Below, piece by piece: positions 1 to 48,189 of a stretch of DNA of 48,189 nucleotides. Where the stretch lies: NCBI GenBank assembly GCA_003155655.1, contig PMDS01000054.1:29985-78173 (forward strand), in the 5' to 3' direction. Position 1 is the first letter of the stretch; each line of letters begins with the position of its first letter. The notes beneath the pieces are model-generated. The model saw only the letters and a list, made by a program, of their open reading frames with translations, did no database searches and was not told the origin of the DNA. A program made the position numbers and the translations under genes. This stretch comes from Melioribacter sp. Its GTDB lineage: Bacteria > Bacteroidota > Ignavibacteria > Ignavibacteriales > Melioribacteraceae.

Positions 1-630
1 CCGAATTTATTAACCGGCGGTATTATTGATCTTGTAGCAAATGATGAAAGAATGTGCAATCATTTTCATATTCCGCTTCAGAGCGGCAGTCAAAATGTTC
101 TGAAAATGATGCAAAGACGTTATAAAAAAGAAGACTATGAAAAATTAATTTTCAAAGTGTCTAAGCAAATTGAAGATGTGGGTATTGGTGTTGATGTTAT
201 TGTAGGATTTCCGGGTGAAACTGAAGAAGATTTTTTGGAAACTTATAATTTCCTTCGCGATTTGCCTGTTTCTTATCTTCACGTTTTCACTTATTCTGAA
301 CGGCCAAATACGAAAGCATTTGAAATGAATAACCAGGTTGATATGACTGAACGCAAAAAACGCAATAATATGCTGCGGATTCTTAGTGAAAAAAAACGCC
401 TGCAGTTTTACAGGAAAATGAATGGAAAAAATCTAAAAGTGCTTTTTGAGCATGAAAATCACGGTGGGTTCATGAAAGGATTTTCTTCAAATTATGTTAG
501 AATAAAAGCCCTTTATAATTCCCAAATTATTAATAAATTTGTTACTGTAAAAATAACGGAGGTTGATGATAACATTTGTACAGCAGAGAATTTATCAAAT
601 AATGAATTATTAAAATTATCAGCGGGATGA
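1..630 (+). CDS. mtaB: tRNA t6A37 methylthiotransferase MtaB (3' part)
   Basis: The reading frame is open from base 1, so the gene starts left of the window. The visible 209 residues are the C-terminal half of a radical-SAM methylthiotransferase. They include the HIPLQSGS segment followed by a VLKMMQRRY-type stretch and the VIVGFPGETEEDF motif, and they end in a TRAM-like basic tail. The wording of the HIPLQSGS block fits MtaB, which converts t6A37 to ms2t6A37 in tRNA, better than MiaB or RimO. The N-terminal UPF0004 domain and the CxxxCxxC cluster motif lie outside the window, so the subfamily call is only moderately firm. The stop codon overlaps the next start by four bases (ATGA), which suggests translational coupling. 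Confidence 0.85.
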   Translation, partial: PNLLTGGIIDLVANDERMCNHFHIPLQSGSQNVLKMMQRRYKKEDYEKLIFKVSKQIEDVGIGVDVIVGFPGETEEDFLETYNFLRDLPVSYLHVFTYSERPNTKAFEMNNQVDMTERKKRNNMLRILSEKKRLQFYRKMNGKNLKVLFEHENHGGFMKGFSSNYVRIKALYNSQIINKFVTVKITEVDDNICTAENLSNNELLKLSAG

Positions 631-1409
631 AAATGAAAAAATTAATTTCTCTTGTTGTACTTATTTCATCATTATCTTTTGCGCAAATCGGACAGAGTAC
701 AAGTCTGGCTGAGTTAAAGCAGCAGTTAAAGCTTAACAATACTCAGTCTTCCCCAAACATTCAATCATCGGTATATAGCGCTCAAAATTTAAATCCCAAT
801 TCGCAATTGCCTGAATTAAGCAATCAGAAAAAAAGTGCTGTGCTCGCAATTTTGTATTCTGTTGTTCTTCCCGGAATGGGCGAACTTTATTCCGGCAGAT
901 ATGACTCCGGAAAATATTTTACAATTGCCGATGGGGTCCTTTGGGGTGTCCTTACAGGACTTGATATTTATGGTGTCTGGCAGCAGAACAACTACAAATC
1001 ATATGCTGAATCAAAAGCGGGTGTCAGTCTTGATGGCAAAGATTCTGACTATTTTGCTAATGTTGGTAATTACAATAACATTAATGATTATAATGCATCC
1101 ATGGATTTGAATGGTAACTTTAATAAAGTTTATGATGTTGCAAAATATTATTGGAAATGGGCTGATGATGGTCAGCGTAGAGATTATCGGGGTATGTGGT
1201 CTTCCAGTGAGAATTCATTTAACAATATTAGATTTGTTGCCGGGGCATTAATATTAAACCGGGTAATTAGTGCTATCAATGCAGTTAGATTTGTAAATGC
1301 ATATAACAAAAATTTGCAGCAAGAAGTTAGCTGGAATGTTTCTGTTGGTATACAAAATCAGCAGACTTTGCCGCCTTCGTTAACTTTTAATTTTGTTAAA
1401 ATTTTCTAA
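627..1409 (+). CDS. Hypothetical secreted or membrane protein
   Basis: This 260-residue protein has an N-terminal signal sequence (MKMKKLISLVVLISSLSFAQ). A low-complexity N/Q/S-rich stretch follows to about residue 65. Then comes a hydrophobic hairpin-like segment (about residues 70-110) containing LPGMGELYSGRY, which resembles the glycine-rich turn of small two-TM modules such as DUF5683. The middle is Asn/Tyr/Asp-rich, and the C-terminus alternates hydrophobic residues and ends in Phe, as in some outer-membrane proteins. The start overlaps mtaB by four bases; an ATG six bases downstream is an alternative. I do not recognise a specific function. An envelope protein is the safest inference. 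Confidence 0.7.
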   Translation: MKMKKLISLVVLISSLSFAQIGQSTSLAELKQQLKLNNTQSSPNIQSSVYSAQNLNPNSQLPELSNQKKSAVLAILYSVVLPGMGELYSGRYDSGKYFTIADGVLWGVLTGLDIYGVWQQNNYKSYAESKAGVSLDGKDSDYFANVGNYNNINDYNASMDLNGNFNKVYDVAKYYWKWADDGQRRDYRGMWSSSENSFNNIRFVAGALILNRVISAINAVRFVNAYNKNLQQEVSWNVSVGIQNQQTLPPSLTFNFVKIF

Positions 1410-1413
1410 GTGT

Positions 1414-1481
1414 CTTTGTGGCATCCCGTTGAGTTTCTTAAAAGGTTACGGGATTAGCCGCAATGGCACTAAGTCACAAAG
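1414..1481. repeat. Nested imperfect inverted repeat between genes
   Basis: In the 228-base gap after the envelope gene, CTTTGTG (1414-1420) pairs with CACAAAG (1475-1481). Inside that, ATCCCGT (1423-1429) pairs with ACGGGAT (1448-1454). The two flanks also look like opposite-facing copies of a CTTTGTG(A/G)CTTAGTG-type sequence. A second short hairpin (CTCTTT/AAAGAG, about 1502-1518) follows. It could act as a transcription end or be a dispersed repeat. No coding sequence is evident. Confidence 0.45.
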
Positions 1482-1637
1482 AAAAACTTTTATAACCCCT
1501 TCTCTTTGTAAGAAAAGAGGCAGCCTGCCTGCCATCTTGCATTTGGGCGAAGTTCATTTTTTTATCTTTTAGCTTTCTATAATTGTCATACATTCTCTTT
1601 TTTTTATAATTTTCAAGCAAAAAAAAATTAATCTCTC

Positions 1638-2372
1638 TTGAATAACTATAAACTTATCGTTCAATATGATGGAACAAATTATGCCGGCTGGCAGATGCAG
1701 CAAAATGCTGTATCTGTTCAGCAAAAGTTAATTGAAGCAATTGAAACTATTACTAAAGAAAAAGTAAATTTAATTGGTTCCGGAAGAACTGATTCCGGTG
1801 TTCATGCTTTAGGTCAGGTCGCTAATTTTAGAATTGATAAGGAATTGGACATCTTCAAATTTCAGTATTCTCTTAATTCATTATTGCCGAATGATATTTC
1901 GGTGGTTAAAGTCGATAAAGTTAATGAATCATTCCATGCACGTTTTGATGCAAAAAGCAGGAGTTATTTGTATTTATTCAGCCGTAATAAATCCCCATTT
2001 TACAATAAATATTCATATCAATTCTATTCAATTGAAAAATTTAATTTTGAATATCTTAATGGAATCTCAAAAATTATCCTGGGGGAACACGACTTCACTT
2101 CGTTTTCAAAAAAGAATGTTGAACTTAATGATAAAAACTGTATTGTTTCGGGAATACACTGGAAAAAAGGAAAAGAACTTTCCTACTTTTATATTACCGC
2201 TAATCGGTTTTTGCACGGTATGGTTCGTACAATTATCGGCACTTTGCTATTTGCAGCAAATAATAACCTTGATGAAAAATATTTGAGTGATGTTTTCGAA
2301 CAAAAAAATAGAAAAGAAGCTGAAGAATCTGTCCCTGCAAAAGGTTTATTCCTATTTAAAGTGAGGTATTAA
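1638..2372 (+). CDS. truA: tRNA pseudouridine synthase A
   Basis: TruA makes pseudouridine at positions 38-40 of the tRNA anticodon stem. The 244-residue product has the family opening (VQYDGTNYAGWQMQ, residues about 8-21). It has the catalytic block GSGRTDSGVHALGQ, whose Asp is the nucleophile, and the C-terminal RFLHGMVRTIIGTL segment. Length is normal for bacterial TruA. The start is a TTG with little Shine-Dalgarno signal; no in-frame ATG lies before the conserved N-terminus, so this start is the best available. The next gene starts immediately after the stop. Confidence 0.95.
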   Translation: MNNYKLIVQYDGTNYAGWQMQQNAVSVQQKLIEAIETITKEKVNLIGSGRTDSGVHALGQVANFRIDKELDIFKFQYSLNSLLPNDISVVKVDKVNESFHARFDAKSRSYLYLFSRNKSPFYNKYSYQFYSIEKFNFEYLNGISKIILGEHDFTSFSKKNVELNDKNCIVSGIHWKKGKELSYFYITANRFLHGMVRTIIGTLLFAANNNLDEKYLSDVFEQKNRKEAEESVPAKGLFLFKVRY

Positions 2373-3122
2373 GTGATCAACTTATTAAATAAAGTATCAA
2401 TTATAACTGGTGGTTCAAGAGGTATTGGTGAAGCATGTGTAAAGCTGTTTGCTAAAGCAAATTCATCTGTTGCTTTCACTTTTAAGAATGCTAAAACAAG
2501 AGCGGAGAATATTGAAAAAGAAATTGGAAATAAAACTAAAGCATATCGCGTTGATATGGAATCAGAAACTGAAATAAATAGCTTCATTTCGCAAGTTGAA
2601 AAGGATTTTGGCAGAATAGACGTTCTTGTTCACAACGCAGGTATTTGGAACGACGGCACTTTGGAAAATATGACTCTGGATCATTGGAATGAATTAATGA
2701 GGGTTAATCTTACCTCTACTTTTCTTTTGTGTAAAGCTGCCGCACCTGTTATGAAAAAAAATAATTTTGGAAGAATTATCCTGATTACATCAACTGCAGG
2801 ACAAAGAGGAGAAGCGTTTCACTCTCACTATGCAGCTTCAAAAGGCGGAATGATTAGTTTTACTAAATCTCTTGCTGTAGAACTCGCTCCTTTTAATATT
2901 ACGGTTAATTCTGTTGCACCCGGATGGGTTGATACTGAATTAAATGACCAGGTCTTTGCAGATGCTGAATATAAAGAATCAATTAGAAAGGGAATTCCGC
3001 TCGGTAAAATTGCCACTGCTGAAGAAATTGCCGGTCCGGCGTTGTTCCTCGCTTCTGAACTTGCTAACCATATCAACGGTGAAATTCTTAATGTAAACGG
3101 CGGCAGTGTGCTCTGCGGGTGA
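2373..3122 (+). CDS. SDR-family oxidoreductase, FabG-like
   Basis: This is a 249-residue classical short-chain dehydrogenase/reductase. It shows the TGGSRGIG cofactor loop (residues about 13-20), the NAG motif, the catalytic Ser in ITSTAG, and the HYAASKGG catalytic Tyr-Lys pair. A PGWVDTEL segment follows the active site, and the C-terminus carries NGEILNVNGG. The Rossmann loop and a basic first helix suggest NADP(H). The GTG start directly abuts the truA stop. It may be a 3-oxoacyl-ACP reductase-type enzyme, but the acyl substrate cannot be read from sequence and no other fatty-acid synthesis gene is adjacent. Confidence 0.9.
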   Translation: MINLLNKVSIITGGSRGIGEACVKLFAKANSSVAFTFKNAKTRAENIEKEIGNKTKAYRVDMESETEINSFISQVEKDFGRIDVLVHNAGIWNDGTLENMTLDHWNELMRVNLTSTFLLCKAAAPVMKKNNFGRIILITSTAGQRGEAFHSHYAASKGGMISFTKSLAVELAPFNITVNSVAPGWVDTELNDQVFADAEYKESIRKGIPLGKIATAEEIAGPALFLASELANHINGEILNVNGGSVLCG

Positions 3123-3203
3123 TGATGGACATTTTTAATATTGTTTCTATTGTTTTATATTTGAATGAATCCTCTCTAATTAAAATAAAGTAATAAATAA
3201 TTA

Positions 3204-3662
3204 ATGGAATTTTTTGCAAATCTTCATCCGCTTGTTGTTCATTTTCCTGTTGCGTTTTTTATTCTTTATTTTTTATTTGAAACAGCGGGAATTATTTTAG
3301 GAAAAGATTTTTTATTAAAGTCTGCATTCATTGTTTTAACGTTGGGTGTTGTTTTTGCCGTCTGTGCTGTATTGACAGGCAACCAGGCATTAGCTGCTGC
3401 TAAAATAATACATGGTAAAGATTTTGCATTGAATCAATTAATTGAAACGCATGAGCAGTATGCTACCATAACTTTGTGGTACTTTTTTGCTGTATTGATT
3501 TTTAGAACTTACATTGTTATTAAGAAAAAATTTAATACCGGTATTAAGTTTTTATTTATTGTTCTTGGGTTGATTGGATGCTATTTGATTTATGAAACGG
3601 GAACTCACGGCGGAAATCTGGTTTTTCAAAATGGAGTTGGTACACAACTGTTTGGCAAATAA
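3204..3662 (+). CDS. DUF2231 family membrane protein
   Basis: This 152-residue protein has four predicted membrane segments. It opens with the DUF2231 hallmark LHPLVVHFPVAF and ends with the family's ETGTHGGNLVF motif. His in the first segment, in HEQYAT and in THGG lie near membrane boundaries, which fits the proposal that this family binds heme or another redox cofactor; that role is unproven. The start ATG follows an 81-base gap after the oxidoreductase, and the outer-membrane gene lies 14 bases downstream, probably in the same transcript. Confidence 0.88.
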   Translation: MEFFANLHPLVVHFPVAFFILYFLFETAGIILGKDFLLKSAFIVLTLGVVFAVCAVLTGNQALAAAKIIHGKDFALNQLIETHEQYATITLWYFFAVLIFRTYIVIKKKFNTGIKFLFIVLGLIGCYLIYETGTHGGNLVFQNGVGTQLFGK

Positions 3663-3676
3663 TTTAATAGAAAGCA

Positions 3677-4261
3677 ATGAAAAAATTTTTAATAATTTTG
3701 TTTATACTTAGTACACAACTATTTGCCCAATTAAAATTTGGTGAGACAAAAGGTTTGTTTTTCTCTGTTGAGGTTGGGCCTCGCTTTCCAATTTTCGATT
3801 TTGCAGATATGCAGGGCATTGGCATTGGTGTAGATGCTACTTTTTCATATACAGATAACCTGGTTCTTCCTGTATTTATTTATACTACAATTGGATATCA
3901 ATTTTATCCCGGCCGGCAGGATCTTTATAGTTCTTCTAATTATTCTTCATTTTCTAGTAATGTAATTATTGTTGCCCCGGGTGTGCGCTATTATTTTAAA
4001 CCGGTATTGGAAAATGTTGTGTTATTAATGCCCATCGTAGATGTTGGGGCAGAGTATGCTTATTTTGAAAGGCTTCACCAATACAAACTTGGCAGCGGCT
4101 TGCAAGATCACATTGAAGATATTAGTAAATTTGGCTTTCACGTTGGCGCCGGCTTCTCAATGTTTATTCTTGATGTTATTACTTACTACAACTATTTGCC
4201 GGATAACCAGTACATTTCGTTTAACTTGAGAGCAACAATACCTATCTTTATTAAATTTTAG
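3677..4261 (+). CDS. Hypothetical outer-membrane beta-barrel protein
   Basis: The 194-residue product has a clear signal peptide (MKKFLIILFILSTQLFAQ). It is followed by amphipathic strands rich in Tyr, Phe and Gly, including GVDATFSYTDN, TTIGYQFYPG and GVRYYFKP. The last residues form a strand ending in Phe, as in small OmpW/PorT-like barrels. No catalytic motif is visible. A weak GAAAG ribosome site precedes the ATG. It is probably co-transcribed with the upstream DUF2231 gene. The precise role is unknown. Confidence 0.75.
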   Translation: MKKFLIILFILSTQLFAQLKFGETKGLFFSVEVGPRFPIFDFADMQGIGIGVDATFSYTDNLVLPVFIYTTIGYQFYPGRQDLYSSSNYSSFSSNVIIVAPGVRYYFKPVLENVVLLMPIVDVGAEYAYFERLHQYKLGSGLQDHIEDISKFGFHVGAGFSMFILDVITYYNYLPDNQYISFNLRATIPIFIKF

Positions 4262-4288
4262 CTGGTTTAATATTTTTAAAGGAATAAA

Positions 4289-5071
4289 GTGGATTACAAA
4301 AATATTTTGTTTGCGATAAAAGAGGGGATTGGGCTTGTAACAATTAATCGCCCGGATAAACTAAATTCGTTAAATGATATTACTCTCGATGAATTAAAAG
4401 ATTGTTTTCAATTAATCAAATTGAATAAAGATATAAATGTTATCATTATAACAGGTGCTGGTGAAAAAGCCTTTGTTGCTGGTGCCGATATTTCCGAATT
4501 AAATAAATTTGATAAATCAAATGGCAGGGCATTTTCTCAAAAAGGTCAGGAAGTTTTCAACCTGATAGAAAAATTGGAAAAACCGGTAATTGCTGCCATC
4601 AAAGGGTTTGCGCTCGGTGGTGGCTGTGAGCTTGCTCTGGCATGCCATATTCGGCTTGCCGGGGGTAATGCTAAGTTTGGTCAGCCCGAAGTTAATCTTG
4701 GAATTATTCCCGGTTATGGCGGAACTCAAAGATTAACCAGGTTAATAAATTCAGGACGTGCAGCAGAATTGATCTTAACCGGGGACATTATCGATGCCAA
4801 TGAAGCTTTGAGGATTGGTCTTGTCAATAAAGTTTATCCTGATGAAGAATTGATGAAAAAGGCATTTGAACTTGCAGAGATTATCTCTTCAAAAGCGCAA
4901 ATTGCTGTTCAATTGGCTCTAAAATCTATTGTTAGTTGTAATGAAATTTCTGAAACTGACGGGCTTCTTTTAGAATCTGCTCTTTTTGGTAATTGCTGCG
5001 GGACTAAAGATTTTAAAGAAGGCACTTCTGCTTTCATAGAAAAAAGAAAACCTGATTTTAAAAATGAATAA
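4289..5071 (+). CDS. Enoyl-CoA hydratase/isomerase (crotonase family)
   Basis: This 260-residue crotonase-fold protein has the oxyanion-hole segments AGADISEL and GFALGGGCELALAC. It has both glutamates of classical enoyl-CoA hydratases, one in GGGCE and one in GQPEVNLG. PGYGGTQRL and the C-terminal trimerisation helix are also present. The reaction is likely hydration of trans-2-enoyl-CoA in beta-oxidation or a related acyl-CoA pathway. It starts at GTG, preceded by AAAGGA. No other beta-oxidation gene is adjacent, so substrate chain length is undetermined. Confidence 0.93.
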   Translation: MDYKNILFAIKEGIGLVTINRPDKLNSLNDITLDELKDCFQLIKLNKDINVIIITGAGEKAFVAGADISELNKFDKSNGRAFSQKGQEVFNLIEKLEKPVIAAIKGFALGGGCELALACHIRLAGGNAKFGQPEVNLGIIPGYGGTQRLTRLINSGRAAELILTGDIIDANEALRIGLVNKVYPDEELMKKAFELAEIISSKAQIAVQLALKSIVSCNEISETDGLLLESALFGNCCGTKDFKEGTSAFIEKRKPDFKNE

Positions 5072-5141
5072 ATCCGGCTTTATTGAAAATTTTCTTAACG
5101 TTACTTCAGGTTGAAGTTTTCAAAAGGCCCTCAAAATTCTT

Positions 5142-6182
5142 GTGACTAGTCAGAAAAGAAAATTATTTTTGTATTTATTATGCTGCGCAGTTGTTCTGCT
5201 CATCATTAATGTCACTATCGATTTTTTTAGTAAACCTAAAAAAGTTTCCGTAATCCATGAGCTTTCTGTTAGCCAGGTTGAATCAGCATTTTTTAAGGTA
5301 CTGGATAGTTATGGAATTGAACCAAATTGGATTACTCAGAAAAAATATAAAAGTACGGAAGATGATTCTGTTAAGAAGCAATATGAAGTTAAAATTCCTG
5401 CCGATATGCCAGTCCCGCTTATTATTAAAGAAATTAATAAAATAATTGAAAAAGATATTACTGGTTTTGTTTCCGAAGAAAAAATATTTTTTGGAACGAC
5501 CGAAATTAGAATATATACAAATGAAATTCTTAAGCTTAAAGCCACTCTGATTCCGGATAAGGATATTGTTCGCAGCAGGAATGATTTATCATTTATTCTT
5601 TCGGATGCTTTTAATCTCAGCCTGTCAGGGTTCAATAGTTTTCTAAGAGTCCATTTCCCAATTGCCTGTACTGTGATACCTAGTAAGGAAAATGTGGCTA
5701 AAACCGACTCACTAAAAAACTATACTAAAGATTTTGTGATGATTCTTAATGATGATATTAACGACTCAAATATGAAGATGAAGCAGGAATACCAGAAGAA
5801 ATTACTGAGCGGTTCTATAAAAAATATTGTAAGCGCCTTTAAAAATGCAAAAGCTTTTATTGTTGACGTAAAATCTAAACTCTTCAACTCGTCTATTTAT
5901 AACTTTGTACGCGATGAATTCAAACATAACTCAATAACCCTTTATCCGCAGTCGGAATTTATTAATCTTACCGGTAAGGATGATTCGGAACTGTACTCAA
6001 AGTTTAACTTTTTCTGTAACGATACTTCCGGTAAAAATCAAAAAATATTTATCTGTACTCTAAGCGATTTTCAAAAACTTCAGAACCAAATTGAACAATT
6101 CAGAAAAAAGGGGAATAAAATTGTTCCACTTGCAAAAACTTACCTGGTTACAAAACCGAAGGAAGGCAAGGTAAGTAATTAA
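5142..6182 (+). CDS. Hypothetical membrane-anchored protein
   Basis: This 346-residue protein has an N-terminal membrane anchor (about residues 8-27, LYLLCCAVVLLIINV) and a long extracytoplasmic part. A lysine-rich alpha/beta domain comes first. A second part begins near FVMILNDDI and ends before a basic tail. The second half is faintly reminiscent of the divergent polysaccharide deacetylase family (YibQ/DUF610). The acidic metal-site pattern of that family is not convincing here, so I do not assign it. The start is GTG. It converges with the phosphodiesterase gene on the opposite strand, 20 bases away. Confidence 0.7.
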   Translation: MTSQKRKLFLYLLCCAVVLLIINVTIDFFSKPKKVSVIHELSVSQVESAFFKVLDSYGIEPNWITQKKYKSTEDDSVKKQYEVKIPADMPVPLIIKEINKIIEKDITGFVSEEKIFFGTTEIRIYTNEILKLKATLIPDKDIVRSRNDLSFILSDAFNLSLSGFNSFLRVHFPIACTVIPSKENVAKTDSLKNYTKDFVMILNDDINDSNMKMKQEYQKKLLSGSIKNIVSAFKNAKAFIVDVKSKLFNSSIYNFVRDEFKHNSITLYPQSEFINLTGKDDSELYSKFNFFCNDTSGKNQKIFICTLSDFQKLQNQIEQFRKKGNKIVPLAKTYLVTKPKEGKVSN

Positions 6183-6202
6183 ATTTATTGATAATTTTTA
6201 TC

Positions 6203-7408
6203 TCAATTCAAAATAAACTCTATCCTCTCAAGTTTGCCGTCTATGTTTGTCCTTGGATATATTCCAAAAATCTTGCAAAGCAGGGGATAAATATCCACAT
6301 TCCATAACGTCCCGGTGCGGTATCCCTTTTTAAAATCCGGTCCCGTTGCAAGAAATATTCCATGCATGTCTAATTGATTGTTATCATACCCGTGGTTTCC
6401 CTTTTGCTTATCCAGCCATTCTCCAGCTTTATTTGTTATTAAAGTCCAGCCGGGATCTGCAATTACTACAACTGGTGAAATAAATGGGCTATCTGAAAAA
6501 TGAAAATATTGCGGTACTTCATCACGAAGGTAGACTTTATAATGATTTTCATTCTTTTTCAAACTTGCATAAACTGAATTAATTTTATTCTTTGGAGCAT
6601 CAATTAGCTGTACTGGTCCGTCATCATATATCTTACATGATGGATCATCAATTATTTTTTCTGTGTTTATTATCCTTTGGTTGGAAACATCTGTCATCCC
6701 ATGGTCTGATAGGATAATCACATCAACGCTGTCCCTCATTTTTATTTCATCAAGTTTCTTGAAAAGATATCCTGCAATTCCATCCAGTCTTTTTATTGCA
6801 TCATTTAATTGAGGTGAATTGGGTCCAAAATCGTGTCCTTGTGTATCAGTCTCGTGAAAATATGCTGTTATAAAATGTGGTCTCTTATTTTGAGGTAATT
6901 TTAACCAGTTTATTACTCCATCTACGCGCGTTTCATAGGGACGTGTGTGAACGTATTTTTCATTATAAGTTGGTCGCCTATAAGAAAGTAATATCTCTGA
7001 GCCAGGCCAAAAATAACTTGCGCTAATTATTCCCTGACGTTCGGCTGTCTCCCAAAATGCTTCACCAAGATACCATCTGCCCTCCCTTGTTGTATTTGTA
7101 TCACTCATCTTGTAAGTTATCTTACCCCATGGATCTCTGAAATTATTGAGTATAATCCCATGGTGTGATGGATACATTCCGGTAATAATAGAAATATGAT
7201 TTGGGAATGTTTTTGATGGGAATGTTGGACGCAATGATAGTGCAGATACTCCATCTTCCCTTATTTTTTCTAAATTTGGTGAAATGTTTCTGCTAAGATA
7301 ATCCCAGCGGAATCCGTCAAAAGAAACCAATATTACGTAAGGTTTCTGCGCATTAATGTCAATTGCAAATAAAATAAATAGACAAAAAATCGGTAAGAAT
7401 TTTTTCAT
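6203..7408 (-). CDS. Secreted NPP-type nucleotide pyrophosphatase/phosphodiesterase
   Basis: This 401-residue alkaline-phosphatase-superfamily enzyme has an N-terminal signal peptide (residues 1-20). The metal and catalytic residues of the NPP family are visible: Asp31 in FDGFRWDY, nucleophile Thr67 in SKTFPNH, the HETDTQGHDFGP block, the SDHGM block and His in GNHGYDN. The family hydrolyses nucleotide or phospholipid phosphodiester bonds outside the cytoplasm using two zinc ions; the substrate here is not determined. The DMHGIFLATGP segment and the YPLLCKIFGI tail are typical of the family. It is transcribed divergently from the first TonB receptor. Confidence 0.92.
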   Translation of the reverse strand: MKKFLPIFCLFILFAIDINAQKPYVILVSFDGFRWDYLSRNISPNLEKIREDGVSALSLRPTFPSKTFPNHISIITGMYPSHHGIILNNFRDPWGKITYKMSDTNTTREGRWYLGEAFWETAERQGIISASYFWPGSEILLSYRRPTYNEKYVHTRPYETRVDGVINWLKLPQNKRPHFITAYFHETDTQGHDFGPNSPQLNDAIKRLDGIAGYLFKKLDEIKMRDSVDVIILSDHGMTDVSNQRIINTEKIIDDPSCKIYDDGPVQLIDAPKNKINSVYASLKKNENHYKVYLRDEVPQYFHFSDSPFISPVVVIADPGWTLITNKAGEWLDKQKGNHGYDNNQLDMHGIFLATGPDFKKGYRTGTLWNVDIYPLLCKIFGIYPRTNIDGKLERIEFILN

Positions 7409-7768
7409 TTTAAAATTCCTTAGAATTTAGACAGGTAAATATACAAAAACGAATTTCTTCCATTAAATACCATTTTAAGGAAGATATATGTTAATTGATG
7501 AAATTACAATTTAAGACCTACCATATACTAATATTATTTAAAAATTAAAAATGGTTATCCTCTTTTGACATTAATCTTATTTTCATATCTTCCATATGTA
7601 AAAATCTCCTTTAATAATTATTAATGTTGCTCAAGGGCAATAACAGACCGCACTGTCTTATGATATTAAATTTATTAAAGTTGTTGAATATAAGATTAGC
7701 AAATCTGATTCAATCTAAACACCTGTCTTTTTTAATTTATAATTCACAAACCTTATGAGGAGTAAAGT
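7409..7768. other. 360-base intergenic region between divergent genes
   Basis: This AT-rich spacer separates the minus-strand phosphodiesterase from the plus-strand TonB receptor, so it must hold both promoters. No long repeat, hairpin or convincing small ORF is visible. A GAGGAG ribosome site (about 7755-7760) precedes the receptor start. Confidence 0.5.
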
Positions 7769-10700
7769 ATGAGAAAAGTTAAACAATTGTTCTCTTTCTT
7801 CTTGTTTGCAGTTGTTATGTTTAGCTTCCAGTCAATCAGTGCCCAAACTACCGCAGCCATAAATGGTACTGTGGTTGACCAAAATGGGAATCCATTGCCT
7901 GGCGCTAACGTAATTGCTGTACATCAGCCTTCAGGTACTCAGTTTGGAACTACTTCACGTACAGACGGCAAATATAATTTGGTAAACTTACGTGTTGGTG
8001 GTCCTTACAAAGTTACTGTTTCTTTTGTTGGCTATACACAACAAGTTGAAGATGGTATTAATCTTGAGTTAAGCCAGAATTTAAAACTTAATTTTAAGCT
8101 TCCGGAACAGGCAGTTCAATTAACTGGTGTAACTGTTACTGCTGAAAAAAGTGCTATTCTTTCACAAGCGAGAACAGGTGCAGCTCAAAACGTTTCATTG
8201 AAACAAATTGAAGAAATTCCTACTCTCAATAGAAATTTTAGCAGTTTTGCTAAATTATCTCCATTGTTCTCTGGAACTTCTATGCAGGTTGCAGGCAGAT
8301 CAAGCAGGTTTAATAATATTCAAATAGACGGAACAGCATATAATGATCTTTTCGGATTGGCAGCATCTGGTCAACCGGGAGGGCAGGCTAATGCTAATCC
8401 AATTAGCTTTGATGCTATCCGTGAATTTCAAGTTGTTATAGCTCCTTATGACGTAAAGTTAGCAGGTTTTACTGGTGCTGGTATTAATGCAATAACCCGG
8501 TCTGGTACAAACAAATTTGAAGGTTCAGCATTTTTCTATGGAAGAAATCAAAGTTTTACAGGTCAAACTAATCCCAATACAGGAGTTGCAGCACCATATG
8601 CAAATTTCACTAATACTCAATTGGGATTCAGAGTTGGTGGCCCAATTGTAAAAGATAAACTTTTCTTCTTTGTTAATGGTGAAATGACTACATATAACCG
8701 CCCAATTTCTAACGTTTCTTTACAAACCGGTTATGGAGTTGCTTCGGCAGATTCATTATCGAAATTAGTCAATCGGTATAAGAATGATCTTATTGCAAAA
8801 GGATTTGATCCGGGCAACGCTGGCGATTTTACGGCAGAAAATCCAAGTAAAAAATTATTGATAAAGTTAGATTATAACCTTTCAGAAAATCACCAATTAA
8901 CTTTAAGAAATAATTATGTTGATGCATACCAGGATATTCTTGCTGGTAGAACCACAGGAAATATGAGTTTTGATTCTTACAATTACAGGATGAATAGTAC
9001 TACCAATTCAACTGCATTATTGTTGAATAGTCATTTCGGCAATAATATGTCCAATGAGTTAATTCTTGATTATACTACTATTAGGGAACATAGATCAGCA
9101 ACTGGTCCAAGTACTCCTCAAGTTGTTGTAAAAGAATTGGGCACTACATTCTGGATGTATGCAGGGCTTGATCAGTATTCCGGTGCTAATAAACTTGATC
9201 AGGATGTAATTGAGGTTACTGATAATTTTTCATTTTATACCGGCAACCATGTTATCACTGCCGGAACACATAATGAATTTTTTAAGTTTACAAATTTGTA
9301 TATAAGAAATTTCTATGGTTATTATGTATATAATAGCTTGGCAGATTTCGAAAATAATTTACCGGCTTCTTATTCAAGAACTTATGCACGGTTTGGTGAT
9401 CCTCAAACCGGAGCGCCGGCTGCAAGTTTTAACGTTGCTCAATTTAGTTTTTACCTTCAAGATGAATGGACTGTATTACCTCAATTGAAAATCACATACG
9501 GTTTAAGAGTTGACATTCCTACTTTGCCAACTGGTCCTGCACAAAACGACTCTGTTGTTAAATATTTGAATATAAGCACAAATAATGTCCCAAGCGGAAA
9601 CCTCTTATGGTCTCCTCGTGTTGGTTTTAACTGGGATGTTGCCGGTGACAGATCAACTCAACTTAGAGGCGGAATTGGTATTTTCTCTGGCCGTGTTCCT
9701 TATGTTTGGATTTCAAATGAATATGGTAATAACGGAATGTTAACCGCTCAAGCAGATCTTGCAAAAGCTAGAACCCTTTTGCCGTTTATTGCTGATCCTA
9801 CTAAACAATATTATACTGGTGATCCAAGACTTACAAAAGGTGAGTTTGGTACTGGTCCTGCAAACATCAGTTCGGAAATCGATCTTGCTGATCCAAATTT
9901 GAAAATGCCTCAGCTTATGAAATTTAACGCTGCTGTTGATCAGGAATTACCTTTGGGATTTATTGGTACTGCAGAATTTATGTATTCAAAAACTATGAAC
10001 GATATGTTATACAGAAAACTTAATCTCGGTTCAATAATTGGTTATGTTAGGTTACCAAACGGAGATTGGGAAGGAACTAATAAGAGACCTATTTATGGCG
10101 GAGAAAATCTTTATAACAATAATGTTAAAGACGTTCTTCAAGTATACAATACAAGCGATGGATACCAGGCTAACCTATCATTCCAGATTCAACGTAACGT
10201 AGCAAGAGGTCTTTCACTTAGTGCCGCTTATAATTACCAGCAGGCTCAGGACCGCAATAGTGTAACTTCTTCTCAGGCGCAATCACAGATGTCATACCTT
10301 GCTGTTGCCGGCGATCCAAATTCACCGCCTCTTGCAACTAGCGATTGGGAAATTACTCATAGAGTATTCCTTTCAGCTTCTTTTACTTGGGAATTCTTTA
10401 ATAAAGCTCCAACTACAATATCTATGTTCTACAATGGTCAATCCGGAAGAAAATTCTCTTTCTGTGCTAGTGGTGGTAGTACTACAGGTACAAGCACATC
10501 AGATTTAAATGGTGATAATTACGGTGGAAATGATTTGTTTTACATTCCAAGAAATAACAATGAAATTCTTCTAGGATCAATCACCAATAGCCAATATGTA
10601 CCTGCTTCAGCACAAAGTTACTCCGATCTTGATGCATTTATAAATAATGACCCATACTTGAGTACACACCGCGGTCAGATTGCAGAAAGAAACGGTTCTA

Positions 10701-11017
10701 CAGCACCTTGGCAGTATTATTTGGATATGCACATTTCTCAAGATATTCCTGATCTTTGGGGATTAGGTGCTTTCCAGGTTGTATTGGATATAAGCAATGT
10801 CCTCAACTTGATTAATTCTGATTGGGGTAAAGTGAATGATGTTTCTAGTGGAAACGATACTTATAATATTGTTTCATACAAAGGAAGAGTATCTTATAAT
10901 GGATTTTCAAATGTTCCGGTTTATAGTTTCTCTAAACCTACAAATGGAACTGCTTATACCTATAGTGATTTATCATCTCGCTGGCAAATGCAGTTGGGTG
11001 TAAGATATAGTTTCTAA
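7769..11017 (+). CDS. TonB-dependent receptor, Oar/SusC-like (paralog 1)
   Basis: This 1082-residue outer-membrane protein has a signal peptide (residues 1-25). A carboxypeptidase-regulatory-like beta-sandwich follows (about 26-115: INGTVVDQNGNPLPGANV ... GYTQQVEDG). A plug domain (about 120-250) contains RSSRFNNIQIDGTAYNDLFG and GAGINAITRSGTNKFEGS. The rest is a large beta-barrel ending in VRYSF with a terminal Phe, the usual barrel assembly signal. Proteins of this class import or export large substrates powered by TonB-ExbBD, or stay as Oar-type adhesion or secretion components; the substrate is unknown. No SusD partner is adjacent. A strong GAGGAG ribosome site precedes the ATG and a clean terminator follows. 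Confidence 0.92.
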   Translation: MRKVKQLFSFFLFAVVMFSFQSISAQTTAAINGTVVDQNGNPLPGANVIAVHQPSGTQFGTTSRTDGKYNLVNLRVGGPYKVTVSFVGYTQQVEDGINLELSQNLKLNFKLPEQAVQLTGVTVTAEKSAILSQARTGAAQNVSLKQIEEIPTLNRNFSSFAKLSPLFSGTSMQVAGRSSRFNNIQIDGTAYNDLFGLAASGQPGGQANANPISFDAIREFQVVIAPYDVKLAGFTGAGINAITRSGTNKFEGSAFFYGRNQSFTGQTNPNTGVAAPYANFTNTQLGFRVGGPIVKDKLFFFVNGEMTTYNRPISNVSLQTGYGVASADSLSKLVNRYKNDLIAKGFDPGNAGDFTAENPSKKLLIKLDYNLSENHQLTLRNNYVDAYQDILAGRTTGNMSFDSYNYRMNSTTNSTALLLNSHFGNNMSNELILDYTTIREHRSATGPSTPQVVVKELGTTFWMYAGLDQYSGANKLDQDVIEVTDNFSFYTGNHVITAGTHNEFFKFTNLYIRNFYGYYVYNSLADFENNLPASYSRTYARFGDPQTGAPAASFNVAQFSFYLQDEWTVLPQLKITYGLRVDIPTLPTGPAQNDSVVKYLNISTNNVPSGNLLWSPRVGFNWDVAGDRSTQLRGGIGIFSGRVPYVWISNEYGNNGMLTAQADLAKARTLLPFIADPTKQYYTGDPRLTKGEFGTGPANISSEIDLADPNLKMPQLMKFNAAVDQELPLGFIGTAEFMYSKTMNDMLYRKLNLGSIIGYVRLPNGDWEGTNKRPIYGGENLYNNNVKDVLQVYNTSDGYQANLSFQIQRNVARGLSLSAAYNYQQAQDRNSVTSSQAQSQMSYLAVAGDPNSPPLATSDWEITHRVFLSASFTWEFFNKAPTTISMFYNGQSGRKFSFCASGGSTTGTSTSDLNGDNYGGNDLFYIPRNNNEILLGSITNSQYVPASAQSYSDLDAFINNDPYLSTHRGQIAERNGSTAPWQYYLDMHISQDIPDLWGLGAFQVVLDISNVLNLINSDWGKVNDVSSGNDTYNIVSYKGRVSYNGFSNVPVYSFSKPTNGTAYTYSDLSSRWQMQLGVRYSF

Positions 11018-11043
11018 TTCTATAATTACATAGTTGTTTTTTT

Positions 11044-11078
11044 AAGAAGCCTCGAATTACATCGGGGCTTCTTTTTTT
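11044..11078 (+). terminator. Intrinsic terminator after TonB receptor 1
   Basis: A 10-bp stem (GAAGCCTCGA, 11046-11055, with TCGGGGCTTC, 11062-11071, one G-U pair) encloses a six-base loop and runs into seven Ts. It lies 27 bases after the receptor stop and isolates the two paralogs as separate transcription units. Confidence 0.92.
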
Positions 11079-11264
11079 GCCCCTGTTTTATAATAAAAAA
11101 TATCAAAGAAGAATTTTATTTATAACAATATGTTAATTATTTATTAATTCAATAAAGGATATTTGATATTAATATAAAAAGTATTATTATCACGACCGAA
11201 GTTTTACTATACCATGCTTTAATCAAAATAATTAATTTATTATAAATCCTTCCGGGAGAAAACT

Positions 11265-14200
11265 ATGAGAAAAACAATACTTTTGTTCTATTTCTTTGTT
11301 TTGGCAATTCTTTTATTTAGTTTTCAGTCAATTCATGCCCAGACTACCGCTGCTATAAACGGTACGGTAGTTGACCAAAATGGGAATCCATTGCCTGGCG
11401 CTAATATAATTGCAATTCACCAACCTTCAGGAACACAATTTGGTACAACCTCACGTCTTGATGGTAAATTTAATCTGGTAAGCTTGCGTGTTGGTGGTCC
11501 TTACAAAGTAACTGTGTCATTTGTAGGCTATACATCACAAGTGGAAGATGGTATTAACTTACAGTTAAGCCAGAATTTAAAACTTGATTTCAAACTTCCC
11601 GAACAGGCAGTTCAATTGACGGGCGTTACTGCTACTGCTGAAAAAGGGTCTGTTCTTTCACAACAAAGAACCGGAGCTGCACAGAACGTGTCATTGAAGC
11701 AAATTGAAGATATTCCTACTCTCAATAGAACATTTGCAAGTTTTGCAAAACTATCTCCAATGTTTAATGGAAACAGCTCAGCGCCTCAAGCGGCTGGAAG
11801 ATCAAGCAGGTTCAACAATATTCAAATTGACGGTACGGCATATAACGATTTATTCGGATTAGCTTCATCAGGAACACCTGGCGGGCAAGCTGGTACAAAC
11901 CCTATCAGTTTTGATGCTATTCGGGAATTTCAAATTGTTATTGCTCCTTATGATGTTAAATTAGCCGGATTTACGGGTGCAGGAATTAACGCAATCACAA
12001 GATCCGGTACAAACAAATTTGAAGGTTCAGTGTTTTTCTATGGAAAGCATCAAGGTTTGGTTGGGTTAACAAATCCTAATACTACCTTAAGCCAGGGTGT
12101 TTCAGATTTTACAAGTTCACAATATGGTTTCAGGTTAGGCGGCCCGATTATAAAAGATAAATTATTCTTCTTTGTCAATGGTGAAATGACAACGGATAAT
12201 AGACCGGTTCCAACAGTGTCTTTACAAACCGGTCTTGGTGGTGTATCAGCAGATTCATTACAACGCTTAGTTAACAGATTTGCAACAGCGTTGCGTGCTA
12301 AAGGAATGGAACCTGGCAGTTCTGGTGATTTCACACGTAAAAGCCCAAGTACTAAATTTTTAATAAAACTTGACTATAACATTTCAGAGAATAATCAATT
12401 AACATTAAGAAATAATTATGTTGATGCTTACCAGGATAATTTAGCTGGAAGAAGCGCTACTGGAATGGCTTTTGATTCTTATAATTATCGTTTCAACAGT
12501 ACAACAAATTCAACTGCTTTATTACTGAATAGTCATTTCGGCAACAGTATGTCAAATGAATTGATTGCTGGTTACACAACAATTAGAGAAAAAAGAACTC
12601 CAACTGGCGGTCTTACACCTTTAGTTACTGTGAAAGAATTGAATACTACTTTTACTATGATAGCAGGTTATGATAACTTCTCCGGTGCGAATGCACTTGA
12701 CCAGAATATTATGGAATTTACTGATAACTTCTCTTACTATGCAGGTAACCACGTAATAACTGTTGGTACGCATAATGAGTTTTTTAAATTCACTAACACG
12801 TTCATTCGTAATATTTTGGGTAATTATTCATACAATAGTTTAGCCGATTTTAATGCTGATAAACCTTCGGCTTATACAAGAACTTATGCACGGTTCGGCG
12901 ATCAACTTAGCCAGCCTGCTGCAAGTTTTAATGTTGCACAATTTGGATTCTACCTTCAGGATGAGTGGACTGTTATGCCTCAGTTGAAAATTACGTATGG
13001 TATTAGAGTTGATATCCCAACCTTACCAACTGGTCCGGCACAAAATGACTCTGTATCAAAATATTTTCCTGGAATCAACACAAATTCTGCCCCTTCCGGA
13101 AATATGTTATGGTCTCCGCGTGTTGGCTTTAACTGGGATGTTTCCGGTGATAGAACTACTCAGGTACGTGGTGGCGTTGGTATTTTCTCAGGTCGTGTTC
13201 CTTATGTTTGGATTTCAAATAATTACGGCAACTCCGGTATGTTAACACAGCAGATAGATCTTGCAAAAGGTGGAACAAATTTAGTATTTAGGTCAGACCC
13301 GAATAATCAATATACTGTTGGGTCAAGCCCGCTGCTTGGTGCTCCAAGCGTTAGATCGGAAATAGATTTAGCTGATCCAAATCTTAAAATGCCGCAGCTT
13401 TTAAAATTAAATGCTGCCGTTGATCAGGAGTTACCGTTAGGATTTATCGGCACTGCTGAGTTTCTATATTCAAAAACTGTTAATGATATAATCTATAGAA
13501 AACTTAACCTTAATCCTATAATTGGTTATATAAGACTGCCAAACGGTGACTTTGAAGGTACAAACAAGAGACCAATTTATGGCGGTGAAAATCTTTATAA
13601 CAATAATTTTACAGATGTACTACAAGCTTATAATACTTCTGATGGTTATCAATATAATCTATCCTTCCAGGTTCAACGTAACGTGGCTAGAGGGCTTTCA
13701 CTTAGTGCAGGTTACAATTATCAACAGGCGCAAGACCGCAATAGTGTAACTTCATCGCAGGCACAATCACAAATGTCGTTCTTAGCGGTTCCAGGAGATC
13801 CAAATTCACCGTCTTTAAGCACTAGTGATTATGAAATAACTCATAGAGTATTTTTATCAGCTGCATTTACATGGGAATTCTTCAAGAATGCTCCAACTAC
13901 TGTATCAATATTCTATAATGGTCAATCGGGCAGAAAATTCTCATTCACTTCTCAAAGTGGTTCTATTTCTATCGGAACTTCAACAACAGATTTGAATGGT
14001 GACAACTATCCTGGAAATGATTTATTCTACATTCCAAGAAACAGCAGTGAAATTCTTATCGGTACAATTACAAATAGTCAATTTGTTCCTGCAACAGCTA
14101 CGGGACAAACCTATGCCGATCTTGATGCATTCATTAACAACGATTCGTACTTAAGTACACATCGCGGTCAAATTGCTGAAAGAAATGGCGCTACTGCTCC

Positions 14201-14510
14201 ATGGCAGTATTACGTTGATTTGCACATATCTCAAGATATTCCTAACCTCATGGGTCTGGGAGCATTCCAATTATATTTAGATATTCAGAATGTTCTTAAT
14301 TTAATCAGCTCTGATTGGGGAAGAGTACAAGATGTAATTTCTGGCAATGATACCTTCAACGTAGTAAACTATCGTGGAAGAGTTTCTTATAATGGATTTT
14401 CTAACGTACCGGTTTATAGTTTCTCTAAGCCTACAAGTGGTACTGCTTACACTTATAGTGATCTAGCTTCACGCTGGCAGATGCAATTGGGCGCTAGATT
14501 TACATTCTAA
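11265..14510 (+). CDS. TonB-dependent receptor, Oar/SusC-like (paralog 2)
   Basis: This 1081-residue tandem paralog of the preceding receptor has the same layout: signal peptide (1-26), carboxypeptidase-regulatory-like domain, plug with RSSRFNNIQIDGTAYNDLFG, and a long barrel ending in ARFTF. The two proteins match closely over most of their length. They differ mainly in predicted extracellular loops, for example the stretch around residues 265-285 and the segment between the RVPYVWISN block and the EIDLADPNLKMPQL block. That suggests duplication followed by loop diversification. It has its own upstream spacer, a GGGAG ribosome site and its own terminator, so expression may be independent. 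Substrate unknown. Confidence 0.92.
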   Translation: MRKTILLFYFFVLAILLFSFQSIHAQTTAAINGTVVDQNGNPLPGANIIAIHQPSGTQFGTTSRLDGKFNLVSLRVGGPYKVTVSFVGYTSQVEDGINLQLSQNLKLDFKLPEQAVQLTGVTATAEKGSVLSQQRTGAAQNVSLKQIEDIPTLNRTFASFAKLSPMFNGNSSAPQAAGRSSRFNNIQIDGTAYNDLFGLASSGTPGGQAGTNPISFDAIREFQIVIAPYDVKLAGFTGAGINAITRSGTNKFEGSVFFYGKHQGLVGLTNPNTTLSQGVSDFTSSQYGFRLGGPIIKDKLFFFVNGEMTTDNRPVPTVSLQTGLGGVSADSLQRLVNRFATALRAKGMEPGSSGDFTRKSPSTKFLIKLDYNISENNQLTLRNNYVDAYQDNLAGRSATGMAFDSYNYRFNSTTNSTALLLNSHFGNSMSNELIAGYTTIREKRTPTGGLTPLVTVKELNTTFTMIAGYDNFSGANALDQNIMEFTDNFSYYAGNHVITVGTHNEFFKFTNTFIRNILGNYSYNSLADFNADKPSAYTRTYARFGDQLSQPAASFNVAQFGFYLQDEWTVMPQLKITYGIRVDIPTLPTGPAQNDSVSKYFPGINTNSAPSGNMLWSPRVGFNWDVSGDRTTQVRGGVGIFSGRVPYVWISNNYGNSGMLTQQIDLAKGGTNLVFRSDPNNQYTVGSSPLLGAPSVRSEIDLADPNLKMPQLLKLNAAVDQELPLGFIGTAEFLYSKTVNDIIYRKLNLNPIIGYIRLPNGDFEGTNKRPIYGGENLYNNNFTDVLQAYNTSDGYQYNLSFQVQRNVARGLSLSAGYNYQQAQDRNSVTSSQAQSQMSFLAVPGDPNSPSLSTSDYEITHRVFLSAAFTWEFFKNAPTTVSIFYNGQSGRKFSFTSQSGSISIGTSTTDLNGDNYPGNDLFYIPRNSSEILIGTITNSQFVPATATGQTYADLDAFINNDSYLSTHRGQIAERNGATAPWQYYVDLHISQDIPNLMGLGAFQLYLDIQNVLNLISSDWGRVQDVISGNDTFNVVNYRGRVSYNGFSNVPVYSFSKPTSGTAYTYSDLASRWQMQLGARFTF

Positions 14511-14533
14511 TTCTTTTTTTAGATAGGAATTAT

Positions 14534-14563
14534 AAGAGTCCCGCAATGCGGGACTCTTTTTTT
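14534..14563 (+). terminator. Intrinsic terminator after TonB receptor 2
   Basis: A perfect 10-bp stem (AGAGTCCCGC, 14535-14544, with GCGGGACTCT, 14548-14557) with a three-base loop is followed by six Ts. It lies between convergent genes and reaches the last codon of yajQ, so it may stop transcription from both sides. Confidence 0.93.
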
Positions 14564-15059
14564 ATTTGTAGTTGGTAAATTGTATCGGAAAATCGAGATC
14601 GGCTTCTTTGGTAAGTTTCATTATAGTTTGAAGGTCATCTATCTTTGTTGCCTGCACCCTAATTTGTTCATCTTGAATCTGGGAATTTACTTTTAACTTG
14701 CTGTCCTTTATCATTTTTGTTATTATTTTCGCGTTCTCTTTTGAAATTCCGCTCTGAAGATTGATTATTTGTTTAACTCTGCCGTGAGCAGTTTGCTCTG
14801 GCTCCAAAAATTTTAACGCCTTTATCGAAATTCCTCGTTTAATAAATTTTGTTTGTAAGATATCAATAGTCTGTTTACGGCTATAATCATCTTTTGTGTT
14901 GATAGTTATTAACTTTTCCTTTTTATTTAGTTCTAATTCAGTTTGTGAATCTTTTAAGTCATATCTTTGCTGTATCTCTTTAGAGGCTTGATTTATTGCA
15001 TTATCAACTTCCTGGAAGTTGATTTCTGATACTATATCAAATGAATGATTTGTTGCCAT
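14562..15059 (-). CDS. yajQ: YajQ family nucleotide-binding protein
   Basis: This 165-residue protein has the YajQ/UPF0234 signature start (SFDIVSEINFQEVDNAINQA). It also has the KRGISIKAL and IIKMIKDSKLKVNSQIQDEQIRVQ-type blocks in the second ferredoxin-like repeat, here read as ITKMIKDSK and QIQDEQIRVQ. In Xanthomonas a member binds cyclic di-GMP and acts as a regulator; in other bacteria the role is less clear. Length and start match the family. It is transcribed toward the TonB receptor terminator. Confidence 0.95.
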   Translation of the reverse strand: MATNHSFDIVSEINFQEVDNAINQASKEIQQRYDLKDSQTELELNKKEKLITINTKDDYSRKQTIDILQTKFIKRGISIKALKFLEPEQTAHGRVKQIINLQSGISKENAKIITKMIKDSKLKVNSQIQDEQIRVQATKIDDLQTIMKLTKEADLDFPIQFTNYK

Positions 15060-15287
15060 TAATTTGGTCCCAATTAATTTATAAATAAATTTACGAAATT
15101 TTTATTGTTGCTGGCTCACTTTAATTTATAATCAATATTTTTTTGTATATGCTTAAAATTTTAAGCAGGCTAATCAAATATGTTTGATATTAATGAACAA
15201 ATCCCTATATTCTTAGCAGGTTAGAAAATTTTTAAGTATCAATATATGAAAGCTGCCTATGTATTTTATTCCCTATCATTTAATTGA

Positions 15288-16556
15288 ATGTGTGAAAAAT
15301 CACAAATATTGACTTCCTCTATTCTTATATATAGACGCGGTTTAGTTTTATTTTTGCTTTTGTTCTTTACTTTAGTAAAAAATTCTTTTGCTAATGATTA
15401 TTCTTTATTAAAACAGAGTTTGATAAAAGATCTGATTAGTAATGGATTTGAAAATATTCGGATTAAAGTTGATGATGATAAACTTATTCTTGCTTATGAA
15501 AACAGGGTATTCAGATTTGATATTGATGCTATTAAAGAAGTTCTTAAAATTGTTGCACCAAAGTTAGAGGATAAACAAATTCTTATTCTTATTCCTCAAA
15601 ATCGAAAAGTTCCACTTGTTCTTTTTGAGGTGAAAGTTTCTGATTGCAAAGACTATTTATTTTCAAAAATATCCGGGAAAGAATTTGCTGAAAAACTAAA
15701 TATTGATTTCTTAGTTGACAAAATTTGGAATGAAATTGAAAGGGAGACAGAATTTAATTCTTCCAATTTTAAGTTTGATATTACAATAAAACCTTCTGTT
15801 CAATTTCAATTTGGGCCATTTACGAAACCTGTAATGTATCAAGTGAATTTAGTCCCTGGTTTATATACATCCTTATGTAAAGGCGTATCATTGGATTATG
15901 AATGTATTTTGCCTCTTCATAATGATTTACTTCAAAGGGAAGATTCTGTCAGAACTGGATTTGCTGTAATTAACCAGGTATTCAGATTGCCGGGTTCTTT
16001 TTTTATCTCCTCTTCTCTTGGTCTTTTTCAAGGCGAGAGGTATGGCTTTGATCTTGAAGCTAAAAAATTTTACTCAAATGGAGATGTTAATTTTGGGTTT
16101 AACTTGGGCTGTACAAGTTTGGCTTATTTTGAAGGAACAAAGCTTTTTTATTCAAACCAATTTACTGTGACAGGTTCATTAAGTTCAGAAGTAAGATTAC
16201 CTGAATATAATTTGACTTTAGGATTAGTGATTGGTAAATTTTTGATGGGAGATTCCAGCATTAGATTTGATATTTATAGAGAATTTGATGAAGTTCAAAT
16301 TGGTTTTTTTGCTATAAAGTCTACAAATGGAATTTCAAATGGAGGATTTAATATCTCTATACCAATTTTTCCAGGCAAATATTGTAATCCATCAACTGTT
16401 AGATTTAGGCCTGCTGAGAATTTTGGATGGGGATATTTAGTTAAGTCAAATGGTGCTGATTTGATAGGACTAACTTATAATACTGGCAACAGAATAGATT
16501 ATTTTATAAAACAATTAAATCCTGAATTTATTAAAAACAATTTTAATAAAAATTAA
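15288..16556 (+). CDS. YjbH-like exopolysaccharide-associated outer-membrane protein
   Basis: This 422-residue protein has an N-terminal hydrophobic export signal (about 17-36). The first half contains paired alpha/beta segments such as GFENIRIKVDDDKLILAYENRVFRF, given here by position (about residues 54-80). The second half alternates strands. A late block reads FDIYREFDEVQIGFF and then GFNISIPIFPGK, which resembles the C-terminal barrel of YjbH/DUF940-type proteins linked to exopolysaccharide export. The assignment rests on this pattern only and is tentative. The lipoprotein gene lies 32 bases downstream and may be co-expressed. Confidence 0.55.
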   Translation: MCEKSQILTSSILIYRRGLVLFLLLFFTLVKNSFANDYSLLKQSLIKDLISNGFENIRIKVDDDKLILAYENRVFRFDIDAIKEVLKIVAPKLEDKQILILIPQNRKVPLVLFEVKVSDCKDYLFSKISGKEFAEKLNIDFLVDKIWNEIERETEFNSSNFKFDITIKPSVQFQFGPFTKPVMYQVNLVPGLYTSLCKGVSLDYECILPLHNDLLQREDSVRTGFAVINQVFRLPGSFFISSSLGLFQGERYGFDLEAKKFYSNGDVNFGFNLGCTSLAYFEGTKLFYSNQFTVTGSLSSEVRLPEYNLTLGLVIGKFLMGDSSIRFDIYREFDEVQIGFFAIKSTNGISNGGFNISIPIFPGKYCNPSTVRFRPAENFGWGYLVKSNGADLIGLTYNTGNRIDYFIKQLNPEFIKNNFNKN

Positions 16557-16588
16557 CAAGTAAAGTTAATATATAAGAGAGGTATGAA

Positions 16589-17965
16589 ATGAAACGTAGA
16601 AATACTTTTTCCTTATTTGAGATAGTGGCTTTTGTAGTTTTAATTGCTGGTGGAATTTTCATGTCTGGTTGTGAGAGTTCTAGAATTGGTCCGACTGTTC
16701 CGGCACCAAATCCAAGTTCTCCAACGCCGCCGCCATTATTATTGACGGGTAATGTTGTTGATTCAAAAACTAGTAGCATTATCTCTGGTGCTAGTGTGCA
16801 AATTTCAAGGCAAGATGGTACTTCTGTAGCAACTGTTGTAACTGACAACAGGGGTGTCTTTTCTTATGATATATCAACTGTCAATCAAGCGCTCCTAAAG
16901 GTTACTGCTACTGCTGCCGGATATGGTACAGCTTTCATGTATGATAAAATTGATCTCGTAAATCGTTCTTCTGTTGTTCTTAGCATTCCCCTTGATAAAT
17001 TAACAACAACACCTGTAACTGTTACTAATTCTTCAGGAGGCAATGGAACAACTTCCAGCACTGAATCTAAAAATATTAATCAGCAGGTTACTATTACTGT
17101 TCCTGCAGGCAGTGTAGCTTCAAATACTACTTTACAGCTTAATCAAATACCGGTTAATAATGTTCCACCTCCGTCAAATGCTGCAAATACTACACAGGTA
17201 GGTGTTGCTAATCTTCAACCTGTTGGAATTACATTTGCAAAACCGGTTCTATTATCATTTCCTCTTCCTTATCAATTCAAACCGGGCGATCAAATTCCAT
17301 TGAACATATTAGTTAATGGAACCTGGCAGAGTGCTAGTTTAAATGCTACAGTGGATAACACAGGATATCTTGCAAATGTTAATATTACTCAAACAAATGA
17401 ATATTCTTTATTAGATAATTCAAAAATAACCGGTGGCGTTACTAGATCAATTGTTCCTTTCAATGATAAATCTTATTCTCCTCGATTATTGAAAGCAGCT
17501 GATATTTTAGACACAAGGGATGTAACTTTAACTACTCCTTCAACAACAATCTCTTTGCCTGTGTCATCAACCGTAACAGTATCTTATACTAATGTGCTGA
17601 CTTCCACTCCTAGTGGAGAATGGTTATTCAATGTTTTGGCACAAACATATGGCGATGCATTTTTAGCTTTTTCTGGTCCGGGAACTCAAACTTCTTCAGC
17701 TACTGAAGTTTTAAACTGGCCTAGTGAAGCAAATCCAAATGCTTTGAATCAGTCAACTGGTACTGGTAATAAAAAGTATCCTAATGATTTCGGCAGCTGG
17801 AGCGTAGTATTTCACTTAGCAAGTACTACACTTAATTGGGCTAACGTAGTTATTACTTCTCCTTACTGGACTGCTACAATAATTGGTATAGCTGATGTTT
17901 GGAATATTACTGGTGCGGATTGGGTATGGACAGGACACGACCAAGGAGGAATATATCCATTCTAA
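16589..17965 (+). CDS. Lipoprotein with carboxypeptidase-regulatory-like and ZU5-like domains
   Basis: This 458-residue protein has a lipobox (FMSGC, Cys28), so it is likely anchored in the outer membrane. A Pro-rich linker (about 34-50) comes next. A carboxypeptidase-regulatory-like sandwich follows (about 50-130: LTGNVVDSKTSSIISGASV). A ZU5-like module comes after that (about 155-265: VTITVPAGSVASNTTLQL and later NGTWQSASL). The C-terminal 170 residues are Ser/Thr/Trp-rich and not recognised. Both named folds are structural, so a surface-exposed scaffold or adhesion role is the inference. RBS AGAGAGG precedes the ATG. Confidence 0.75.
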   Translation: MKRRNTFSLFEIVAFVVLIAGGIFMSGCESSRIGPTVPAPNPSSPTPPPLLLTGNVVDSKTSSIISGASVQISRQDGTSVATVVTDNRGVFSYDISTVNQALLKVTATAAGYGTAFMYDKIDLVNRSSVVLSIPLDKLTTTPVTVTNSSGGNGTTSSTESKNINQQVTITVPAGSVASNTTLQLNQIPVNNVPPPSNAANTTQVGVANLQPVGITFAKPVLLSFPLPYQFKPGDQIPLNILVNGTWQSASLNATVDNTGYLANVNITQTNEYSLLDNSKITGGVTRSIVPFNDKSYSPRLLKAADILDTRDVTLTTPSTTISLPVSSTVTVSYTNVLTSTPSGEWLFNVLAQTYGDAFLAFSGPGTQTSSATEVLNWPSEANPNALNQSTGTGNKKYPNDFGSWSVVFHLASTTLNWANVVITSPYWTATIIGIADVWNITGADWVWTGHDQGGIYPF

Positions 17966-17980
17966 TTATTGAAAATTTTG

Positions 17981-18059
17981 TGCCGGGGTCGGAAGATTTT
18001 TTGTGACCCCGTAGAGCGGGACTCCCGACCTTGGTGCCAAAGGCGCCACGCGCTAAATT
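17981..18059 (-). repeat. tRNA-Pro-like 3' repeat, copy B
   Basis: Read on the minus strand, this is nearly the same sequence as copy A (18310-18386), with about four substitutions over the first 65 bases. It keeps TTAGCGCG and AGGTCGGGAGT, which match the real tRNA-Pro (18425-18499) exactly. In place of the anticodon arm it has a palindromic TGGCGCCTTTGGCACCA, and it carries a roughly 20-base insertion (CCCGCTCTACGGG hairpin) in the T loop. It cannot be a working tRNA because it lacks the 5' half. The stop codon of the GIY-YIG gene lies inside it. Confidence 0.85.
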
Positions 18060-18304
18060 GATGGATCCTGTTCTGATAAATATCTAGCAATGCCTCTTTT
18101 TTTGATTTTAATTTCTAAAATAGAGGCTTCAGATTTTGAATCAAATTCTTTGAAGAAATATAATTCCAATGGAAAACCAAATTTTGTGGATTTGTTTTGA
18201 CCTGAATTATGTTTATGTAGTCTTCTGGAAATATCGTTGGTATGTCCGACGTAGTACTTGTTTTTAAATTTACTAAATAATATATATGTAGTAAAAGAAT
18301 TCAT
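18053..18304 (-). CDS. Small GIY-YIG nuclease-domain protein
   Basis: This 83-residue single-domain protein has the GIY-YIG fold signature: TYILFSK (Tyr7-Ile8), YYVG (Tyr18, Gly20), Arg27 in ISRRLHKH, Asn33 in HNSG and the metal-binding Glu64 in SILEIKIKK. All residues needed for a GIY-YIG nuclease are visible. I start it at the ATG at 18304, because the longer in-frame version (to 18376) would translate the tRNA-like repeat. The gene sits between two tRNA-like repeats: copy A ends five bases before its start and copy B contains its stop. This suggests it moves with, or targets, the tRNA gene. Similar small proteins are common in Bacteroidota, with unproven function. Confidence 0.85.
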   Translation of the reverse strand: MNSFTTYILFSKFKNKYYVGHTNDISRRLHKHNSGQNKSTKFGFPLELYFFKEFDSKSEASILEIKIKKRGIARYLSEQDPSI

Positions 18305-18309
18305 TTTAG

Positions 18310-18386
18310 TCAGGTTGGAGAGATTCTTTGTGACCCCGCAGAGCGGGACTCCCGAGCTTGGCGCCAAAGGCGCCACGCGCTAAATT
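18310..18386 (-). repeat. tRNA-Pro-like 3' repeat, copy A
   Basis: On the minus strand this aligns with the D-stem-to-3'-end part of the adjacent tRNA-Pro. The shared pieces are TTAGCGCG, TCGGGAGT and GAATCTC, and the junction GACTAAAATGA is identical after both. The anticodon arm is replaced by the self-complementary TGGCGCCTTTGGCGCCA, and a CCCGCTCTGCGGGGTCACAAA insertion interrupts the T loop. It directly precedes the GIY-YIG start codon. Confidence 0.85.
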
Positions 18387-18419
18387 GCTAAATGTAATAT
18401 ATGGAGTACAAAAAATCAT
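18381..18419 (-). pseudogene. Remnant of a second GIY-YIG gene
   Basis: Between tRNA-Pro and copy A lie about 39 bases that begin with the same CTAAAATGA junction and align with the first 40 bases of the intact GIY-YIG gene (ATGATTTTTTGTACTCCATA here against ATGAATTCTTTTACTACATA there). They end with the same AATTTAG stop region as the intact gene. The simplest reading is an internally deleted copy of the same ORF. Confidence 0.6.
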
Positions 18420-18424
18420 TTTAG

Positions 18425-18499
18425 TCGGGGTGGGGAGATTCGAACTCCCGACCTCTTCGTCCCGAACGAAGCGCGCTAACCGGGCTGCGCTACACCCCG
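18425..18499 (-). tRNA. tRNA-Pro (anticodon CGG)
   Basis: All arms fold. The acceptor CGGGGTG pairs with CACCCCG and the discriminator is A. The D stem is GCGC/GCGC, the anticodon stem CTTCG/CGAAG holds the loop TTCGGGA (anticodon CGG), and the T stem GGGAG/CTCCC has the loop TTCGAAT. CCA is not encoded. A tandem tRNA-like/GIY-YIG element is attached at its 3' side. Confidence 0.97.
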
Positions 18500-18588
18500 A
18501 AAATTTTCGCGGGTAAAGATAAAAGTTTTATTAGTGATATGAAAATATAGAAGTATTAATAAAATTCCTTTTATAAGGAGAAAACAAA

Positions 18589-19686
18589 ATGAAAAAAATT
18601 TTAATCCTGATTGGTTTATTGCTTACAATTACTGTGGGGGTAATAGATGCACAACTGCTGACAGATAGTTGGACTGTTGGCGCAGGTTTTAGATACCCTC
18701 GTTTTGTTAGCTCTAATGTTACACCTCTTAATTCAAATTACGGCCTCTATCTTACTTTGCAAAGGAATTTTACAGAGCATGTTGGATTAAGACTTAAAAC
18801 GGGTTTCTCTCATTTAGAAGATCAATATCTTAACCCGAATTCAAATGAATCTATTTCTTCAACAAATTTAATCTCTGGTGATCTGGATTTAATTTACTAT
18901 TTGATTCCTTGTGAAACCATTTCTCCATATCTTTTTGGTGGCTTGGGTGGTTATTATAGAATGTTAAATAATCAGTACACAACTTCTTTGGATAATAATA
19001 AGTTTGGTGCTGAGTTAAATACCGGTGTCGGCTTTGAAGTAAATCTTACCGATGTTTTGAAATTATCTGCAGAATTTGGTTACCACGTTACTATGAATTC
19101 TGAATTAGACGGCGCTGATTTAAATACTGAGGCTTCTGGAAAGGATTCATATATGGGTATTAACTTAGGTGTTAGTTATTACCTTTCAAAAGGTGAACAT
19201 TCGAAATATTGCCAGATGTATTCCGGTATTACACAAGAATTTAAGGACATGACGAATTACAGTAAAATAGAAGAAATGATTGTAAAGCATATTCCAAAGG
19301 AAGTAACTAAGGAAGTTGTTGTAGAAAAACCTGCAGGTGGCAGCTTCCCGGATCATTGGGTATTAGTTGGAGTCAATTTTGCTTTTAACAGTGCTGAGTT
19401 AACTCCAGAATCATATCCTATTCTTTACGATGCTGCAAAAACTCTTTTAAGAAATCCCGATTTAAACATTGAGATTCAAGGTCACACAGATAATATTGGA
19501 TCTGCTTCCTACAATATGAAATTATCTCAAAAAAGAGCTGATGCAGTTAAATATTATCTTATGACTAAAATGGTTCCTGCCGGCAGGCTTACTGCTGTTG
19601 GATACGGTGAAAGCAATCCTGCTGTTGATAACAAAACTGCTCAAGGCAGAGCTACTAATAGAAGAATTGAATTTAAGGTAAAATAA
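18589..19686 (+). CDS. OmpA-family outer-membrane protein
   Basis: This 365-residue protein has a signal peptide (residues 1-21, ending near VIDAQ). An eight-stranded OmpA-like barrel follows (about 25-205, with GLYLTLQRNFTEHVGLRLKT and LFGGLGGYYRML). A linker with a Lys/Glu/Val stretch follows (about 220-250). The C-terminal OmpA peptidoglycan-binding domain (about 255-365) contains NFAFNSAELTPES, IEIQGHTDNIGS, and LSQKRADAVKYYL with the conserved Asp and Arg that bind diaminopimelate. It tethers the outer membrane to the wall. A strong AAGGAG ribosome site precedes the ATG and a terminator follows. Confidence 0.92.
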   Translation: MKKILILIGLLLTITVGVIDAQLLTDSWTVGAGFRYPRFVSSNVTPLNSNYGLYLTLQRNFTEHVGLRLKTGFSHLEDQYLNPNSNESISSTNLISGDLDLIYYLIPCETISPYLFGGLGGYYRMLNNQYTTSLDNNKFGAELNTGVGFEVNLTDVLKLSAEFGYHVTMNSELDGADLNTEASGKDSYMGINLGVSYYLSKGEHSKYCQMYSGITQEFKDMTNYSKIEEMIVKHIPKEVTKEVVVEKPAGGSFPDHWVLVGVNFAFNSAELTPESYPILYDAAKTLLRNPDLNIEIQGHTDNIGSASYNMKLSQKRADAVKYYLMTKMVPAGRLTAVGYGESNPAVDNKTAQGRATNRRIEFKVK

Positions 19687-19697
19687 TTTTTTATAAG

Positions 19698-19728
19698 GTT
19701 ATCCCGGTTTTGCCGGGTTAACTTTTTT
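19698..19728 (+). terminator. Intrinsic terminator after the OmpA-family gene
   Basis: The stem GTTATCCCGG/CCGGGTTAAC (one T-T mismatch, loop TTTTG) runs into six Ts. It begins 12 bases after the stop codon and separates this gene from the pyr operon. Confidence 0.88.
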
Positions 19729-19773
19729 ATTTTTGTACTAACAAGAAATTAGCTAATTTTGTTATAGTAATTA

Positions 19774-19806
19774 TCCTTTAACTTTATCCGGAGAGATAAA
19801 CAAGGA
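19774..19806 (+). promoter_or_regulatory. Probable PyrR-binding hairpin in the pyr leader
   Basis: The RNA can fold as lower stem TCCTT/AAGGA, a 5' internal bulge (TAAC), upper stem TTTAT/ATAAA and terminal loop CCGGAGAG. This matches the known PyrR anti-antiterminator layout: UCCNGAGAG at the tip and a downstream (C/G)AAGG. PyrR with bound UMP would stabilise this hairpin and allow the terminator at 19845-19877 to form. The element lies directly upstream of pyrR-pyrB-pyrC. Confidence 0.75.
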
Positions 19807-19844
19807 ATGCAAAGTAAAATAAAAATAGATAATTAAAATGGAGA

Positions 19845-19877
19845 CCTCGAAGGCTTTTGCCAACGGGGATTTTTTTT
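19845..19877 (+). terminator. Pyrimidine attenuator terminator before pyrR
   Basis: CCTCG (19845-19849) pairs with CGGGG (19864-19868, one G-U pair), and the inner GGC pairs with GCC around TTTT. The hairpin is followed at once by A and eight Ts. The PyrR start is only three bases after the T tract. Together with the PyrR-binding hairpin upstream it makes a standard attenuator. An AAGG at 19850-19853 inside the stem could pair instead with CCTT at 19775-19778, giving a possible antiterminator. Confidence 0.75.
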
Positions 19878-19879
19878 AT

Positions 19880-20428
19880 ATGGACATAAAAGCTAAAATT
19901 ATTGACGAAGAAGGTTTAAACAGAACTCTTACACGTCTTGCTCATGAGATTCTTGAGAAGAATAAAGGGGCAAAAAATTTAGTGCTTATTGGTATGCGTA
20001 CTCGCGGTGAATTTATTGGAGAGAGAATAAAAGAAAAAATTAAAGAGATTGATAAATCAGAACCGAATTTCGGAGTTCTTGATATTACTCTTTACCGGGA
20101 TGATTTTAGAACCCGTCTTAAACAACCGGAAATTTCCGTTACAAATATTACTGTAGATTTAAATGAGAAGGATATAATTCTTATTGATGACGTCCTTTAT
20201 ACCGGTAGAACTGTACGTGCAGCTCTTGATGCTTTAATGGATCTTGGCAGGCCAAACACTATTCAGTTCTGTGTTCTTGTTGACCGTGGACATAGGGAAT
20301 TACCTATCAAAGCAGATTTTGTTGGGAAAAATATCCCTACATCTATCAACGAAGAAATTAGAGTGCGCATTAAGGAAACTGATGGGGAAGATGCAGTTTA
20401 TTTAATTAATGCTCCAGGTAAAAATTAG
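19880..20428 (+). CDS. pyrR: PyrR regulator / uracil phosphoribosyltransferase
   Basis: PyrR binds UMP and pyr leader RNA to attenuate transcription, and often has uracil phosphoribosyltransferase activity. The 182-residue product matches the family from its start ([20 protein letters not shown]). It has the YRDDF segment, the PRPP loop [20 protein letters not shown] and [20 protein letters not shown], nearly as in Bacillus. I choose the ATG at 19880 because it matches the family N-terminus. The in-frame ATG at 19838 would put 14 codons through the terminator hairpin. pyrB starts eight bases after the stop. Confidence 0.95.
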
Positions 20429-20436
20429 AGGGTAAA

Positions 20437-21357
20437 ATGTCTTTATCTAACAAACATTTATTAGGATTGCAGAATGTACCAAAAGAAGATATACAATTGA
20501 TCCTTGATACTGCCCGGACATTTAGAGAAGTCCTGGAAAGACCTATTAAAAAAGTACCAACTTTGCAAGGCAAAACAATCGTAAATCTCTTTTATGAAAA
20601 TTCTACACGCACAAGAATTTCTTTTGAACTTGCTCAGAAAAGACTTTCTGCCGACACTATAAATTTTTCCACTTCAACTAGCAGTGCTAAAAAAGGGGAA
20701 ACATTTAAAGATACTGTAAGAAATATTGAAGCAATGAAAGTTGATATGATTGTCGTACGTCATCAATCGGCTGGGGTGCCGCAGTACTTAACTAGAATTT
20801 CTAATGCAAATATTATTAATGCTGGTGATGGTTTGCACGAACATCCTACGCAAGGTTTACTTGATATGTATTCAATCCACGAAAGACTGGGAAAATTAGA
20901 AGGATTAAATATTTGTATTGTCGGAGATATTGCCCACAGCCGCGTTGCACTTTCAAATATTTTTGGATTGAAAACAATGGGCGCTAATGTCTCTGTCTGC
21001 GGTCCCGCTACAATGATTCCGCTTGGGATTGAATCACTTGGAATTAAAATCTTTTCCAATGTTGATGATGCAATTGCTAAGAACGATGTTCTCAATGTAC
21101 TTCGCATTCAGCTGGAAAGAAACGCCGGTACAAGAATTCCTTCTCTAAGAGAGTACCATAAGTATTTTGGAATTACGTCTGAAAGAATTGAAAAGAATAA
21201 TAAAGAAATAGTAATCCTGCATCCAGGTCCCATTAACCGTGGTGTTGAATTATCCTCTGAAGTTGCTGATGGGCCTTATCAGGTTATTCTTGATCAGGTT
21301 ACTAATGGTGTGGCTGTTAGAATGGCAGTTTTATATTTGCTTGGTACTATGCATTAA
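20437..21357 (+). CDS. pyrB: Aspartate carbamoyltransferase catalytic subunit
   Basis: PyrB condenses aspartate with carbamoyl phosphate, the second step of pyrimidine synthesis. The 306-residue protein has the carbamoyl-phosphate loop STRTRISFE, the GLHEHPTQGLLD motif, the DIAHSRVA segment, the aspartate loop and HPGPINRGVE. Length is typical of the catalytic chain. No regulatory pyrI is present, which fits control through the PyrR leader instead. GAGGGTAAA before the ATG gives a usable ribosome site. It is in operon with pyrR and pyrC. Confidence 0.97.
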   Translation: MSLSNKHLLGLQNVPKEDIQLILDTARTFREVLERPIKKVPTLQGKTIVNLFYENSTRTRISFELAQKRLSADTINFSTSTSSAKKGETFKDTVRNIEAMKVDMIVVRHQSAGVPQYLTRISNANIINAGDGLHEHPTQGLLDMYSIHERLGKLEGLNICIVGDIAHSRVALSNIFGLKTMGANVSVCGPATMIPLGIESLGIKIFSNVDDAIAKNDVLNVLRIQLERNAGTRIPSLREYHKYFGITSERIEKNNKEIVILHPGPINRGVELSSEVADGPYQVILDQVTNGVAVRMAVLYLLGTMH

Positions 21358-21372
21358 TTTTAAGGTGAAAAA

Positions 21373-22662
21373 ATGAAAATAATCTTAAAACAAGTTACTT
21401 TATTAAATCCTGAACAAAAACTGAATGAGAAAAACGATCTACTCATTGTAGATGGTATCATAAAAAAAATTGGAAATGTAAAGGAAGAAGATTTTAAAGA
21501 ATCAAAAATTTTTGAGTTTGAAAATAAAATTTGTTCTCCCGGTTTTTTTGATATGCACGTTCATTTCCGCGAACCGGGGCGGGAGGATGAGGAAACTATT
21601 GAATCCGGAAGCAATGCTGCCGCAGCGGGTGGTTTTACCGGTGTTGCTTGTATGCCTAACACTAATCCTGATATTGATTCTGCAGAAATTGTAAGATTTA
21701 TTAAAGAGAAAGCAAAAAATCATCTTGTAGATGTTTATCCTGTTGGGGCAGCAACTCTTGCACGCAAGGGAGAAGCCCTTTCGCCAATGTATGAACTCTT
21801 TGAAGCTGGAGCTGTTGCTTTTTCTGATGATGGTGTTGCAATAAAAAATTCTGGCGTTTTAAGAAATGCTTTGGAGTATTCTAGGCATTTTGGAACTCCT
21901 ATTATTGAACATTGTGAAGATGAATCTTTTTCAGATGGTGCAATGAATGAGGGGCTAACTTCAACTATGCTTGGATTACAAGGCATTCCTAATGTTGCTG
22001 AAGATTTGATTGTAATGAGAGATATAATTATGTCGGAATTTATTGGCGGAAAAATCCACATTGCGCATATAAGTACAAAAGGCGCCGTTGAGATGGTCAG
22101 ACAGGCAAAAAAGAGAGGAGCTAAAGTTACCGCCGAAACCACTCCTCATCATTTTACTTTAACAGATGATTCTGTAAAAACTTATGATACAAATTATAAA
22201 ATGAGTCCTCCGCTGCGTTCTTCCGAAGACGTTGCTGCAATTATTGAAGGATTAAGTGATGGTACTATTGACTGTATTGCCAGCGACCACGCACCCCACG
22301 CAATAGAAGAAAAAGAAATGGAATTTATTTTTGCTCCTAACGGAATTCTTGGACTTGAAACCCAGCTTGGCTTAGTTCTTAGCGAATTATTTCATAAAAA
22401 ACATTTAACTCTTCCGCAGGTTGTTGAAAAATTGGCGGTTAATCCGAGAAAAATATTGAATATCCGTATTCCTGATATTAAAGAAGGCGATGCTGCTAAT
22501 CTTACTATATTTGATCCAAATTTAATCTGGACTGTAGATGTATCTAAATTTAAATCAAAAGCAAAAAATTCCCCCTTCGATAAACGTCTCATGAATGGTA
22601 AAGCTGTTGCAGTTATCAATAATTCCTGCATGTTTTTTGAGGATAAATTCTTCTCTATTTAA
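21373..22662 (+). CDS. pyrC: Dihydroorotase
   Basis: This is a class I dihydroorotase of 429 residues that cyclises carbamoyl-aspartate to dihydroorotate. Zinc ligands His62 and His64 lie in DMHVHFREP, further His ligands lie in IIEHCED and IHIAHIST, and the catalytic Asp305 is in ASDHAPH. The MPNTNPDID block and the PAxNxG-like NPRKIL segment are also present. AAGGTGAAA precedes the ATG, 15 bases after pyrB. It closes the pyrRBC unit; a terminator-like hairpin is found only about 360 bases downstream. Confidence 0.96.
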   Translation: MKIILKQVTLLNPEQKLNEKNDLLIVDGIIKKIGNVKEEDFKESKIFEFENKICSPGFFDMHVHFREPGREDEETIESGSNAAAAGGFTGVACMPNTNPDIDSAEIVRFIKEKAKNHLVDVYPVGAATLARKGEALSPMYELFEAGAVAFSDDGVAIKNSGVLRNALEYSRHFGTPIIEHCEDESFSDGAMNEGLTSTMLGLQGIPNVAEDLIVMRDIIMSEFIGGKIHIAHISTKGAVEMVRQAKKRGAKVTAETTPHHFTLTDDSVKTYDTNYKMSPPLRSSEDVAAIIEGLSDGTIDCIASDHAPHAIEEKEMEFIFAPNGILGLETQLGLVLSELFHKKHLTLPQVVEKLAVNPRKILNIRIPDIKEGDAANLTIFDPNLIWTVDVSKFKSKAKNSPFDKRLMNGKAVAVINNSCMFFEDKFFSI

Positions 22663-22702
22663 TATTACTAACTCACAGTATGTATAATTTAATTTATTTT
22701 AA

Positions 22703-22824
22703 CTCCGCCGTTCAGAGCCTGTGTGAAAATAGGGGGTTAAGAGAATTTTAGTTTTGTTTTTAAAAAGAAATCGAAACATTTTTTCAAAAAATCTTAATTA
22801 TCACACACTCTCTTCACGGCGGAG
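22703..22824. mobile_element. Possible MITE with 24-bp terminal inverted repeats
   Basis: The left end (22703-22726, CTCCGCCG ... TGTGTGA) and the right end (22801-22824, TCACACA ... CGGCGGAG) are inverted repeats matching at 20 of 24 positions. The roughly 74 bases between them are AT-rich and partly self-complementary (TTAAGA ... TCTTAA). No ORF fits inside. The size and ends fit a miniature inverted-repeat transposable element or the remains of an insertion sequence; no clear target duplication was found by eye. Confidence 0.5.
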
Positions 22825-23020
22825 GAAAAGCGCAACAACAAAAAAAGGGCTTTAGCCCAAGGTATGGCTAGGCCAAGCCCAATCCTTTGTTCAATGGACA
22901 GGTAATTTCGTTATTAGCCTACATCTTCATAATGAACTTAAAAATATGAAATCTTGCTTTGCTATGAAGTTTTAAAATCAATTGGTTTAAATACCGTTTT
23001 TACATAACGTGAGTTACTAA
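22825..23020. other. Non-coding spacer after the MITE candidate
   Basis: No gene is visible. It contains a perfect 12-base palindromic hairpin GGGCTTTAGCCC (22847-22858), followed closely by another self-complementary segment (GGCTAGGCC). This small palindromic cluster has the look of a dispersed repeat. The rest is AT-rich and featureless. Confidence 0.4.
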
Positions 23021-23068
23021 ATAGTTCAGGGTTGTTCATTTATTAATACAGCCCTGAACTATATTTTC
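23021..23068 (+). terminator. Long hairpin with T-rich tail
   Basis: ATAGTTCAGGGTTG (23021-23034) pairs with CAGCCCTGAACTAT (23049-23062) with one G-U pair, around a 14-base loop, followed by ATTTTCTT. It would serve as the end of the pyr transcript or as a shield for the downstream lipoprotein gene. The loop is larger than usual for a terminator. Confidence 0.55.
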
Positions 23069-23199
23069 TTCACATTGTTCCCCTCAAAATATTTTTCTCT
23101 CAAAAATTGCGCTAAATCAAAAGATTATTGTCTTCTCGATCGAAGAAATTTTTGGCACTATCATTGAAATAATATTAACAGAATTTATTGGAGGTTGCT

Positions 23200-24045
23200 A
23201 TGAAAAACAAAAGACTTGCTGTTTTATTAACTTTAATTATTTCATCGATGATTCTTTCAGGATGCCATCGATATCGGAATCAAGATGATTATAATGACTA
23301 TCCGCCATCTGCGCCAAAAAATGTTTCAACTATCACAGGAGATAATAGGGTAGATATTTATTGGGATCCAAATCCCGAAAGAGATATAGCCGGTTACAAT
23401 GTATATTTTGCTTACTCTTATAATGGCAAATATACTCTAATCGGGCATTCATCTGGTACTCACTTTATTGATTATGGCGCCAAGAACGGTATAACTAATT
23501 ATTATGCAGTCACTGCCTTCAATTATGATGGTTTGGAAAGCGATTTAAGCAAAGATGTTGTCTACGATACACCTCGTCCCGAAGGCTTCGATCAGGCTAT
23601 TTTTGATTATAATACATCGCCAAATAATTCAGGCTATGATTTCAGCGCTTATCTTGTTCTTCCATATAACGATCAAAATACGGATTTCTTTTTTGAAAAA
23701 GATATTAATAACGCCCAGTATTACATGAATGTTTGGAGTGATGCCGATATCCAGGATATGGGACCAACTAATAACATTTATGATATTAGTTACGCACCTC
23801 TTTCCGGATGGGTACCCCTGCTACAAGGCGAGAATGTAAAATACACTAAAGCCATTGTAGGGCATACCTATGTTATTTGGACATGGAATAATCATTTTGC
23901 TAAAGTCAGGGTAAAAAGCATTACTGGGCAAAGAATGGTATTCGATTGGGCATACCAGCTTGTTGAAGGAAATAAAGAATTAAAACGAGGAACAATTTCT
24001 AAAACAAGAAGTATAATAATTGAGAAAGTGATAAAAATAAAATAA
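23200..24045 (+). CDS. Lipoprotein with a fibronectin type III domain
   Basis: This 281-residue protein has a lipobox (ILSGC, Cys about 22). An FnIII-like sandwich follows (about 35-125: PSAPKNVSTITGDNRVDIYWDPNPERDIAGYNVYF, given by position, and YYAVTAFNYDGLES). An unrecognised beta-rich C-terminal half is rich in Trp, Tyr and Asn. It is probably anchored at the cell surface. I use the ATG at 23200 because GGAGG (23190-23194) sits correctly upstream; a TTG 12 bases earlier is in frame but has no ribosome site. A terminator follows. Confidence 0.82.
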   Translation: MKNKRLAVLLTLIISSMILSGCHRYRNQDDYNDYPPSAPKNVSTITGDNRVDIYWDPNPERDIAGYNVYFAYSYNGKYTLIGHSSGTHFIDYGAKNGITNYYAVTAFNYDGLESDLSKDVVYDTPRPEGFDQAIFDYNTSPNNSGYDFSAYLVLPYNDQNTDFFFEKDINNAQYYMNVWSDADIQDMGPTNNIYDISYAPLSGWVPLLQGENVKYTKAIVGHTYVIWTWNNHFAKVRVKSITGQRMVFDWAYQLVEGNKELKRGTISKTRSIIIEKVIKIK

Positions 24046-24072
24046 TTCCCGATATATACTTGCTCCTTTGTT

Positions 24073-24107
24073 AAAAAAGCATACCTTCGTGGTATGCTTT
24101 TTTATTT
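24073..24107 (+). terminator. Intrinsic terminator after the FnIII lipoprotein
   Basis: AAAAAAGCATACC (24073-24085) pairs perfectly with GGTATGCTTTTTT (24091-24103) around the five-base loop TTCGT. The A/T arms make it potentially active in both directions. Confidence 0.92.
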
Positions 24108-24145
24108 CTTTTATTTATTTTGGTATAGATTCTGAATAGAAAAAA

Positions 24146-24589
24146 ATGAAATCAGGGAATTCGAAGAATAGAAATATTTTTTTTAGATATATCATCTTTT
24201 TCCAGATAGTTTGTGCTGCAGGATTATTCGCTCAGGAACTAAAAGGAAAAGACCCTTCCCAAATTTTTGCGAGAATTGAAGAAGGTATTGCTGATGGTTC
24301 CGTAGACAAATTTTCGTGCTATTTCAGTTCTAAAAACTATATTAGTCTCTCTAACGGAACAGCGGGGTATTACAGTTCAAATCAATCTTATTATGTTATT
24401 AAAGATTTTCTCAGCATCTGTGTCCCTTCTTCTTTCAAATTGACAAATATTGTTACTGAAACTAAATCGCCTTTTGCCTCTGGAACTATTAAATATACAA
24501 GTAAGGGAATTAGAAAGACTGCAACCGTTTTTATAACTCTGCAAATGGTTGATAACCAATTGTGCATTTCCCAAATTACAATCAATTAG
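24146..24589 (+). CDS. DUF4783 family secreted protein
   Basis: This 147-residue protein has an N-terminal hydrophobic export segment (about 11-30). The mature part is an NTF2-like DUF4783 fold: IFARIEEGIADGSVDKFSCYFSSK, then the GYYSSNQSYYVIKDFLS segment, then SGTIKYTSKG and a final strand. DUF4783 proteins are typical of Bacteroidota and relatives and have no firm function. The kinase gene starts one base after the stop, so the two are almost certainly co-translated. Confidence 0.82.
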   Translation: MKSGNSKNRNIFFRYIIFFQIVCAAGLFAQELKGKDPSQIFARIEEGIADGSVDKFSCYFSSKNYISLSNGTAGYYSSNQSYYVIKDFLSICVPSSFKLTNIVTETKSPFASGTIKYTSKGIRKTATVFITLQMVDNQLCISQITIN

Positions 24590-24590
24590 A

Positions 24591-27500
24591 ATGGTTAAAA
24601 AAATTTTAATAAGGAAAAATAGATACATCTTATTTTTTTCTTTTCTCTTATTAATAATCGCTGTCTCGGCGGTAATTTCGCCTATTCTTATCTCAAACGA
24701 AAAAAAAGACTGGGAATTAATACTTACCGATAAAATTGAGCAAACGGAAAATTTTATTAATCAGGCTTTTGAAAAGAGATATCTCTTACTTGAAGATACT
24801 TTTAAAAAATTGAAACGGGAAATAAAGAATCAAGCCTTACTTACAATTAATGATAAGAAAATATTATTTGAAAAATTATCCTATTATAATGATAGGAATT
24901 TATCGATACAGCTTTATGATGATTCTTTGAAACTTATCGCATGGAATGATAGGCAGATTTTAGAAAATGTTGGGATAATTAAGCTTAATGGATGGATTGG
25001 TCAGGCTTTTTTCAGCGGCGAAAAATTAATTACATATCTTTCTTTTACCGATACGCTTCAGATAAATAATGGAGAATATTTTCTCCTTTTAAGTTTACCC
25101 GTTGAAAAATCCTTCACACTTCCTTCGCACGAATATATATGGGAAAATCTGACAGATTCTTTGTCGCAGGCTTTATCCGTAGCTGTACAGATTGAGTATT
25201 CTCAATTTGCAAAACCTGGTAAAGACGGGCGTAAATATTCTTTTGCGCTGCTCAATAACTTTAACAATAAAATTGGTGTCACATCTTTTGATAAACCTTC
25301 AATTGACGCTTCTCTTAACCTGATTAAGAACGAAACTTGGATGCTTCAGTCTATTGTAATTATTATTGCGTTTCTGGGAATTGGATTATTTTGCAGTAGC
25401 TATTTATTTAAAATAAAAAGCAGGCCGCTCAAATTATTTATTGCACTGTTATACCTGGCTGCGCTGCGTATTTTATTTTTCTATTTCGAAATACCGTCAT
25501 CGCTTATCAATAATTCTTTAACCGATGCTTCAAATTTTTCCTCTCAATTTGGTTACGGAATTGTAAGATCCCCTTTGGAATTTACAATTACTGTTTTGTT
25601 ATTACTAGCAGGAATTCAGCTTTGTGATAAATACGCAGATGAATATTTTACTGGCTTGGATGATTCTAAAAAAGGATGGCTGAATTTCACGATAATATTT
25701 ATCCCTGTTATTTTTCTTTTTTTATTGATATTAAGATCGCTTGGCGCATCTATACGCAGTGTTATTTTCGATTCAACTATACGCTACTTTAGGGAGTTTT
25801 CTATCTGGCCCGGGTCTTCTTCATTACTGATGTGTATCAATATTTTAATACTGGGTTATTGTGTTGTTTTATTTTCAATGATGTTAGCTAATCTTGTTTA
25901 TAAATCAATTCCGCTCGGTATTAGAAATAAAAAATATTTATTTCTGTTGGCATTATTTATCATTATTCAGTTTATCGGCTGGCTCTTTGATGTTTTGCAG
26001 AGAGACCCGCAAGGAACACCGTTAATACGGTTCATTTTCATTTCAATATTATTTGTCCTGACCTTTTTTATTCTGGATAAAAGGAAAAAAACTGTTATTG
26101 GGTTTGTCAGTATTGCTTTTTCTGCCTCTTTAATTACAGTCAGTTATTTAACATACTACAATTCTGAAATTGAAAGGGAATCCCTCAAGACTACTGCTCA
26201 GGAAATAACAAGAACTGATGAAAGTCTTGTTGAGTTTATGGTTTATCAAACTCTTGCAAAAATAAAACAGGATGAAAATGTAATTTCTTCCTTTTTTGAT
26301 GGTAGTGATCTCTCTTCCGACGCATTTGTTGCATGGTCAAATAGCATGTTGTACCGTGAGGGAATTCGTTCGGCCATTAATTTTTATGATTCAAAGAAAA
26401 ACTTCGTTGGAGGCTTTCAATCTTCCGGACTGATTAACAACCTGGAAATAACCAGAATTTTAAATTCTCAGGTTGATAGTCTTAAAATAAAAAAGCAAGT
26501 GGATGTATATGGAGACCGGCTTATATACTACGGCTCGGCGCCTATTGGGTTGGATAATGAGATTGTTGGCTATGTAACTGTTACGGCAATTTATGACGAA
26601 GATTTTTTCAATTATCCCGAATTGCCAAAATTTCTTAGTCCGTCTCGGGCTGGTATATCTTCTGCGGTAAGTTTTGATAAATTAAAAATATTCGACTTTC
26701 ATAATGGTGAACTTGTTCGGTCGTATGGCGATGTATCTCTCTCAGAGTCTGATGAGAATATTTTATTAAATGCATCATTTTCTTCTCACAATGAAGCATG
26801 GATGAATCTTGATTTGAATAATGAAAATCATCTGGTTTACTTACTTAAAGTCAATAATAATGGTAAGGATAAAATTATTGCTGTTGCCCTGGAAGGTAAA
26901 AATTTCTCCTGGAATCTTTCTGACTTTTTTAAGATTTTTTTCATTCACACCTTTATTATTCTTATTCTTCTGTTGATATATGCTTTATTCAAATTCAATC
27001 AAATTATTGCCTTAATATCTTCTTATAAATTCCGTCTTATTGGTGCTTTTCTGATTGTATCTTTAGTGCCGTTGTTGCTGGTTGCTATATATTTCAGAAA
27101 CTTAACCGAATCAAAAAATAACGAGCTTGTTGAAAAGCGTTTAATTGAATTGTCTCAGCAGGTTGAGTCATATATAAATTACTATTGCACAACTTCCTCT
27201 ATAAACGAACAAACTATTTATGAAAAAGCTACAAACGACCTCAATATTTCTTTCTCGTTATTCGACGGTAGATATTTTATCTATGGATCAAATAAAATTT
27301 ATTCGGATATTGGACTGTTACCTCAGTTTTTAAGCGGATTTGTTTATAGTAAATGTGTCCTTGGGAAAAATCAAAATCTATTTATCAAAGAGCCTTTTGA
27401 GAATATTCCTGTCAATAATATTTATCATCAGGCTAAGATTGGAAGCAAAGAGTATATCATTCAGGTTTCAGACATGTTTAACAAGGTTACTGTTCCGCTA

Positions 27501-28415
27501 TCTGATGTTGAGCTTGATATATTCTTATTCGGAATATTCTCACTTGCATTGATTTTGCTTATTGTGTTCAGCACCCTGCTTGCGGAGCAAATTTCTTCAC
27601 CAATTAGAAAAATAACAAATGCTACTAAGTCTGTTGGAAGCGGTGATTTGAATGTGGAAGTAAACTATAATGCACGCGGAGAAATAAAGGAACTTGTGGA
27701 TGGTTTTAATGGGATGGTTAAGAAAATTAAGCAAAGCCAGGCAGAAATTGCTGAAATGGAACGCGAAACTGCCTGGAAAGAAATGGCTAAGCAGGTAGCA
27801 CACGAAATTAAAAATCCTTTAACACCTATGAAATTAAATGTGCAGCAATTAATTACTGCATACAAGGATAAATCAGCAAAGTTTGATTCTATTTTTGAAA
27901 AAGTTACATCAACTATTATTTCACAAATTGAAATTTTGAAAAACATCGCTTCAGAATTTTCTAACTTTGCAAGAATGCCCAGGTTAAATATTGAAAAAAT
28001 TAACGCGGTTATGATTATTCGCAAGGCATTGGACCTTTTTGCTGAAGAAAAACTTGTCTTATTATTTGAATCTCAAAAAGACGAAATATTAATAGAAGCT
28101 GATAAAGATCAATTAGAAAGAACTATTGTAAATTTAGTGCGGAATTCTATTCAGGCTGATGCAAAGAATATATCAGTTTCCTTATGGGTGGATCAGGAAA
28201 GTTGTATAATAAGGGTTAAAGACGATGGTACAGGAATTAGCCGGGAATTAATACCGAAAGTATTTGATGAAAATTTTACAACTAAAAAACATGGTATGGG
28301 AATTGGTCTTAGCATTGCTAAAAAATTCATAGAAAGCATTGGAGGTAATATTTCACTGGAAAATTCATTAAATAATATGACAGTATTTTTAATAATAATT
28401 CCTTTATCTGAATGA
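24591..28415 (+). CDS. NtrY-like membrane sensor histidine kinase
   Basis: This 1274-residue sensor has an N-terminal TM segment (about 10-32) and a periplasmic region. A block of about seven TM helices follows (about 250-540), then a second extracytoplasmic domain (about 550-780), another TM near 790, and a third sensor segment bounded by TMs near 830 and 985. HAMP follows at about 1010-1060. The kinase core has His1071 in AKQVAHEIKNPLTPMKLNVQ, Asn1185 in LVRNSIQAD, DDGTGIS, and HGMGIGLSIAKK. I prefer the ATG at 24591, one base after DUF4783; an ATG 42 bases upstream is in frame. No response regulator is adjacent, so its partner is elsewhere. It overlaps the helicase gene by four bases. Confidence 0.9.
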   Translation: MVKKILIRKNRYILFFSFLLLIIAVSAVISPILISNEKKDWELILTDKIEQTENFINQAFEKRYLLLEDTFKKLKREIKNQALLTINDKKILFEKLSYYNDRNLSIQLYDDSLKLIAWNDRQILENVGIIKLNGWIGQAFFSGEKLITYLSFTDTLQINNGEYFLLLSLPVEKSFTLPSHEYIWENLTDSLSQALSVAVQIEYSQFAKPGKDGRKYSFALLNNFNNKIGVTSFDKPSIDASLNLIKNETWMLQSIVIIIAFLGIGLFCSSYLFKIKSRPLKLFIALLYLAALRILFFYFEIPSSLINNSLTDASNFSSQFGYGIVRSPLEFTITVLLLLAGIQLCDKYADEYFTGLDDSKKGWLNFTIIFIPVIFLFLLILRSLGASIRSVIFDSTIRYFREFSIWPGSSSLLMCINILILGYCVVLFSMMLANLVYKSIPLGIRNKKYLFLLALFIIIQFIGWLFDVLQRDPQGTPLIRFIFISILFVLTFFILDKRKKTVIGFVSIAFSASLITVSYLTYYNSEIERESLKTTAQEITRTDESLVEFMVYQTLAKIKQDENVISSFFDGSDLSSDAFVAWSNSMLYREGIRSAINFYDSKKNFVGGFQSSGLINNLEITRILNSQVDSLKIKKQVDVYGDRLIYYGSAPIGLDNEIVGYVTVTAIYDEDFFNYPELPKFLSPSRAGISSAVSFDKLKIFDFHNGELVRSYGDVSLSESDENILLNASFSSHNEAWMNLDLNNENHLVYLLKVNNNGKDKIIAVALEGKNFSWNLSDFFKIFFIHTFIILILLLIYALFKFNQIIALISSYKFRLIGAFLIVSLVPLLLVAIYFRNLTESKNNELVEKRLIELSQQVESYINYYCTTSSINEQTIYEKATNDLNISFSLFDGRYFIYGSNKIYSDIGLLPQFLSGFVYSKCVLGKNQNLFIKEPFENIPVNNIYHQAKIGSKEYIIQVSDMFNKVTVPLSDVELDIFLFGIFSLALILLIVFSTLLAEQISSPIRKITNATKSVGSGDLNVEVNYNARGEIKELVDGFNGMVKKIKQSQAEIAEMERETAWKEMAKQVAHEIKNPLTPMKLNVQQLITAYKDKSAKFDSIFEKVTSTIISQIEILKNIASEFSNFARMPRLNIEKINAVMIIRKALDLFAEEKLVLLFESQKDEILIEADKDQLERTIVNLVRNSIQADAKNISVSLWVDQESCIIRVKDDGTGISRELIPKVFDENFTTKKHGMGIGLSIAKKFIESIGGNISLENSLNNMTVFLIIIPLSE

Positions 28416-31400
28416 TGCCGGAATTAACTTCACATCAAAAAGAAGCGCTGGATATTGGAAATCATATTTCATTAACCGCGAATGCCGGTTCCGGCAAAAC
28501 TTTTGTCCTGGCTAAAAGATTTGTTGAAATATTACTAACCGGGCAGGTGGAATTATCTAATGTTGTGGCAATAACATTCACCGACAAAGCTGCCGGAGAA
28601 TTGAATAAAAAAATTGCCGGCGAAATTGAACAGCGGATTCTTTCTGAAACAAATAACGTTAAAAGGGGCAAACTTGAAAACGCCCGCAGTCAGCTTGTCT
28701 CTGCAAACATTTCTACAATACATTCATTTTGCATCAATATTTTAAAGGAATTTGCACCCGAGGCACAGATTGATGCAAACTTTATTCCAATTGATCAACA
28801 GGGAGCTGACGAGTTAATTCAGCTTTGCATAGACGAATCAATTAATACGCTGATTAAAGAACCTGATTATGAAAAAGACTTAAAGTTTCTCATACGCTTC
28901 TTTGGCTCAAAGAAAAAATTTATTGAGGAGCTTCAAGATTCAATTCAAAAAAGAAGGATTATTCAGAAGGTGCAAGAATCCATATATAAAAATGACGACG
29001 ATAATATTTTCAATTTTTACCAGTCGTCATTTGATAAAGGATTTCAGGAAATATTTACAATACAAATTAAGAGTTTATTCAGTTCGCTTAATAAAATTAA
29101 TACTGCTGTACTCTCTAATGGAAAAAATAAAGAAATTGCCGGCTCAATTGAGGAGCAAAAACTAAAATTTGATCACAGGTCATCTTCATTCGAACAATTA
29201 AAATTATTAAAGAAAATTAGCGAGCTGATTTTAACAAATACGGGGGATGTTAGAAATCGGGGATACCTTAGTTTTAACAGGGATGATTGTGATAATGAGA
29301 TTGAAGAGGTTCAGTCTATTTTCAAAAATCTTAAAATATTTTTTGATATTGATGATTCTCACAATTCTACTTTAGACTTAATCCATTTTGGAAAATCATT
29401 TCTAAGGATCTTTGATCATACTCTCAATTTATATTCAGCCAAAAAGAAACATAAAGGCTGCCTCGATTTTGAAGATATTCTTTTATTTACGCAGCAAATT
29501 ATTAAACTGCCGGAAGTTCAATTATCATTAAAAGAAAAATTCAGCTATATAATGATTGATGAATATCAGGATACGAATGAATTGCAGTACGAAATATTCA
29601 TGCCGATTCTTGATAATCTTCAAAGCGGGAATCTTTTTATTGTGGGTGACGAGAAACAAAGCATTTATATGTTTAGAAATGCAGAACTGGAAATCTTCAA
29701 CAAAACAAAAAATGAAATTATTGCTGCCCAAAAAACAGGACGCTTGCTCAGTCTGCCCCACAGTTTTAGAATGGTGCCCCAATTAGTTGCATTCACAAAT
29801 ATTTTATTTACTAATTTGTTTAAGGATGCAAGTCCTGTATTTAACGAAGTTGAGTACAGCGATTTGATTTGTGCAAAAGGTGAAGACGAGAATGGGGCAA
29901 TTGAAATTATTCTTGCCGGTCAGGATAATGCAATTGAGGAAAGTGAGCTGGTTGCAAGAAAAATTATTACGCTGATTAACAATCAAAATGTACTTCTTAA
30001 AGATATTGCTATATTATGCCGTAAGAGAAATTCATTTTATGAATTAGAAAAAGCCTTTGTTAAGCATCAAATTCCGTATTCAATAGTTGGGGGAAAAGGA
30101 TTTTACCAGCGCCAGTCTGTTTATGATGTATATAATTATCTTTCATTTTTATTGAACAATGAAGATGATGCTGCCCTGGTTGGTGTTTTACGGTCTCCGT
30201 TTTTTAATTTATCGGATTTGCAGATTTACGAAATTACATGCTGTAATGGCAGTTCTTTTTTTGATAAACTCGAAAAATTATCTGAGCAGAAACCAAATTA
30301 TATAAATGTCTTTTCCCGGCTTAATGAGAATATTAAAATTGCATTCAGTATGGAAATATACCTGCTTATAAGGAAAATATTGCTTGAAAGTAACTATTGG
30401 TCGGTAATTTCGGCAAAAAAAAATTCATCTCAGGAAATTGCTAATATTGAAAAGCTTTTATTGATTGCGCGTAGTTTCTCACAAAAGAGTTTTAAAAACC
30501 TTTATGATTTTACTACTTCTTTGCGCGAATCAATAAATAGTTTTGAAGATGAAGGACAGGCCCAGGTTGTTAGAGACGAAAATACTATCAAACTAATGAC
30601 TATCCACCAGGCTAAAGGACTTGAATTCAAGGTTGTTTTTCTTTACGGATGTGATCAATCCGCCAAAGATAATTATGTCAGGTCAAAATCTCTTGATATT
30701 GATAAAATATTCGGTCTGCTGGCAAAAATTCCGCAAAGAAATAACTATTTCTATAAATATTCTTCATCACCAATTATTGCATTACATAATTATATAATTA
30801 AGAAAAAAGCATCTGCTGAAAACCAAAGGCTTTTATACGTCGCTGTTACACGCGCAATTAATCAATTATATATTAGCGGAACTATGCGGCAAAAATACAG
30901 CAAGGATTCTTTTCTTAATTCAATTTCAGATGGTCTGAATCTTGATTTAACGGCAGATGATAACCAATTATCAGCCGTTGTTGAATTTATCAAACTGGAA
31001 AAGAATGAATACAGGTTTTACGAAAAGACTTTTACATTTTCAGTTCCGGTAACTAAAAATATTGAAGAGAGCGGCAGTCTGAATATCGGCGCTGATAATA
31101 TAAATGTTATTAAAAACATTTTAATACGCAGAATTGATGACGTTCCCGAGAATGAAATTATATCTGCCACAAAAATTTCTATGTTTTCTCAGTGCCCTGT
31201 AAAATATGAACTGACTTATGTATTGGGCTATTCAACTGTATATAAATTACTAAAAGATGATATTAACGATTATGAATTTAATTCTAATGAGGATGATGAG
31301 CTTAGAAAATATGCCCAATTACGGGGTAAATTAATTCACTCGGCATTGAAGGAGAAAGTTGAAATTGAAAATCTAAGCTGGTTTATTACAAGAAAACTTG

Positions 31401-31939
31401 TTGCTGAGAATATTTTTGAAACTGAAGATAAAAAAACAAAATTAATCAATTCTGTTGTTGATGATATTAAGCAATTTTATCTGTCAAAAGTATATACTGA
31501 AATTTCTGCATCCCAAAATTCCAGGGATGAATTTGAAGTTTATTGTGCCGAAGGGAAACACTTTCTCTATGGAATAATTGATAAACTCATTTATGAAAAT
31601 GACAAACTTATCATTATTGATTACAAAACTGATAATATAAATACCGGCCAGTTAAAACAAAGGAGAATTGATTATTTGCCGCAGCTTAAATTTTATGCTT
31701 ATATTCTTTCGAAATTATATAAAGAGTATAATAAATTTCAGCTTGAACTGATCTTTTTGAAGCATCCTGATGATATTGTGCCGGTCGAATTTGGCAGGGA
31801 TGACCTTAATATTTTTGGTGCGGAACTCAATAAAGCTATTGATAAAATATATGCAAATCACTTTATTCCTAATCTTAATCATTGTCCTAAGTGCCACTTT
31901 GCACTTGAAGGAAATAAATGCGTAAAGAATTTTACATAA
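28412..31939 (+). CDS. AddA/RecB-like UvrD-family helicase-nuclease
   Basis: This 1175-residue double-strand-break repair helicase-nuclease has the Walker A ANAGSGKT (residues 23-30). Further helicase motifs are VVAITFTDKAAGEL, FEDILL, Asp383-Glu384 in IDEYQDTNELQ, VGDEKQSIYMFR, the MTIHQAKGLEFKVVFL motif and VAVTRA. The C-terminal PD-(D/E)XK nuclease has GIIDKL and IIDYKTD (Asp1070, Lys1072). Cys928 (SQCP) plus Cys1158, Cys1161 and Cys1170 at the end form the spacing of an iron-sulfur staple. It resembles AddA in layout, but such a staple is usual for AddB. No AddB gene is in the window. It overlaps both neighbours (4 and 22 bases). Confidence 0.9.
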   Translation: MMPELTSHQKEALDIGNHISLTANAGSGKTFVLAKRFVEILLTGQVELSNVVAITFTDKAAGELNKKIAGEIEQRILSETNNVKRGKLENARSQLVSANISTIHSFCINILKEFAPEAQIDANFIPIDQQGADELIQLCIDESINTLIKEPDYEKDLKFLIRFFGSKKKFIEELQDSIQKRRIIQKVQESIYKNDDDNIFNFYQSSFDKGFQEIFTIQIKSLFSSLNKINTAVLSNGKNKEIAGSIEEQKLKFDHRSSSFEQLKLLKKISELILTNTGDVRNRGYLSFNRDDCDNEIEEVQSIFKNLKIFFDIDDSHNSTLDLIHFGKSFLRIFDHTLNLYSAKKKHKGCLDFEDILLFTQQIIKLPEVQLSLKEKFSYIMIDEYQDTNELQYEIFMPILDNLQSGNLFIVGDEKQSIYMFRNAELEIFNKTKNEIIAAQKTGRLLSLPHSFRMVPQLVAFTNILFTNLFKDASPVFNEVEYSDLICAKGEDENGAIEIILAGQDNAIEESELVARKIITLINNQNVLLKDIAILCRKRNSFYELEKAFVKHQIPYSIVGGKGFYQRQSVYDVYNYLSFLLNNEDDAALVGVLRSPFFNLSDLQIYEITCCNGSSFFDKLEKLSEQKPNYINVFSRLNENIKIAFSMEIYLLIRKILLESNYWSVISAKKNSSQEIANIEKLLLIARSFSQKSFKNLYDFTTSLRESINSFEDEGQAQVVRDENTIKLMTIHQAKGLEFKVVFLYGCDQSAKDNYVRSKSLDIDKIFGLLAKIPQRNNYFYKYSSSPIIALHNYIIKKKASAENQRLLYVAVTRAINQLYISGTMRQKYSKDSFLNSISDGLNLDLTADDNQLSAVVEFIKLEKNEYRFYEKTFTFSVPVTKNIEESGSLNIGADNINVIKNILIRRIDDVPENEIISATKISMFSQCPVKYELTYVLGYSTVYKLLKDDINDYEFNSNEDDELRKYAQLRGKLIHSALKEKVEIENLSWFITRKLVAENIFETEDKKTKLINSVVDDIKQFYLSKVYTEISASQNSRDEFEVYCAEGKHFLYGIIDKLIYENDKLIIIDYKTDNINTGQLKQRRIDYLPQLKFYAYILSKLYKEYNKFQLELIFLKHPDDIVPVEFGRDDLNIFGAELNKAIDKIYANHFIPNLNHCPKCHFALEGNKCVKNFT

Positions 31940-33009
31940 ATATAAGTAAGAAATTTTCAGTCCTCGTTTTAATCTTCTTGCTAAGCGCTTGCTCGCGGAC
32001 TACAATTATTACTTATAACATTCCTTTGTATGAATACCCTTCAGATTGGAAAGACATTGCTGTTAGGGAAAAGACAATCGCAGAATATTCAAAATATTTA
32101 ATTGGGCGAAAGATTTTTTTGGACCCCGGGCATGGCGGAGATGACAGGAAAAACAAGAATAAAAAAGGAGACGTAATAGAAGCAGATGTCAACCTGCACG
32201 TTGCTCTTTATCTTAAAAAAAATCTGGAGGCATCCGGAGCAAAGGTAAATATTTCAAGAATGAAGGATACTACTATTGCTCTTGCCGACCGTTCCGTACT
32301 TGCCAATAATAGCGGCGCTGAAATATTCGTTAGTATTCATCACAATGCCCCGGCTAAAACTGAAGACGATTATACTAACTATACAGCCGCTTATTATCAT
32401 GCTGGAGAAAATAATTATGAGTTTGAGCCTTGCAGCCATGATATTGCAAAGTACATAGAGCGGGATCTTTCCTACGTTATGAGAAATCCTATCGGGCTTG
32501 GCTCATTCGACGGCACATATTCTGATTATAATATTTACCCGGGTGAAGGATTTTCCGTTTTGCGGAAAACTATTATTCCGGCAGTGTTGATCGAGTGCGG
32601 CTTTCATACTAATCATCTGGAGGAAACCCGTTTGAATAATGACGAGTTCAACCAGATTCAAGCCTGGGGAATATTCAGAGGTCTGGCAAAATATTTCAAA
32701 GCCGGCAAACCTGAAATAAGTTTTATTCAGGATAGTTCTAAAGTCGGGAATAATTCATTAAAAATATCCTTTGCATTGAAAGATTCCACCGGGATAAATC
32801 CTAAAAGCATTCAGGTTTTTATTAACAAGGAAGAAAAAGGTTTTATGTTCGATAATGCTTCAAATGTTTTATCTGTGAATGTAAATGATGTTAAACCGGG
32901 TGAATATATCATAAGAGTTATAGCCGCTAATAAAAATGGAAATCACTCTTTCCCGTACTATAAAAAAATTCTGGTGAGTGATTCATTCTCACCGGAACTT
33001 GAAAATTAA
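31918..33009 (+). CDS. N-acetylmuramoyl-L-alanine amidase (Amidase_3), lipoprotein
   Basis: This 363-residue peptidoglycan amidase cleaves the lactoyl-L-Ala bond. It has a lipobox (LLSAC, about residue 25). An Amidase_3 domain (about 60-260) carries the zinc ligands in DPGHGGD, IEADVNLH and SIHHNAP and the catalytic Glu in LIECGFHTN. A C-terminal beta-sandwich (about 270-360) looks Ig-like. An insertion rich in Tyr, Asn and Glu follows the HHNAP block. It begins inside the end of the helicase gene (22-base overlap), so the three-gene run is one transcript despite unrelated functions. Confidence 0.9.
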   Translation: MRKEFYINISKKFSVLVLIFLLSACSRTTIITYNIPLYEYPSDWKDIAVREKTIAEYSKYLIGRKIFLDPGHGGDDRKNKNKKGDVIEADVNLHVALYLKKNLEASGAKVNISRMKDTTIALADRSVLANNSGAEIFVSIHHNAPAKTEDDYTNYTAAYYHAGENNYEFEPCSHDIAKYIERDLSYVMRNPIGLGSFDGTYSDYNIYPGEGFSVLRKTIIPAVLIECGFHTNHLEETRLNNDEFNQIQAWGIFRGLAKYFKAGKPEISFIQDSSKVGNNSLKISFALKDSTGINPKSIQVFINKEEKGFMFDNASNVLSVNVNDVKPGEYIIRVIAANKNGNHSFPYYKKILVSDSFSPELEN

Positions 33010-33112
33010 CCCCATTTGAAAAATCTGTTTAGATAAAAAATTCCTTTGAAAAATTTTGTATGTTTGCATACAATTGAACTTAAGTTAATTTCTTATTCAA
33101 GCTGAGGTGAAG

Positions 33113-34129
33113 ATGAAAATATATTCCAGGAAAGAATTAAATGATTATTTTCTTTCTCTTACTTATGATGATATTAGTTTAATTCCTACTGAAATTTCAC
33201 GTGTTAAAAGCAGGAATGATGTAAATATTAAATCGGCTTTTCTTGGAATTGAATTAGGTGTCCCGGTTGTTTCAAGTCCTATGGATACCGTTACGGGGAT
33301 TACAATGGCAAAAGAACTTTCTGCTTCAGGATGTATTGGAATTGTAAATAGATTTGACTCGTCGTTGAACGAACTGTTTTCTGATGGAAAAGTTGTAGAG
33401 GGTATTCAGGCGGTTTCTGTAAGCTTAACTGCCGATGATGAATTACTGGAAAAACTTGCCGCCAATAAATTGATTATCTGTATTGATACTGCAAATGCAA
33501 ATAATGCTCACGTATTAAAAAAATGCGAAGAGATAAAAAAGAAATATAAAGTGAAAGTGATTGTTGGAAATATTGCACACGGCGGAACATTAAAACAGCT
33601 GGTTGATGCAGGCGCAGACGCAGTCAGGATTGGAATTGGCGGCGGCAGTGTGTGTACTACTTCGGTGCAGACAGGTATTGGTATAGGACAGGTTTCCTCG
33701 GTTCTTGATTCATATTTTGCGCGTGAAGAACAGAAATTAAAAATTGAATTGATTGCCGATGGCGGAATAAAAAGTCCCGGCGATGTAGCCAAAGCCTTAT
33801 CTGCCGGGGCTGACGTTGTAATGCTGGGCAGAATGCTTGCCGGAACAAAAGAAACACCCGGTGAAGTAATAAAATATAGCGATCAGCTCTGGAAGAAATA
33901 CCGCGGCTCAGCTTCATTTGGAGTTAAAATGAAGGGCGAATTCATTGAAGGTGAAGAAACAATGGTACCGTACAAAGGAACAGTAAAGAGCGTTGTTAAC
34001 GCAATTTCCGATGGATTAAAAAGTTCAATGAGCTATTTGAATTGTGAATCATTGAAAGATCTAAAGGTTAAAAATTCATTTGCAGTACTAAGCACAAGTT
34101 CTTATTTAGAAAGACTCCCAAGAAAATAA
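33113..34129 (+). CDS. IMP dehydrogenase/GMP reductase family protein without CBS domains
   Basis: This TIM-barrel enzyme has 338 residues from the ATG at 33113, chosen because GAGGTGA sits just upstream; a GTG six bases earlier is in frame. It carries the YDDISLIP opening, SSPMDTVTG, the catalytic loop GIGGGSVCTTSVQTG with Cys181, the phosphate loop IADGGIKSPGDVAKAL and MLGRMLAGTKE. The CBS domain pair of normal IMPDH is missing, so it is about 150 residues shorter. It is either a GMP reductase or a CBS-less IMPDH; sequence alone cannot settle this. The AMVPYKGTVKSV-like tail segment is as in IMPDH. Confidence 0.88.
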   Translation: MKIYSRKELNDYFLSLTYDDISLIPTEISRVKSRNDVNIKSAFLGIELGVPVVSSPMDTVTGITMAKELSASGCIGIVNRFDSSLNELFSDGKVVEGIQAVSVSLTADDELLEKLAANKLIICIDTANANNAHVLKKCEEIKKKYKVKVIVGNIAHGGTLKQLVDAGADAVRIGIGGGSVCTTSVQTGIGIGQVSSVLDSYFAREEQKLKIELIADGGIKSPGDVAKALSAGADVVMLGRMLAGTKETPGEVIKYSDQLWKKYRGSASFGVKMKGEFIEGEETMVPYKGTVKSVVNAISDGLKSSMSYLNCESLKDLKVKNSFAVLSTSSYLERLPRK

Positions 34130-34142
34130 TCAAAAATTAAAG

Positions 34143-34179
34143 AAATCCCCTCCTTTTCAAGGAGGGGAACACAAGGGGT
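34143..34179. repeat. Left inverted repeat of the DUF559 unit
   Basis: It begins AAATCCCCTCCTTTT, forms its own hairpin (CCCCTCC/GGAGGGG), and ends AACACAAGGGGTGG just before the DUF559 start. It is the inverted counterpart of 34536-34593, which has an extra GCTTTAAGCGTGA segment. It may also terminate the upstream gene. Confidence 0.75.
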
Positions 34180-34185
34180 GGTTTT

Positions 34186-34575
34186 ATGAAGTTGTTTAAC
34201 AAGAAAACTTTATTGACTCGTAGAAAAGACTTACGCAATAACCCCACAGACCCCGAAAAACTCCTCTGGTATCAACTCCGAAATAGTCAACTCGATGGCA
34301 GAAAATTTAGAAGACAGGAAAGCATTGGGCATTACATCGTGGATTTCTATTGCCCTTCTGAAAAGCTTGTTGTTGAATTAGATGGGGAAGGGCATTTTGA
34401 TGATGACCAAATAAAATACGATTTAGCAAGAACAAAATATTTAGAAGTTCTTGGGCTAAGAGTAATAAGATTCAAAAACGGTGAAGTTTTATTTGATACG
34501 GATTCAGTTGTGAAGAAAATTCAAAAATGCCTTCGAACCACCCCATCACGCTTAAAGCGTGACACCCCTCCTTAA
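34186..34575 (+). CDS. DUF559 domain protein (Vsr-like endonuclease fold)
   Basis: The 129-residue protein has the DUF559 pattern: RRKDLRNNPTDPEKLLWYQLR, then GRKFRRQESIGHYIVDFYCP, KLVVELDGEGH and VIRFKNGEVL. The fold is related to very-short-patch-repair (Vsr) endonucleases, with the Asp in VDFYC and Glu-x-Asp in VELDG as likely metal ligands. Its last dozen codons (PSRLKRDTPP) are translated from the right inverted repeat. The gene occupies the space between two matching inverted repeats, so it looks like a self-contained mobile or domesticated unit. Function unproven. Confidence 0.87.
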   Translation: MKLFNKKTLLTRRKDLRNNPTDPEKLLWYQLRNSQLDGRKFRRQESIGHYIVDFYCPSEKLVVELDGEGHFDDDQIKYDLARTKYLEVLGLRVIRFKNGEVLFDTDSVVKKIQKCLRTTPSRLKRDTPP

Positions 34576-34593
34576 AAAAAGGAGGGGATTTTT
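34536..34593. repeat. Right inverted repeat of the DUF559 unit
   Basis: Reverse-complemented, it reads AAATCCCCTCC..., then GGAGGGGTGTCAC, then GCTTTAAGCGTGA, then TGGGGTGGTT. This matches the left repeat except for the GCTTTAAGCGTGA insertion. It also contains the hairpins CACGCTT/AAGCGTG and CCCCTCC/GGAGGGG and runs into a T tract. Confidence 0.75.
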
Positions 34594-34625
34594 TTAAACT
34601 TCGAAAGGAGGGGACTTTTTGTAAT

Positions 34626-36854
34626 CTAAATTTTCCTCCTCTTCAACCTCAGCGAATTTGATACCACCGATACCGAACTCAAAGACATCGCAAGCGCGCC
34701 TATCATTGGATTCAAAAGTCCAAGTGCCGCAAGGGGAATTCCAATTGTATTGTATATAAACGCCCAAAATAAATTTTGCTTGATAGTCCTTATTGTGTAC
34801 CTGGAAAGCCTGATTGCTTTTGCAACATTCATCAGGTTTCCATTTACCAAAGTGATTTGAGCAGTTTCAATTGCAACGTCGGTTCCTGTTCCAATTGCAA
34901 TTCCAACGTCAGCCTGTGCAAGAGCTGGGGAGTCGTTAATGCCGTCGCCAACCATGGCAACAATTTCACCATTCCCCTGGTATTCTTTTACGATATTTGC
35001 TTTTTCATCAGGCATTACCTCTGCCTTGTAATTTTTGATCCCAACTTTACCGGCAATTGCCTCCGCAGTTATTTTGTTATCACCGGTAATCATAACAGTC
35101 TTAATATTCATTCCGTTAAGTTCATCAACAGCTTTTTGAGAAGTTGATTTAACTTTATCTTCAATAGAAATCAATCCTTTAATCTCGTTGTCTACGGCGA
35201 TGTATATTGTTGTTCTTCCGTCCTTTGTAAGAGTATCAAATTTGTTCTGGATGGACTCGGTTTTAACTGAATATTCTTTCATTAAATTTAGATTGCCCGC
35301 TAGTAAAATATGTTCTTTAACCATACCGGTTAAGCCAAATCCCGATAAATTTTGGAACGAATCCGGCTGAACCAAATCAATATTTTTCGAATTTGCATAA
35401 TCTATAACTGCTTTTGCAAGCGGATGCTCTGATTTTGATTCAAGCGAAGCGGCAAGCAGCAGAATCTCTTCTTCGGAAATATTAAAAGTTATTACTTCAG
35501 AAACATTTGGACGGCCTTCTGTAATTGTGCCCGTCTTATCAAAAATTATAGTCGAAATTTTCTGGGCTACTTCAAGACTTTCACCATTGCGGATCAAAAT
35601 TCCATTTGATGCGCCGAGTCCCGTTCCTACAATAATTGCTGTTGGTGTGGCAAGACCAAGTGCGCAAGGGCAAGCAATTATCAAAACCGCTACAAAATTT
35701 ACAAGGGCTATGTTAAAGGAATGAGCATCTCCAAAAATGATCCATCCTGCAAATGTTACAACAGCAATTAAAATTACAATTGGAACAAAAATGCCTGCAA
35801 TTTTATCAACCAATTTTTGAATTGGGGGTTTTGATGCCTGCGCTTGTTCCACTAATTTAATTATTTGCGAAAGTACTGTGTTACCGCCAATCTCGGTTAC
35901 CCTGAAATTGAATGTTCCGTTTTTATTTATTGTACCGCCAATAACATTGGAGCCTTCCGTTTTTTCAACCGGGATGCTTTCACCCGTAATCATTGATTCA
36001 TCTACAACCGAAGCGCCCCATGTTATAATTCCGTCAGACGGTATTTTTTCACCGGGTTTAATTATTACAATGTGCCCAACCTGCAGCTCGGAAATTTTAA
36101 TTTCAGTCTCTTTCTGTCCGGCTAATATTCTTGCAGTTTTGGGCTTCAGTTCGATCAATTTTTTAATAGCGGAATTTGTTTTTCTTTTAGCATTATGCTC
36201 AAGAATTTTTCCCATCAAGATTAATGTTATTATTACACAGGCAGTTTCAAAATAGACATGCGGTAATTCTCCATGAATTGAAATAGCCTGCGGAAACAGG
36301 GCAGCCGCTGCGCTGTACACGTATGCAGTACCTGTTCCAATTGCTACCAACGAATTCATCTCGGCAGAAAGATGCTTCAGATTTGTCCAGAATATTTTAT
36401 AGAATCTTTTTCCGCTTATAAAAATTACAGGCGTGGTAAGTATTAATAATATTTTGTGTGTGTTGTCACCGGAAAAAGGCCAGACAGACTGGAAAAAAGA
36501 ATAACCCGTTAGCATGCTGATAAAAAATACAGGGATGGTTAAAATAACTGCTAACCGGAAGTCTTTTTTTATCTGATTAAAATACTCGTCGTTTTCTTCA
36601 ATCCGGGTATCTTCATCAGTTTTGGTTTTATTAGAGCTGTCAGAATCAAGTTTTAATTTGTAGCCGTAATCTTCAACTGCGGCGGCAATGGGGGATAAAT
36701 CCAGGTTTGCATCGTCAGTGTCAAAAGTAATGCGCTCTGTTGCAAGATTAACATTTACGTTTTTCACTCCGTCAAACTTGCTTACAATTTTTTCAACCCG
36801 TGTTACGCAGCTTGCGCAGGTCATCCCTTCAACGGGCAAATTATAATTTTTCAT
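34626..36854 (-). CDS. copA: Copper-exporting P1B-type ATPase
   Basis: The 742-residue protein has one N-terminal metal-binding domain (GMTCASC, Cys13/Cys16), and residues about 88-200 hold the first membrane helices. It has TGES in the actuator domain, the transmembrane CPC motif (Cys395-Pro-Cys397), Asp439 in DKTGT, the SEHPLAKAV motif, GDGINDSPALAQADVG, and MNSLVAIGT/MSLSSVSVVSNSLRL at membrane helices. This is a P1B-1 Cu(I) exporter. The heavy-metal-associated chaperone gene lies three bases upstream on the same strand. No copper regulator (CueR or CsoR) is next to it. Confidence 0.95.
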   Translation of the reverse strand: MKNYNLPVEGMTCASCVTRVEKIVSKFDGVKNVNVNLATERITFDTDDANLDLSPIAAAVEDYGYKLKLDSDSSNKTKTDEDTRIEENDEYFNQIKKDFRLAVILTIPVFFISMLTGYSFFQSVWPFSGDNTHKILLILTTPVIFISGKRFYKIFWTNLKHLSAEMNSLVAIGTGTAYVYSAAAALFPQAISIHGELPHVYFETACVIITLILMGKILEHNAKRKTNSAIKKLIELKPKTARILAGQKETEIKISELQVGHIVIIKPGEKIPSDGIITWGASVVDESMITGESIPVEKTEGSNVIGGTINKNGTFNFRVTEIGGNTVLSQIIKLVEQAQASKPPIQKLVDKIAGIFVPIVILIAVVTFAGWIIFGDAHSFNIALVNFVAVLIIACPCALGLATPTAIIVGTGLGASNGILIRNGESLEVAQKISTIIFDKTGTITEGRPNVSEVITFNISEEEILLLAASLESKSEHPLAKAVIDYANSKNIDLVQPDSFQNLSGFGLTGMVKEHILLAGNLNLMKEYSVKTESIQNKFDTLTKDGRTTIYIAVDNEIKGLISIEDKVKSTSQKAVDELNGMNIKTVMITGDNKITAEAIAGKVGIKNYKAEVMPDEKANIVKEYQGNGEIVAMVGDGINDSPALAQADVGIAIGTGTDVAIETAQITLVNGNLMNVAKAIRLSRYTIRTIKQNLFWAFIYNTIGIPLAALGLLNPMIGALAMSLSSVSVVSNSLRLKRRKI

Positions 36855-36857
36855 TTA

Positions 36858-37061
36858 TTATTTCACAATTGCATAACCGGCATCTGTAATAGCATGTTCA
36901 ATTGAATCCTGCTTTACCTTTATCTCATCAAATTTAATTTTTGCTGATCCTATCTGTACGTCGGTAGAATCCAGTTCTAGTTTTGACAATTCTTTTTTAA
37001 CTGCCATTACGCAATGCATACAGCTCATCCCATTTATCTTATAATTTACTTCTTTCATCAT
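36858..37061 (-). CDS. CopZ-like heavy-metal-associated domain protein
   Basis: This 67-residue single HMA domain has the metal motif GMSCMHC (Cys14 and Cys17) and the AGYAIVK end. It would bind Cu(I) and pass it to CopA, whose gene begins three bases later. Two start codons (37061 or 37058) are possible. GGAGA just upstream acts as ribosome site. Confidence 0.92.
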   Translation of the reverse strand: MMKEVNYKINGMSCMHCVMAVKKELSKLELDSTDVQIGSAKIKFDEIKVKQDSIEHAITDAGYAIVK

Positions 37062-37204
37062 TTCTCCAATTGTTTAGTTAAAACTACAAAAAATTAGTAT
37101 AACTATTAATTAGATGCCTGGGAATAAAAAATGGTTCAGGAATGTATGCCTGCCGGAAGGTAAGTTCGGAAATTACTATTGGCTTAAAATATTTTTGCTC
37201 TTGT

Positions 37205-37804
37205 TCACATTGCTTGCCTGGCATGTGAAGCATTAAGAGAAACTAGATCTGTATTTTCAACGTCGCTGTAATAATTTAATACATTCAACTCGGAAAGCCC
37301 TGTGCTTCTTGATGCACGTTTTAAGGCCGGTTCCGGTGGATTATTTCTAACCTTGGTATTTCTAAATTTTTCAGACTCGTTCATTATTTCAATACGGGTT
37401 TGAAAGCGCATCTTCTCTCTATTTTCAGTTAAACTGCGTGGTCTTTGATTTTTATCTTCAATGTTTTGTGTGTTTAAGTATTGTCCCTGGCTGCCGGATT
37501 CTCTTCTTTCGTTACGTGAATTATCTCTTGGATTTTGATATTGTTCCTGTGCCTTGTTTTGAACTGGTCTTTTTGCAGTCTGAATAACCGGCTGCACTTG
37601 TACCTGTCTGTGTACCTGGTTGTTTGATTTTACATAAACCGGCTGCACAACCGGCACCGGACTGTATCTAATAAAATCAACTTCTCTTTTGGGAAGTTTT
37701 CCTCTTGATTTTGCCTTGTATGAAAGATAGGAAAATAGAATTACAATAAAGAGCAGCGCTGTAAATATTAACAGGCTTGTGTAGATTATAGGAACGAGTG
37801 TCAT
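37205..37804 (-). CDS. Hypothetical single-TM protein with a disordered tail
   Basis: About 199 residues from the ATG at 37804 (a TTG 15 bases upstream is in frame). One N-terminal TM helix (LVPIIYTSLLIFTALLFIVI) comes first, then a KSRGKLPKRE basic stop-transfer. A long polar tail follows, rich in Gln, Asn, Arg and Pro (VQVQPVIQTAKRPVQNK, RNERRESGSQGQYL). The last 40 residues (SRSTGLSELNVLNYYSD) look conserved and could be a docking peptide. I do not recognise the family. Confidence 0.6.
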   Translation of the reverse strand: MTLVPIIYTSLLIFTALLFIVILFSYLSYKAKSRGKLPKREVDFIRYSPVPVVQPVYVKSNNQVHRQVQVQPVIQTAKRPVQNKAQEQYQNPRDNSRNERRESGSQGQYLNTQNIEDKNQRPRSLTENREKMRFQTRIEIMNESEKFRNTKVRNNPPEPALKRASRSTGLSELNVLNYYSDVENTDLVSLNASHARQAM

Positions 37805-38058
37805 GGTAGTGCCTTTCAAATATGCTTAATCTAAAACAAACAATATACCAGAAGAAAAATGCGTATTTGACCTGTTTTCGCTATTTTTTGAGTGAGAATC
37901 TTCCGCATTTTGTATTAAAATGGGACTGAATTAACTAAATGAGATGATTTATATAAGATTAAAATCGCCTTAAAAAGGAATAATTTGTTTTTGACCTGCT
38001 TTTTAATGATTTTTGCACCTCAATAATCCGTAACTTAGTTAAAAATTTGAGGTTAGAG

Positions 38059-38361
38059 ATGACCAAAGCAGATATTATTGATAGGATTGCTAACGGTACA
38101 GGGCTTACTAAAATTGATTGCGAAGCCGTTGTGGATGGCTTATTCAAGACTATTATTGATTACCTTGCCGAAGGCAAAGGTATTGAAATCAGAGGCTTTG
38201 GCAGCTATAAAGTAAAAAAGAAAAAAGCCAGGTATGCCAGAAATCCGCGTTCCGGTGAAAAGGTTTATGTGGGCGACCATTTTGTTCCGACATTCAAATT
38301 TTCTAAGGATTTCAAAACTGCGGTTGATGCCGGTATGAAAGAATCTGTTGTAGGAGAATAA
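38059..38361 (+). CDS. HU/IHF-family DNA-binding protein
   Basis: This 100-residue histone-like protein has the MTKADIIDRIANGTGL start, the beta-arm motif GFGSYKVKKKKARYARNPRSGE with the RNP turn at its tip, and TFKFSKDFK at the end. It bends and compacts DNA as a dimer. The ATG at 38059 is used because GAGGTTAGAG precedes it; a TTG 12 bases upstream is in frame. The TPR gene starts six bases later. Confidence 0.93.
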   Translation: MTKADIIDRIANGTGLTKIDCEAVVDGLFKTIIDYLAEGKGIEIRGFGSYKVKKKKARYARNPRSGEKVYVGDHFVPTFKFSKDFKTAVDAGMKESVVGE

Positions 38362-38367
38362 TATTTT

Positions 38368-39117
38368 TTGAATAAAAATCTTGATAGAGAAAAGATGTTA
38401 ACCTGCCCGGTCTGCAGTGAAGATCTTAATGATTATGATAAATACTGCCCACGCTGCGGCACAAATTTAAATAAGCCGGAAGACTTAACTGTTGATGCTA
38501 AAAAATCCGGCGCTAAACAGGATATAAAAAAAGAAACTATAAATGCACAGGCTGGTAAAATATTTCCAAATACAAAATTATTGTATCTTCTGATTGCTTT
38601 ATTTTTTATTGGCTCACTTATAATTTTTTCTTCGGGTATTTTTGATAATTCCGTACAGGCAGGCAGTGCACCAACAGAGGGCGCCGCTAATCCCCATGCA
38701 GGAGTTGATTTAAACAGCCTTAATGAAATTACAGAGCTTGAAAAGACTGTTGATGCTAATCCAAATGACCGGGAAAATTTGCTAAAGCTTGCGCATTTAT
38801 TAAATGATTCAGGATTCAAAGCAAAAGCTATTGACCGTTATAATCAGTATTTGAAATTGGACCCTAAGAATCCGGACGTGCTTGTTGATCTTGGAGTCTG
38901 CTATTATGAAACCGGCAGCAGCAGCGATGCAATTGCTTCAATGGAAAAAGCAATTAAGATTAATCCCCGGCATCAAATAGCAAATTTGAATTTAGGAATA
39001 GTTAATAGTACAATCGGCAACACGGCAAAAGCAGTTGAATACTGGAAAACAGCAATTGAGATAGATCCCGCCAATGAGATTGGCAAGAAAGCACAAGAAT
39101 TAATTAAACAACATTAA
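38368..39117 (+). CDS. Zinc-ribbon / TPR membrane protein
   Basis: This 249-residue protein has an N-terminal zinc ribbon (CPVCSEDLNDYDKYCPRCG, four Cys) and one TM helix (about 72-92). Three to four TPR units follow (about 120-245: YNQYLKLDPKNPDVLVDLGV, AIASMEKAIKINPRHQIANL and AVEYWKTAIEIDPANE). TPRs usually scaffold protein partners. The start is TTG; an ATG nine codons later, at MLTCPVC, is an alternative. It lies between the HU gene and the mS38-like gene in one transcript. Confidence 0.82.
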   Translation: MNKNLDREKMLTCPVCSEDLNDYDKYCPRCGTNLNKPEDLTVDAKKSGAKQDIKKETINAQAGKIFPNTKLLYLLIALFFIGSLIIFSSGIFDNSVQAGSAPTEGAANPHAGVDLNSLNEITELEKTVDANPNDRENLLKLAHLLNDSGFKAKAIDRYNQYLKLDPKNPDVLVDLGVCYYETGSSSDAIASMEKAIKINPRHQIANLNLGIVNSTIGNTAKAVEYWKTAIEIDPANEIGKKAQELIKQH

Positions 39118-39129
39118 AGGAGAATGTAA

Positions 39130-39225
39130 ATGCCTTGCGGTAGAAAAAGAAAGCGCCATAAAATGGCCACCCACAAGCGTAAAAAACGTTTGCGTAAGAA
39201 CCGTCATAAAAAGAAAATAAGATAG
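39130..39225 (+). CDS. AURKAIP1/COX24 (mS38-like) small ribosomal protein
   Basis: A 31-residue, extremely basic peptide beginning MPCGRKRKRHKMATHKRKKR. It matches the short AURKAIP1/COX24-domain proteins found throughout Bacteroidota and relatives and homologous to mitochondrial ribosomal protein mS38. It is probably a ribosome component. A strong AAAGGAG ribosome site lies at the correct distance, and it sits between the TPR gene and tRNA-Thr. It is easily missed because of its size. Confidence 0.9.
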   Translation: MPCGRKRKRHKMATHKRKKRLRKNRHKKKIR

Positions 39226-39239
39226 TGTTTATTTCTTAA

Positions 39240-39312
39240 GCCACCTTAGCTCAGTTGGTAGAGCAGCGCATTCGTAATGCGCGGGTCGGCGGTTCAAGTC
39301 CGCCAGGTGGCT
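39240..39312 (+). tRNA. tRNA-Thr (anticodon CGT)
   Basis: 73 bases. Acceptor GCCACCT/AGGTGGC, D arm GCTC/GAGC, anticodon stem GCGCA/TGCGC with loop TTCGTAA (anticodon CGT), and T arm CGGCG/CGCCA-type with TTCAAGT. The backbone-like gene order ends here and accessory genes begin right after it, as at a typical integration site. Confidence 0.96.
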
Positions 39313-39532
39313 CTGGGTATTAAAACATACGGCGGGGTTTCTAATAATGTTTTATGAAAGGGTTGTAACCAAAAAAAATATTCCTCTTCTCAATTCACAC
39401 CAAATTAAACTTCTGATAGATAACTATAAGTTTTTTTATAAAAATAAATTTAATATAAAAGCGTCATAAATTTTTAAATGGACGGTTGGTTTGGTACAAC
39501 ATCGTTAGTTTGTGAAATCAATTGGAGTAAAT

Positions 39533-40120
39533 ATGGAATTTTATCATTGGGGATTTACGGAAATAATCACAGCGATTGGTGGATTAGGAATTGTTATAAC
39601 TGGTTTATCGACTTGGATTGGGAAAATAATAGCTAACCATATTGTTGAAAACGAAAAAGCTAAAAATGCTTGGGAATTGGAAAGGATGAAATCTCAATTG
39701 GAAATTGAAAAAGAAGAATTATTCCGTTTTAAAGAAAATCAATTTACTTTATATATGGAAGTGTGGAATAAATTACAAGATGTTCAAATATTTGGTGAAC
39801 AATTGTGGAATTCAGTAACTCTAAATGGTTTATTATCATTTTCTGACGCTCTTAAATCTGCAAAAATTTTCGTGAATCGAGGTAAAATACTTCTTTCTGA
39901 TGATGATTATTATAGGATAAATGAAATTCTTACATCTTTTGAGAACTATTATGTTGGAAAAGGTCAGTTATATGAATTTAGAAACAGTCGAAATTTAGAT
40001 TTTGATGGAAGCGATATTAGAAACCAGATTGATAACAATTCTCGTAGGAGACAAGAATATGAACGCCTTCTTAATAAAATTAAGACTGATTTTCGAGTAA
40101 GACTGAGAATTCCAAATTAA
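39533..40120 (+). CDS. Hypothetical coiled-coil membrane protein
   Basis: A 195-residue protein with one N-terminal TM helix (about 8-33: EIITAIGGLGIVITGLSTW). A charged coiled coil follows (about 38-65: NEKAKNAWELERMKSQLEIE), then a helical domain with many aromatic residues. It starts at the ATG at 39533 (GGAG just upstream); a GTG 21 bases earlier is in frame. The stop TAA is part of the repeat at 40118. It is the first member of the cassette-like array. Function unknown. Confidence 0.65.
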   Translation: MEFYHWGFTEIITAIGGLGIVITGLSTWIGKIIANHIVENEKAKNAWELERMKSQLEIEKEELFRFKENQFTLYMEVWNKLQDVQIFGEQLWNSVTLNGLLSFSDALKSAKIFVNRGKILLSDDDYYRINEILTSFENYYVGKGQLYEFRNSRNLDFDGSDIRNQIDNNSRRRQEYERLLNKIKTDFRVRLRIPN

Positions 40121-40168
40121 CCAGCCGTTCAAAATGGAAAGTTATTACCTGGCGGATTAGATGCGGTT
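40118..40168 (+). repeat. Cassette-array repeat, copy 1 (degenerate)
   Basis: Begins with the TAA stop of the preceding gene (TAACCAGCC) and ends CTGGCGGATTAGATGCGGTT. The right arm matches the other copies closely; the inner hairpin has diverged. Downstream, CCTCAGAGGTC and ACCTCGGAGGTTT are further palindromic elements, and GTTAGGC (40285-40291) is an isolated match to the integron core GTTRRRY. Confidence 0.6.
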
Positions 40169-40333
40169 TAATAAAAACCTCAGAGGTCTATTCTTTACCT
40201 CGGAGGTTTAATTGAAGTCGTTTCATGCCGGAGATAGCAGCTGTACAAGGGTTTGTTTTTTAATTTAATTTAATTGGGTTGTGCGTTAGGCGCAAGGCAG
40301 TTAGCTACTAATTATAAATAGAGAATTTTAAAG

Positions 40334-41056
40334 ATGACTTTTGATGTATTTATATCGCATGCAAGTGAGGATAAAGAACAGTTTATTAATCCTTTGATTC
40401 AGGACTTTCGAAATTATTCAATAACTTTCTGGCTCGATGAATTTGAAATTGGCTGGGGTAGTTCTATAATTAGAAAATTGAATGAAGGGCTTTCTAATAG
40501 TAAGTTTGTTTTAATTCTTCTTACCGATAATTTCTTGAATAAAAACTGGACTAAGGCAGAATTGGAAAGTGCTCTTTCGACTGAAATAACAACTGATAAA
40601 CTTATCGTTCTACCTATCATGGTTATCGATCCTGAAAAAGTCTTTAACATATTTCCTTTACTAAGGAGTAAGCTTTATCTTAATTGGAATGAAGGGACTC
40701 AAAAGATTGCTTTTAGATTATCAACGATTCTTAATAGACAATTTAAGAACAGTTGGATTGGCAACCATCCAGCAGAATATTCCGGCAAAGTGTGGATAAA
40801 GATTCTTAAACTTGAAAAGAATCTTCAAATTCCTCATAACTTCACAATAAGATGGGGAACTTGGTTTTATAATGGGCAACTTCCAGTTGATCAAAATATA
40901 TCTGTAAGCTTAATTCATACTAAGGGTATTGATGGATCTTCTTTTCCAATATTTTTTGATATTGATCAACCATGCTACGTAACATTTGGACAAAAAGAAC
41001 TACTCGATAAAAATGTTGTGAATATTAATTACGGCTGGAAAAGAGTAAAAGAATAA
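40334..41056 (+). CDS. TIR-domain protein
   Basis: 240 residues. The N-terminal TIR domain (about 1-135) has DVFISHASEDKE, LDEFEIGWGSSI, KFVLILLTDNFL and the NWTKAELESAL helix. Glu76 is placed like the catalytic glutamate of NAD+-cleaving TIR effectors. The remaining 100 residues form a beta-rich domain (WIKILKLEKNLQIPHNF ... CYVTFGQKE) that I do not recognise. TIR proteins in such settings usually act in anti-phage or conflict systems by degrading NAD+ or making signalling nucleotides. No sensor partner is directly fused. Confidence 0.88.
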   Translation: MTFDVFISHASEDKEQFINPLIQDFRNYSITFWLDEFEIGWGSSIIRKLNEGLSNSKFVLILLTDNFLNKNWTKAELESALSTEITTDKLIVLPIMVIDPEKVFNIFPLLRSKLYLNWNEGTQKIAFRLSTILNRQFKNSWIGNHPAEYSGKVWIKILKLEKNLQIPHNFTIRWGTWFYNGQLPVDQNISVSLIHTKGIDGSSFPIFFDIDQPCYVTFGQKELLDKNVVNINYGWKRVKE

Positions 41057-41064
41057 TTTATATA

Positions 41065-41131
41065 TAACCCGCGTCTTCCCTTATAGAAAACATCGGGACA
41101 GGTAATCGCGGCTAAAGGATTAGATGCGGTT
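41065..41131 (+). repeat. Cassette-array repeat, copy 2
   Basis: TAACCCGCGTCTTCCC, then TATAGAAAACATCGGGA, then GGATTAGATGCGGTT. AACC(C)GC pairs with GCGGTT and TTCCC with GGGA, giving a two-level hairpin with an AGAAAAC loop. It starts eight bases after the stop of the TIR gene. Confidence 0.75.
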
Positions 41132-41194
41132 GCTTTTAAATATGGATGCGTACTAAACGCAACAACATTATTGCACTAACAAATTGGAGTAAAA

Positions 41195-41695
41195 ATGCAT
41201 ATCGATGATGACCATTTATTTAGAGGAGCTGCTTTAACACAGATTGCTGAACATCCAAATTTTACCGCAATCAATGTGTTTAAAAAGAAGAAAAGGATTT
41301 ATAACAATGCCTATAAAATAAACGAAGACATTGGTATTTACATCAAGTATAGTAAGAAACCAACTAAAAATTTTAAAGAGTATGTATTCACATTTCTTTT
41401 TAAACATTTAGAAAACCTGAAAAAACTTGATAGTATGATTACCAAACTATTTGTTGTTTTTGTTTGTGTTAAAGACCGCGAAATATGCGTGATTAGTTAT
41501 TCAGAGATTCTAAAATTAATTGAAGAAAGAAAAAGAAGAGTTGAACACGGAGAAGAGACATATACTATTCTTGTTACAATTTCTAAGAATAGCCGTTTTA
41601 GAGTGTATATGAATTACCCAGGTAGAAAGAAAATGTATTTATCTAAACCAATTATAATTAGTAGAAATCAATTTCCAAAAATACTTTTTGAGTAA
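41195..41695 (+). CDS. Conserved protein of unknown function
   Basis: 166 residues, very basic, opening MHIDDDHLFRGAALTQIAEH. The middle alternates strands and helices (GIYIKYSKKP, YVFTFLFKHL, KLFVVFVCVKDREICVISY). The end is Lys/Arg-rich (NYPGRKKMYLSKPIIISRNQ). The layout could fit a PD-(D/E)XK-like nuclease core with an IxIKY strand, but no full catalytic set is seen, so I do not assign it. A GGAGTAAAA ribosome site precedes the ATG. It is an individual unit of the array with repeats on both sides. Confidence 0.7.
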   Translation: MHIDDDHLFRGAALTQIAEHPNFTAINVFKKKKRIYNNAYKINEDIGIYIKYSKKPTKNFKEYVFTFLFKHLENLKKLDSMITKLFVVFVCVKDREICVISYSEILKLIEERKRRVEHGEETYTILVTISKNSRFRVYMNYPGRKKMYLSKPIIISRNQFPKILFE

Positions 41696-41710
41696 TTATA
41701 TAAAGTGCTA

Positions 41711-41781
41711 CAACCCGCACCTTCTCGATAGAAAACATTGGAATAAGCAGTCTTTCATGCATAACGAAGCGTAGATGGGTT
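41711..41781 (+). repeat. Cassette-array repeat, copy 3
   Basis: CAACCCGCACCTTCTCGATAGAAAACATTGGAA on the left and GCGTAGATGGGTT on the right. The left half is close to the consensus; the right arm has diverged (GTAGATGGGTT for TTAGATGCGGTT). Confidence 0.65.
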
Positions 41782-41817
41782 AACGGCCACGCGTAAAACA
41801 GAATACAAGGAGTAATT

Positions 41818-43080
41818 ATGAACCAAAATCGTCCTATAATTTTGATCCATGGTATTAAAACTCATGCTCATTGGCAGAAAGAACTAGCCAATGCATTAAG
41901 TGAGCAAGGCATTCAACCTAAAATTTATGACTATGGTCGCTTCTCAGTTTTTAAATTTATTTCACAAAGACATAGAAATATACAAATTACTAAATTTTAC
42001 AATTGGTATTGTGAACAACGTGATAGAGTAAGTAATTCTACATCTCGGCAACGCGATTTTAGGCCGTCAGTAATAGCTCATAGTTTTGGTAGTTATATTA
42101 TTGGGTATGCTCTAAAAAAATACGATGATATTACGCTTGGTAGAGTTATACTTTGTGGCTCAATCTTACCAAAAGATTTTGATTGGAACAATTTATTCGC
42201 AAAAAATCAGTTATTTGAAGTTATTAACGACTATGGCGTCAGTGATAATTGGTCAAAATTATCTAACTTATTTGTTAGTGATGCTGGTTCTAGTGGTCAT
42301 TCCGGCTTTTCTATTTCATCTCCTTTAGTAAGGAATAGAAGGTTTGAGTATTTTACTCATAGCAATTATTTTCTTCCTGGTCATTATACACAATGGATAG
42401 AAATCCTGAATGAACCATTGGTTGAATTTCGTACTATTCGTTCTTCTAGTCTACCGATTGATAAAAATTGGAAAGATATCAGACCTTACACACACGAAAT
42501 CGATGAGATTGTTTATAAAGGTCTAAAAGGATATGAAGAGTCAAGAATTCCTGAAGGAATGTCAGAACAATGGTTGACTAGTAATCCAGATATTTATACA
42601 ATTTTAGTTGATCAAGCAGATCGTGTGCATGGTTATTTAAATGCCATGCCCTTAATTAGTTGTACTTTTGATGCAATGATTTCTGGAACTCGCAAGGATA
42701 ATTCTGTAACTCCATCAGAAATTCTTACTTATGAAGACAGAATGGAGGTTGATATTTATTTAATGTCAATTGCAATCCATCCAGACTCTAGACGTCTTGC
42801 TCAAGGCCCTAACCAATCCGCATTTCACAGGCTTCTTTTCGGATTGACACATCGATTAGAATGTCTTGCACGTGAAAATCAAATTTTTGTAAATCGTCTT
42901 GGTGCTGTAGGTTGGACAGATGAAGGCAAACGATTATGTGAAATAATTGGAATGAATATGTACCGAACAGATCCTTTTAATCATCCAACATATTTGCTTG
43001 ATTTAAGACAAGCAAAAGAAAATTCTCGATCTCATAGATTAATTAAAGAATTGTTAGAGGTTTATTTAAAATGTCGTTAA
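41818..43080 (+). CDS. Alpha/beta-hydrolase-GNAT-like fusion protein
   Basis: 420 residues. N-terminal alpha/beta hydrolase (about 1-200): oxyanion HG in IILIHGIKTHAHW, nucleophile Ser89 in IAHSFGSY (GxSxG-like AHSFG), and a candidate catalytic His in FLPGHYTQW. The C-terminal part (about 250-400) resembles a GNAT acetyltransferase: ILVDQADRVHGYLNA, a YLMSIAIHPDSRR strand-loop that would hold acetyl-CoA, then LEC helices and VGWTDEGKRLCEIIGM. Both calls are from motif pattern. The pairing is unusual. An AAGGAG site precedes the start. The unit stands alone in the array. Confidence 0.75.
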   Translation: MNQNRPIILIHGIKTHAHWQKELANALSEQGIQPKIYDYGRFSVFKFISQRHRNIQITKFYNWYCEQRDRVSNSTSRQRDFRPSVIAHSFGSYIIGYALKKYDDITLGRVILCGSILPKDFDWNNLFAKNQLFEVINDYGVSDNWSKLSNLFVSDAGSSGHSGFSISSPLVRNRRFEYFTHSNYFLPGHYTQWIEILNEPLVEFRTIRSSSLPIDKNWKDIRPYTHEIDEIVYKGLKGYEESRIPEGMSEQWLTSNPDIYTILVDQADRVHGYLNAMPLISCTFDAMISGTRKDNSVTPSEILTYEDRMEVDIYLMSIAIHPDSRRLAQGPNQSAFHRLLFGLTHRLECLARENQIFVNRLGAVGWTDEGKRLCEIIGMNMYRTDPFNHPTYLLDLRQAKENSRSHRLIKELLEVYLKCR

Positions 43081-43191
43081 AAAAATAAATATTATGCTGC
43101 CTAAAAAACGTTTCAGTCCGACCAATTCTTACCGAAGAGCGAAGCAGCACAAAGGTCATGGTATCAATAAAATTAAATGGCTTAGTTAAAT

Positions 43192-43634
43192 ATGTTTAAA
43201 AGAATCATTTTAATATTAACAGTGTGTCTAATTAATATTACCCACTCACAGGTAAAGACCGACACGCTAAAATGTAATGGAAATGTGTTATTAAAATTCG
43301 CAAAAAGCATTGATTCACTAGATACGAAAATAGCTAAAGAGTTATTTTAACATTTAGTGGGGGTTGTTCAAATAACGAAGAGTATTCGGAATGGAGTGGT
43401 GAATTGTTATTAAATTTTTTGGACAAATATCCAAGAAAATTTATTGATGTATTATCCTTGAAAGAGAAATACGATTTTAAAAATATCTTCGAAAATTTAA
43501 AGTCTCCCGTTAATGATGGATTTAATCTGGCTAAGATTAAAAAGAATGTTGAAGCAATCAAATTAAAAAACCCAATAAAGAGAGAGATAATAAGAAGAAT
43601 TAATATTGCATTAAATAAAAATAAAATTCCATAA
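43192..43634 (+). pseudogene. Frameshifted gene for a small secreted protein
   Basis: The first ORF (43192-43350) starts with a signal peptide (MFKRIILILTVCLINITHSQ) and stops at TAA after KIAKELF. The following 280 bases continue in another frame, without stops, as LTFSGGCSNNEEYSEWSGE to NKNKIP (43632). One extra T in the TTTT run at 43345-43348 would join them into about 147 residues. So this is a recent frameshift, a sequencing error at a homopolymer, or slippage. Function unknown; the joined protein would be a secreted helical protein. Confidence 0.65.
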
Positions 43635-43670
43635 CCCGAACCTTCCCGGTAGAAAACAGCGGGGCGGGCG
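43632..43670 (+). repeat. Cassette-array repeat, copy 4 (left half)
   Basis: TAACCCGAACCTTCCCGGTAGAAAACAGCGGGG. The TAA is the stop codon of the preceding frameshifted gene. The inner CCCG/CGGG stem and AGAAAAC loop are intact; the right arm GGATTAGATGCGGTT is not found. Confidence 0.7.
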
Positions 43671-43940
43671 GTGGCCATGCCTACGGTAGGTAAACTTCGA
43701 TACATCCGGCGATTGCCGGACACTCCCCGACCAGTTGTTAACTGGCCGGGACAAGCAGCCACCTTGATTTGACGGAGAGAAGCAGTAAAATGGTTGGTTT
43801 TATACTGAGTCGTAGTTTGAAGGATTGAATCTATACTGTTTGAACACAATTACATCGTTGCGTCGTTACAATTGTTTGGTAAGATCAAAATTCGCTATGA
43901 GTTTGAAACAAATGAATAATATTAACTAAAGAATAAAATT
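43671..43940. other. Non-coding spacer with short hairpins
   Basis: No gene is supported; the minus-strand reading frame across it is interrupted by palindromes and has no family motif. TCCGGC/GCCGGA with loop GATT (about 43707-43722) and CCAGTT/AACTGG around GTT (about 43732-43746) form stable hairpins. GAGAAGCAGTAAAATGG (about 43777) resembles the GAAGCAGCACAAAGG motif seen elsewhere in the array. Confidence 0.4.
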
Positions 43941-44777
43941 ATGAAAACTATTCTCAACCCAATCGTTTTTTTGCTGTTGTTAAATACTGGTTTTGCACAA
44001 ACAATTCCTACAAAGAGTTTGTACCTTGGACAAACTCCACCCGGATCAACACCTAAAATATTTAACCTATCTGTAGATACCGGTTATGGACTTACAGAAC
44101 GTGTTGCTATATCTCCCGATGGTAAGGAGATTTATTATGGAGAAGTATTAAATGAATCCATCAGAAAGACCAAGTACTACTCTTATTCCCATGGTGCGTG
44201 GAATGGCCCGTTCGTTTTGTTTAATGACTTTGATGCCCCGGCACTTTCTGCACGTGGAGATACAATGTTTTTACTTCATTTTCAAAACCATACTCCTTAT
44301 TCTTATTTTTCCGTGAGGAATGATACCGGCTGGACTGCTCCGTCTAAATTTTGGAAGGGAATTAATTTGTACTATCTGCAGAAAACAAATACCGGAAATT
44401 ATTATGCATCAGTTGAGAATTCGGGAATTTCGAAAATGGTCATCAATAATGCCGATACGGCATTCTATAGTCTGGAAGCTCCAATGAACAATATAGGAGG
44501 GGATTTTTATATATCGAGGGATGATTCATTTATTATCTTCACCAAACAAACTGGAGATAATTATAAAATGGATCTGTTTATTAGTTTCAGAAAAAAAGAT
44601 GCTACTTGGACATATCCCAAAAGTCTTGGTTCGACTATAAACAATAGCTTCTATAACGTTGCACCTTACGTGACAAGCGATAATAAATACTTATTTTTTA
44701 TAGGGGCAGATACAAAAGGTTCCTCTATTTATTGGGTTCAAATTGATAATATATTAGATATTGTAAAAGATCATTAA
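43941..44777 (+). CDS. Secreted beta-propeller (PD40/TolB-like) protein
   Basis: 278 residues with a signal peptide (residues 1-19, ending GFAQ). At least four PD40-like repeats follow: RVAISPDGKEIYYGEV, APALSARGDTMFLL, DFYISRDDSFIIFT and APYVTSDNKYLFFIGA. Each has the SxD(G/D/N)K-type turn typical of TolB-like propellers. It is likely extracytoplasmic and binds a ligand or protein. It is the largest of the non-toxin cargo genes in the array without a recognised activity. No ribosome site is obvious. Confidence 0.8.
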   Translation: MKTILNPIVFLLLLNTGFAQTIPTKSLYLGQTPPGSTPKIFNLSVDTGYGLTERVAISPDGKEIYYGEVLNESIRKTKYYSYSHGAWNGPFVLFNDFDAPALSARGDTMFLLHFQNHTPYSYFSVRNDTGWTAPSKFWKGINLYYLQKTNTGNYYASVENSGISKMVINNADTAFYSLEAPMNNIGGDFYISRDDSFIIFTKQTGDNYKMDLFISFRKKDATWTYPKSLGSTINNSFYNVAPYVTSDNKYLFFIGADTKGSSIYWVQIDNILDIVKDH

Positions 44778-45155
44778 CATTTTCACCGGTTGTGTTCTAA
44801 ACATGTGCTCAAAATGTCGGCTTCCATACGGTTGTACTTTTCCGCTAAATGAGGATTAAGTATTTTTCCCGTAGAGACGTGATATACTCGTCCATCTATG
44901 GCATAGTTTTTTCGCCGATGGATGAGTGAGTTGTCACAGAAACAATGTCAATACTTTTGAATATTTCATTTTATTGATTAAGTTGAACATTAGTTAAGAG
45001 GTTATCTTAATGTTTTTAGAAAGGAAATTAATTTCACAAAATATAATTTTGTTTTATCCACACCGAATAATAATCCGCACCGACTGCTATAGTAAAAAAT
45101 CAAAAATGCTTTACATATATAATTCGTTCAACTCATTTAGATAAGGAGAATAACA
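44778..45155. other. 378-base non-coding spacer
   Basis: It contains the hairpin ACTCGTCCATC (44886-44896) with GATGGATGAGT (44917-44927), one G-U pair, just after GTAGAGACG. The latter is the half-site of the palindrome at 45652-45687, so this looks like a degenerate member of that family. The right part is AT-rich and leads to an AAGGAG ribosome site at about 45143. Confidence 0.4.
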
Positions 45156-45326
45156 ATGAAACTGAATAAGAATATCGGTATGCTTTTGCTGGGCATCTGG
45201 CTCATCATGAATGGACTAATACCCCTGCTCAATATCTATTTCTCGGGACTCAGCACAATTATGGCAATCCTCGCCGTTGCCGCGGGCGCTTTTATCCTGT
45301 TATGGCACGACAGGTCGATGCCCTAA
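45156..45326 (+). CDS. Small two-TM membrane protein
   Basis: 56 residues (MKLNKNIGMLLLGIWLIMNG ... LLWHDRSMP) with two TM helices, at about residues 7-24 and 32-49. A good AAGGAG ribosome site lies 10 bases before the ATG. Base composition is clearly richer in G and C than its neighbours, suggesting separate acquisition. I have the impression that very similar short proteins occur in many unrelated bacteria, without known function. Confidence 0.75.
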   Translation: MKLNKNIGMLLLGIWLIMNGLIPLLNIYFSGLSTIMAILAVAAGAFILLWHDRSMP

Positions 45327-45482
45327 TTCAGCACAGTAACCAGTAAATGGTTGCTATAAAGAAGTTTGTAAAAAACTTTTTAGATCAAGTGTTATCATCC
45401 TGGGCCGTCAAGTCTGCCCGATTTTGACGGGAACCATTTCTTGACGGAAATAGAAGCTGCACAAAGATTTTTTTTTGTAGTG

Positions 45483-45498
45483 ACAGGTCGTGACCTGT
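45483..45498. repeat. Short palindrome in repeat-rich spacer
   Basis: ACAGGTC pairs perfectly with GACCTGT around GT. It lies in the GTAGTGACAGGTCGTGACC context also present at 48091. Confidence 0.6.
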
Positions 45499-45557
45499 AA
45501 GGTTTAAAAATATAATTTTGTAAAAGAACTCAGAATTTTGCTGATATAAAATTTTAT

Positions 45558-45579
45558 GTGACAACTCTCGAGTTGTCAC
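45558..45579. repeat. Perfect 9-bp hairpin
   Basis: GTGACAACT and AGTTGTCAC pair perfectly around CTCG. Followed by ACTACAAAAAC, it ends in GTCACTACAA, the reverse of the TTGTAGTGAC element that precedes the hairpin at 45483. Confidence 0.65.
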
Positions 45580-45651
45580 TACAAAAACTTTTTGTTGTAG
45601 TACTGTACAACTCCTTGTCGGGAGATAGAGGCAGCTCAAAAGTATTTTTCC

Positions 45652-45687
45652 GTAGAGACGATCCCGACTTGTCGGGGTCGTCTCTAC
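45652..45687. repeat. REP-like 16-bp hairpin
   Basis: GTAGAGACGATCCCGA pairs with TCGGGGTCGTCTCTAC (one T-G pair) around CTTG. A degenerate half is seen at 44871 and a related CGATCCCGACAAGTC at about 46507. It behaves like a dispersed palindromic element. Confidence 0.7.
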
Positions 45688-45776
45688 AAACTTGACGTAG
45701 AAAGAAGCAGCACAAGGTTTGGTAATGTGAGAAAATAAAAAATTGAAGGTTATCGTTCAATGACGTATATTATCTT

Positions 45777-46094
45777 ATGAGAATAATAGAGACTTCGGTT
45801 TTTACTAAAAGGGTGAAAATACTTTTACGTGACGAAGATTATCGTCTGTTACAGAATGAGATAATCCAGAACCCGGAAAAAGGAAAAGTAATAAAAGGGA
45901 GCTGGGGATTGAGAAAAATCAGGTGGTCAATTTCCGGTAAAGGTAAAAGCGGCGGAGTAAGAATTGTTTATTATTGGGTTAGTGCAAAAGAAATTATTTT
46001 AATGCTTTTAATCTATTCTAAAAACGAACAGGATGATTTATCAAACGAACGGTTGAAATTATTAAAATCTCTTGTTGAAAAGGAGTTCAAATGA
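45777..46094 (+). CDS. RelE/HigB-family toxin
   Basis: 105 residues with the RelE/HigB2-like fold: TKRVKILLRDEDYRLLQNEI, then VIKGSWGLRKIRWSISGKGKSGGVRIVYYW, given by position (about 38-67), and a final EIILMLLIYSKNEQDDL strand. Such proteins cleave ribosome-bound mRNA. The Lys/Arg-rich middle and VRIVYYW strand carry the likely active residues. The XRE antitoxin gene overlaps its stop by four bases, the usual toxin-first HigBA order. Confidence 0.9.
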   Translation: MRIIETSVFTKRVKILLRDEDYRLLQNEIIQNPEKGKVIKGSWGLRKIRWSISGKGKSGGVRIVYYWVSAKEIILMLLIYSKNEQDDLSNERLKLLKSLVEKEFK

Positions 46095-46384
46095 AAAACG
46101 AATTATTTTATGAGCTGCAAAAAAGTATAAAAGAAGGCGGAAAAATACTGAAGGGTAAAAAGAAACCGGGCCGTGAGTTTAATTTTGATAACCCGGATCC
46201 TAAAATTATAAGAGAACAATTGGGATTATCTCAAAATAAATTTGCCAGGTTACTTGGAATCAGTGTTTCAACGTTGCAGAATTGGGAACAGGGCCGCCGT
46301 AAACCTGAGGGACCTGCCAAAATTTTATTGAATGTAGCTGCCAACTATCCCGAAGCAATATTTAAAACTGTTTTCCAATCGTAA
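46091..46384 (+). CDS. XRE-family antitoxin (HigA/NadS-like)
   Basis: 97 residues. A basic N-terminal part precedes a helix-turn-helix (about 52-85: IREQLGLSQNKFARLLGISVSTLQNWEQGRR) and the KPEGPAKILLNVAANYPE tail typical of HigA/NadS antitoxins. It neutralises the upstream toxin and probably represses the pair by binding its promoter. Start overlaps the toxin stop (ATGA). Confidence 0.92.
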   Translation: MKNELFYELQKSIKEGGKILKGKKKPGREFNFDNPDPKIIREQLGLSQNKFARLLGISVSTLQNWEQGRRKPEGPAKILLNVAANYPEAIFKTVFQS

Positions 46385-46452
46385 TTAATTCACATGTCCG
46401 CCTGCTTCGGAATGTTTGCCAGCCTTTGGCTGACGTGGCTTACCTGTTCGGC

Positions 46453-46488
46453 GTAACAAAGTGTAGCCGGGACGGATTCAATGCGGTT
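46453..46488 (+). repeat. Cassette-array repeat, copy 5 (right part)
   Basis: GTAACAAAGTGTAGCCGGGA then CGGATTCAATGCGGTT. The right arm is the consensus with one change; the left arm is reduced to TAAC. It sits between the RelE/XRE and MNT/HEPN modules. Confidence 0.55.
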
Positions 46489-46616
46489 GTTTTTTTTTCA
46501 ATAGTGACGATCCCGACAAGTCAGGATCTTATTTACAACAAGTGTGACCGCCGCGGGAATAATAAGTTTATTGATTATACATTGAATAATTAGCAAAAAT
46601 ATGGCATCTTTTAATT

Positions 46617-46913
46617 ATGAAAAAAGATTTACATGAAATATTATCAATGCTTAGGATGTTACTTCCATATGTAACGCAAAATTATCAAGTGAATTCTATT
46701 GAAGTATTTGGTTCATATGTCCGGGGCCAGCAAAACAGCAATAGTGATCTGGATGTTCTGGTAACTTTTTCAAAAATTCCCGGCTTAATAAAATTTCTTG
46801 AATTAAAAAATTATCTATCGGATCAATTAGGAGTAAATTTTGATTTAGTAATGAAGGATTCTCTAAAGCCGGGAATCAGTTCATATATTCTTAACGAATG
46901 TGTTTCTGTATGA
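46617..46913 (+). CDS. MNT-type nucleotidyltransferase antitoxin
   Basis: 98 residues: minimal nucleotidyltransferase with VFGSYVRGQQNSNSDLDVLV (GS plus the DxD metal pair) and NFDLVMKD. In MntA/HepT systems this enzyme adds AMP to the HEPN toxin and inactivates it. The HEPN gene overlaps its stop by four bases. Confidence 0.92.
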   Translation: MKKDLHEILSMLRMLLPYVTQNYQVNSIEVFGSYVRGQQNSNSDLDVLVTFSKIPGLIKFLELKNYLSDQLGVNFDLVMKDSLKPGISSYILNECVSV

Positions 46914-47260
46914 AACAACAAAGAGATTATTCAGCTTATCTTAATGATATTTATGATTTAATTAAAAAGGGAATGTCTTTTATAAATGAAATGACATTTG
47001 AAGAATTTAAAGCAGACGAGAAAACACAATACGCTTTGATAAGAGTTATCGAAATAATTGGGGAAGCCGGCAAGAAAATTCCAGGTGAAATTAAAATGCG
47101 ATCAAATGATATACCAAGGCGCGAAATTAGCGGTATGAGGGATTTACTTATTCACGATTACTTTGGGGTTAATATTAATGTTGTTTGGGAAACTGTCAAG
47201 AACGATTTCCCTAAACTAAAAGATAAAATACAAAAGTTAATTCAAGATATAAATCTTTAG
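46910..47260 (+). CDS. HEPN-domain toxin (HepT/DUF86)
   Basis: 116 residues of helices. The catalytic Rx4HxY motif is RDLLIHDYFG, with IRVIEIIGEAGKKIP before it. HEPN toxins are RNases or NTase partners; here the neighbouring MNT gene makes a HepT/MntA pair. The ATG at 46910 overlaps the antitoxin stop (ATGA), so I prefer it over the upstream in-frame ATG. Confidence 0.93.
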   Translation: MKQQRDYSAYLNDIYDLIKKGMSFINEMTFEEFKADEKTQYALIRVIEIIGEAGKKIPGEIKMRSNDIPRREISGMRDLLIHDYFGVNINVVWETVKNDFPKLKDKIQKLIQDINL

Positions 47261-47417
47261 TACATATAAATACCCAATATTTCATTCAGCAGTCGAATTT
47301 GAACGGAACTATTTGTGGCTAGGCCGCCTGTCGAAACGATGTGTAGACAGGGCGTATTTGTTTTTATTAAATAAAATTTTATTTTATGGTATTACAATTG
47401 GTATTACCGGAGAAAAA

Positions 47418-47663
47418 ATGGCAACTGCAAAAAAAATTGCAATTTCAATAGATGGAAAGGTTCTTAACAGAATTGACAGGCTGGTTAAGAATAAAATGTT
47501 TACCAACCGAAGCAGGGCGATTCAAACTGCAATTGAAGAAAAAATTTACAGGCTTGATAAAACCCGGTTAGCTGTTGAAAGTGCAAAATTAAATAAAGTT
47601 GAAGAGCAGCAATTATCTGAAGAAGGTTTAAAAGCAGATCTGGCAGAATGGGCGGAATACTAA
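47418..47663 (+). CDS. Ribbon-helix-helix antitoxin (MazE-like)
   Basis: 81 residues with an N-terminal RHH DNA-binding domain (KKIAISIDGKVLNRIDRLVKNKMFTNRSRAIQTAI, about residues 5-40) and a C-terminal helical tail (NKVEEQQLSEEG) that would wrap the toxin. I use the ATG at 47418, preceded by GGAGAAAAA; upstream in-frame codons translate spacer sequence. It overlaps the MazF gene by 16 bases. Confidence 0.9.
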   Translation: MATAKKIAISIDGKVLNRIDRLVKNKMFTNRSRAIQTAIEEKIYRLDKTRLAVESAKLNKVEEQQLSEEGLKADLAEWAEY

Positions 47664-47986
47664 GAGGTGATATAGTTTGGGCAAATCTTGACCCGGCTGT
47701 TGGAAATGAACAAGCCAGCAAGAGGCCTGTATTAATTTTAAGTCATAATGTATTTAATGAAAATTCGGGGACAGTTATAGCAGTAGCATTAACCGGAAAA
47801 GAACAGCAAGCGGGATTTCCTCTTACACTCGAAATCAATTCAAAAAACCTGCATAAAAAATCCTGGATAAAAATCAGTCAAATAAGAACGTTATCTATAA
47901 ATAGATTGGGTGAAAAAATTACCCGCATCAAAGAAGAAGAATTAGTTCAGGTAATTGACGGACTTAACGAAATAATTGCTGGTTAA
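47648..47986 (+). CDS. MazF/PemK-family endoribonuclease toxin
   Basis: 112 residues: RGDIVWANLDPAVGNEQASKRPVLILS, then GTVIAVALTGKEQQAG, SWIKISQIRTLS and the final LNEIIAG. The Arg in SKRPV and Thr/Ser in QIRTLS match the catalytic residues of MazF. Cleaves RNA at short sequences. Its stop codon TAA lies inside the repeat at 47983. Confidence 0.94.
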   Translation: MGGILRGDIVWANLDPAVGNEQASKRPVLILSHNVFNENSGTVIAVALTGKEQQAGFPLTLEINSKNLHKKSWIKISQIRTLSINRLGEKITRIKEEELVQVIDGLNEIIAG

Positions 47987-48035
47987 CCCGCACCCTCCCA
48001 TTAGAAAACATCGGGTGGCGGATTCGATGCGGTTT
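47983..48035 (+). repeat. Cassette-array repeat, copy 6
   Basis: TTAACCCGCACCCTCCCATT, then AGAAAACATCGGGTGG, then CGGATTCGATGCGGTT. This is the cleanest copy: left arm, inner stem, AGAAAAC loop and right arm are all present. The TAA is the MazF stop. Confidence 0.8.
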
Positions 48036-48189
48036 TGTAAAAAACCTCGTAGGTTGCTTAGAATTCGAGAAGCAGCACAAAGGTTTTTTTGTAGTGACGG
48101 GTCGTGACTCAATGTTGTAAGGTTAGCAGCTTTGCATATTATTCTTATGAACTCAACCCCTTAATCCCCTTCTCTTATTAAGAGAAGGG
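48036..48189. other. Spacer with GAAGCAGCACAAAGG motif and edge hairpin
   Basis: AAAACCTCGTAGGTT (a palindromic element like that after copy 1) is followed by GAAGCAGCACAAAGG (48069-48083), a T tract and GTAGTGACGGGTCGTGAC. The window ends in a perfect 10-bp hairpin (CCCTTCTCTT, 48167-48176, with AAGAGAAGGG, 48180-48189) preceded by AACCCCTTAATC. The edge may be the left end of another DUF559-type unit. Confidence 0.5.

Follow-up and report, generated by a model that had tools for sequence, protein, structure and literature searches.

A predicted serine hydrolase fused to a GNAT-fold domain that also occurs on TIR and CHAT effectors

The fusion gene and its island

The window analysed here (the whole stretch of 48,189 nucleotides from a Melioribacter sp. 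contig) carries a gene in which an alpha/beta-hydrolase half is followed by a GNAT-like half. The gene and its immediate surroundings comprise the following features.

39240-39313, + strand: tRNA-Thr(CGT), left edge of the inserted region (tRNA detection and congener comparison)
40334-41056, + strand: TIR-domain protein on the same island (TIR_2 at 2.9e-19; RT-TIR-like match)
41195-41695, + strand: 166-aa protein between the TIR gene and the fusion gene (phage family phrog_28860 at 4.6e-12)
41807-41812, + strand: Shine-Dalgarno-like AAGGAG, 5 bases ahead of the ATG of the fusion gene (from the sequence)
41818-43080, + strand: hydrolase-GNAT-like fusion gene, an ORF of 420 aa with an ATG start

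The single 420-residue ORF proposed in the first-pass annotation is confirmed at exactly 41818-43080 (+), and the ORF, the alignments and the structure model agree that the hydrolase and the GNAT-like domain lie within a single chain. The frame is not one that arises by chance, because the longest + strand ATG ORF in 200 mononucleotide shuffles of 39314-48189 reaches only 121 aa. The gene is single-copy in its own genome. The promoter scan gave no surplus over shuffled sequence (27 found vs 28.2 expected). A short ORF is present downstream of the gene, at 43404-43634.

The interval that holds the fusion gene extends over 17,710 bp from the tRNA-Thr to mraZ, whose position on the contig (87008) marks the right edge and lies past the window end. 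Seven congeners were searched for the left-flank gene; six have clear orthologues, all with the tRNA, and five of their contigs reach mraZ. The gap between tRNA-Thr and mraZ in these five informative congeners is 0.2, 0.2, 0.3, 0.5, and 2.0 kb (5/5), which gives the tRNA-Thr(CGT)/mraZ junction the appearance of a hot spot for insertions. The neighbours named in the first-pass annotation, a TIR protein and TA modules, are both real: the TIR_2 match to the former is given above, and TA-type genes of the RelE-like/HTH, nucleotidyltransferase/HepT, and PemK/MazF types lie between 45777 and 47986.

The spacers of the island contain recurrent repeats. Four short patterns have 17 matches on the + strand of the window, which all fall in the island and never lie entirely within a listed ORF, while the − strand has two weak matches (3 and 4 mismatches) outside the island. 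The sites are located in the spacers at 40151, 41065-41131, 41711-41742, 43141, and 43632-43663, and further at 43779, 45453, 45704, 46471, and 47984-48085, such that the repeats recur between same-strand cargo genes in the manner of a cassette array. A search of the genome for an integron integrase gave none at the cut-off and 12 sub-threshold matches, and the same search also gives matches in 14/14 control genomes. When four spacers were folded, neither strand of any of them gave a clear attC hairpin (z from −3.15 to +0.83).

The hydrolase half

The N-terminal half of the protein has the following elements.

41818-42432, + strand: alpha/beta-hydrolase domain, residues 1 to ~205 (sub-threshold Pfam Hydrolase_4; alignment with seven relatives)
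41848-41853, + strand: H11-G12, likely oxyanion-hole motif (in 7/8 aligned rows; the eighth row does not reach the site)
42082-42084, + strand: Ser89, predicted nucleophile (8/8 aligned rows)
42244-42246, + strand: Asp143, predicted triad acid (8/8 aligned rows)
42358-42360, + strand: His181, predicted triad base (8/8 aligned rows)

Both hydrolase motifs reported earlier, IHG (with H11-G12, which we take to form the oxyanion hole) and AHSFG (with S89), are found. In the alignment of the fusion protein with seven relatives drawn from genome and plasmid searches, H88, S89, D143, and H181 are invariant in all eight rows. None of the homologs in these rows has lost the catalytic Ser or His, S89 and H181 being retained throughout. 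The Pfam Hydrolase_4 model matches this half with an E value of 1.2e-4 and 21.9 bits, under the curated cut-off of 27. The single-sequence model of the whole protein has a mean pLDDT of 34.4, which is too low to use for the fold. The protein shares with the alpha/beta-hydrolase esterases and lipases (Hydrolase_4, Abhydrolase_1, DUF676) the nucleophile elbow, the S-D-H order, and the HG motif; it differs from ordinary members in falling under the Pfam cut-offs and in having the C-terminal GNAT-like domain. We take the N-terminal half to be a serine hydrolase, probably an esterase or lipase.

Relatives of the hydrolase occur near defence genes on plasmids. The plasmid search yielded 23 records, and six hydrolase contexts were opened; according to PADLOC, four of the six, as a raw count, have defence genes near the hydrolase. 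In Aminobacter, BilA-D lie upstream on the same strand. In Klebsiella, OloA-like (4.4e-16, partial) and OloB-like (9.9e-84) genes follow directly downstream, with GajA on the other strand. The Enterobacter gene has PDC-M60A and B directly upstream, and the hydrolase itself matches PDC-M60C in its N-terminal part, while in Bradyrhizobium two CBASS cyclase halves and a SAVED effector are convergent to the hydrolase gene. The Nostoc hydrolase, scanned alone, has no PADLOC match. The Aliarcobacter hydrolase has a weak PDC-M63A match in its DUF6932 part, and the gene next to it, which was scanned together with it, has none.

A separate observation concerns the architecture of some of these relatives. 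In Chlorobaculum, Klebsiella, and Aliarcobacter, members of the same hydrolase family carry an N-terminal part that Pfam identifies as DUF6932 in L003 and L102 and that is similar in L011; the Klebsiella protein is encoded near GajA and the OloA/OloB-like genes.

The fold of the C-terminal domain

The C-terminal half contains the three features listed here.

42466-43077, + strand: GNAT-fold domain, residues 217-420, core to ~396 (AlphaFold2 model; Foldseek and VIA-align)
42784-42825, + strand: degenerate acetyl-CoA loop, residues 323-336, DSRRLAQGPNQSAF, with a 6-residue insertion (alignment)
42937-42939, + strand: Cys374 at the usual GNAT Tyr position (alignment column)

Neither Pfam nor NCBIfam has a match to this half, and the GNAT call of the first-pass annotation had been made by pattern only. 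That call is now borne out by profile, model, and structural comparison. The profile A6, built from 17 relatives and searched against PDB sequences, finds 19 sequences at E<=0.1, mostly named acetyltransferases; six of the 19 reach E<=0.01 (best 0.002), and each of these is an acetyltransferase. Five standalone relatives (L014, L015, L021, L031, and L032) score over a Pfam GNAT cut-off. The AlphaFold2 model of residues 217-420, with five sequences as input, has a pLDDT of 76.0 and a pTM of 0.75. With this model, Foldseek returns 116 matches at E<=0.001 (best E 4.6e-6), and among the 50 matches listed nearly all are named acetyltransferases or GNAT-type toxins; VIA-align gives PDB matches up to Z 11.1. 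In the numbering of the model, the three stretches that had suggested a GNAT correspond to the predicted strand 54-63 (GYLNA), the predicted strand 94-104 with the following turn (YLMSIAIHPDSRR), and the predicted helix 152-161 (VGWTDEGKRLCEIIGM). A non-GNAT C-terminal fold is thus not what the prediction gives, since the model of residues 217-420 matches GNATs, and we regard the fold assignment, as predicted from the model, as secure.

The two best VIA-align matches are the GNAT-like decarboxylases GphF (Z 11.1) and SxtA (Z 11.0), with CurA GNATL in tenth place (10.6). These matches raise the possibility that the GNAT-like half is another CoA or acyl-carrier enzyme, a decarboxylase or acyltransferase, and that the whole protein is a small metabolic or natural-product enzyme. 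We consider this very unlikely. The scores of GphF and SxtA are tied with those of serotonin N-acetyltransferase and others, the rows of GphF, SxtA, and CurA standing within 1 Z unit of ordinary GNATs; inspection by eye of the surrounding ORF list reveals no carrier protein, synthase, or pathway gene; and the TIR and CHAT fusions of the same domain, described in the next section, do not fit such an enzyme.

One C-terminal domain on several effectors

The same C-domain is found on proteins with other N-terminal parts. A related hydrolase is fused to it in a Chlorobaculum MAG (L020), with 33% identity over 341 aligned positions; the start of this gene is lost at the contig end, behind in-frame stops. 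Another Chlorobaculum MAG (L022) has a CHAT domain fused to it, with a C-domain match at E 3e-13. The CHAT call derives from PF12770 at 6.7e-12, obtained for L008 (the identical protein from the same gene), and from the PADLOC chat model at 5.9e-19. A TIR domain is fused to it in eight intact proteins (L021, L029, L030, L031, L032, L033, L059, and L064), each with PF13676 at 4.7e-13 or better, and the C-domain match to one of these (L030) is 5e-19. L021 comes from a Bacillota MAG, and the genomes of the others belong to its order, family, or phylum. The domain also occurs standalone, for example on a Bdellovibrio plasmid (L009). This modularity, i.e., the same GNAT-like C-domain on a hydrolase, a CHAT, and a TIR, is the new point of the present analysis.

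The effector parts retain their active-site residues. One Glu is invariant in 10/10 aligned TIRs, and the CHAT fusion carries HFCGHG and NAC; we take these to be the catalytic residues of the two domains.

In a tree of 17 C-domains the TIR fusions appear at two places, with weak deep forks. For the fused rows, the tree requires two effector changes for three states, which is the minimum possible. Repeated effector swapping is accordingly not proved by the tree.

Two further observations were made among the relatives. A radical SAM/SPASM protein (L017:421-2001), from a genome of the taxonomic family to which the window belongs, ends in a GNAT-like domain of the C-domain family. Two genomes of a single genus each have a standalone GNAT-like gene that adjoins a gene for a short protein with a hydrophobic stretch (L014:1480-2686 and L015:894-1926).

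Only one other hydrolase-GNAT fusion (L020) and one CHAT fusion turned up in the searches, which counts against the mechanism proposed below. In another reading, the protein is a housekeeping or cargo hydrolase of the usual kind, to which the second domain was joined by accident and without effect on function. Rarity is what such an event would leave (any match in 7/395 genomes, the own one included), and the gene is cargo on a variable island. The second fusion, from Chlorobaculum, aligns across both domains, however, and the triad is conserved, such that we judge a neutral fusion to be unlikely.

State of the acetyl-CoA loop

The GNAT loop that binds the pyrophosphate of acetyl-CoA, after beta4, was scored as Q/RxxGxG/A. 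This motif is found nowhere in the C-domain of the fusion protein, the loop position being occupied by DSRRLAQGPNQSAF. It is absent from all ten effector-fused rows (two hydrolase, one CHAT, and seven TIR, with L029 omitted as very like L064) and present in all seven canonical GNATs adjoining TIR fusions (the neighbours in L021, L031, L032, L029, L033, L059, and L035); the contrast of 0/10 vs 7/7 has a Fisher p of 5e-5, which is without correction for shared ancestry. The insertion in the loop is present in both hydrolase fusions. At the Pfam level, Acetyltransf_1 is over its cut-off in 8/8 linked GNATs (the seven and that of L064), and no GNAT-family Pfam match at E<=0.01 is obtained in any of the 11 fused proteins scanned. 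The radical-SAM fusion L017 is also without the motif. Among the other standalone members, the motif is missing in six of seven (L009, L014, L015, L034, L060, and L061) and present in L036; L014 and L015 are without it, yet score over the Acetyltransf_1 cut-off.

Many GNATs have a catalytic Tyr in the beta5-alpha4 region, which is not universal. In the corresponding column, four of the ten fused rows, that of the window included, have Cys, and two have Tyr.

The fold is thus common to the fusion C-domain and the GNAT superfamily (Acetyltransf_1, Acetyltransf_7), a family that includes canonical members, while the fusion is distinguished by the missing loop motif and the missing usual Tyr. Since the TIR, CHAT, and hydrolase sites are conserved and the loop motif is absent in the fusions, the effector sites have been kept while the GNAT loop has been lost. 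From the alignment we read the fused GNAT-like copies as non-acetylating, i.e., not a working ACETYLTRANSFERASE. That the motif is gone is no proof that CoA binding or catalysis has gone with it, and the fused domains may bind CoA or another ligand.

These results bear directly on the activity first proposed for the protein, deacylation plus acetylation. A bifunctional enzyme would remove an acyl group with its hydrolase half and acetylate the same class of target with its GNAT half. The two domains do share one chain, and the lineage of the C-domain has canonical members, because the standalone same-family GNATs beside the TIR fusions of L021, L031, and L032 keep the loop. Some GNATs may also tolerate changes in it. 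The motif is nevertheless present in 0/10 fused rows, the acetyl-CoA loop of the fusion protein has DSRRLAQGPNQSAF with its 6-residue insertion in place of the motif, Cys374 stands where Tyr is usual, and the partner of the domain varies among TIR, CHAT, and hydrolase without a common deacylation step. The proposed activity is therefore not borne out, and we find a bifunctional enzyme improbable. What stands of the conflict or defence effector suggested at first is the conflict-type setting, namely the TIR/TA island and the four of six plasmid contexts; the acetylation half of its proposed activity is not supported.

TIR fusions paired with canonical GNAT genes

A canonical GNAT gene directly adjoins or overlaps the TIR fusion in seven of the eight intact cases. 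In three of these a same-family GNAT lies upstream, with a 9-bp gap (L021), a 1-bp gap (L031), or an 8-bp overlap (L032), and in the other four a GNAT of another type lies downstream, with overlaps of 20 bp (L029 and L064, which are very alike and hence not independent) or 17 bp (L033 and L059). For L030, inspection by eye of the 14 kb listed shows no GNAT gene. The pairing of a TIR-GNAT-like gene with a canonical GNAT gene is recurrent, and the literature searched has no name for it.

Two neighbouring cases are worth recording. At L035:837-2523, in the same order, the TIR and GNAT-like parts are in different frames beside an intact canonical GNAT, which is either a broken gene or an assembly error. 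At L059:2625-3590, a second TIR protein (TIR_2 at 7.4e-19) comes directly after the TIR-GNAT-like/GNAT pair, and a three-gene unit is possible there.

No canonical GNAT adjoins the fusion gene of the window. The nearest one found is ~5.5 kb downstream, at ~48615 in window numbering, i.e., past the window end on the same island; it encodes 107 aa and has RSKGYG.

Distribution

Matches to the whole protein at E<=0.001 occur in 7/395 genomes of the phylum, the own genome included, and in 1/164 genomes of the order, which is the own genome. C-domain profiles at the same threshold match 7/395 and 3/98 genomes in two sets, and 26/297 in the order of the L021 genome, where only hits of 1.4e-8 or stronger were examined; at E<=1e-6 they match 4/299, 2/40, and 5/294 genomes. 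The fusion family and its C-domain are rare and scattered.

Scans of contig collections for close relatives of the whole protein found none in either genome or viral contigs. The scan with the C-domain alignment gave three loci in genome contigs and none in viral contigs, and two further viral-contig scans with other C-domain members gave none; such scans miss divergent relatives because they need an exact short peptide pattern. The fusion protein has no match in phage records at E<=1 and none in PHROGs. These searches give no sign that phages carry it.

Relation to known systems

PADLOC-DB 2.0.0 contains no convincing defence model for the fusion protein, the best match being to a cyclase model at 0.0084 over 31 residues. 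The presence of a TIR gene near another candidate effector is reminiscent of Thoeris. That system needs a TIR and a ThsA (SIR2-SLOG, macro, or other known partner), whereas the fusion locus has the TIR without a ThsA match: no ThsA model was found in the four proteins scanned (the fusion, the TIR, 41195-41695, and 39512-40120). We have also considered a multi-gene system in which a nucleotide signal, produced by the nearby TIR, is sensed by the GNAT-like domain in the fashion of Thoeris. The TIR gene at 40334-41056 is two genes upstream of the fusion gene on the same strand, and TIR fusions of the same C-domain exist elsewhere. Against this, spacers of 138 and 122 bp with the recurrent repeats separate the TIR gene, the 166-aa gene, and the fusion gene, which suggests that the three are independent cassettes, and inspection by eye of the ORFs that flank the CHAT fusion revealed no TIR. 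We hold such a system to be improbable.

The GNAT toxins TacT, AtaT, and KacT have the fold in common with the fusion, and toxins of this kind are among the Foldseek matches. They are small free toxins with a DNA-binding antitoxin. In the fusion the domain is instead joined to a hydrolase and is without the acetyl-CoA loop motif, and the gene directly upstream (41195-41695) has no Pfam antitoxin match.

Passages of PMC7159879 and PMC8195603 describe effector-associated domains (EADs), small non-catalytic domains in which a constant domain is found on varied effectors, including TIR, caspase-type, and alpha/beta-hydrolase ones (Kaur et al. 2020, 2021). As set out in those passages, EADs and the C-domain considered here are alike in that one domain type is present on several effector types (here hydrolase, CHAT, and TIR), and they differ in that EADs are small and non-catalytic, while the C-domain has a GNAT fold of ~180 residues. 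EADs are in addition joined to an NTPase or another core component; among the loci read, no fusion of the C-domain to an NTPase came up. As far as these passages go, the EAD principle is the closest known pattern to the fusion. A GCN5-like acetyltransferase is named in a part of PMC7159879 as a possible modifying effector, which is a different role, and a part of PMC12839542 assigns GNATs to a BREX-related system, where they may modify DNA. We recognised no description of TIR-GNAT, CHAT-GNAT, or Thoeris-GNAT in the open literature searched, subscription papers being mostly outside it.

Proposed mechanism and implications

Because its relatives carry the same fold on TIR and CHAT immune-effector enzymes, the fusion appears to represent an as yet undescribed class of defence proteins with exchangeable parts. 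In the mechanism that we propose, the fusion would be a single-protein conflict effector, a hydrolase controlled by a non-acetylating sensor or adaptor derived from a GNAT. The N-terminal serine hydrolase (S89-D143-H181) would be the damaging part. The GNAT-fold C-domain, its acetyl-CoA loop lost, would bind a ligand or partner and, as the sensor or adaptor, would hold or release the hydrolase. The same C-domain may do likewise for the TIR and CHAT effectors, most of the TIR versions being paired with a canonical GNAT. We give this mechanism roughly an even chance; that the GNAT-like half is regulatory, the hydrolase toxic, and the trigger an invader is what we infer.

A wider reading, which we put forward tentatively and regard as doubtful at present, is that a pseudo-acetyltransferase derived from a GNAT serves as a general sensor or adaptor of bacterial immunity on exchangeable effectors of the TIR, CHAT, and lipase types. 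Where the effector is a TIR, the canonical GNAT of the same operon would then set its state through acetylation or an acyl-CoA-linked signal, and in the version of the window a single polypeptide would be both sensor and effector.

The exchange of effectors on a constant domain has earlier led to the recognition of new bacterial immune sensors. A pseudo-GNAT with swapped effectors and linked canonical GNATs is unexpected, with few members so far. If the wider reading is true, it would point to CoA chemistry or acetylation as a means of controlling effectors of the NADase, protease, and lipase types.
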